A stretch of DNA of 36,794 bases from Prevotella sp. (lineage in GTDB: Bacteria; Bacteroidota; Bacteroidia; Bacteroidales; Bacteroidaceae): positions 1 to 36,794 of the forward strand of contig JAFUUL010000048.1 in the NCBI GenBank assembly GCA_017483805.1. Direction: 5' to 3'. The position numbers were made by a program, and so were the translations under genes. The notes below the pieces were generated by a model. The model made no database searches. It saw only the letters and a program-made list of their open reading frames with translations, and had not been told where the DNA came from. Positions 1 to 36,794 of this stretch are shown in pieces. Each line of letters starts with the position of its first letter. Position 1 is the stretch's first letter.

Positions 1-134
1 AAAAAAGTCGTTTCAGCAGTCAATTTGTCCATTTGTCCATCCTTTTTACAGGTGAACGGACATCAAATCATGGCATGTTCATGCCTTGTTGGGGCCTTGA
101 AGACCTCTCGGAAAGTGAACGGGTATGGGGCGGA

Positions 135-194
135 TTATGCATGCATGCTGCCCATCGTCATGAGGGCGAGCGCGACAAGAATCATTTTCTTCAT
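135..194 (-). other. Signal-peptide-like micro-ORF (possible gene remnant)
   Basis: A 19-codon minus-strand ORF starts with MKKMILVALAL and ends ...MGSMHA followed directly by TAA. It reads as a complete Sec signal peptide (two Lys, hydrophobic core, small residues before a cleavage-like A) with no mature protein behind it. It lies just downstream of the dnaK terminator. It may be the head of a decayed secreted-protein gene or a chance ORF. No ribosome site is visible. Confidence 0.25.
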
Positions 195-219
195 TGCGTT
201 GTAGTTTAGTTTAATAATG

Positions 220-256
220 AAAAAAGCGTGCAGCCTTTGATTGGCTACACGCTTTC
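220..256 (-). terminator. Intrinsic terminator of dnaK
   Basis: The stem is 226-235 with 243-252 (GCGTGCAGCC / GGCTACACGC, one mismatch) with a 7-nt loop. On the minus strand it is followed by a run of six T. It lies 15 bases past the dnaK stop, so it should end the dnaK transcript. Confidence 0.85.
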
Positions 257-270
257 CTGATATGCTTATG

Positions 271-2172
271 TTACTTTACCTCCTCGAAGTCTGCGTCCTG
301 GATGTCGTCCTGGCCATTGCTGCTGGACTGCTGCTGTTGCTGCTGCTGAGCCTGCTCGGCGTTGGCCTGAGCATCGGCCTGCTGGTACATCTTCTGGCTG
401 GCAGCCTGCATGACATTGTTCAGGTTGCTGATGGCAGCGTCGATGGCAGCGGTGTCGCCACTCTTGTGGGCATCCTTCAACTGCTGGACGGCAGCCTCGA
501 CGTTGGCCTTGTCGGCTCCCAGTTTGTCACCGTTCTCGTTGAGGAAGGTCTCGGTCTGGAATATCATCGAGTCGGCCTGGTTCATCTTGTCGATGCGCTC
601 GCGCTCCTTCTTGTCGTTTTCAGCGTTAGCCTCAGCCTCGGCCTTCATGCGGTTGATCTCGTCCTGAGAGAGACCAGACGAAGCCTCGATGCGGATGGCC
701 TGCTCCTTGCCGGTGGCCTTGTCCTTGGCACTGACCTTCACGATACCGTTGGCATCGATGTCGAAGGTCACCTCAATCTGAGGCACACCGCGACGGGCGG
801 GAGCGATGCCGGTCAGGTTGAACTGGCCCAGGCTCTTGTTCTGGCTGGCCATGGGGCGCTCGCCCTGCAGCACGTGGATGGTCACCTCGGTCTGGTTGTC
901 GGCAGCGGTAGAGAACACCTGGCTCTGCTTGCAGGGGATGGTGGTGTTGGCATCGATGAGTTTGGTCATCACGCCGCCCAGGGTCTCGATGCCCAGGGTC
1001 AGAGGAGTGACGTCGAGCAGCACGATGTCCTGACCGGTCTCCTGGTTGAGGATGGCGCCCTGGATGGCAGCGCCTACGGCTACTACCTCATCGGGGTTAA
1101 CGCCCTTAGAAGGCTCCTTGCCGAAGTAGTTCTTCACGAGGGTCTGCACAGCGGGGATACGGCTCGAGCCGCCCACGAGGATGACCTCGTCGATATCAGA
1201 GGTAGAGATGCCTGCATCGCGGATGGCATTCTGGCAGGGCACGAGACAAGCCTGAATCAGGTTGTGGGCCAACTGCTCGAACTTGGCGCGGGTCAGCGTT
1301 TTCACCAGGTGCTTGGGCACGCCGCCAACGGGCATGATGTAGGGGAGGTTGATCTCCGTAGACGTGGTCGACGACAACTCAATCTTGGCCTTCTCGGCAG
1401 CCTCCTTCAGACGTTGCATGGCCATCGGGTCGCTCTTCAGGTCAGCACCCTCGTCGTTCTTGAACTCCTGCACCAGCCAGTCGATGATGACCTGGTCGAA
1501 GTCGTCGCCACCCAGGTGGGTGTCGCCATTCGTAGACAGCACTTCGAACACGCCGCCACCGAAGTCGAGGATAGAGATATCGAAGGTACCGCCACCGAGG
1601 TCGAAGACGGCAATCTTCATGTCCTTGTTAGTCTTATCGATACCATAAGCCAGTGCGGCAGCCGTAGGCTCGTTGACGATACGGCGCACGTTCAGACCGG
1701 CAATCTGTCCGGCCTCCTTCGTGGCCTGACGCTGAGAGTCGCTGAAGTAGGCAGGCACGGTGATGACGGCGTCGGTCACCTCCTGGCCCAGATAGTCCTC
1801 GGCGGTCTTCTTCATCTTCTGCAGCACCATGGCCGAGATCTCCTGCGGTGTGTACTTGCGGCCGTCGATGTCGACACGGGGATAACCACCCTCGTTGACT
1901 ACAGAAAAAGGTACGCGCGAGATTTCCTTCTCGGTCTGCTGCCAAGTCTCACCCATGAAGCGCTTGATAGAATAAACGGTGTTCTTCGGGTTGGTGATAG
2001 CCTGACGCTTGGCGGGATCGCCAATCTTGCGCTCGCCACCCTCGACGAAACCTACTACTGAAGGCGTGGTACGCTTGCCTTCACTGTTTGCAATCACAAC
2101 GGGCTCGTTGCCTTCGAACACAGCAACACAACTGTTAGTTGTACCCAGATCAATACCAATAATCTTTCCCAT
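271..2172 (-). CDS. dnaK: Molecular chaperone DnaK (Hsp70)
   Basis: Cytoplasmic ATP-dependent chaperone that binds exposed hydrophobic peptides and cycles with DnaJ and GrpE. The 633-aa protein has the usual Hsp70 length and order. The ATPase domain starts with [12 protein letters not shown]; it holds [13 protein letters not shown] around residue 140, the [11 protein letters not shown] segment, and the FDLGGGTFD phosphate loop. The substrate domain begins near residue 385 ([11 protein letters not shown]), and a helical lid follows. The tail has a Gln-rich stretch and ends ...DADFEEVK, the acidic EEVx-type end of bacterial DnaK. It stands alone, with its own promoter region and terminator; no dnaJ or grpE is adjacent. 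The ATG at 2172 fits the family start exactly. Confidence 0.98.
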
Positions 2173-2221
2173 AATTGTATCTTTTTTGTTTGTTATTTAC
2201 TAAAGTTTATCGCTGATAAGA

Positions 2222-2245
2222 TAGCAAAGCGTGTGCCAAAAGTAT
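2222..2245 (-). promoter_or_regulatory. dnaK promoter region: sigma-54-like box overlapping a -7 box
   Basis: On the minus strand, TTGGCAC - ACGCT - TTGCT places GG and GC exactly 10 nt apart, the -24/-12 spacing of sigma-54 promoters. It predicts a start near 2212, about 40 nt before the ATG. Overlapping it is TACTTTTG (2237-2244), a match to the Bacteroidetes -7 box TAnnTTTG, but without a clear -33 partner. Which one is used cannot be told from sequence. Confidence 0.45.
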
Positions 2246-2289
2246 AAATTTTCACAAGAAACGACTATTTGTTACGCCATTTTGGCACA
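2232..2289. repeat. 10-bp inverted repeat in a divergent promoter region
   Basis: TGTGCCAAAA (2232-2241) and its exact complement TTTTGGCACA (2280-2289) are separated by 38 nt between dnaK and the divergent gene at 2340. The left arm overlaps the dnaK promoter boxes and the right arm overlaps the -33 region of the rightward promoter. A shared regulator site is plausible. Confidence 0.5.
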
Positions 2290-2315
2290 AGTATGAAAAC
2301 TTTTTCCTATCTTTG
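2281..2315 (+). promoter_or_regulatory. Bacteroidetes-type promoter for the gene at 2340
   Basis: TTTG at 2281-2284 and TATCTTTG (TAnnTTTG) at 2308-2315 are separated by 23 nt, slightly longer than the usual 19-21. They predict a start about 20 nt before the ATG at 2340. Confidence 0.6.
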
Positions 2316-2339
2316 CAGGCGAATAATACAACTAATGTT

Positions 2340-3665
2340 ATGAAGAAACTGATGATTGTCGCCGCTGCGGCCCTGATGGTGCTGACGGGTCAGGCGCAAG
2401 GAAACAAGTACATCGTGAAGACCAAGGGAGCCGCTAAGGCTGCCGTGGCAGAGCAGGCCGAGAACGGTCAGGGCGGAGAGAAGGCACCGGAGGAACCTCA
2501 GGACTACCTGGGACGCTACTTCCGCTATGTCAGTCTGTGTGACTGGAAAGACGGAATGCGCTTCATGGTGATTCCTGAGAAGAAGGACATGGTCATCAAG
2601 ACCTTTGCCGACGCTGCCACGGGCCAGATGGTCAGCAGCCGCTCGCTGCGCCACAAGATCATGGTCTACAAGGGCCACGAGAACACGGGCGGCCTGCATG
2701 AGCATATCAACTTTGTCTGCGAGGATGACGGCAAGGCTTACTACTACGAGATTCCCACGGCATCGTTCGATGACTACTGCTACGGCAAGTTGGGCGTTCC
2801 CACGCTGGCCTATCTGGGCGATGTAGACACGGCCATCGACTTGTTCCGCGACAAGGTGCTGTTCACCATGGCCGATGAGTATTATGTAGACACCGAGGTG
2901 GATGGCGACGGCTTCAAGACGATACTCGACGTGCCCGAGGGTACGGAGGTGAAGGTGGTGGCCGTCGGCGTAGGCACCCGCAGTTTCCCCGTGAAGATCA
3001 TCGTGGCCGACAGCAAGGGCCGAGAGTTCTATCAGAACGTAGCCATCAGCCGTACCAATAGTGGTATGCGCGACGATGAGTTCGACATCAGCAACATGAA
3101 GATTCACACCTTCACGGGTGCCTTCGAACTGCCGGGTGACAGTTTGGCAGCCAGTGGCGGCTATCGTCAGTATGTGGGCAAGAAGGTGTTCACCCTCTAC
3201 AATACGGAGATGTTTGCCCAGGATGGCCAGCGCACCCGCGTGGCACGCCTGTCGACCTTCACCATCAAGGACATCCGCGCTCAGCGTGGCACACACTATG
3301 TCAAGATGACACTCACGGGCGAAAGCACTGGCAGAACCTATACTAAGCAGGTGACCTTCCAGAGCCATAATGTGGCTGGCGACATCGACGGCCAACGCGA
3401 GGATCTGTTCACCAGCCTCTTTGCATGGGGCAACCCGCTGTCGTTGCCCGGCGTGCGTCAGGCCAACTTCAGCGATGTGCAGAAGAGCATAGTCCGCAAG
3501 GGCTTCACGGAGAATGAGGTGAAGTTGGCCCTCGGCGAGCCCACCGGCCACGGTGAGGAGAAGGATATGTACACCTGGGTCTACAATGAGCCCGGCCGTC
3601 CCTATGCCTGTGTCTTCTTCGACAAGGCCACTAAAAAGGTGCGCAGCATCAGCAAACTGAAATAA
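2340..3665 (+). CDS. Secreted protein with BamE/SmpA-like C-terminal region
   Basis: Exported protein of unknown function, 441 aa from the ATG at 2340; a further-upstream TTG overlaps the promoter and is rejected. The N-terminus (MKKLMIVAAAALMVLTGQAQG) is a Sec signal peptide cut near residue 20, with no lipobox. After a short linker rich in Ala and Glu, an internal region begins DYLGRYFRYVSLCDWKDG (about residues 56-73), for which I recognise no family. The last 55 residues contain GFTENEVKLALGEP, then TWVYNE and CVFFDKATKKVRSISK. That is the pattern of SmpA/OmlA/BamE-like domains (G-x-T-x-x-x-V-x-x-x-x-G-x-P, an aromatic strand, a final hydrophobic strand). The cellular location is probably periplasmic. 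It is divergent from dnaK and shares its promoter region. Confidence 0.85.
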   Translation: MKKLMIVAAAALMVLTGQAQGNKYIVKTKGAAKAAVAEQAENGQGGEKAPEEPQDYLGRYFRYVSLCDWKDGMRFMVIPEKKDMVIKTFADAATGQMVSSRSLRHKIMVYKGHENTGGLHEHINFVCEDDGKAYYYEIPTASFDDYCYGKLGVPTLAYLGDVDTAIDLFRDKVLFTMADEYYVDTEVDGDGFKTILDVPEGTEVKVVAVGVGTRSFPVKIIVADSKGREFYQNVAISRTNSGMRDDEFDISNMKIHTFTGAFELPGDSLAASGGYRQYVGKKVFTLYNTEMFAQDGQRTRVARLSTFTIKDIRAQRGTHYVKMTLTGESTGRTYTKQVTFQSHNVAGDIDGQREDLFTSLFAWGNPLSLPGVRQANFSDVQKSIVRKGFTENEVKLALGEPTGHGEEKDMYTWVYNEPGRPYACVFFDKATKKVRSISKLK

Positions 3666-3700
3666 CCATTCGCCGCATCAGCAGAAGCGAACATACAACA

Positions 3701-3739
3701 AGAGAATCCCAGTCACCATTCAGAGTGGCTGGGATTCTT
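3701..3739. terminator. Stem-loop between convergent genes
   Basis: A 13-bp stem, 3704-3716 with 3725-3737 (one G-U pair), has an 8-nt loop between the ends of the plus-strand secreted-protein gene and the minus-strand GH3 gene. No clear T run follows on either strand, so it is a likely bidirectional terminator of the T-poor kind. Confidence 0.6.
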
Positions 3740-3792
3740 CGGTATTTCGTCACCTTTCGGAATCCCTGACTCAGCAGGTCATCAACATAAAC

Positions 3793-5973
3793 TCAAGGAA
3801 TATTTAGCGTGGCCTTGCCGCGGATGTCGGCACTGCTGGCGCCGACTTGGAAGGTGTAGGTGCCGTGGTCCTGCAGCCAGTCGTGACGGGACTCATCCCA
3901 CGAGGAGAGGCGGTCGCAGGGAACGTACATCGTCAGGGTGTCACTTTCGCCGGGCTGCAGCAGGCGCGTCTTGCCGAAAGCCTTCAGTTCCTTGAGGGGT
4001 TTCTCCATCTGCTTGCTTTTCGGTGCAGAGACATAGACCTGAGCCACCTCCTTGCCGGCTACGGAACCGGTGTTGGTGACCGTCACCGTCACTGCGATGT
4101 CGCCATCGAGCATCTCCACCTTGGGCTGACTGAAGGCAAAGGTAGTGTAACTCAGGCCGAAGCCGAAGGGGAACTGCGGCTTCACCTTGTCGCGCTCGAA
4201 GCCACGATAGCCCACGAAGACGTCTTCACGATAGTAGACCTGCTTGTCGACACCGGGGTAGGCCTCTGGGCCGAACTTCACGTATGGATAGTCCTCATAG
4301 CGCTTGGCGAAGGTGACAGGCAGTTTTCCGCTGGGGTTCACCTTGCCCGTCAGCACATTGACCAGGGCATTGCCGGACTCACTGCCCAGATACCAGCAGT
4401 GGACGAGGGCGTGCACCTGCGACAGCCAAGGGGTGGCATAGGGGTTGCCGCCGAAGGTGACAACGATGATGTTTTTCTGGATCTTGGCCAGGTCGCTGAT
4501 CAGTTCGTTCTGACCGAAGGAGAGGTCGTACGACTCACGGTCGCCGTTCTCGCAGTCCTGACGGTGGTTCTTGTTCAGACCACCGATGAAGATGATGAGG
4601 TCGGCCAACTTGGCCTTTTCGAGGGCCTCTTCGCGCAGGGCGACATTCTTGGCGGGATCGACCTTGTCCACCTTGTCGTAGAGGGCACGGCCGGAATAGT
4701 AGCCTTGAGCGTAGGAGATTGAAGATTGACTGCGCAGGGCATCAAGGGGCGAGACGTCGCGGAGCGTCTTCAACTCAGAGGAGCCGCCGCCCTGAGTCAG
4801 GGAGCGGGTGGCGTTCTCACCAACCACCAGGATGTTGTGGTATTTCGACAGGTCAAGGGGCAGCAGTCGGGGGGCTTCATTGCGTAGCAGCACGATGCCT
4901 TCTTCGCCAATCTGACGGCACACCTCATAGTGATACTCTGAGCACTGGCTGCCGATGACCTTCTCGGGATTCATGGACGTGCGGAAAATGGTGCGCAGCA
5001 CGCGGCTCACCTTGTCATCGAGCACCGACATGGGTATCTTTCCCTCGGCGATGAGTCGCTCGAACGGACGGGCCAGATAGTAGTCATCATAGGTGAACTC
5101 ACTCTCCTTCAGTTTGCCGTCGGTATAGGAACCCATCTCGATGTCCATACCGCCCGTGGCTGCCTGCCACGTATCGGTGACGCCGCCCCAGTCGCTGACC
5201 ACAGCACCGTCCCACTGCCACTCCATCTTCAGGATGCCATTCAGCAGTTCGTCGTTCTGGCAGCAGTGCACACCCTTCCAGTGGTTGTAGGAGCCCATGA
5301 TGGTGTAGACATGGGCCCGCTTGACGGCCTCCTCGAAGGGATAGAGATAGATTTCGCGCATGGCTCGCTCAGAGACATTCACGTTGACCGAGAAGCGGTC
5401 GGTCTCCTGATCATTCAGTACGAAATGCTTCAGACAGCAGGCCACGCCGTTGCGCTGGGCTGCCTGGATATAGCCCGCCACCATCTCGCCAGCCAGACAG
5501 GGATCCTCGCCCATATACTCGAAGGCGCGGCCATTGAGGGGCGTGCGCTGGATGTTGACACCCGGGCCGAGCATGATGTCCTTACCGCGGAAAGCAAACT
5601 CCTGGCTGACGGCATCGCCATAGTAGATGCTCATCATGGGATTCCACGTGGCAGCCAGACAGGTCAGCGAGGGGAAGGCCACGATGGAGTCGTTAGTCCA
5701 CCGGGCGGAACTCCACGAGTTCCACTCCAGTTCCTCACGGACGCCGTGAGGGCCGTCGTCCATGTTCAGTTGACGGATGCCCAGACGGGGCACACCAGCG
5801 GAGGTGAACTTACTCTGTGCATGGAGCACCTGGATCTTCTCGTGGGTGGTCATGCGACTCAGCGCATCCTTGACCCGCTCCTCCAGCGGAGCCTTCGGGT
5901 CTAAATAGACCTGAGCATTAGTTGTTGTCACTGTCATCATCATAAACAATGCAAAGATAAACCACTTCTTCAT
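3793..5973 (-). CDS. Glycoside hydrolase family 3 (beta-glucosidase-like)
   Basis: Exported exo-acting beta-glycosidase, 726 aa, probably periplasmic. A signal peptide ends near residue 20 (TNAQ). The (beta/alpha)8 domain starts at PLEERVKDALSRMT. KHFVLNDQETDR is the GH3 substrate-binding loop. The nucleophile Asp is residue 261 in VVSDWGG. The alpha/beta sandwich domain follows (GEEGIVLLRNEAPRLLPL). The C-terminal fibronectin-III-like domain starts about residue 600 (FPFGFGLSYTTF) and has the late GKEVAQVYVS strand. The sugar specificity (glucose or xylose) cannot be fixed from sequence. It starts 17 bases after the GH31 gene ends and shares its operon, which suggests joint trimming of a branched glucan such as xyloglucan. 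The segment SQSSI near residue 415 is encoded by a TCAATCTTCAATCT repeat also seen before trkH. Confidence 0.93.
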   Translation of the reverse strand: MKKWFIFALFMMMTVTTTNAQVYLDPKAPLEERVKDALSRMTTHEKIQVLHAQSKFTSAGVPRLGIRQLNMDDGPHGVREELEWNSWSSARWTNDSIVAFPSLTCLAATWNPMMSIYYGDAVSQEFAFRGKDIMLGPGVNIQRTPLNGRAFEYMGEDPCLAGEMVAGYIQAAQRNGVACCLKHFVLNDQETDRFSVNVNVSERAMREIYLYPFEEAVKRAHVYTIMGSYNHWKGVHCCQNDELLNGILKMEWQWDGAVVSDWGGVTDTWQAATGGMDIEMGSYTDGKLKESEFTYDDYYLARPFERLIAEGKIPMSVLDDKVSRVLRTIFRTSMNPEKVIGSQCSEYHYEVCRQIGEEGIVLLRNEAPRLLPLDLSKYHNILVVGENATRSLTQGGGSSELKTLRDVSPLDALRSQSSISYAQGYYSGRALYDKVDKVDPAKNVALREEALEKAKLADLIIFIGGLNKNHRQDCENGDRESYDLSFGQNELISDLAKIQKNIIVVTFGGNPYATPWLSQVHALVHCWYLGSESGNALVNVLTGKVNPSGKLPVTFAKRYEDYPYVKFGPEAYPGVDKQVYYREDVFVGYRGFERDKVKPQFPFGFGLSYTTFAFSQPKVEMLDGDIAVTVTVTNTGSVAGKEVAQVYVSAPKSKQMEKPLKELKAFGKTRLLQPGESDTLTMYVPCDRLSSWDESRHDWLQDHGTYTFQVGASSADIRGKATLNIP

Positions 5974-5990
5974 ATTTCGCTGTCTTTTAG

Positions 5991-6392
5991 TTATTGGATA
6001 CTGACACTTTTCTGCCGCCCGTCGTACTGGACCATCTGCCCCTCGCAGTGCTCCAGGTCGAGCGCATGGGGCTGGTCGGGTGTGACGAGCACGACGCAGA
6101 ACCGGCGCTGACGGAGCATACCGTCGAAACTGCCCTCCCGCTGGCCAAAGGTCACGGTGCGGGTGGCCTCATCGTAGCGGATATCGATGGTGGACCGCTT
6201 GCCGCGTTCGTAGTTGTAGTTGGTACCCTCGTCCTCGTAGAGGGTGAACTGGGCATCGCGGCCACTATATATAAATAGGTGTATGAGTTCGGCCGGTTGC
6301 TCGTCGCTCCATTCCATGGCGGGCCCAAAAGGAATGATGGAGCCTTCGGGCACGAAGACGGGAATGCGATCGTAGGGGGCGTCAACAATCAA
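5991..6392 (-). CDS. C-terminal part of GH31, displaced by a frameshift
   Basis: This ORF (133 codons from a TTG) has no domain that could act alone. It reads IVDAPYDRIPVFVPEGSIIPFGP..., the conserved GH31 segment that normally follows the 'LYTG' strand, then a DUF5110-like beta domain to the end. The preceding ORF carries the rest of the enzyme and stops at 6382 in the other frame. Removing one G from the 8-G run at 6398-6405 joins the two into a single 991-aa protein. So this is the tail of one interrupted gene, not a separate gene. It ends 17 bases before the GH3 start. Confidence 0.85.
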   Translation of the reverse strand: MIVDAPYDRIPVFVPEGSIIPFGPAMEWSDEQPAELIHLFIYSGRDAQFTLYEDEGTNYNYERGKRSTIDIRYDEATRTVTFGQREGSFDGMLRQRRFCVVLVTPDQPHALDLEHCEGQMVQYDGRQKSVSIQ

Positions 6393-8967
6393 CCGAGCCC
6401 CCCCCTACACCCCCCGAGGGGGGAACTTTTACCACCATTGCCCCCGTGTAGAGGTCGTACCAGCCGCGCTGCCGGGGGAAATAGACCGAACGGTTGCGTG
6501 CCTTATATTCGCTGACCGGACAAGCCATGAGCGAGGGGCCGAACATCCACTGATCCTTGATGTCGTGCACCTGAGAGTCATCGCCGAAGTCCATCACCAG
6601 GGCACGCATCATGGTGTAGTCGCGCAGATGCACCCAGCCCGCCATGGAATAGAGATAGGGCATCAGGCGATAGCGCAGGCGGTCGTAGTAGACGAATGAG
6701 CGGTAGGCAGGATGGTCATCGGGGGCGATGTTCCACGGTTCGCGGTTGGGCCACTGGCCGTGAGCCCGATAGAGGGGCACAAAGGCACCAAACTGATTCC
6801 AGCGTGTCTGCAGTTCCCGCCATTCGCGCAGGTCCTCGTTTTCCTGACCCGTCTTATTGAAGAATTGCTGAGCCTTCACGTAGCGGTTCTCCACACAGAA
6901 GCCACCGATGTCCATCCCCCAGAAGGGCAGGCCGGAGAGCGAGTAGTTCATGCCAGCCGTCATCTGAGCCCGCATATCCTCCCAGCGGGTGCCGATGTCG
7001 CCGCTCCAAGTAGCCGTGGAGTAACGCTGCAAACCACCGAAGCCGCTGCGGGTAAGGAGGAAGACGCGCTGATTGGGGTTCACACTCCGTTGTCCTTCGT
7101 AGATGGCTTGGGCATTGACGAGGGCGTAGGCATTGAAATACTCGGTGGAAGTGCCCAATGCGGTAGGGCCGCAGAGTGCCTTGCGATACCACATCGGCGT
7201 GCAGTCGCGGACGTTCGGCTCGGAGGCGTCCATCCACCAGGCATCGACCATCGAAACGGAGGAACCGGATAATCCGGTGTAGAGATTCTCGTCCATCTGC
7301 CGCCAGAACATCTTTCTGGCTCCTTCATCGTAGGCATCATAGAAGGAGCCCACATAGCCGCGGCCCACCCAGTCGTGGATATCGTCCTCCACGGCCTGAT
7401 GGTACATCCAGCCCTTCTGGTCCAGCGCCTTATAGTTGTAGGTACTGCAGTAGAACTTCGGCCAGACAGAAATCATGAAGCGCCCATGCATACGGTGCAC
7501 CGAGTCGAGCATCGCCTGCGGATTGGGGAAGCGCGAGGCCTCAAACTGATGGGAGCCCCACTGGTCCTCAGGCCAGTAGTTCCAGTCCTGCACGATGTTG
7601 TCGATGGGCAGATGGCGACTGCGGAACTCCCGGAGTGTCTGCTCTATCTCCTGCTGCGTCTTGTAGCGTTCGCGGCTCTGCCAGTAGCCCAGCACCCACT
7701 TAGGGTAGACGGGGGCTCGGCCCGTCAGCGTGCGGTAGCCGGAAATAACCTCGTCCATCGAGGCACCGGCGATGAAGTAGTAGTCCATGTCGCGAGCCAT
7801 CTCGCTCCATATCGTGATAAGGTTTTCTCCAAACATATTACGGTGCTTTGCCACACGCAGTCCGCAGTAACTCACGTCGCCGTCGGGCTGCCACTCGATG
7901 CGCAGTTGCACCCGCTCTCCCCTAGGTATGATGGCCGTAAACTTATAGGTGTTGGGGTTCCAGGCCGTGCGCCAACGCTCAGGCACCACCAGTTCGCCAC
8001 CGATGTAGACCTTCACATAGCCAGCATAGTAGAGCACGAAGTGAGAATCCCCACCTACAGCCTCCAAGGGGGCTTCCAGAAAGCCTTCGTAGACCACCGA
8101 CGCCCCATTGAGGCGGAAGTCCTTCGGTAGATTCTTGATGCCGCCAGCATCGGCTGCCTGTTGCTTCTGCGGCAGGTCGTATTCAAAGTAGATGCTATCC
8201 TCGTCGCGCACCAGGGTATGACCGCTGCGGTCGGTATAGGTACCCGTCAGGTGACCTTCCCTACCCTCTTTGTCGTAGAGGCGGAAGGCACGGTTCAGTT
8301 GCAGGTAGTCCTCTGCCTGACCGAAACGGCAGTAGGAATAGGAGTCCCACAGGATGCCGAAGCCCTTTGGCGAGATGACGAAGGGCACGCTGACCTTTGT
8401 GTTATATTGGAAAATATCCTCGGTCTTATAGCGCATATTCAGTTCCTCCGACTGATGCTGGCCTAGGCCATAGAGGGACGTCCAACCTTCGAACGAGAGT
8501 TGCCACGACAGGGCGTGTCGCTGGACTTCGGTCACCTTGGCCGAGTCGACACCCATCTCGCGGCTGGGCACCGTGTAGGGCCAGAAGTGCTTGTAGCCAG
8601 GAACCTCACCCGAGAGTTTCTTCCCTTGTGCATCGAAGAAGCCAACCACGCCGGTCTTTTTATCGACCACAGCCGTCACCTTGGCAGCCTTCACGTAGAC
8701 GGCATTCTCGTCCTGCGTCACCGTGAAGCGCGGCTTTGCCGTCTGCTCCACTACCATCAGACTCTTCGGTTTCTCCGGCAGGCGATCATCAGAGGTGGCC
8801 TGCACACGGATGATGCCGTCGTTCACCACCTGGAGCCGAACCACACGGGCCTCGCCGCCATCAGGATGGATAACCACGAACTGCCCCTGATGCTCGACGC
8901 TGCCTGCCTGCGCCATCAAACAACAGCACAACAGCACGGCTGCGGAAAGTAGGTTACTGATCTTCAT
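6382..8967 (-). CDS. Glycoside hydrolase family 31 (alpha-xylosidase-like), frameshifted near its end
   Basis: Exported alpha-glycosidase; 861 aa before a premature stop. Signal peptide of about 22 residues. An N-terminal beta domain follows, then a PA14-like insertion (about residues 285-380, with YEGFLEAP and LYYAGYVKVYIGG), then the catalytic barrel (YPKWVLGYWQSRERY onward). The predicted nucleophile is Asp580 in WWMDASEPN and the acid/base is Asp657 in WSGDIGTRWE. A PA14 insert together with WWxDAxEP is typical of the xyloglucan alpha-xylosidase branch of GH31; that specificity is inference. The frame breaks at an 8-G run inside a short repeat element (6394-6424), moving the last ~130 residues into another frame. 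It lies 15 bases after dacB, in the same operon. Without the C-terminal domain, activity is doubtful unless the run slips. Confidence 0.92.
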   Translation of the reverse strand: MKISNLLSAAVLLCCCLMAQAGSVEHQGQFVVIHPDGGEARVVRLQVVNDGIIRVQATSDDRLPEKPKSLMVVEQTAKPRFTVTQDENAVYVKAAKVTAVVDKKTGVVGFFDAQGKKLSGEVPGYKHFWPYTVPSREMGVDSAKVTEVQRHALSWQLSFEGWTSLYGLGQHQSEELNMRYKTEDIFQYNTKVSVPFVISPKGFGILWDSYSYCRFGQAEDYLQLNRAFRLYDKEGREGHLTGTYTDRSGHTLVRDEDSIYFEYDLPQKQQAADAGGIKNLPKDFRLNGASVVYEGFLEAPLEAVGGDSHFVLYYAGYVKVYIGGELVVPERWRTAWNPNTYKFTAIIPRGERVQLRIEWQPDGDVSYCGLRVAKHRNMFGENLITIWSEMARDMDYYFIAGASMDEVISGYRTLTGRAPVYPKWVLGYWQSRERYKTQQEIEQTLREFRSRHLPIDNIVQDWNYWPEDQWGSHQFEASRFPNPQAMLDSVHRMHGRFMISVWPKFYCSTYNYKALDQKGWMYHQAVEDDIHDWVGRGYVGSFYDAYDEGARKMFWRQMDENLYTGLSGSSVSMVDAWWMDASEPNVRDCTPMWYRKALCGPTALGTSTEYFNAYALVNAQAIYEGQRSVNPNQRVFLLTRSGFGGLQRYSTATWSGDIGTRWEDMRAQMTAGMNYSLSGLPFWGMDIGGFCVENRYVKAQQFFNKTGQENEDLREWRELQTRWNQFGAFVPLYRAHGQWPNREPWNIAPDDHPAYRSFVYYDRLRYRLMPYLYSMAGWVHLRDYTMMRALVMDFGDDSQVHDIKDQWMFGPSLMACPVSEYKARNRSVYFPRQRGWYDLYTGAMVVKVPPSGGVGGGSVDC
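6394..6424 (-). repeat. G/C-rich hairpin repeat containing the G8 frameshift run
   Basis: On the minus strand, CCCCCCTCGGGGGG is followed by TGTA, eight G and CTC. It is translated as PPSGGVGGGS in the first frame. It matches the copies at 22962-22990 and 8043-8073 in layout (C run, G run, spacer, G run, CTC). The dxs copy has seven G in the last run, so one extra G here explains the frame change. Confidence 0.75.
8043..8073 (-). repeat. Degenerate G/C-rich repeat inside the GH31 PA14 region
   Basis: On the minus strand GCCCCCTTGGAGGCTGTAGG, then TGGGGATTCTC, aligns base for base with the dxs-end copy over about 30 nt with a few substitutions. Both copies are read in the same frame: APLEAVGGDS here and [10 protein letters not shown] in dxs. 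It sits where PA14-type sequences normally have a short turn, so it adds a few residues. Chance similarity is possible. Confidence 0.45.
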
Positions 8968-8982
8968 TCGTTCTCATTTTTT

Positions 8983-10206
8983 CTATTCACACAAGATGGT
9001 GCAGATGCTGTCCTGGAAACCGCGAGCCTCCGAGGCACTCATCACGCCCTGGTTGATGATGGCGAAGCAGAGCAGATGGCCGTTGGAGGCCGTGCAGTAG
9101 CCTGCCAGCGAGATGATGCCGGTCAGGGTGCCCGTCTTGGCCCTGATATTCCCCTCGGCAGGCGTGCCCTTCATGCGCTTCTTCAGCGTACCGTCCACGC
9201 CGGCCACCGGCAATGCGGGCAGCAGATGGTTGTAGATGGCTGGCCGCTGGAAAGCATAGCGGAGCACCTTGGTCTCGGCCTCGGCCGACAGGTAGTTGTA
9301 GAGTGACAGGCCGCTGCCATCGGCCAAACGATAGCGACCACTCGGCAGACCGGCCCGCTCCATCAGCGCCTTCTGCTGACGCTGGGCATAGAGTGCCTTG
9401 GCCTGACGATCTTCACGGGCGGCTATCTGGTAGTACGTGGCCTCGGCATAGAGATTATCGCTGTCCTTCATCATCCGCTCCAATATCTGGTCGATGCTGC
9501 GCTTGCGCTGACTGATCAGCACAGCATCCTTGGGCAGCACGCCCTCGTCGGTCGACACGCTGCGGAGGACGATGCCCTTCTCGGCCATCACGCTGACCAG
9601 TTGGGCCGTGAAGTTGGCCTTGCGGTCTACGAGCAGCGGCGACAGCGTGGGATTCTTGTCATCCCAGCACCAGCCTTCGCCCCACTTCAGCGTATCCTTC
9701 ATCGAAAGGTCGGCCACCACCTTGCCACAGATGGTGTCGATGCCCACCTGATAAAGACTCTCAGCAAAAGCCTTCAGGTCATCACGAGAGAAGGCCGGAT
9801 CCATGCCGCCCACACAATAGAGGTCGCCCATCAGCGTACGGCCCAGAATTTCGCCCTTATAATATAAAGAGGTGGTGAACTGGTAGTCACCCCCCAGCAC
9901 ATCGAGGGCAGTGACCGCCGTGAGTACTTTCATCGTAGAGGCTGGGCGCAACAGTTGGCGGTGGTTGCAGGCAAACAGTGAGCGGTTGTCGGTCAGGTCC
10001 CATACCATCAGTCCCACCTGCGTGCAGTCCAACAGCGGATGTCGCATCATCGAGTCCAGTCGCCACTGCATATCAAGCGGCCAGGGCAGCGCCTGTTCCT
10101 CTGCCTCGCGGCCAAACCCAAACTCAGTAACCAGTGTGTCTGTCTGGGCCCACGAGAGTGTCGCAGACAGAACCAAAAGCATTCCTAAAATCAATCTTTT
10201 CAACAT
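8983..10206 (-). CDS. dacB: D-alanyl-D-alanine carboxypeptidase/endopeptidase (PBP4, family S13)
   Basis: Periplasmic low-molecular-weight penicillin-binding protein that removes terminal D-Ala from, or cleaves cross-links in, peptidoglycan. 407 aa from the ATG at 10206 (MLKRLILGMLLVL...); the upstream in-frame ATG would overlap the promoter. Signal peptide to about residue 21 (SWAQ). Active-site motifs are in family order: Ser90-x-x-Lys93 (ASTMK), SDN at 249-251, and Lys357-Thr-Gly. The long insert between SxxK and SxN is typical of S13 enzymes. It is the first gene of a minus-strand operon with GH31 and GH3, an odd mix of wall recycling and glycan breakdown. A -7 box lies only about 10 bases upstream, implying a very short leader. 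Confidence 0.93.
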   Translation of the reverse strand: MLKRLILGMLLVLSATLSWAQTDTLVTEFGFGREAEEQALPWPLDMQWRLDSMMRHPLLDCTQVGLMVWDLTDNRSLFACNHRQLLRPASTMKVLTAVTALDVLGGDYQFTTSLYYKGEILGRTLMGDLYCVGGMDPAFSRDDLKAFAESLYQVGIDTICGKVVADLSMKDTLKWGEGWCWDDKNPTLSPLLVDRKANFTAQLVSVMAEKGIVLRSVSTDEGVLPKDAVLISQRKRSIDQILERMMKDSDNLYAEATYYQIAAREDRQAKALYAQRQQKALMERAGLPSGRYRLADGSGLSLYNYLSAEAETKVLRYAFQRPAIYNHLLPALPVAGVDGTLKKRMKGTPAEGNIRAKTGTLTGIISLAGYCTASNGHLLCFAIINQGVMSASEARGFQDSICTILCE

Positions 10207-10214
10207 AACGGGCA

Positions 10215-10222
10215 CAAAGTTA
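10215..10222 (-). promoter_or_regulatory. -7 box of the dacB operon
   Basis: Minus-strand TAACTTTG matches TAnnTTTG. No good -33 box is seen at 19-21 nt. Transcription would start almost at the dacB ATG, giving a near-leaderless mRNA. Confidence 0.5.
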
Positions 10223-10242
10223 CGAAAAAATATCAATTATCG

Positions 10243-10273
10243 GTTGCCAATTCTTAATTATTTTGTACCTTTG
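10243..10273 (+). promoter_or_regulatory. nadB promoter
   Basis: GTTG at 10243-10246, a 19-nt spacer, then TACCTTTG at 10266-10273. It is divergent from the dacB promoter within the same 86-bp gap. Confidence 0.7.
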
Positions 10274-10292
10274 CACCGTAAAACTTGAAACA

Positions 10293-11882
10293 ATGGTCTA
10301 CAAATACGACTTTCTGATTATCGGAGCAGGCGTGGCCGGCATGAGTTACGCCCTGAAGGTGGCACGCGCCAAGAAGGGAAAGGTGTGCCTGATCTGCAAG
10401 ACCTCGCTCGACGAGGCCAACACTTCGTTTGCCCAAGGCGGCGTGGCCAGCGTGACCAACCTGGCCGTCGACGACTTCGACAAGCACATAGAGGACACGA
10501 TGATTGCCGGCGACTACATCTCAGACCGCGCCGCCGTAGAGCAGGTGGTGAGGAATGCGCCTGAACAGATCAAGGAACTGGTGAACTGGGGTGTCAACTT
10601 CGACCGCAAGGAAGACGGCACCTTCGACCTGCACCGCGAGGGCGGCCACTCGGAGTTCCGCATCCTGCACCATGCCGACGACACGGGTGCCGAGATACAG
10701 CGCGGCCTGATGGCTGCCGTGAGGAGCAATCCCGACATCACCATCAAGGAGAACCACTTCGCCGTGGAGATCATCACCCAGCACCACCTGGGGGCCAAGG
10801 TCACCCGGCGTACACCTTATATTAATTGCTACGGTGCCTACGTGCTGAACCCTGACACGGAGAAAGTGGACACCTATCTGTCGAAGGTCACGCTGATGTG
10901 TACCGGCGGCTGCGGTGCCGTCTATCAGACCACCACCAACCCCGTCATCGCCACCGGCGACGGCGAGGCTATGGTCTATCGCGCCAAGGGCACCGTGCAG
11001 GACATGGAGTTCGTACAGTTCCACCCCACCGCCCTCTACTCGCCCGGCGAGACCCATCCCGCCTTCCTCATCACCGAGGCTATGCGCGGCTATGGCGGCA
11101 TACTGCGTCTGCCCAACGGACAGTCGTTCATGGAGAAATATGACGAGCGTCTCTCGCTGGCTCCACGCGACATCGTGGCTCGCGCCATCGACAAGGAGAT
11201 GAAGATTCACGGTCTGGACCACGTCTGTCTGGACGTCACCCACAAAGATCCCGCCGAGACCCGCAAGCACTTTCCCAACATCTACCAGAAGTGCCTATCG
11301 ATGGGCATCGACATCACCACCGACTATATCCCCGTGCGACCTGCGGCCCACTATATGTGCGGCGGCATCAAGGTCGACCTGAACGGCTGTTCGTCTATCG
11401 AGCGGCTCTACGCCATCGGCGAATGCTCGTGCACTGGTCTGCACGGCGGCAACCGTCTGGCCAGCAACTCGCTCATCGAGGCCGTGGTCTATGCCGACGC
11501 TGCTGCCCGTCACTCGCTGGAGCATGTCGACCTGTACGACTTCAACGACAAGGTGCCCGAATGGAACGATGAGGGCACGATGACCAACGAGGAGAAAGTG
11601 CTCATCACGCAGTCGGTGAAGGAGGTGGGCGAGATCATGTCCAACTACGTGGGCATCGTGCGCTCAGACCTGCGACTGCATCGTGCATGGGTGCGCCTCG
11701 ACATGCTCTACGAAGAGACTGAGAACCTCTTCAAGCGCGTCAAGGCCACGAAGGACATCTGCGAACTGCGCAACATGATCAACGTGGGCTACCTGATCAC
11801 CCGCTTCGCCCTGGAGCGCAAGGAGAGCCGTGGTCTGCACTACACCATCGACTATCCTGCGCATGCCTACGACAAGAAATAA
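10293..11882 (+). CDS. nadB: L-aspartate oxidase
   Basis: FAD enzyme that oxidises L-aspartate to iminoaspartate, the first step of de novo NAD synthesis (with NadA and NadC, not in the window). 529 aa from the ATG at 10293. FAD-binding Rossmann motif FLIIGAGVAGMSYA at the N-terminus, NTSFAQGGVASV near residue 45, the active-site region HREGGHS, EFVQFHPTALY near residue 245, and the C-terminal flavin segment GECSCTGLHGGNRLASNSL. The length matches NadB, and the NTSFAQGG/HREGGHS motifs separate it from SdhA/FrdA paralogues. It appears monocistronic. Confidence 0.97.
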   Translation: MVYKYDFLIIGAGVAGMSYALKVARAKKGKVCLICKTSLDEANTSFAQGGVASVTNLAVDDFDKHIEDTMIAGDYISDRAAVEQVVRNAPEQIKELVNWGVNFDRKEDGTFDLHREGGHSEFRILHHADDTGAEIQRGLMAAVRSNPDITIKENHFAVEIITQHHLGAKVTRRTPYINCYGAYVLNPDTEKVDTYLSKVTLMCTGGCGAVYQTTTNPVIATGDGEAMVYRAKGTVQDMEFVQFHPTALYSPGETHPAFLITEAMRGYGGILRLPNGQSFMEKYDERLSLAPRDIVARAIDKEMKIHGLDHVCLDVTHKDPAETRKHFPNIYQKCLSMGIDITTDYIPVRPAAHYMCGGIKVDLNGCSSIERLYAIGECSCTGLHGGNRLASNSLIEAVVYADAAARHSLEHVDLYDFNDKVPEWNDEGTMTNEEKVLITQSVKEVGEIMSNYVGIVRSDLRLHRAWVRLDMLYEETENLFKRVKATKDICELRNMINVGYLITRFALERKESRGLHYTIDYPAHAYDKK

Positions 11883-11910
11883 CTTAAAATAAACAACTAA
11901 AAGCAGATTA

Positions 11911-11939
11911 TTCTGTTAACGACGTTAAAATTAACAGAA
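11911..11939. repeat. 9-bp perfect inverted repeat upstream of rprX
   Basis: TTCTGTTAA (11911-11919) and TTAACAGAA (11931-11939) enclose 11 nt that hold another GTTAA copy. It could be a weak terminator after nadB, but no T run follows. A regulator site for the two-component operon is equally possible, because its promoter lies 20-45 nt downstream. Confidence 0.45.
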
Positions 11940-11956
11940 ATAATTAACTTAAAAAG

Positions 11957-11986
11957 TTCGCCTTTCGAGATTTCTTCATACCTTTG
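11957..11986 (+). promoter_or_regulatory. Promoter of the rprX-rprY operon
   Basis: TACCTTTG at 11979-11986 is an exact -7 box. The upstream TTCG (11957-11960) is a weak -33 at 18-nt spacing. The ATG of rprX is 26 nt downstream. Confidence 0.6.
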
Positions 11987-12011
11987 CGTTGTCAAATAAA
12001 ACAACTGAGGT

Positions 12012-13583
12012 ATGAAGAAATCTACGATATGGGCCATTGCAATCATCATGGGACTCTCGTTCCTGGGGCTGCTCTACCTGCAAATCTCCTACATCGAAGA
12101 GATGGCGAAGATGAAGAAGGAGCAGTTCGACGAGAGCGTGAACCGCAGCCTGTATCAAGCCTCGCGCAATCTGGAGATGAACGAGACGCTGCGCTATCTG
12201 GAGAAAGACGTCAACGAGGTGGAGCGTCGTGCCGTGACCCAGGACTCGCTCATCGTGAACGGCCTGGACGGCAGCATTCAGCAGGCCCACCAGTTCTCGG
12301 TGTCGGCCGATGACGGCACCTTCTATTCGGCCTTCGAACTGAAGACCTTCGCCACGAAGCCCGCCAATGTGCCCAAGGCCATGATGATGCGCACCGACAA
12401 GGATCAACTGTCGGAAGCCACGAAGTCGCTGCAAGAGGTGGTGCGCAACCGCTATGTCTACCAGAAGGCACTGCTCGACGAGGTGGTCTACAACATACTC
12501 TATACCGCCAGCGAGAAGCCGCTGAAGGAGCGCGTCAACTTCAAGTTGCTCGACCTGGACATCCGTCAGGAACTGCAGAACAACGGCATCAACATCCCCT
12601 ACCACTTCACCGTGCATACCGCCGACGGGCGTGAGGTGTACCGCTGTCCGGAATACAACGAGGAGGGAGAGGACATGAGTTACGAGCAGGTGCTCTTCCG
12701 CAACGACCCCTCATCGAAGAAAGGCATCGTTCGCCTGCACTTCCCCGACATGAGTTCCTACATCTTCTCGTCGGTGCAATTCATGATTCCATCGGTCATC
12801 TTCACGCTGGTGCTGCTCATCACCTTCATCTTCACCATCTTCATCATCTTCCGACAGAAGCGCTACACGGAGATCAAGAACGACTTCATCAACAACATGA
12901 CCCACGAACTGAAGACCCCCATCTCCAGCATCTCGCTGGCAGCACAGATGCTGAACGACGACTCGGTGAACAAGAGTCCGGCCATGATGAAGCACCTGGG
13001 GGGTGTCATCGGCGACGAGTCGCGACGCCTGCGCTTCCTGGTGGAGAAGGTGCTCCAGATGTCGATGTTCGACCGCAAAACGGCCTCGTTCAAGAAGAAG
13101 GAACTCGACCTCAACGAACTGTTGGAGCAGACGGCCGGCACCTTCTCACTGCGCGTAGAGCATACGGGCGGCAAGATCACGATGGAGATAGAAGCCGTTG
13201 ACTCAGCCCTCTACGTGGACGAGGTACACTTCCAGAACGCCATCACCAACCTGATGGACAACGCCGTGAAGTATCGCAAGCCCGACCAGCCCATCAACAT
13301 CCATATCCGCACCTGGAACGAGGGCCAACACGTGTGCTTCTCCATCAGCGACGACGGACAGGGCATCAAGAAGGAGAACGTGAAGAAGATCTTCGACAAG
13401 TTCTACCGCGTACATACCGGCAATGTGCACGACGTGAAGGGCTTCGGACTGGGCCTGGCCTACGTGAAGAAGATCATCAACCTGCACGACGGCGAGATCA
13501 AGTGCGAGAGCGAACTGGGCAAGGGCACCAAGTTCATCGTCAAACTGCCGGTGATTGACGCCGCGCTAAACAATAAAGAATAA
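12012..13583 (+). CDS. rprX: Membrane sensor histidine kinase, RprX-like
   Basis: Inner-membrane kinase of a two-component system; 523 aa. Two transmembrane segments (about residues 8-26, and 258-280 in SVIFTLVLLITFIFTIFIIF) bracket a periplasmic domain of about 230 residues. The dimerisation/phosphoacceptor helix has HELKTP with His298. ATP-binding motifs follow: NLMDNAVKY (N box), DDGQGI (G1), FDKFYR (F box) and GFGLGLAYVKKI (G2). Size, layout and the very conserved partner regulator point to the Bacteroidetes RprX family; the symbol is assigned by resemblance. The C-terminal residues NNKE and the stop lie inside a 14-bp tandem repeat. Confidence 0.88.
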   Translation: MKKSTIWAIAIIMGLSFLGLLYLQISYIEEMAKMKKEQFDESVNRSLYQASRNLEMNETLRYLEKDVNEVERRAVTQDSLIVNGLDGSIQQAHQFSVSADDGTFYSAFELKTFATKPANVPKAMMMRTDKDQLSEATKSLQEVVRNRYVYQKALLDEVVYNILYTASEKPLKERVNFKLLDLDIRQELQNNGINIPYHFTVHTADGREVYRCPEYNEEGEDMSYEQVLFRNDPSSKKGIVRLHFPDMSSYIFSSVQFMIPSVIFTLVLLITFIFTIFIIFRQKRYTEIKNDFINNMTHELKTPISSISLAAQMLNDDSVNKSPAMMKHLGGVIGDESRRLRFLVEKVLQMSMFDRKTASFKKKELDLNELLEQTAGTFSLRVEHTGGKITMEIEAVDSALYVDEVHFQNAITNLMDNAVKYRKPDQPINIHIRTWNEGQHVCFSISDDGQGIKKENVKKIFDKFYRVHTGNVHDVKGFGLGLAYVKKIINLHDGEIKCESELGKGTKFIVKLPVIDAALNNKE

Positions 13584-13595
13584 ACAATAAAGAAT
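13568..13595 (+). repeat. 14-bp perfect tandem repeat across the rprX stop
   Basis: AAACAATAAAGAAT occurs twice back to back (13568-13581, 13582-13595). It encodes the last residues and contains the stop of rprX. It is probably a small duplication. Confidence 0.8.
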
Positions 13596-13625
13596 TAAAG
13601 TATAAATCCCAAAACATTAGGAATT

Positions 13626-14324
13626 ATGGAAGACAAACTGAAAATCTTGCTTTGCGAGGACGACGAGAACCTCGGAATGCTGCTGCGTGAGTATCTGGCC
13701 GCCAAAGGCTATGAAGCAGAACTCTGCCCCGACGGCGAGGCTGGCTTCAAGGCCTTCATGAAGACCAAGTTCGACATCTGCGTGCTCGACGTGATGATGC
13801 CCAAGAAAGACGGCTTCACACTGGCACAGGAGATCCGTACGGCCAATGCCGAAATCCCCATCATCTTCCTCACGGCCAAGACGCTGAAGGAGGACATCCT
13901 GGAAGGCTTCAAGTTGGGTGCCGACGACTACATCACCAAGCCCTTCTCGATGGAGGAACTGGTCTTCCGTATTGAGGCCATCCTGCGCCGCGTCCGTGGA
14001 AAGAAGAACAAGGAGTCTACGCTCTACCACATCGGCAAGTTCACCTTCGACACCCAGAAGCAACTGCTGACCATCGGCGACGACCAGCGCAAACTGACCA
14101 CCAAGGAGAACGAACTGCTGGCCCTGCTCTGCTCTCACGCCAACGAGATCCTGCAGCGCGACTTCGCCCTGAAGACCATCTGGATTGACGACAACTATTT
14201 CAACGCCCGCTCGATGGACGTCTACATCACCAAGTTGCGCAAGCACCTGAAGGACGACCCCCAGATCGAGATCATCAACATCCACGGCAAGGGCTACAAG
14301 TTGATCACCCCTGAGGAAGATTAA
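13626..14324 (+). CDS. rprY: OmpR/PhoB-type response regulator, RprY-like
   Basis: Cytoplasmic DNA-binding regulator, 232 aa, partner of the preceding kinase (42-nt gap, same strand). Receiver domain: acidic pocket CEDDEN, phosphoacceptor Asp55 in CVLDVMMPKKDG, Thr in FLTAKT, Lys in YITKPF. The C-terminal winged-helix domain (about residues 135-230) holds LTTKENELLALL and the recognition-helix region NARSMDVYITKLRKHL, ending GKGYKLI. The stretch PIIFLTAKTLKEDILEGFK is what I recall of Bacteroidetes RprY proteins. The targets are not visible here; the inverted repeat upstream of rprX is a possible autoregulatory site. Confidence 0.9.
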   Translation: MEDKLKILLCEDDENLGMLLREYLAAKGYEAELCPDGEAGFKAFMKTKFDICVLDVMMPKKDGFTLAQEIRTANAEIPIIFLTAKTLKEDILEGFKLGADDYITKPFSMEELVFRIEAILRRVRGKKNKESTLYHIGKFTFDTQKQLLTIGDDQRKLTTKENELLALLCSHANEILQRDFALKTIWIDDNYFNARSMDVYITKLRKHLKDDPQIEIINIHGKGYKLITPEED

Positions 14325-14354
14325 AAAACAGTTCTTTAGTAAGACAATAACGAC

Positions 14355-14389
14355 AATGAGAGGCCATTTCGGCCTCTCATTTTCATTTT
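14355..14389 (+). terminator. Terminator of rprXY
   Basis: The stem AATGAGAGGCC / GGCCTCTCATT (14355-14365 with 14371-14381) has a 5-nt loop followed by the T-rich tract TTTTCATTTTC. Confidence 0.85.
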
Positions 14390-14401
14390 CCAGCCAAATA
14401 A

Positions 14402-14433
14402 TTTGTCTAATTCGGAAAAAGGCCGTATATTTG
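14402..14433 (+). promoter_or_regulatory. Promoter of the pbp1A-ilv-dxs-trk gene run
   Basis: TTTG (14402-14405), 20 nt, TATATTTG (14426-14433): a near-ideal Bacteroidetes promoter 33 nt before the ATG. No other strong promoter is seen until after trkH, so it may serve a long transcript. Confidence 0.8.
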
Positions 14434-14465
14434 CAAATTAAAACGGAAACAAGAAACGTAAGAAG

Positions 14466-16829
14466 ATGAGAAAATGGCTTATTATCTTCCTTTGGACGAT
14501 GCTGCTCGTGGCCGTGCTGGCCATAGCAGGCTGCTTCTGGGCCATCGCCGAGGGAAAGATTGGCTATATGCCCCCGATTGAAGACTTGCAAAACCCCATC
14601 AACCGCTATGCCACACAGGTCTATTCGGCCGACGGCAAGCAGTTGGGCACCTGGAGCATGAGTCGCGAGAACCGTGTGATGGTCGACTATTCAGAGATCT
14701 CGCCCTGGCTGGTGAAGGCCCTGGTGGCCACCGAGGATGTCCGCTTCTACGAGCATTCGGGCATCGACTTCTATGCCTTGGGGCGTGCAGTGGTGAAGCG
14801 CGGACTGATGGGTCAGCGCAACGCCGGCGGCGGATCGACCATCACCCAGCAGTTGGCCAAGCAGTTGTTCACGGTGGAGGTAGCCCAGAGCACCATGGAG
14901 CGCGTGCTGCAGAAGCCCATCGAATGGGTCATCGCCGTCAAGTTGGAGCGCAACTACACGAAGGACGAAATCATCTCCATGTACCTCAACTACTTCGACT
15001 TCCTGCACAATGCCGTGGGCATCAAGACGGCTGCAAACACATATTTCTCGAAAGAGCCATCCGAACTGACCATCACCGAGAGTGCCACACTCGTCGGCCT
15101 GTGCAAGAACCCGTCGTACTTCAATCCCGTACGCTACAGCGATCGCTGTCTGGACCGCCGCAATGTCGTGCTCGGACAGATGCTCAAGGCAGAGTATATC
15201 ACCCAGGCCCAGTATGACAGTTGTACCCAGGTGCCCCTGAACCTGAAGTTCCACGTCACCGACCACAAGGACGGACAGGCCACCTATTTCCGCGATTTCC
15301 TGCGCCGCTACATGACGGCCCATCGCCCCATCCGTGCCAACTACCCCGAGTGGAACTACGTGAAATACTTCCTCGACTCCCTCAACTGGGAGCAGGATCC
15401 GCTCTACGGCTGGTGCAACAAGAACACCAAGCGCGACGGTTCCAACTACAACATCTACACTGACGGCCTGAAAGTGTACACAACCATCGACTCACGCATG
15501 CAGCAGTATGCCGAACAGGCCTGCTACGACCACGTGGTGGGCTACCTGCAGCCGGAGTTCAACCGTGCGAACCGCCAGAAGCGCAATGCCCCCTACTCCA
15601 ACTCGCTGTCTTCCTCCGAGGTTCAGCGCATCATGATGCGCAACGTGCGCCAGTCGGAACGCTATCGCGTGCTGAAGGAGGAAGGGCTCTCCGACGAGGC
15701 CATCACCCAGTCGTTCAACACCCGCACCCCGATGCGCGTCTTCACCTACAACGGTGAGGTGGACACGGTGATGACGCCGATGGACTCCATCCGCTACTAC
15801 AAGTCATTCCTGCGCACAGGCTTCTTCAGCATGGCCCCGCAGAACGGCGCTGTGAAGGCCTATGTGGGCGGTCTCGACTTCGAGCATTTCGCCTACGACA
15901 TGGCCACCGAAGGCCGTCGCCAGGTGGGTTCCACCATCAAGCCCCTGCTCTACTCGCTGGCCATGGAGAACGGCATGACACCCTGCGACGAGGTGCCCAA
16001 TGTGCAGGAGACCTACATCGTGGCCGGTCAACCCTGGACGCCCCGCAACGGCAGCCGCGCCCGCTATGGCGAGATGGTCACGCTGAAGTGGGGCCTGCAG
16101 CAGTCTAACAACTGGATCTCGGCCTACCTGATGATGCACCGTCTGACCCCCACGGGCTTTGTCGAACTGCTCCACAACTACGGCATCCGCAATCCGGAGA
16201 TCCATCCCTCGCCAGCTCTCTGTCTGGGCCCCTGCGAGATAACGGTGGCCGAGATGGTCAGTGCCTATTCGGCATTCGTCAACCACGGCATCCGGTCGGC
16301 TCCCATGTATGTGACCCGCATCACCGACAACGAAGGCAACCTCTTGGCAGAGTTCAAGCCCCGCATGAACGAGGTCATCAGCGGCGAGAGTGCCGACAAG
16401 ATGCTCTACATGCTGCGCGCCGTCGTTGACGGCGGTACTGCCGGCCGACTGCGTGCCCGCTACAACTTCACGGCACCCCTGGGAGGCAAGACCGGTACCA
16501 CCAACTCCAACAGCGACGCCTGGTTCATGGGCCTGTCGCCCAAACTGGTGTCGGGCTGCTGGGTGGGCGGCGACGACCGCGACATCCACTTCGAGTCGAT
16601 GGCCTTCGGCCAGGGAGCGGCAGCCGCACTGCCCATCTTCGCCCTCTACATGAAGAGCCTCTACAACGACCCAACGCTGGGCTATTCGCAGACCGACCAG
16701 TTCGACATCCCCGCCGACTTCGACCCCTGTCACAGGGATGGCTACGACTTCGATGACATGGAAACAGTCAGCGAGGATGGCGAGCCCGTCAGCGATGACT
16801 TTGAGATTATGGAAGAACTATTCGAATAG
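14466..16829 (+). CDS. Class A penicillin-binding protein (PBP1A)
   Basis: Bifunctional peptidoglycan synthase, 787 aa, anchored in the inner membrane by one N-terminal helix (about residues 5-27). The glycosyltransferase (GT51) domain has the catalytic Glu90 in ATEDVRFYEHSGID and GGSTITQQLAKQLF. The transpeptidase domain has the nucleophile Ser489 in GSTIK (Lys492), the SNN motif in QQSNNW, and Lys675 in KTGTT. The acidic C-terminal tail is a common end for Bacteroidetes PBP1A. It precedes ilvD by only 28 nt, so co-transcription with the branched-chain amino-acid genes is likely although the functions are unrelated. Confidence 0.95.
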   Translation: MRKWLIIFLWTMLLVAVLAIAGCFWAIAEGKIGYMPPIEDLQNPINRYATQVYSADGKQLGTWSMSRENRVMVDYSEISPWLVKALVATEDVRFYEHSGIDFYALGRAVVKRGLMGQRNAGGGSTITQQLAKQLFTVEVAQSTMERVLQKPIEWVIAVKLERNYTKDEIISMYLNYFDFLHNAVGIKTAANTYFSKEPSELTITESATLVGLCKNPSYFNPVRYSDRCLDRRNVVLGQMLKAEYITQAQYDSCTQVPLNLKFHVTDHKDGQATYFRDFLRRYMTAHRPIRANYPEWNYVKYFLDSLNWEQDPLYGWCNKNTKRDGSNYNIYTDGLKVYTTIDSRMQQYAEQACYDHVVGYLQPEFNRANRQKRNAPYSNSLSSSEVQRIMMRNVRQSERYRVLKEEGLSDEAITQSFNTRTPMRVFTYNGEVDTVMTPMDSIRYYKSFLRTGFFSMAPQNGAVKAYVGGLDFEHFAYDMATEGRRQVGSTIKPLLYSLAMENGMTPCDEVPNVQETYIVAGQPWTPRNGSRARYGEMVTLKWGLQQSNNWISAYLMMHRLTPTGFVELLHNYGIRNPEIHPSPALCLGPCEITVAEMVSAYSAFVNHGIRSAPMYVTRITDNEGNLLAEFKPRMNEVISGESADKMLYMLRAVVDGGTAGRLRARYNFTAPLGGKTGTTNSNSDAWFMGLSPKLVSGCWVGGDDRDIHFESMAFGQGAAAALPIFALYMKSLYNDPTLGYSQTDQFDIPADFDPCHRDGYDFDDMETVSEDGEPVSDDFEIMEELFE

Positions 16830-16857
16830 GACTAAAATAGATTAACTCAGGATTAAA

Positions 16858-18642
16858 ATGAAGCATCAACTCAGAAGCAACGTCTGCACCGAAGGCAGAC
16901 GAATGGCAGGAGCCCGCGCCCTGTGGGTCGCCACAGGCATGAAGCGCGAGCAGTTTGGCAAGCCCATCATTGCCATTGTCAACTCGTTCACTCAGTTTGT
17001 ACCAGGACATACCCATCTGCACGAAATCGGACAGATTGTCAAGGAAGAAATAGAGAAGATGGGCTGCTATGCAGCCGAATTCAACACCATTGCCATCGAC
17101 GACGGCATCGCCATGGGCCACGACGGCATGCTCTACTCGCTGCCCTCACGCGACATCATTGCCGACTCGGTGGAGTATATGGTCAATGCCCACAAGGCCG
17201 ATGCCATGATCTGCATCTCCAACTGCGACAAGGTGACGCCCGGTATGCTGATGGCCTCGATGCGCCTCAACATTCCCGCCGTGTTCGTGAGCGGCGGCCC
17301 GATGGAGGCCGGACGCTGGCGCGGTGAGAATGCCGACCTCATCACGGCCATGATCAAGGGTGCCGACCCCTCCGTGACTGACGAGGAGATGGCCCAGATT
17401 GAGGGCTGCGCCTGTCCTGGCTGCGGTTCGTGTTCAGGTATGTTTACCGCCAACTCGATGAACTCGCTGACCGAGGCTATCGGTCTCTCCCTGCCTGGCA
17501 ACGGCACCATCCTGGCCACACACACCGAGCGCGTGGAACTGTTCAAGCGGGCGGCACGCCAGATAGTCAAAAACGCACTGGCCTACTATGAGGACGGCGA
17601 CGAGAGCGTGCTGCCGCGCAGCATCGCCACGCGCCAGGCTTTCCTCAATGCCATGACACTCGACATTGCCATGGGTGGCTCGACCAACACCGTGCTCCAC
17701 CTGCTGGCCGTGGCACAGGAGGCCGGCGTGGACTTCACCATGAAGGACATCGATGCCCTGAGCCGCAAGACACCCTGCCTCTGCAAACTGGCACCCAACA
17801 CCCAGAAATACTCGGTGCAGGAGTGCAACCGCGCCGGAGGCATTCTGGGCATCATGCGCGAGTTGGACAAGGGCGGACTCATCGACGGCACCTGCCACCG
17901 CGCTGACGGCATGACGCTGAAGGAGGCAATGGCAGCCTACGATATAACCGGAAACTCCGAAATATACCATTGCGCACCCGGCGGTCGCTTCTCCACAAAG
18001 ATGGGAAGTCAGTCGGAGCGATATGACACGCTTGACACCGACCGCGAGAACGGCTGCATCCGCGACATTGAGCATGCCTACACCAAGGATGGTGGACTGG
18101 CCGTGCTCTTCGGCAACATTGCCCAAGACGGCTGCGTGGTCAAGACTGCCGGCGTCGACGAAGCCCTATGGCACTTCGAGGGACCAGCCGTGGTGTTCGA
18201 CTCTCAGGAAGACGCCTGCGAGGGCATCCTGGGTGGCAAGGTGAAGAAGGGCGACTGCGTGGTCATCACCCACGAGGGTCCCAAGGGTGGCCCCGGCATG
18301 CAGGAGATGCTCTACCCCACCTCTTATATAAAGAGTATGCACATGGGCAAGGAGTGCGCCCTCATCACCGACGGTCGTTTCTCGGGCGGCACCAGCGGCC
18401 TCAGCATCGGCCACATCTCGCCAGAGGCTGCCAACGGCGGCAACATCGGCAAGATCAAGGATGGCGACATCATCGTCATCGACATTCCCAGCCGCTCCAT
18501 CAACGTGAAACTCTCTGACGAGGAACTGGCCGCCCGTCCGCAGCAGCCGCTAAAGCGCAACCGCCAGGTCTCGAAGGCCCTGCGTGCCTATGCCCAGAGC
18601 GTCAGTTCAGCCGACAAGGGAGGAATCAGAATCATTGACTAA
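16858..18642 (+). CDS. ilvD: Dihydroxy-acid dehydratase
   Basis: Fe-S enzyme that dehydrates 2,3-dihydroxy-isovalerate and -methylvalerate to the keto acids of valine and isoleucine synthesis. 594 aa. Cluster ligands sit in [10 protein letters not shown] (Cys123) and [11 protein letters not shown] (Cys192). [13 protein letters not shown] and [15 protein letters not shown] form the conserved C-terminal active-site part, and the protein ends with the typical [12 protein letters not shown]. The start [22 protein letters not shown] matches the family. It is first of ilvD-ilvB-ilvN (13-nt gap to ilvB). ilvC and ilvE are not in the window. Confidence 0.97.
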
Positions 18643-18655
18643 GGTAAAAAGATAG

Positions 18656-20365
18656 ATGTTAAAGGACAGAATTACAGGAGCGAAAGCGCTGATGCGGGCG
18701 CTGCAGGCCGAGGGCGTGAAGACCATCTTCGGCTACCCCGGCGGAGCCATCATGCCCGTCTACGATGCGCTCTTCGACTATACACGTGGCGAGAAGAAAT
18801 GCTTTGACCACATATTGGTGCGCCACGAGCAGGGTGCCACCCACGCTGCCGAGGGCTATGCCCGCGTCAGCGGCAAGGTAGGCGTGGCCCTGGTGACCAG
18901 CGGCCCCGGCGTGACCAACACCCTGACGGGCATCGCTGATGCCATGATGGACTCCACGCCGCTGGTGGTCATCGCCGGCCAGGTGGCCATTGGTGCTCTG
19001 GGCACCGATGCCTTCCAGGAGGTAGACCTCGTGGGTGTCTCGCAGCCCATATCGAAGTGGAGTTACCAGATCCGCCACGCCGAGGATGTGGCGTGGGCCG
19101 TCAGCCGTGCCTTCTACATCGCACGCACCGGCCGTCCGGGCCCCGTGGTACTCGACTTCCCCCGCAACGCCCAGGTAGAGGAGATCGACTGGGAACCGAA
19201 GATGGTAGACTTCGTGCGCTCGTACGTACCATATCCTAAACTGGACGAGGAGGCCGTGCGCCAGGCTGCCGAACTGATCAACAACGCCAAGCGCCCGCTG
19301 GCCCTGGTGGGTCAGGGCGTCGAACTGGGCAACGCCCAGGAGGAACTGCGCACCTTCCTCGAGAAGGCCGACATCCCCGCCGGTCGCACCATGCTGGGCC
19401 TCTCGGCCCTGTCCTCCAACCACCCGCTGAACGTGGGTATGCTGGGCATGCACGGCAACTATGCCGTCAACCTGAAGGAACAGGAGTGCGACGTGCTCAT
19501 CGCCATCGGCATGCGCTTCAGCGACCGCGTGACGGGCAACCTGAAGACCTACGCCAAGCAGGCCAAGGTCATCCACCTGGACATCGACCGCAGCGAGATA
19601 GACAAGAACGTGAAGACCGACGTGGCCGTGGTGGCCGACTGCAAGGAGTCGCTGCCCGCCATCACCGCCCTGCTCCGGGAGAACAGCCATCAGGAGTGGC
19701 GCGACTCGTTCCTGCCGCTCGACGAGAAGGAGCGCCAGAAGGTCATCGAGCCGGCCATCCATCCGCAGGCCGGTCCGCTGCTGATGGGCGAGGTGGTGAA
19801 TGCCGTGGCCGAGCAGGCCCCCGACGATGCCGTCCTCGTGACCGACGTGGGCCAGAACCAACTCTTTGCCACCCGCTACTTCAAGTACCACCACCAGCGC
19901 AGCGTCTGCACCAGCGGTGGACTGGGCACGATGGGCTACGGCATGCCGGCCGCCATCGGCGCCACCTTCGGAGCCCCCGACCGTGCCGTCTGCTGCTTCA
20001 TGGGCGACGGCGGTTTCCAGATGTGCATCGAGGAACTGGGCACCATCATGGAGCAGAAGTCGCCGGTGAAGATGATCCTGATGAACAACCACTATCTGGG
20101 CAACGTGCGCCAGTGGCAGGATATGTTCTGGCTGCGCCGCAAGTCGTTCACCAAGATGCTCAACCCCTGCTACGAACTTATCGCCCAGGGCTATGGCATC
20201 GCCTACGAGGCCGTCACCGACCGCAAGGACCTGGCCAAGGCCATCGAGAAGATGTTCGCCACCGACGGCCCCTTCATCCTGGAGTGCGCCATCAAGGAGG
20301 AAGACAACGTGCTGCCGATGACTCCTCCGGGCATGAATGTCAACGATATGCAACTGGAGATATAA
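18656..20365 (+). CDS. ilvB: Acetolactate synthase large subunit
   Basis: Thiamine-diphosphate enzyme that condenses pyruvate with pyruvate or 2-ketobutyrate, the first common step to valine, leucine and isoleucine. 569 aa. Catalytic Glu58 in RHEQGATHAAEGYAR. PGG in FGYPGGAI. FAD/central-domain motifs GMRFSDRVTGN. ThDP-binding GDGGFQMCIEELGT with the downstream NNHYLGNVRQWQ. The protein ends PPGMNVNDMQLEI soon after the usual C-terminus. It partners with ilvN, which follows after a gap filled by half of an inverted hairpin-repeat pair, so their translational coupling may be altered. Confidence 0.97.
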   Translation: MLKDRITGAKALMRALQAEGVKTIFGYPGGAIMPVYDALFDYTRGEKKCFDHILVRHEQGATHAAEGYARVSGKVGVALVTSGPGVTNTLTGIADAMMDSTPLVVIAGQVAIGALGTDAFQEVDLVGVSQPISKWSYQIRHAEDVAWAVSRAFYIARTGRPGPVVLDFPRNAQVEEIDWEPKMVDFVRSYVPYPKLDEEAVRQAAELINNAKRPLALVGQGVELGNAQEELRTFLEKADIPAGRTMLGLSALSSNHPLNVGMLGMHGNYAVNLKEQECDVLIAIGMRFSDRVTGNLKTYAKQAKVIHLDIDRSEIDKNVKTDVAVVADCKESLPAITALLRENSHQEWRDSFLPLDEKERQKVIEPAIHPQAGPLLMGEVVNAVAEQAPDDAVLVTDVGQNQLFATRYFKYHHQRSVCTSGGLGTMGYGMPAAIGATFGAPDRAVCCFMGDGGFQMCIEELGTIMEQKSPVKMILMNNHYLGNVRQWQDMFWLRRKSFTKMLNPCYELIAQGYGIAYEAVTDRKDLAKAIEKMFATDGPFILECAIKEEDNVLPMTPPGMNVNDMQLEI

Positions 20366-20370
20366 AAAAA

Positions 20371-20505
20371 GACTCTCCCCCGACCCCTCCCTGTGAGGGA
20401 GGGGAGTGATTACTACTAGACACATATATAAATTATGGATAAGAACAAAGAATCAAAAGGAGTAACTACTCCCCTCCCTCACAGGGAGGGGCAGGGGGGT
20501 GGGTC
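20371..20505 (+). repeat. Inverted pair of hairpin repeats spanning the ilvN start
   Basis: Two copies of a G/C-rich unit lie head to head: 20371-20417 (between ilvB and ilvN) and about 20458-20505 (inside ilvN). They share an exact 24-bp core (20384-20407 and 20468-20491, opposite strands) plus looser flanks. Each core is itself a hairpin, 9-bp arms CCCCTCCCT and AGGGAGGGG around a 3-nt loop. In RNA the two copies can pair, leaving the ilvN ATG (20435) in a loop of about 60 nt. The inner copy is translated as TTPLPHREGQGGGS. Confidence 0.85.
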
Positions 20506-21040
20506 TTCCTTATATACCCTGCTGGTCTACTCTGAGAACGTGGCTGGTATCCTGAACCAGATCACCGCCGTCTTCACCCGTCGACAGGTGAACATCGAGA
20601 GCCTGAACGTGTCGGCCTCCAGCATCCCCGGTGTCCACAAGTACACCATCACCGCCTGGAGCGACGAGGACCAGATTGTCAAGATCACCCATCAGATAGA
20701 GAAGAAGATCGATGTGGTAAAGGCCAACTACTTCACCGACGATCAACTCTTCATCCGCGAGGCCGGTCTCTACAAACTGTCCACCGACAAGGTGCTGGAG
20801 AACCCCGAGATCTCGCGCACCGTGCGCCGCTACGACGCCACCATCACCGAGGTGAACCCCACCTATACCATCGTGATGAAGAGCGGCAAGACCGACGACA
20901 TCATCTCGCTCTTCCGCGCCCTCGATGCCTTCGGCTGTGTGCTGCAGTACACCCGCAGCGGCCGCATTGCCGTCACCCGCGGCAAGCAGGAGCAGGTCAG
21001 CGAGTTCCTCGAGCAGCGCGAGAAGGAGCATAACACATAA
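20435..21040 (+). CDS. ilvN: Acetolactate synthase small (regulatory) subunit
   Basis: Regulatory partner of IlvB; its ACT domain binds valine for feedback control. 201 aa. The ACT domain starts at LYTLLVYSENVAGILNQI (about residues 26-43) and includes RQVNIESLNVSASSI and HKYTI; a C-terminal ACT-like/regulatory half follows. The first ~25 residues (KGVTTPLPHREGQGGGSS) are not family sequence: they translate an inserted G/C hairpin repeat. Normal homologues begin only a few residues before LYTL. The ATG at 20435 is the only start that keeps frame; its placement between two inverted repeats could lower or regulate translation. ilvH is an equally valid name. Confidence 0.93.
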   Translation: MDKNKESKGVTTPLPHREGQGGGSSLYTLLVYSENVAGILNQITAVFTRRQVNIESLNVSASSIPGVHKYTITAWSDEDQIVKITHQIEKKIDVVKANYFTDDQLFIREAGLYKLSTDKVLENPEISRTVRRYDATITEVNPTYTIVMKSGKTDDIISLFRALDAFGCVLQYTRSGRIAVTRGKQEQVSEFLEQREKEHNT

Positions 21041-21068
21041 GACGATCACCTTTGTTAATACCTGACGA

Positions 21069-22994
21069 GTGGAACAAAATAAACTGAAAATACTGAGCAC
21101 CATCGACAACCCCACGCAACTGAGGCTGATGAAACCGGAGTTGCTGCCCAAACTGTGTGCAGAACTGCGCGAGGACATCATCCAGGAGTTGTCGGTCAAC
21201 CCCGGCCATCTGGCATCCAGTCTGGGCGTGGTGGAACTCACGGTGGCCCTCCACTATGTGTTCAACACCCCCGACGACCGCATCGTCTGGGACGTGGGCC
21301 ATCAGGCCTACGGCCACAAGATACTGACGGGGCGCCGCGACCAGTTCTGCACCAACCGCAAGTTGCACGGCATACGCCCCTTCCCCAGCCCTGAGGAGAG
21401 CGAGTACGACGCGTTCATCTGCGGTCACGCCTCCAACAGCATCTCCGCCGCACTGGGCATGGCCGTGGCTGCCAACAGTCTGCAGACGGAAGCCAAGAGC
21501 CGCAAGGTCGTGGCCGTCATCGGCGACGGTGCCATGAGCGGCGGTCTGGCCTTCGAAGGGTTGAACAACGTATCCAGTTCGCCCAACGACCTGCTCATCG
21601 TGCTCAACGACAACGACATGTCCATCGACCGCTCCGTGGGCGGCATGAAGGAGTATCTCCTCGGCCTGAGCACCAACGAGACCTACAACAGCGTGCGCTT
21701 CAAGGCCTCGCGCTGGCTGGCCTCGCAGGGCCTGCTCACCGACGACCGCAAGAAGGGCATCATCCGTCTGACCAACGCCCTGAAGAGTGCCATCTCGCAG
21801 CAGCAGAACATCTTCGAGGGCATGAACATCCGCTACTTCGGGCCCTTCGACGGTCACGACGTCAAGGAACTGGTGCGCATCCTCAAACAACTCAAGGACA
21901 TGAAGGGACCCAAGTTGCTCCACCTGCACACCAAGAAAGGCCACGGCTACGCCCCTGCCGAGAACTACAAGCCCGTGTGGCACGCCCCCGGCAAGTTCGA
22001 CCCCAACACGGGCGAACTGAAGCAGGGCGACAGCAAGAACAAGCCGCCCAAGTTCCAGGATGTCTTTGGTGAGACCCTGCTTGAACTGGCCCGCCAGAAT
22101 CCCCGCATCGTGGGCGTCACGCCGGCCATGCCTACAGGCTGCTCGATGTGCATCCCTATGGCAGAGATGCCCGACCGCATGTTCGACGTGGGCATCGCCG
22201 AGGGTCATGCCGTCACCTTCTCTGCCGGCATGGCCAAGGACGGCCTGCTACCCTTCTGCAACATCTACAGTGCCTTTGCCCAGCGTGCCTACGACAACAT
22301 CATCCACGATGTGGCCATACTCCGGCTGCCCGTGGTGCTCTGTCTCGACCGCGCCGGACTGGTGGGCGAAGACGGCCCCACGCACCATGGTGCCTTCGAC
22401 CTGGCCGCCCTGCGACCCATACCCAACGTCACCATCGCCTCGCCACTCGACGAGCACGAACTACGCCGCCTGATGTACACCGCCCAACTTGAGGGCAAGG
22501 GTCCCTTCGTCATCCGCTACCCCCGCGGCTGCGGCTCGCTGGTCGACTGGCGCTGTCCGCTGGAGGAGATTCCCGTGGGCACCGGCCGCAAACTGCGCGA
22601 GGGCGACGACGTGGCCATCCTGGCCATCGGCCCCATCGGCAACGATGCCCTGAAGGCCGCCGTAGAGTGCGCCATGTACAACCAGGTACAGTGTGCCGTC
22701 TACGACATGCGCTTCCTGAAGCCCCTCGACGAGCAGATACTCCACGAGGTAGGTCGCAAATACCGCCGCATCATCACCATCGAAGACGGCGTGCGCAACG
22801 GCGGACTGGGCAGTGCCGTGCTCGAGTGGATGAGCGACCACGACTATCAGCCCCACATCACCCGTCTGGGTCTGCCCGACCAGTTTGTGGAGCATGGCAC
22901 CGTGGCCGAACTGCGCCAGATCGTGGGTCTCGACATCGAGAGCATCAAGAAAGCCATAGTAGCCCCCTTGGGGGCAGAAGGGGGGGCCTCATGA
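21069..22994 (+). CDS. dxs: 1-deoxy-D-xylulose-5-phosphate synthase
   Basis: Thiamine-diphosphate enzyme joining pyruvate and glyceraldehyde-3-phosphate, the first step of the MEP isoprenoid path. 641 aa from a GTG at 21069; TGA lies two codons upstream in frame, and [13 protein letters not shown] is the usual Dxs N-terminus, so the GTG is the likely start. Motifs: [30 protein letters not shown] with the downstream NDNDMSI (ThDP/Mg), VGIAEGHAV with the catalytic Glu, and [10 protein letters not shown]. The last ten residues ([10 protein letters not shown]) are an added tail made by a G/C repeat. The TGA overlaps the trkA ATG. It is 28 nt after ilvN on the same strand. Confidence 0.96.
22962..22990 (+). 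repeat. G/C-rich repeat forming the dxs C-terminus
   Basis: GCCCCCTTGGGGGCAGAAGG, then GGGGGCCTC, sits directly before the trkA ATG. It encodes the extra tail [10 protein letters not shown] and supplies the 4-base overlap of dxs with trkA. It is the same family as the copies in GH31. Confidence 0.7.
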
Positions 22995-24349
22995 AGATCA
23001 TCATAGCCGGCGCAGGAGCCGTAGGCATCCACCTATCGAAACTCCTTTCCACGGAGAACCACGACTGCGTGCTCATCGATGACAGCGAGGAGCGGCTCAA
23101 CAACATGGACTCCAGTTACGACATCATGGCCATCAACGACTCGCCTACGAGCATCAAGGCCCTGAAGGACGCCGGCGTGGCCGGTGCCGACCTCTTCGTG
23201 GGAGTGACCCGCTACGAGAGCCGCAACATCACCGCCTGCACCCTGGCCCATGCCCTGGGCGCCAAGAAGACCGTGGCCCGCATCGACAACTACGAGTATC
23301 TCTCGCCCCAGAACCAGCCCTTCTTCCACGACCTCGGCATCGACTCGCTGGTCTACCCTGAGGTGCTGGCTGCTGCCGACATCATCAACGGACTGAAACT
23401 CTCGTGGGTCCGCCAGCGATGGGATGTGCACGACGGTGCCCTGGTACTGCTCGGCATCAAACTGCGCGAGGGCTGCGAGATTCTCAACCAGCCGCTGAAG
23501 GATCTCTGCGGCCCCGACGACCCCTACCACGTGGTGGCCATCAAGCGCGGCACCGACGCCATCATCCCCGGCGGCATGGACGTGCTGCAACTGCACGACC
23601 TGGCCTACTTCATGACCACCCGCGAGTACATCCCCTATATCCGCAAGATTGTGGGCAAGGAGCACTACGAGGATGTGCACAACGTCATCATCATGGGTGG
23701 CGGCAAGACGGCCGTCAGGGCCGCACTCACCATGCCCGACTACATGAACACCAAGATCATCGAGATAGATGCCGACCGCTGCGAACGGCTCAACCAACTG
23801 CTGGCCACCAACGACGCCATGGTCATCCACGGCGACGGCCGCGACCTCAGCCTGCTCAGCGAGGAGGGCATCCGCCACACCCAGGCCTTCGTGGCCCTCA
23901 CCGGCAATGCCGAGACCAACATCCTGGCCTGTCTGACGGCCAAGAAACTGGGCGTGCGCAAGACCGTGGCCATGGTGGAGAACCTCGACTACGTGTCGAT
24001 GGCCGAGAGCCTCGACATCGGCACCATCATCAACAAGAAGACGGTGGCCGCCAGCCACATCTTCCAGATGATGCTCAAGGCCGACGTGCGCAACATGCGG
24101 TCGCTGATGATGGTCGAGGCCGACGTGGCCGAGTTTGTGCCCGCCGAAGGCTCCCGTGTCACCAAGAAGCCCGTCAAGGAACTGGGCCTGCCCTTCGGCA
24201 TGACCATCGGCGGACTGGTGCGCGACGGCAAGGGTATCCTGGTCAACGGCAACACGCTCATCCAGGCTGGCGACTCCGTCATGGTGTTCTGCCACAAGCA
24301 CCAACTCGACAAGGCCGAGAAGTTCTTCAAGAAATCGCTCTTCTTTTAA
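22991..24349 (+). CDS. trkA: Trk potassium uptake NAD-binding protein TrkA
   Basis: Cytoplasmic regulatory subunit that binds NAD(H) and gates the TrkH K+ channel. 452 aa from the ATG at 22991, where [17 protein letters not shown] is the expected start; a longer ORF upstream is out of context with dxs and rejected. Two RCK halves: the first Rossmann domain (residues 1-120, GAGAVG, then [10 protein letters not shown]) with a TrkA_C domain, and the second starting [16 protein letters not shown] (about residue 235) with its own TrkA_C ending in [20 protein letters not shown]. The double layout is typical of TrkA. Its ATG overlaps the dxs stop (ATGA), and trkH follows after 22 nt. Confidence 0.96.
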
Positions 24350-24352
24350 TCC

Positions 24353-24373
24353 TCAATCTTCAATCTTCAATTT
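24353..24373 (+). repeat. Heptamer tandem repeat at the trkH start
   Basis: TCAATCT, TCAATCT, TCAATTT occur in tandem between trkA and trkH, overlapping the TTG start of trkH. The same 14 bases (TCAATCTTCAATCT) occur on the minus strand at about 4716-4729 inside the GH3 gene. Confidence 0.6.
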
Positions 24374-25826
24374 GATAAACTGGCGCATCATATCAAAGAT
24401 CATCGGCTCGCTGCTCTTCATCGAGGCCTTCTTCATGGGCTGCTGCTGCGGACTGGCCATGTCGTTCCACGAGGACGACGTGATGGCCTTCCTGGCCTCC
24501 ACGCTGCTCACGTTCAGCGGCGCCTTCATCTTCCTGTTCTTCGGACGCGAGGCCGAAAACTCCCTCAGCCGCCGCGACGCCTATGTCGTGGTCACGCTCA
24601 CCTGGGTGGTGTTCTCCTTCTTTGGTATGTTCCCCTTCCTCATCCACGGCTCCATGACCAGCATCACCGATGCCTACTTCGAGACCATGTCGGGCTTCAC
24701 CACCACCGGTGCCACCGTCATCGACGATGTGGAGTCTCTGCCCCATGGCCTGCTCTTCTGGCGCTCGCTCATGCAGTGGATAGGCGGCTTGGGCATCGTC
24801 TTCTTCACCATCGCCATCCTGCCCTCGCTCGTAGGCGGCAGCGTCAAGGTGTTTGCCGCCGAGGCCACCGGCCCTATGCGCTCTAAGATGCACCCCCGAC
24901 TGAGCACCTCGGCCAAGTGGATATGGAGCATCTACCTGCTGCTCACCATCGCCTGCGCCCTGTCGTTCTGGCTGGCGGGCATGGACTGGTTCGACGCCAC
25001 CAACTACTCCATGTCGACCACCGCCACCGGCGGCTTCTCCACCCACAACGGCACCATTTTCCTGGCCAAGCCCAGCATCGAGTATCTGGCCATCCTGTTC
25101 CAGTTTCTGGCCGGCATCAACTTCACGCTGCTCTACGTCAGCGTCTTCAAGTTCCGTTTCGGCTCGCTCTTCCGCAACTCCGAATTTAAGATGTACGTGG
25201 CCACCATCCTCGTGGCCACCCTGTGGATCATGTATCTGCTCATCACCCGCCTGGACTACACCATCGAGCCGGCCTTCCGCTCGGCCCTCTTCCAGGTGGT
25301 GTCGTTCATCACCACCACCGGTCTGAGCAACACCGACGCCGGTGCCTGGCCCCACATCACGTGGGTCATCCTCATGCTGCTCATGTTCATGGGTGCCTGT
25401 GCCGGCAGCACCACCGGCGGCTTCAAGAGCATCCGCGTGCTCATGCTGCTCAAGGTGCTGCGCAACGAGTTCCGCCACATCCTCCACCCCAATGCCGTGC
25501 TGCCCGTCAAGATGAGCGGCCAGAGCATCCCTCAGGGCCGGCTGGTCACGCTCCTGGCCTTCGTCACCATCTACGTCATCATGCTGCTGGCCACCGCCAC
25601 CATCATCAATGTCTCCGGCGTCGACATCACCAACGCCCTGACCATCTCGCTCAGCCTCATCAGCAACGTGGGTGCCGGTCTCGACACCAACATCGGCCCG
25701 CAGATGTCGTGGGCCGACCTCTCCTGCGGCATCAAGTGGCTCTGCTCCTTCCTCATGCTCGTAGGCCGTCTGGAGATCATCGCCGTGCTGGTGCTCTTCA
25801 CCCGTTCGTTCTGGAAGGAGAACTGA
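24372..25826 (+). CDS. trkH: Trk potassium uptake channel TrkH
   Basis: Inner-membrane K+ channel subunit, 484 aa, with about ten hydrophobic helices arranged as four pore repeats. Selectivity-loop segments are visible: SGFTTTGATV (first repeat), STTATGGFSTHNGT (second), VSFITTTGLSNTD (third), and NVGAGLDTNIGP (fourth). CAGSTTGGFKSIRVL is the conserved region before the last repeat. The start is a TTG at 24372: MINWRIISKIIGSLLFIEAF is what family N-termini look like, and the next ATG (residue 22) would cut the first helix. It works with TrkA just upstream. It marks the end of the GC-rich core block. Confidence 0.95.
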   Translation: MINWRIISKIIGSLLFIEAFFMGCCCGLAMSFHEDDVMAFLASTLLTFSGAFIFLFFGREAENSLSRRDAYVVVTLTWVVFSFFGMFPFLIHGSMTSITDAYFETMSGFTTTGATVIDDVESLPHGLLFWRSLMQWIGGLGIVFFTIAILPSLVGGSVKVFAAEATGPMRSKMHPRLSTSAKWIWSIYLLLTIACALSFWLAGMDWFDATNYSMSTTATGGFSTHNGTIFLAKPSIEYLAILFQFLAGINFTLLYVSVFKFRFGSLFRNSEFKMYVATILVATLWIMYLLITRLDYTIEPAFRSALFQVVSFITTTGLSNTDAGAWPHITWVILMLLMFMGACAGSTTGGFKSIRVLMLLKVLRNEFRHILHPNAVLPVKMSGQSIPQGRLVTLLAFVTIYVIMLLATATIINVSGVDITNALTISLSLISNVGAGLDTNIGPQMSWADLSCGIKWLCSFLMLVGRLEIIAVLVLFTRSFWKEN

Positions 25827-25883
25827 TGCTAGTCACTCGTACCTCTTGTTCAACCAGATATGAAGAAAAAGAATTTCTGAATT

Positions 25884-25912
25884 ATACAAATTTGCGTAAC
25901 GCATTTTTGTAT
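25884..25912. terminator. Stem-loop between trkH and the Abi gene
   Basis: ATACAAATTTGCG and CGCATTTTTGTAT pair with two mismatches around a TAA loop in the gap between two convergent genes. There is no T run directly after it on either strand, so the terminator role is tentative. Confidence 0.4.
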
Positions 25913-25960
25913 AAAAAGAAAAAAGATACGCCGAACTTACTGTTCTTGTCGGGTACAAAG

Positions 25961-26956
25961 TTAGGCATTTCTTCCCAGACGACCAAACATTGAGGCGATT
26001 ATCTTCCCAAGCCACGTCTTCTGGTCTCTCTTTGTTGCCCAGATAGGCTCATGCTCCCATCCTGCAAAGAAGCCCATGCGCTGGATAGGCAGATGGCTGT
26101 ACTTCTTCATCAGTTGGAAAATGTCCGCCCTCAGTCTATTGCCAGGATTGACCGCATCACAGAGATAAAGCATAGCAGTGATGATATAGAAAGGGCGCTT
26201 TGCCTCTATGTCTGACAATTGATGCGATAGCCATATATTATGAGGATTTAGTGGTTCCGAAGGACGCTTAACCATATTGCGGCTCCATAAACGGGAGTGG
26301 TGGGCGACGATGTTTCGCAAATATGCAATCGCTTCTAGCCAACTGGCCAAGTCACTGTGGATGCTCAGCCCGAACTCGTTGGCAATCTTTGACTTCGCTG
26401 GCAATTGGTGGCCGATGTTCTTATAGAGTTTGGACAAATCGCCCAACGTCGCTACTTCCAGAATAATCCATGCATCAGGGTCTTCGTCACTCTGCCATCC
26501 ATTCTGAATCTGGTTAGGGTGCTGTCGTCTGTAATCTTTGGCGAACACTTCACCGCTCTCAGCAAATTCCACCTGAAGATGCTGTAGTTGTTTGGCATAT
26601 AGATTAGCATTATTGAACAGTGTACCTTCCATATACCAAAGTCCCCCATGTGCTTGAGACATGTGGTAAATCAACTTTGTGCGCAAGGCAATCTCTATGG
26701 TGTCAATGGCAGTGAACAATATCTTTCGCAAGGCATTGTCGAATTCATACCGCTCAATCACATCATCAAAACAACTTCCATTCATAAAGACATGATTAAC
26801 GGGGTCACTCTGCATATCCCACCAATAGGCTTTCAGACGGAAGTAACTGATACGCTTGAGGCATTCCGTTGCGAAAGCCCTGTCGCGGAACTGCATCCCG
26901 CGATTTTCAAGCAGATCAATCTGCTCCTGTATGGTTCTCGATGCCTTGTTAGCCAT
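25961..26956 (-). CDS. Abi family abortive-infection protein (Abi_2/AbiD-AbiF type, HEPN-like)
   Basis: Predicted phage-defence or toxin protein, 331 aa, cytoplasmic. The N-terminus ASRTIQEQIDLLENRGMQF and ECLKRISYFRLKAYWW are hallmarks of the Abi_2 family (PF07751). The later segment AYLRNIVAHHSRLW carries Arg214-Asn-x3-His219, the Rx4-6H motif of HEPN ribonucleases, so RNA cleavage is the likely activity (inference). The gene is clearly AT-richer than trkH next door, suggesting transfer. A -33/-7 promoter lies about 95-130 nt upstream, and a 12-bp perfect palindrome touches the start codon. No protein antitoxin is adjacent; the divergent non-coding stretch (27150-27515) is the obvious partner candidate. 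Confidence 0.85.
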   Translation of the reverse strand: MANKASRTIQEQIDLLENRGMQFRDRAFATECLKRISYFRLKAYWWDMQSDPVNHVFMNGSCFDDVIERYEFDNALRKILFTAIDTIEIALRTKLIYHMSQAHGGLWYMEGTLFNNANLYAKQLQHLQVEFAESGEVFAKDYRRQHPNQIQNGWQSDEDPDAWIILEVATLGDLSKLYKNIGHQLPAKSKIANEFGLSIHSDLASWLEAIAYLRNIVAHHSRLWSRNMVKRPSEPLNPHNIWLSHQLSDIEAKRPFYIITAMLYLCDAVNPGNRLRADIFQLMKKYSHLPIQRMGFFAGWEHEPIWATKRDQKTWLGKIIASMFGRLGRNA

Positions 26957-26968
26957 ATTTCATGAAAT
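26957..26968. promoter_or_regulatory. Perfect 12-bp palindrome at the Abi start codon
   Basis: ATTTCATGAAAT lies immediately upstream of the minus-strand ATG (26954-26956). It could be an operator or a small hairpin that shields the start codon. It also contains an out-of-frame ATG. Confidence 0.5.
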
Positions 26969-27055
26969 GACCCGCCGGCAGTTCTGATGGTATGCACAGC
27001 GGGTACTGTTATCGTAAGACGGGCTAACAGCCCTTTGTCTTTCTGAATTTCGGTG

Positions 27056-27087
27056 CAAAGATAGTATATTTTTCTCATAAATACAAC
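27056..27087 (-). promoter_or_regulatory. Promoter of the Abi gene
   Basis: On the minus strand, GTTG (27084-27087), 20 nt, TATCTTTG (27056-27063). It predicts a leader of about 90 nt. The leader holds a GGGCT/AGCCC hairpin (27031-27043) and distant complementary ACCCGC/GCGGGT segments. Confidence 0.7.
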
Positions 27088-27136
27088 TTTTTCAAAGTTT
27101 TTTTGGAAAAATGATAGGAATTTGCCACTTTTTTCG

Positions 27137-27144
27137 TAACTTTG
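27137..27144 (+). promoter_or_regulatory. Divergent -7 box facing the non-coding region
   Basis: TAACTTTG matches TAnnTTTG and is followed by GCACCCG, with transcription expected from about 27150. No convincing -33 box is found at 19-21 nt. No credible protein gene begins within 420 nt downstream. Confidence 0.5.
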
Positions 27145-27149
27145 CACCC

Positions 27150-27515
27150 GACCAAGCCTGTCACTCGTGGCAGGGCGGGTCAAGACATCGATGGAATCCT
27201 CGTAGGCCGACGGAGCCGTTCGTAGGGCTGGGCCGAGAGGGAAAGGACGTTTTCTGAACGTTACCTGTCTGTGTAGTCAAACTTAGCAACTTTGAAACGT
27301 GTCACAGCGGTAATGCAACTGAAGCGTCTGCGTGGGTGTATTATATCCTTACCATACATTACTTCTATTTGAAAGAGAATGAGGTGTAATGATGTGGCGG
27401 TATATATAATGTCACTCGGCGTGGGCTGGCTTGCGTTGCTTATCCTTGACACGGGGCAATGCTAAGGCCTGACTACAGGGATAGGCGCGGAGGAACAAAC
27501 TCCCACGTCTTTTTG
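27150..27515 (+). ncRNA. Candidate structured non-coding RNA next to the Abi gene
   Basis: Part of the 26957-27578 stretch without a convincing protein gene. The 5' part holds a stem CCTGTCA/TGGCAGG with loop CTCG (27157-27174), a CTCG/CGAG arm around 27196-27237, a small hairpin ACGTT/AACGT, and an AGACA/TGTCT pair that could close these. The 3' part has GGCGTGGG (27418-27425) pairing with CCCACGTC (27502-27509) around internal stems GCGTTGC/GCAATGC and CCTG/CAGG, and TCTTTTTG follows, as at the end of a terminated RNA. It shows none of the hallmarks of RNase P, tmRNA, SRP or 6S RNA. It may be one RNA or two, or just the leader of the lipoprotein genes. Confidence 0.35.
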
Positions 27516-27578
27516 TTTCCAAACTAAAAACAGAATAATAACGCTGAATTTGGGAGTACAGGAAGCATTTTGTTGCTT

Positions 27579-27668
27579 ATGTCGATAAAAAGATTATGGT
27601 TAGGGGCTTCAATCGGCCTTTTGTTTGTGAGTTGTAAGGACTTTCTCTTTTTTTATGATCAAGGTTAA
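27579..27668 (+). CDS. Very short lipoprotein-like ORF (29 aa)
   Basis: ATG at 27579, stop at 27668. It begins MSIKRLWLGASIGLLFVSC, a signal peptide with lipobox FVSC-K, then only about ten residues (KDFLFFYDQG). It sits 18 nt before another lipoprotein gene on the same strand. It could be a genuine tiny lipoprotein, in the manner of lysis/entericidin-like peptides, or a truncated gene head. The codon pattern fits the neighbours. Confidence 0.4.
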   Translation: MSIKRLWLGASIGLLFVSCKDFLFFYDQG

Positions 27669-27686
27669 ACTAAACAGAGGTATATT

Positions 27687-28148
27687 ATGTCGAAGAAAGT
27701 TTTAAGTTTGATGGCCATTCTTATGGTAATAAGTTTTGGCTTTTTTTCATGTGAAGATGATGAGAACGATGATCTTACTGGTTATTGGGTAAAAGAGAAT
27801 CATCTTAATAATCCAGAACGAGGAAAAGGGGGATATGTTCGTTCTGTAGGATATCAGTTCCTTGGAAATGGTGAGGTAAGAGTCTTGCAAATCCAGCACA
27901 CTGGTCATAGTTCTAGATACTATGGAGCAGAGGCTGATACTTCCTGGGAGAAGTTAACGGAACGAAATGGAGTCTCATTCTACATCAATCCGAATTACTC
28001 AACAAAAAACTACCAGCGTTCAGGTAATGAAATCTATATCGACGTTGCGTCTAATCCGGTAATTATGACAATAACTGGAGGTGATAGAATTGTTTCAACT
28101 TCCGCTGATGAATATTCTGATGGCGTATATGTACGTGTAAAAAAATAG
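27687..28148 (+). CDS. Small lipoprotein, lipocalin-like
   Basis: 153 aa. Signal peptide with lipobox FFSC (cysteine at residue 22) followed by an acidic EDDENDD tether, a Bacteroidetes surface-export-like signal. The mature part begins LTGYWVKEN and is strand-rich, which resembles small lipocalin-like lipoproteins (Lipocalin_4 type), but I see no catalytic or binding motif. It is first of a run of AT-rich small-lipoprotein genes; 48 nt separate it from the next. Confidence 0.75.
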   Translation: MSKKVLSLMAILMVISFGFFSCEDDENDDLTGYWVKENHLNNPERGKGGYVRSVGYQFLGNGEVRVLQIQHTGHSSRYYGAEADTSWEKLTERNGVSFYINPNYSTKNYQRSGNEIYIDVASNPVIMTITGGDRIVSTSADEYSDGVYVRVKK

Positions 28149-28196
28149 AATAAAAAGAAATCGCTCACAATATTAATTAAAAAAGAAAAAATCAAA

Positions 28197-28667
28197 ATGA
28201 AAACAATTAAACTTATGTCAATGTTGCTCTTCGCTGTAGCACTTAGTTTTGGATTCGCCAGTTGCGACGATGACAATGATGATGATGAGCCTGCACCCGT
28301 CGAAGTGAACTATGCAAGCTTGATACCAGGCCACTGGGCCAATACGGGACTAGCAAGCAACCTTTCAGAAACAATTAGTTTCAATTATAAAGGAGCCGGT
28401 ACTATCTGTTTTTATGATTTAGTAGAGAATGACTGGGGGGCGACCGCTTTTGGTACCTATACTCTGAACGGTAACAAGATCACGGCTTCCTACAACCAAG
28501 TAACTGTATATGACAGTAATTACAAGTCGGGAACCTATCATGGTTTTACAGACGGTAAAAGTAAGACTGTAACTTATACAATCCAATCATGCGATGGTAA
28601 GGAACTCGTCTTGAAAGATGAGAGCGGAAAGATGCAGACATATAAGAAATATGCGGAAGTAAAATAA
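28197..28667 (+). CDS. Small lipoprotein, lipocalin-like
   Basis: 156 aa. Lipobox FASC with an Asp-rich tether (DDDNDDDE), a likely surface-lipoprotein signal. The mature part starts LIPGHWANTG and has repeated strand motifs FGTYTLNGNKITASY and YTIQSCDGKELVLKDESGK. This is the usual pattern of Lipocalin_4-type lipoproteins: G-x-W near the start, then GTY-x-x-x-GN-x-I. The ligand is unknown. Probably co-transcribed with the gene before it; a strong stem-loop follows at 28772. Confidence 0.75.
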   Translation: MKTIKLMSMLLFAVALSFGFASCDDDNDDDEPAPVEVNYASLIPGHWANTGLASNLSETISFNYKGAGTICFYDLVENDWGATAFGTYTLNGNKITASYNQVTVYDSNYKSGTYHGFTDGKSKTVTYTIQSCDGKELVLKDESGKMQTYKKYAEVK

Positions 28668-28771
28668 GTCAGTGTTGCTGATGATTATCTTTCATGGTCA
28701 TGAGCGATACCACAAGGTTTATCTATCGGCATTGAAATGGCAATCATTGTAATGGTTACTATCCTATGATA

Positions 28772-28806
28772 AACTTGCCTAAAGCCCATGCGACTTTGGG
28801 CAAGTT
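28772..28806 (+). terminator. Strong stem-loop after the second lipoprotein gene
   Basis: A 13-bp stem (AACTTGCCTAAAG / CTTTGGGCAAGTT, one G-U) with a 9-nt loop. It is followed by A-rich, not T-rich, sequence on the plus strand. It likely ends or processes the lipoprotein transcript. Confidence 0.55.
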
Positions 28807-28868
28807 AAAAAGTTCTCTGGATTAGGAAAAGATGTACAACTGAAAACTCTATTGTTGCATTTTTACGT

Positions 28869-29417
28869 ATGAAGAAGACGTTCTTTTTTTCTATTATTAT
28901 AATGGCTTTTGCTTTTATGTCATCTTGCGACACATTCTGGCAAGGAATGGCGCAGGGCGTTGGCGGCTATGGGGGTTATGGTATGGGTGGATATCAGGTT
29001 ATGCCTGGTGGCTTTGTTCGCAATACAAGTATGGACTATTTGCTTGACCCCCGCTATGCCATGCAGCAAGTCTTGAATCAAGAGCAGCAGGAATATCAGG
29101 CCGCAAAACGCTATCGTCCTGACCTAACATTGGAGCAATTTAGGATTGAAAAAGGCCAGGCTATTCAAATGATGAATAGCAACAGTGGTGGTTTATCTTC
29201 GAGTCCTTCATCGTCTAGTAGTTCTTCGAGATCGACCACTTCATCTTCAAACGGTAGTATGTGCCGTCTCTGTGCAGGATCTGGAGTGTGTAAAACATGC
29301 TCAGGGAAAGGTTATTATTATAATCCCCTTGACCTCTCAAAAAAAGTTCTGTGCCCTAATTGCCAGAGTAATCATAATGGCAAATGCTCTTCATGTGGTG
29401 GAACTGGTAAAAAGTGA
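28869..29417 (+). CDS. Lipoprotein with DnaJ-type zinc-finger tail
   Basis: 182 aa. Lipobox MSSC (cysteine at residue 20), then a Gly/Tyr-rich stretch (GVGGYGGYGMGGY). A helical segment contains QEYQAAKRYRPDLTLEQF, then a Ser-rich linker. The C-terminus has four CxxC motifs: CRLCAGSG, CKTCSGKG, CPNC and CSSCGGTG. This is the order of the DnaJ central cysteine-rich domain, which binds two zinc ions, but there is no J domain. A lipid-anchored DnaJ-like zinc finger would act outside the inner membrane, so a chaperone or scaffold role in the envelope is possible but unproven. The RPxLTxxQF motif is shared with the lipoprotein at 30231. The next gene starts 31 nt later. Confidence 0.8.
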   Translation: MKKTFFFSIIIMAFAFMSSCDTFWQGMAQGVGGYGGYGMGGYQVMPGGFVRNTSMDYLLDPRYAMQQVLNQEQQEYQAAKRYRPDLTLEQFRIEKGQAIQMMNSNSGGLSSSPSSSSSSSRSTTSSSNGSMCRLCAGSGVCKTCSGKGYYYNPLDLSKKVLCPNCQSNHNGKCSSCGGTGKK

Positions 29418-29448
29418 GTCCTTTCGCAGCGTATTATAATTTAGGAAG

Positions 29449-30189
29449 ATGAGTTCTATATTACGGCCCTTTTTGATATTGTTTCTGTTACTGGCATGCA
29501 CCTGCTTGAATGCCCAGCCGCGAAGTAGGGCAGAGGAAGGTGGCAAAACGAGATACTATAGACACGAAGTGAATGTCAGTATTGGGGGCGTCGCTGTGCG
29601 TTCTGGTTGGAGTGATGATTATGAAAGAACTGTAATGGATGATTTTGGCTTAGTGGTAGGGAAATTTGGTGCTGGACATGGGCCCGGCACTCTAGTCTAT
29701 TTTGAATGGGATGAAACTCCAAAATTGAATTACAATAGTATATATAGGTCAGTCAGTTACTATTACCATTGCAATCATCATGTTGCTTTGGGCGGCTTGG
29801 TGGGCTATTGTAGTGTTAAGGATAACCTTGGGTACTCTGAAGTAAATAGATGGTCGGAAGAACTACAGAGAACTGGCGAAACTTTTGTGAGAGGCACTTC
29901 GTTGTTCCTTATGCCATCTGTTAAGTGGTCGTGGCTAAACAATCAATGGTGTAGTCTCTATATGAAGGCTACAGCAGGAGTTCATTATCAAAGCCTGTAC
30001 CTTGAATCTGAAACTATTCCAGAAGAACAATTGGATGGATATGACAAGTACCATCTGGGCCTAGGTTATTATGTAACTCCTTTCGGATGGGAGATTGGCA
30101 AACAGAAAGTCCGCTGGTTTATAGAATTCGGGTTAGGTTCAAACAACAACTTCCAGATGGGATTAACGTATCGATTTGGGAGATTTTAG
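29449..30189 (+). CDS. Small outer-membrane beta-barrel-like protein
   Basis: 246 aa with a signal peptide (LILFLLLACTCLNAQ). The mature sequence alternates polar and hydrophobic residues in many short strands (HEVNVSIGGVAVRSGW, YYHCNHHVALGGLVGY, WFIEFGLGSNNNFQMGL). It ends ...TYRFGRF with a terminal Phe, the usual signature of outer-membrane barrels recognised by Bam. No named family is recognised with confidence. It lies between two lipoprotein genes that share a motif, so the three may form one envelope unit. Confidence 0.7.
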   Translation: MSSILRPFLILFLLLACTCLNAQPRSRAEEGGKTRYYRHEVNVSIGGVAVRSGWSDDYERTVMDDFGLVVGKFGAGHGPGTLVYFEWDETPKLNYNSIYRSVSYYYHCNHHVALGGLVGYCSVKDNLGYSEVNRWSEELQRTGETFVRGTSLFLMPSVKWSWLNNQWCSLYMKATAGVHYQSLYLESETIPEEQLDGYDKYHLGLGYYVTPFGWEIGKQKVRWFIEFGLGSNNNFQMGLTYRFGRF

Positions 30190-30230
30190 TATTGTAAGAG
30201 ATTGCAAATTGATATGAATGTGTAAGAGTT

Positions 30231-30470
30231 ATGGAAAAGAACTTAATGCGATTATCAGCAATCGTAGCAGTGTCTGCATTACTGAACTCATGTGCGCTTT
30301 TTGAACTGGGAAAAGCGACAGTGCAAAGTGTTAATCACCTGATGGAGTATTCCACACAAATCAATCAGGAATATGAAGAGGCGGTAAAGACGCGTCCGAC
30401 ATTGACATTCAACCAGTTTCTGGAGGAGAAGAAGACGCAAAGGGAAGGGCAAAAGGGTATAACAGAGTAA
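30231..30470 (+). CDS. Small lipoprotein sharing an RPxLTxxQF motif
   Basis: 79 aa. Signal peptide and lipobox LNSC (cysteine at residue 21), followed by a single amphipathic helical region. The segment QEYEEAVKTRPTLTFNQFLEEK closely matches QEYQAAKRYRPDLTLEQFRIEK in the lipoprotein at 28869, so the two may be partial paralogues or bind the same partner. It is the last gene before the truncated AAA gene. Function unknown. Confidence 0.65.
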   Translation: MEKNLMRLSAIVAVSALLNSCALFELGKATVQSVNHLMEYSTQINQEYEEAVKTRPTLTFNQFLEEKKTQREGQKGITE

Positions 30471-30502
30471 AGGATGCCCTAAGCGATTTTCCTCTCAAAA
30501 CC

Positions 30503-30533
30503 ATTGCGGATTCAGGAAAAATGTGTATCTTTG
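30503..30533 (+). promoter_or_regulatory. Promoter of the truncated AAA gene
   Basis: ATTG (30503-30506), 19 nt, TATCTTTG (30526-30533), 21 nt before the ATG at 30555. Confidence 0.65.
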
Positions 30534-30554
30534 CAGCGATTAACGTCCAGAGCA

Positions 30555-30821
30555 ATGAAATATCCAATAGGAATACAGAATTTCGAGAAGATGCGACGTG
30601 AGGGGTATGCTTACGTCGACAAGACGGCACTGATGTACAAGATGGTGTCGGAAGGCTCGTATTATTTTCTCTGCCGTCCGCGCCGTTTCGGCAAGTCTCT
30701 CATGTATGCATTACACCTCATTGTAAATCCTGGAAAGACACAGCCCCACAGAAAGTTTTTTTCTTGCAAAAATCTGTCACATCTGTCACCTGCCCAGTGT
30801 TTATCGGGGTTTGCGGGGTGA
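30555..30821 (+). pseudogene. Truncated AAA-ATPase / PD-(D/E)XK nuclease family gene
   Basis: Only the first ~50 codons are recognisable: YPIGIQNFEKMRREGYAYVDKT and YYFLCRPRRFGKSL. That is the N-terminus and P-loop of the large Bacteroidetes family with an AAA-ATPase-like domain (PF09820) and a C-terminal PD-(D/E)XK nuclease domain, normally over 500 aa. After FGKSL the sequence loses similarity and runs into the left inverted repeat of the neighbouring element, stopping at 88 aa. The rest of the gene is not found on the far side of the element. The promoter is intact, so the fragment may still be transcribed. Confidence 0.8.
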
Positions 30822-30847
30822 CAGATGTGGTGACAGATGTGATAGAT
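30755..30847. repeat. Left inverted repeat of the VapE unit
   Basis: It matches the complement of 33435-33524 with about five substitutions outside a short variable centre. Internally it is also symmetric: two ATCTGTCAC units, a centre with TTTATCGGGGTTTG, then two GTGACAGAT units and GTGATAGAT. It ends two bases from the VapE stop, so it may also act as its terminator. Confidence 0.8.
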
Positions 30848-30848
30848 A

Positions 30849-32717
30849 TCAGCGGAAATTCATCTTTTTCAACAAATATTCCGTGCCTTTTTTGCTGCGG
30901 CGGCGCACCAGGTTCTCCTGATTGGCCAGGAAGCGGCCGAAGGAGATGACCCCCACCTTGCTGACAGCCGAACCGGCCACGCGGCGTATGTGCTGATAGA
31001 TGGCGGCCGTGGTCATCCACTCGCCCTCGTCGGCCGAGGCCGCCGGCTGGAAGCACTCGCCGAAGTAGAGTTCCACGGGCGACTGCTGCTGGAACTGGCG
31101 GTTCGACTCCATCACCAGCCGCGTCTGCTCGTCGTCCAGCCAGTAGGGCTCGCCCTGGTCGAGCAGGGCCATGGCCTGGGCATAGAGTTGGCGGTGGTTG
31201 ATGCGGTAGGAGGTGTCGATGGGCCCCGTCAGTTCGATGCCTATGAAGCGGCGGTTGCCCGTGGGGTCGGCTAGGATGTCGGTCATGTTGGCGGTGGCTA
31301 TGAACGAGGCCAGGCGCGGAAACTCCTCCACATGGCGGCCGTAGGGCCGCTTCACCTTGACGGAGGCCAACTGGATGAGGTTCTTCAGGAAGCCCTCCTG
31401 CACCTTGGGACTGATCTGGTTGAACTCGTCCAGGTTGATGAGCAGAAACTGGCTCATGGCCTGCAGCACGGCCTTCTTCTCGGCCAGCACCAGGTTGTCG
31501 CAGTAGCCCCACTGCAGGTCCAGCGGGATGAGCGACTTGCAGAACGTGGACTTGTTGTAGCCCTGACGCGAGATGAGCAGCGGCGCCATCGCGTTGCCGT
31601 AGCGAGGGTTCATGCCGCGCCACTGGGCCACCATGCCCAGGAACCACGTGCGGAACCACAGCGGCCAGTTTGGGTTCTGGGTGGGCACGGTGCGCGCCAG
31701 CCGCCCTATGTGGTCCTGACCGTCCCACTTGTCGCTCAGGTCCCACAGATACTCGTCGATGGGGTCGTAGGAGGGCACCATGTTCGACTTCACGTAGCGG
31801 CTGATGTCGCGGTCCCACACGTCGAGGCCGGCCAGCCGGGCCTCCATGGCCAGCGAGTTCTGCACGCGGTCGTCCACGGGCCGCCACCCCAGGTGCCACT
31901 TCGCCTTCGAGCGATACTCCGCGTAGCCCATCACCATGTTCATGCGGAAGATATAGTGACCCTCCAGCAATTGTATCAGGCTGCGCATCTTCTGGCCGAC
32001 CACGCCCGTCTCGGCCGGCTCCTCCGCGTCGGCGGCAGGCGTGGCGGCGGTGGCGGCAACGTCGGCCAGCGAGGCCAGCGGCAGCCCGTCGGGCACCTGC
32101 AGCGGGGCGGGACTCGTGCAGACGATGGGGGCCGCATCGTAGGTGGTGCGGAAGCCCGTGTGCAGCAGGGCCGTCTCGCCGCTGGGCAAGGCGGGGGCCA
32201 CGGTGACGGTGCGGTCGTTGGAGGCGATGCGCACCACCACGCCGTAGAGGGCGCACACCAGCGGACAGGCCTGGCGCAGCAGCCGCTCGGCCTCGTCCTC
32301 CGTCTGAGGCACCACGCCGCCGGGCCGGCTGACGCCCACGATGATCTTCACCGTGCGCCCGCTGCTGCCCAGCAGGGCGGCCACGGTCATGGGCAGCATG
32401 GCGGCGCGGCTCTTCACGGCCTCAGCCTCGTCGTCGTCGCACAGGGGCCCGACGGAGAGCGTCAGCAGCCCGTTGTTGTGGGTCATCACCAGGTTGCCGC
32501 CCCTGTCGGCCTTCATCTCGGCCGAGGGCACCACGAGCGGCAGCCGGTGCATATACTTATAGACAGAATAGGGCGTGGCGTAGCGCACGAAGTGGCGCAG
32601 GCCGTCCACGAGGCCGAACTGGCCGTCAGCCTGCACATCCTGCATCACCTCGCCGATGGTGGCAGTCTTCAGGTGACGCTTGTTTTGCTTGGTGGTTCTG
32701 ATGAGTGTAAATTTCAT
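30849..32717 (-). CDS. VirE-N / VapE-type primase-helicase-like protein
   Basis: 622 aa. The N-terminal ~200 residues (MKFTLIRTTKQNKRHLKTATI...) resemble the BT4734/VirE-N domain found in Bacteroidales mobile DNA. An Ala-rich linker follows. The middle is a VapE/DUF5906-type superfamily-3-like ATPase: SRQGYNKSTFCK is the Walker A site (Lys389, with Asn where Gly is usual), FLLINLDEFNQI is Walker B (Asp430-Glu), and ATANMTDILADPTGNRRF is the sensor/arginine region. A winged-helix-like tail ends it (MTTAAIYQHIRRVAG). Such proteins serve phage satellites and plasmids as replication helicases. GC and Ala content are far above the flanks, a sign of foreign origin. Six iteron-like repeats lie 33 nt before its start. 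Confidence 0.85.
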   Translation of the reverse strand: MKFTLIRTTKQNKRHLKTATIGEVMQDVQADGQFGLVDGLRHFVRYATPYSVYKYMHRLPLVVPSAEMKADRGGNLVMTHNNGLLTLSVGPLCDDDEAEAVKSRAAMLPMTVAALLGSSGRTVKIIVGVSRPGGVVPQTEDEAERLLRQACPLVCALYGVVVRIASNDRTVTVAPALPSGETALLHTGFRTTYDAAPIVCTSPAPLQVPDGLPLASLADVAATAATPAADAEEPAETGVVGQKMRSLIQLLEGHYIFRMNMVMGYAEYRSKAKWHLGWRPVDDRVQNSLAMEARLAGLDVWDRDISRYVKSNMVPSYDPIDEYLWDLSDKWDGQDHIGRLARTVPTQNPNWPLWFRTWFLGMVAQWRGMNPRYGNAMAPLLISRQGYNKSTFCKSLIPLDLQWGYCDNLVLAEKKAVLQAMSQFLLINLDEFNQISPKVQEGFLKNLIQLASVKVKRPYGRHVEEFPRLASFIATANMTDILADPTGNRRFIGIELTGPIDTSYRINHRQLYAQAMALLDQGEPYWLDDEQTRLVMESNRQFQQQSPVELYFGECFQPAASADEGEWMTTAAIYQHIRRVAGSAVSKVGVISFGRFLANQENLVRRRSKKGTEYLLKKMNFR

Positions 32718-32749
32718 GATCTTGTTTTTTTGTTAGGTCAAACATTTCC

Positions 32750-32881
32750 TTCCAGGCGTTGGAACAATCTGTTCCAGCGGGTGGAGCATTTCCTTCCAAG
32801 GCTTGGAACACTTTGTTCCAAGGCCTGGAACACTTTCTTCCAACGCCTGGAACACTTTCTTCCAACGCCTGGAACCTTCTG
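32750..32881. repeat. Six tandem 22-bp dyad repeats (iteron-like)
   Basis: Six units of exactly 22 bp start at 32750, 32772, 32794, 32816, 32838 and 32860. Each is TTCCAnnnnnTGGAA-like followed by CACTTTS. Most units carry the inverted half-sites TTCCA and TGGAA. The first, second and last units are the most diverged. They lie between the small Cys-rich gene and the VapE gene with no coding potential of their own. An A/T-rich tract (TTGTTTTTTTGTTAGG) adjoins on the VapE side, an arrangement like a replication origin with iterons. Operator clusters are the alternative. Confidence 0.85.
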
Positions 32882-32902
32882 CCCCGACGCCAGTCGGCAC
32901 GC

Positions 32903-33343
32903 TCAGAAGTTGTACGACGCCTCATAGTGCTCGAAGGCCAGGTCGTCGGTGTAGCCATAACCGGCCATGATGTCCATGATGTGGCGCTGCTGTTCGGTAG
33001 TGAGTTTGCGCTCGCCGCTGTTGTAGCGGTAGTAGGTGCCCACGCTGCCCAGATAGGCCGTGATGGCCTCGCGGATGGGCGCACGGTGGTGGCGCTGCAC
33101 CCTCTTGTAGAGCGGCGCGAAGCCCCAGGCGGCCCTGATCTCCTGGGCCTGAGTGAAAAACGGGCACTCGCCTGCGCCGAGCGCGTTAGGATAGATGGCC
33201 GGCCCGTAGGTGACGCTGCCGGGCAGGTGCTGTCCTGCCACGTAGCGTATGCACTCGCTGCACCTGGGGCAGCCGCCGTTGAAGCAGAGCCGGTAGCCTG
33301 CCGAGACCCTGCTGAAGTCAAAATTGCTGATGTCTTTCGTCAT
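32903..33343 (-). CDS. Small Cys-rich protein of Bacteroidales mobile elements (DUF6078-like)
   Basis: 146 aa, cytoplasmic, no signal peptide. The N-terminal half has CFNGGCPRCSECIRYV (C-x4-C-x2-C-x2-C) and later ECPFF, likely a zinc or Fe-S site. The C-terminal half is helical (APIREAITAYLGSVGTYYRYNSGERKLTTEQQRHIMDIM) and looks suited to nucleic-acid or protein binding. I recall similar proteins listed as DUF6078 but am not certain. It has its own promoter and is upstream of VapE on the same strand, inside the repeat-bounded unit; a replication or control partner of VapE is a reasonable guess. Confidence 0.75.
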   Translation of the reverse strand: MTKDISNFDFSRVSAGYRLCFNGGCPRCSECIRYVAGQHLPGSVTYGPAIYPNALGAGECPFFTQAQEIRAAWGFAPLYKRVQRHHRAPIREAITAYLGSVGTYYRYNSGERKLTTEQQRHIMDIMAGYGYTDDLAFEHYEASYNF

Positions 33344-33368
33344 ATTAAGATGTGTGTTTTTATCTCTG

Positions 33369-33400
33369 CAAAGATACTAAATTTTTGCGCTTTTTGCAAG
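33369..33400 (-). promoter_or_regulatory. Promoter of the VapE unit
   Basis: On the minus strand, CTTG (33397-33400), 20 nt, TATCTTTG (33369-33376), about 25 nt before the small Cys-rich gene. Confidence 0.65.
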
Positions 33401-33434
33401 AAAATCGGCAAAAAATTTAGCCAAAATCTGTTAA

Positions 33435-33524
33435 ATCTATCACATCTATCACCCCATCTGCCACCCCTCAAACCCCGATAAACAAAGGAAAGTGACAGAA
33501 GTGACAGATTTTTTCCGAAAAAAC
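33435..33524. repeat. Right inverted repeat of the VapE unit
   Basis: Complement of the left repeat, with the same internal layout (ATCTATC and CATCTATC, the centre with CAAACCCCGATAAAC, then two GTGACAGA units). A matching poly-T/poly-A segment (GAAAAAAC at 33517-33524) extends the similarity outward. Confidence 0.8.
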
Positions 33525-33601
33525 ACATGTAGGGAATTCAAGAGGCCGTTCAAAAGTGCCATTATGCGATCTTTGCACCCAACAATAAATAAGTTAGAAG
33601 T

Positions 33602-33835
33602 ATGACGACTATACAGAGATTGAAATCTACGCGTATGGCACCGTATATCGGGCTGATGCAGGAACTGACTTCTGAGGAGAAGCAGTTGGTGGTGATGTTC
33701 CTCACGGAGCAGTCGCAAGACGCGACCACACGCAACGGCTGGGCTGCTGCCAAGCAGGCACATGCCGACGGCGAGGACAGGCTGATGGCTGCCGACGTGT
33801 TTGAGGACGAAACGATGGAGGACTGGAAATGGTAA
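33602..33835 (+). CDS. Small acidic protein, antitoxin-like
   Basis: 77 aa. MTTIQRLKSTRMAPYIGLMQELTSEEKQLVVMFLTEQ predicts two or three helices, followed by an acidic tail (EDETMEDWKW). No family is recognised with certainty; size, helicity, acidic tail and the overlapping start of a second ORF (ATG at 33829, inside the last codons) are what one sees in type II antitoxin genes. The coupled ORF ends after 17 codons, so any toxin has been lost. A weak -7-like GATCTTTG lies at 33568-33575. Confidence 0.6.
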   Translation: MTTIQRLKSTRMAPYIGLMQELTSEEKQLVVMFLTEQSQDATTRNGWAAAKQAHADGEDRLMAADVFEDETMEDWKW

Positions 33836-33882
33836 GCCACGAGATAGCCACGCTGCAAGGTGTCTTCAGACAGATGTTCTGA
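33829..33882 (+). other. Coupled micro-ORF, possible remnant of a lost partner
   Basis: ATG overlaps the preceding gene's last codons; it reads MVSHEIATLQGVFRQMF and then stops. The overlap is typical of a coupled second gene. It then ends 14 bases before the convergent GNAT gene's stop, consistent with truncation. It could also be chance. Confidence 0.25.
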
Positions 33883-33896
33883 GAATAGACCCTTTA

Positions 33897-34427
33897 CTAT
33901 CCGAAATCCTTCAAATCAAAGTACATCAGTCGGGTATCATCGCCCTCATCCTGTTCGGTGAAGAAGCGGAAACAGCCTTTCTGCTCATAGAATGCAGTGG
34001 CTGTGGCCAAGGCATCAACGGTCAGAAAGCGGCACCCGGTCTTGTTGCGTGGCAAAAACATGGTGGGAATGACCTTGAGAATCATTTCGCCAATACCTTG
34101 ATGAGCAAAGTGTCGATCTACGGCAAGACGTCCCAACTTGACTGCAGCATAGTGATTGCGCTGTTTGGCGAAAGGTATCTTGCGGTTGATGCGGTTACGC
34201 ACCCGTTTCTCTGTTTCCTCCAGCCGTACAAGGTCATTTAGCAGGCTGAAATAGGCAGCCAACTGTCCATCGTAGTACACCAAGTAGGTTACTGAGAGTA
34301 GTTCGGCTTGATAGGCCTTAGCCTCTTCGCGGAGAAAGTCGTTCAAATCGCTGTCTACGCACTCAAAGTTGTCTATGGGGGTGTCAGGCTCCAAGCGCTG
34401 AAACCTGAATTTCTCGTAGTCCATCAT
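33897..34427 (-). CDS. GNAT acetyltransferase, TacT/AtaT toxin-like
   Basis: 176 aa from the ATG at 34427, which overlaps the TGA of the upstream small gene (ATGA). The GNAT core is clear: VTYLVYYDGQLAAYFSLL (strand pair), VKLGRLAVDRHFAHQGIGEMIL (acetyl-CoA loop, Q-x-x-G-x-G type), ATATAFYEQKGCF (late Tyr and beta bulge). The LGRLAVDxxxxxQGIG form and the late FYE-x-x-GF-like motif are those of GNAT toxins such as TacT and AtaT, which acetylate aminoacyl-tRNA. A basic stretch (RNRINRKIPFAKQR) would suit tRNA binding. Toxin function is inferred; a housekeeping acetyltransferase is possible. Confidence 0.8.
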   Translation of the reverse strand: MMDYEKFRFQRLEPDTPIDNFECVDSDLNDFLREEAKAYQAELLSVTYLVYYDGQLAAYFSLLNDLVRLEETEKRVRNRINRKIPFAKQRNHYAAVKLGRLAVDRHFAHQGIGEMILKVIPTMFLPRNKTGCRFLTVDALATATAFYEQKGCFRFFTEQDEGDDTRLMYFDLKDFG

Positions 34428-34591
34428 CTGAACAATTCGCAATCAGCGTTGTTAGCCTTTAGAATATTGAAGATTCTAAGGGCCTCGTCGTGACGCTCTT
34501 TTGAAATAGGTGTTGGATGTTCCATATACCAGCGGAACCGCTCGGCATCCTTACCTCTGAGTACAGGTGTGTCCTTTATCGGTTTTGCCAT
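34424..34591 (-). CDS. Small protein coupled to the GNAT gene (putative antitoxin)
   Basis: 55 aa from the ATG at 34591 (MAKPIKDTPVLRGKDAERF). Highly charged and helical, without the ribbon-helix-helix (DUF1778) N-terminus usual for partners of GNAT toxins. Bacteroidetes genomes often carry small MAKPIK(D/E)TPVL proteins before GNAT or other toxin genes (recalled, not checked). Its TGA overlaps the GNAT ATG, so translation is coupled. The promoter has three related half-sites, as expected for an autoregulated toxin-antitoxin operon. Confidence 0.7.
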   Translation of the reverse strand: MAKPIKDTPVLRGKDAERFRWYMEHPTPISKERHDEALRIFNILKANNADCELFR

Positions 34592-34618
34592 ATTCTTCCT
34601 TTCCTTTTTGTCTGGCTG

Positions 34619-34664
34619 CAAAGGTACGGATTATTTTCCAATCCGCCAAATGTTTTAGCGGATT
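34619..34664 (-). promoter_or_regulatory. Promoter with three operator half-sites
   Basis: Minus-strand TTTG (34647-34650), 20 nt, TACCTTTG (34619-34626). Half-sites on the plus strand: CGGATT (34627-34632), AATCCGC (34640-34646) and GCGGATT (34658-34664), forming inverted repeats between and upstream of the promoter boxes. Confidence 0.75.
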
Positions 34665-34729
34665 TCTACGGCAATGTCTGTGCCAGTATGTCAAAGAATC
34701 CTTTTGTTATTATTGTTTTCTATCTCTTT

Positions 34730-36794
34730 CTATTCATCTTTGATGGGATAGACGGCAAAGCCGTTAGCAGTACTTGAATTTCCATAATTCGTTCTAGCCG
34801 AAGTGGAATTGGCATAATAATAGAGTCCACCTAGTTGACCAGAAGCGCCAAAACCTGCCGTCCAATAATAGAGGGATGAGGTTGCCTCAGGCTGAGGCGT
34901 TCTACCAGACTGATAACCATACCTAATATTCGTGACTGGCATGAACAGATCGACATTGGTACCGTTATACTTCATGTGGTAGGTGTTTCCGATGCCTGCC
35001 TGCCGTGTGGCAATATCCTCAATTGAGGGATCATTATTTCCCCAAAAATTCCACGGATGATAGCAAAATCCGATGAAGGTCCAAGGATCAGCCACATGGT
35101 AGCCCACAGGACACGGGTCATAGATGCTCTTTGTTACTGATTGTGCGGTATAAGGAAGTTTCCAATACTCATCGTGAATACCTGTACTGAGCAAATTGAT
35201 GTCCCAGAGGTTGACGATGCCATCCTCAGATCCAGATGCCCCAGGATAATCCAGATTCTCTCCATTGCTTCTGAACCAGAACTCTGTATTGCCGCCTCCT
35301 GTGTTTCCGTACTCAAACCAATAGAATGTGTCAGGGTGCCGAATGGCCTCGTAGACCGTTATACGTGCTGGTACTTTCTGAGCCTGTGTCACCACCTCAT
35401 CCATCTGCTTATAGGGGAATGGATCTTTGCGTCCCCACTGGTAGTTGGTCATGCGGATCATGCGGTCTTCTGAGACTTCCTCCTTCTCGGGCTGTTGCAG
35501 CCGGACAATGGCTTCTTTATCACTTTCTGCTTGTTTCACCTTGATGAACACCTCACGAGCCTCAAAGGAATATTGTGATTTGGGTTCGTCAATGCAGCCC
35601 AACGGCACCGCCATGAACGTATAGTTCAGAGACAATTTGGGATAAGTATTTATCTTGTCTGACGTAGGAGTCGCGGTGACGGAAGTAGACTTCGAGAAGT
35701 CCGCATTAGTCACCCAGATGTGCCAACTCCACAGCACGGTGTCGTCAGCCCCCTTCACTTGCAGCAGGGCATTGCCCTCGCGTATATCCTCTTTCTTGAT
35801 TTCAAACGTGACATAATATCCATCGCCACTTTGTGCCAACCCTACATTCTCCTGACGGATCAGGTTTTCTGCATCGGCCCAAACTAGTTCTGCTTTTGTG
35901 GGAGTCAGGGTGACTCCATCATGCGTATTATTGTGAATCCATGGACTGGTTATCTTCTCGCCATAACTGTTGGGGAAATTTAACAATGTATATTTCAATC
36001 TTGTTTCCTTACTTATCGTTCTCTGTGTGCTGTTTGTTGTAACTTCGTCCGTGATTTTATCATAACTTTCAAAAATCGGGAACTTAAACTCGGCTACAGT
36101 ATCGGGATTGATGCCAGACTTATACCCGTTGTCGGTCTCTACTCCATTCTTGATGCCATTGCCGTAGACCACCGGGAACTTGTATGTACCTGGAGCGCGA
36201 ACCACATAGCAGTTGGCGGTACTGCGGCTGATGGGATGTCCCTCCACATCGTAGAGCGACAGGTCCATATTGTCAGCGGGCTCGGCATCTGTCAGATCAG
36301 ATGTCTGCGGTACTGTTACATCATAGGCGGTATAATAGACAGAGAACGCCTGATCCTGCGCCGCCTCGCCACCTGTTCCCGACACGTCTGCAAAGTCGAT
36401 GACTTCGTTATCCTTCAGATTGGTGGACGGAGACTCGCGCCACGTTGTGCCACCGTCGGTAGAGAAGCCCGTGATAGTCCAGGTGAGTGCCTCCTTGGTA
36501 CCATCGGTGATCTTATAACTGGTAACGGAGAGTGTTCCGTCATCGCCCTCAGCGGGATAAGTGGCTTTGTCCAACGAGACCGTCAGAATGTATTTCGGAG
36601 CATTGGAATCGAGGCTGATGGCATAGGTTGTCGTCTTGCCCTGCTCCCAGGCGGACAGGCCCTTGATGGTAGCGGAATAGGTGTCGGTATTGCTGCTTGC
36701 ATCGGTGAACTCCACCTCTACTACGGCATCGTCGCCAAGCGTCTGAGGTAGCATCATAAAGACATCCTCGCCAGTATTGACCTGAACATTGGCC
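34730..36794 (-). CDS. Fimbrillin-like surface protein, 5' end outside the window
   Basis: 687 codons are visible; the frame stays open to the window edge, so the start and signal peptide are missing. The visible N-part (ANVQVNTGEDVFMMLPQTLGDD, then GLSAWEQGKTTTYAI) is the second half of a fimbrillin/Mfa2-like beta-sandwich domain. A middle region follows with NCYVVRAPGTYKFPVVYGNG and WHIWVTNADFSKS. The C-terminal part (WGRKDPFPYK, YDPCPVGYHVADPWTFIGF, YYWTAGFG and the final GFAVYPIKDE) is the FISUMP-like domain often ending Bacteroidales surface lipoproteins. It likely serves as a pilus tip, adhesin or other surface structure. Confidence 0.8.
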   Translation of the reverse strand, partial: ANVQVNTGEDVFMMLPQTLGDDAVVEVEFTDASSNTDTYSATIKGLSAWEQGKTTTYAISLDSNAPKYILTVSLDKATYPAEGDDGTLSVTSYKITDGTKEALTWTITGFSTDGGTTWRESPSTNLKDNEVIDFADVSGTGGEAAQDQAFSVYYTAYDVTVPQTSDLTDAEPADNMDLSLYDVEGHPISRSTANCYVVRAPGTYKFPVVYGNGIKNGVETDNGYKSGINPDTVAEFKFPIFESYDKITDEVTTNSTQRTISKETRLKYTLLNFPNSYGEKITSPWIHNNTHDGVTLTPTKAELVWADAENLIRQENVGLAQSGDGYYVTFEIKKEDIREGNALLQVKGADDTVLWSWHIWVTNADFSKSTSVTATPTSDKINTYPKLSLNYTFMAVPLGCIDEPKSQYSFEAREVFIKVKQAESDKEAIVRLQQPEKEEVSEDRMIRMTNYQWGRKDPFPYKQMDEVVTQAQKVPARITVYEAIRHPDTFYWFEYGNTGGGNTEFWFRSNGENLDYPGASGSEDGIVNLWDINLLSTGIHDEYWKLPYTAQSVTKSIYDPCPVGYHVADPWTFIGFCYHPWNFWGNNDPSIEDIATRQAGIGNTYHMKYNGTNVDLFMPVTNIRYGYQSGRTPQPEATSSLYYWTAGFGASGQLGGLYYYANSTSARTNYGNSSTANGFAVYPIKDE

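Follow-up and report, generated by a model that had tools for sequence, protein, structure and literature searches.

How does a DNA unit framed by inverted repeats spread when no protein that it encodes has a known strand-joining activity? The question is raised by 2.8 kb of Prevotella DNA within the window, by which we mean the whole 36,794-nucleotide stretch analysed here, contig C196 of a 3.63-Mb, 199-contig draft genome (G000). The answer towards which we lean is a family of transposable elements in which this unit is the parent copy, the one with the genes, and in which the VapE helicase drives the spread.

The unit occupies positions 30744–33537 and comprises two genes (DUF6078 and the VapE helicase), an array between them and inverted ends of some 100 bp made of inverted GTGACAGAT boxes. 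We set its limits there because the alignment to a near genome, G142, which has the unit at 94.4% identity, stops at both positions. The left end, on the 3′ side of the VapE gene (30744–30850), runs from an AT-rich outer terminus through two inverted boxes and a spacer to three direct GTGACAGAT boxes. The right end, on the 5′ side of DUF6078 (33423–33537), is an inverted copy, and each end, read from terminus to direct boxes, is an imperfect palindrome. The arms 30798–30847 and 33435–33484 are 92% complementary, and 30755–30794 and 33487–33526 are 80% complementary. With 86% agreement over ~90 bp, the inverted ends that had been reported stand; ‘near-identical’ was slightly too strong a word for them. 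The pattern GTGACAGATNTGACAGAT, with up to two mismatches, occurs 28 times in the 3.63-Mb genome and its reversed control not at all. Folded as single strands, six of seven ends gave z-scores of −3.8 to −9.2. The left end of the window (30766–30850) scores −5.28, and the exception is its right end (33423–33512, folded as the plus strand), at only −1.80. A scan of 30500–33800 against Rfam gave no match.

The unit was also thought to differ in composition from its surroundings. Measured in windows, its GC content is 56–74%, which does set it apart from the near flanks at 39–55% (39–45% over 28.0–30.7 kb, 43–55% over 33.5–36.7 kb) but not from the first 27 kb of the contig; because those lie at 55–62%, it is the near flanks that are as unusual as the unit. 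The left end does sit at a broken gene, as had been noticed: a PF09820 AAA-ATPase gene, covering profile positions 1–48 of 201, is cut ~40 bp outside it (a distance judged by eye), and its missing remainder was not found in any of the three ORFs on the right that were scanned with Pfam. This cut gene belongs to ~4.9 kb of mostly low-GC DNA (25825–30743; 41% GC over 27–30 kb) that lies between conserved DNA and the unit and also contains an Abi_2 gene (25961–26956). G142 has just 31 bp in its place.

What do the ends enclose? The VapE gene (30849–32717, minus strand) encodes 622 amino acids with, in order, a BT4734-like N-terminus (PF08800), a VapE helicase domain (PF05272) and a DUF3874 C-terminus (PF12990). 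Upstream of it, in tandem on the same strand, the DUF6078 gene (32903–33343, assigned by Pfam) encodes 146 amino acids, with four (nearly) invariant cysteines at 20, 25, 31 and 60 in an alignment of 17. Between the two lies a palindromic array, TTCCAAGGCNTGGAACA, of six units spaced at 22 bp (32736–32889), which is kept in dispersed copies. The Pfam domains and the 22-bp-spaced units thus confirm the first description of the contents as a VapE gene, a small Cys-rich gene and repeats. Across 60 elements (the window and the 59 relatives described below) the helicase keeps its Walker A Lys-Ser/Thr, its Walker B Asp-Glu and its arginine pair without exception. The N-terminal domain resembles the BT4734-like archaeo-eukaryotic primases (PF08800, E 2.8e-13) but differs from them in motif I, hhhDhD/E as defined in PMC5862659. 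The acidic pair is gone in nearly all 60 elements, with Asp at window residue 88 in two and D/E at residue 90 in 18. The sole significant solved relative in the PDB is 7pds, ‘Similar to D. nodosus vapE’ (E 7e-11). Among defence models only a PrimPol-associated one matches, at the primase-like domain; VapE matches six phage helicase or primase families in PHROGs, which has no family for DUF6078, and NCBIfam gave no match to either protein. Scans with Pfam, defence, PHROGs and NCBIfam models found no transposase or other strand-joining enzyme in the unit, and none of the Y1/HUH families of Pfam matches either gene.

The unit is not alone. From a scan of 84,980 genomes came 200 relatives, and the best 80 of these, assigned to Prevotella, Segatella, Prevotellaceae, Bacteroidaceae or Bacteroidales apart from two labelled ‘uncultured bacterium’, were taken further. 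The left flank of each was aligned to the reverse complement of its right flank and the score compared with shuffled sequence, for the 78 with enough flank (L098 and L138, cut by contig ends, were left out). Inverted ends surround the VapE gene in 59 of the 78, with scores of 34–203 against shuffled maxima of 20–32; 49 are strong (at least 45) and ten weak (34–44), and one of the 59, L088, is probably misplaced. The right arm begins 3–571 bp past the matched VapE segment, and within 64 bp in 55 of the 59. Of the 19 relatives that showed no inverted ends, several (L084, L102 and L113) have a left flank shorter than 750 bp and are perhaps truncated. The same unit of 2.2–3.3 kb, with one or two genes, recurs across many genomes. 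DUF6078 is present in 54 of the 60 elements, always upstream of VapE, and the palindromic array lay between the two genes in each of ten elements inspected by eye, its sequence differing from element to element. Four elements (L134, L152, L154 and L153, the last with weak ends, score 39) consist of end, promoter, VapE and end in 2.2–2.3 kb, without DUF6078 or array. Because some elements carry VapE alone, VapE and not DUF6078 is the candidate driver; because these same elements lack both DUF6078 and the array, DUF6078 probably binds the array and regulates or helps.

The architecture of the ends is constant, and their boxes are element-specific: GTGACAGAT in the window, and GTGATATT, GTGGCAGAT, GTGGCAGCA, GTGGTAGAT, GTGAGGAAA and GTATCAAAGTCTCAT elsewhere. 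Perfect inverted 9-mers occur within 82 of 120 ends, against 3 of 120 shuffled. The best match of a left end is its own right end in 36 of 60 elements, and in 51 of 60 when elements with a VapE at least 75% identical are excluded. Comparing distance matrices of protein domains and boxes, we found weak partial correlations for the helicase (0.20) and DUF6078 (0.15), each with none of 199 permutations as high, and 0.02 for DUF3874; we base no conclusion on these values. We considered whether all members of the family have one conserved outer terminus in common and set the idea aside, the enrichment of CCTACA-like termini being weak (29 of 120 against 12–21). CGCGCG-type blocks lie near the ends of seven of the 60 elements (L089, L108, L109, L110, L128, L136 and L158), and L109 has the same GC palindrome at both ends.

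The ends also occur without a VapE gene. In the genome of the window they recur at six other places, on contigs C46, C72, C6, C25, C104 and C126 (E ≤ 1e-15), with no VapE or DUF6078 match at any of them. The TTCCA array adjoins the end at five of these places. On C126 the array is accompanied by both ends, again with no gene, and the C6 copy is a single compact palindrome. We searched 14 other genomes with 14 joined ends and found the cognate end at its own element in all 14, at between one and 17 further places in 11, and nowhere else in three. RGIG3765 and RUI392 have 17 extra places each, P. pectinovora has 14 (short matches of 42–72 bp) and the remaining genomes have 7, 6, 5, 5, 4, 2, 1 and 1, a total of 79 over the 11 genomes; 12 of 126 end matches were to the element end of another genome. 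Of these 79 copies, 37 were compared with their parent, together with one non-cognate copy. Within the 0.5–4 kb inspected (two were cut by contig ends), none of the 38 has DUF6078 or the body of VapE, and 19 have an array match near the end. Many dispersed copies have one end only. Others have two and are too short for genes (G309, G302, G311, G312, G308, G306 and S. copri Indica), those of G306 and G308 matching the end of another element and not their own. The copy in G309 has clearly arisen from its VapE element, L121, by internal deletion: what remains is the left end, then the intergenic leader with its array, the final ~30 codons of VapE and the right end, 94.7% identical over 209 bp.

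The earlier note had held that single ends at many sites without a VapE gene would speak against a mobile unit. Taken literally, such ends exist at the six places; since five of them keep the array and the G309 copy is a deletion of its parent, we read them, and the dispersed gene-less copies in general, as dependent, MITE-like copies. That many gene-less copies retain the array suggests a role for it in cis, perhaps as a site for DUF6078. Some related structures deserve a mention of their own. At L015 (G000:C40:11500-11640) and L016 (G000:C27, at a contig end), inverted GTGACAGATGTGACAGAT-type copies surround a GTACGCGCG palindrome, a different small structure using the same boxes as the unit ends. 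At L208 (G315:C114) a separate AGTAATCC tandem array lies just outside a solo end. At L216 (1560–1630; S. copri Indica C23) one end has two tandem copies of the outer terminus TTGCCTACGTGAAAA, which a nested or repeated event could have produced.

Do these elements move? Two pairs of the same element have unrelated near flanks, L085/L087 (85%) and L131/L135 (88%). RUG037 has a truncated copy where tf2-5 has the full one, so the difference between L085 and L087 may be in part local rearrangement. Element ends often fall at synteny breaks, as with the 4.9 kb beside the unit that G142 lacks, and in G298 the C104 flanks are ~22.6 kb apart. Two cases come nearest to an empty site. At the C6 place the box core is missing from G142, where 49 bp are unaligned and G000 has 109, and terminus-like letters remain, a deletion or a footprint. 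Indica has a copy immediately 3′ of a gene at which S. copri iA622 and G045 have none, the far flank not being shared. Genomes sharing flanks with L085, L087, L135 and C126 share only one flank near the element. A fixed position in all relatives without empty sites had been named as evidence against mobility, and here the outcome is mixed: the C104 copy lies at the same place in G142, L144/L148, L156/L158 and L108/L136 are likewise inherited in place, and flank queries found no clean empty site with both flanks joined. The claim of a minimal mobile element without a transposase is borne out in its outline by ends in relatives, dispersed copies, a deletion derivative and the absence of a recurring flanking recombinase; the label ‘satellite-like’ is not.

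We infer that the helicase drives this movement. VapE would work like the Rep protein of the SaPIs, whose C-terminal domain binds iterons that immediately follow the gene for Rep (PMC7581432): a self-loading hexamer of VapE would bind the iterons at both ends and open the DNA there, one of the bound ends lying directly downstream of the VapE gene. A host polymerase would copy the unwound unit, or a shorter unit with the same ends, and the copy would enter new intergenic sites without target duplication, joined by host repair or by an activity not detected here. We propose iteron-directed loading and replicative copying because both the SaPI Rep iterons and one end here adjoin the helicase gene downstream. 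The likeness to SaPI/SCC Rep extends to a helicase related in sequence (7pds), to iterons in the same place and to a C-terminal domain as the candidate DNA reader (PMC7581432). The difference is that here two inverted, origin-like ends bound a unit of one or two genes, with no integrase and with gene-less dispersed copies. By its sequence the unit shares with SaPIs and other PICIs a VapE/Rep-type helicase with iterons, and it lacks their integrase and packaging genes, a family that looks integrase-like by eye flanking just two of 60 loci.

The unit may instead be a passenger, with an unlinked HUH/Y1 or DDE transposase reading the outer terminus and moving both the unit and its short copies, VapE being cargo or regulator. 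Such an arrangement would account for a unit that has no strand-joining enzyme of its own and for an outer terminus, CCTACA/CCCTACAYG, that by eye is similar in several genomes, and BrickBuilt, a MITE of comparable kind, resembles IS5-family elements at its ends (PMC4596501). We nevertheless think it unlikely. The boxes differ between elements but match within one element and in the short copies found alongside it in its genome, indicating an element-encoded reader, and the terminus is weakly enriched. In the flanks of 60 loci, taken to at most 4 kb and containing 351 ORFs, no recombinase family recurs beside the elements; the most shared family, SusC-like by eye, is found at just five loci, and of the 14 largest families one, at two loci, looks like a tyrosine recombinase/integrase. 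Target duplications, which the earlier note suggested seeking, were at control level: 6-mers in 6 of 56 elements against 7–8 of 56 at control offsets, with four near-identical elements dropped and boundaries approximate in many.

Or is there little current movement at all? VapE could be a vertically kept host gene, domesticated in the manner of a RAYT, its flanking palindromes having dispersed in the distant past and being homogenised today through recombination. Dispersed palindromic copies, positions shared between near genomes and the parallels with REPINs and RAYTs (PMC3116915) all fit, as does the single close VapE copy in the genome of the window. The other VapE genes of that genome are 28–40% identical and lie on other contigs; all eight loci tested for inverted ends gave either shuffle-level scores (six) or weak ends (L041, 41 against 28 shuffled; L042, 34 against 27). 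A vertically kept gene should not, we think, be matched at E ≤ 1e-110 in only 46 of 200 congeners or six times in one of them (G083), nor sit in diverse flanks with boxes that differ between related elements, and we regard this account as quite improbable.

As in the REP/REPIN–RAYT systems (PMC3116915), palindromes flank a gene and recur elsewhere in its genome, singly or as inverted doublets, here in the genome of the window and in 11 of 14 further ones. The unit differs in having a helicase and no Y1 HUH transposase, ends of ~100 bp with iterons and an internal palindromic array. BrickBuilt of Porphyromonas gingivalis (PMC4596501) likewise has inverted ends enclosing a 23-bp tandem array in intergenic DNA, but its ends resemble those of the IS5 family, whereas ours match a VapE element. 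The unit has short copies that lack genes and carry the ends of their parent, which fits the general description of a MITE; the transposase and target site duplication of a DDE insertion sequence were not found. Helitrons and IS91 combine an HUH nuclease with a helicase, and at the level of Pfam profiles the unit has no HUH family.

More tentatively, we suggest as a real possibility a class of transposable element whose only common protein is a Rep-like, primase-dead VapE: its inverted ends would be cognate replication origins, helicase-driven copying would give full and miniature copies, and insertion would proceed without an element-encoded recombinase. If this is true, transposition has a further route, alongside the DDE, HUH, serine, tyrosine and reverse-transcriptase systems; the mobile element would belong to a kind that has no known cutting enzyme, and intergenic repeats of major gut bacteria (Prevotella, Segatella copri) would have a source. 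Since box and protein come in many different pairs, the recognition step is directly testable. A text search of the literature turned up no paper on such a unit, which is weak evidence given that most subscription journals and bioRxiv preprints lie outside its coverage, and no mention of DUF6078 or DUF3874 in the literature searched.

VapE genes are common, and are mostly explained as replication helicases of phages or islands. It is very improbable that the unit is what decay has left of a replication module from a phage satellite, plasmid or integrative island, for although VapE relatives occur in 409 phage and 90 plasmid records, all are below 60% identity, the same 2.2–3.3-kb unit stands in many genomes, no close relative was found among the viral contigs of IMG/VR, the unit has no packaging genes, and the two phage-labelled records that we opened look chromosomal by eye and carry inverted ends themselves. 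These two gut-virome records, among those listed, are L250 (MT836291.1) and L251 (MT838091.1), both labelled Bacteriophage sp., with VapE relatives of 693 and 698 amino acids and end scores of 56 and 107 against shuffled scores of 26 and 25. By eye both look like pieces of Bacteroidales chromosome: L250 has Cas-like ORFs, and in L251 a PF09820-like ATPase adjoins the element and DUF6078 lies in the opposite orientation.
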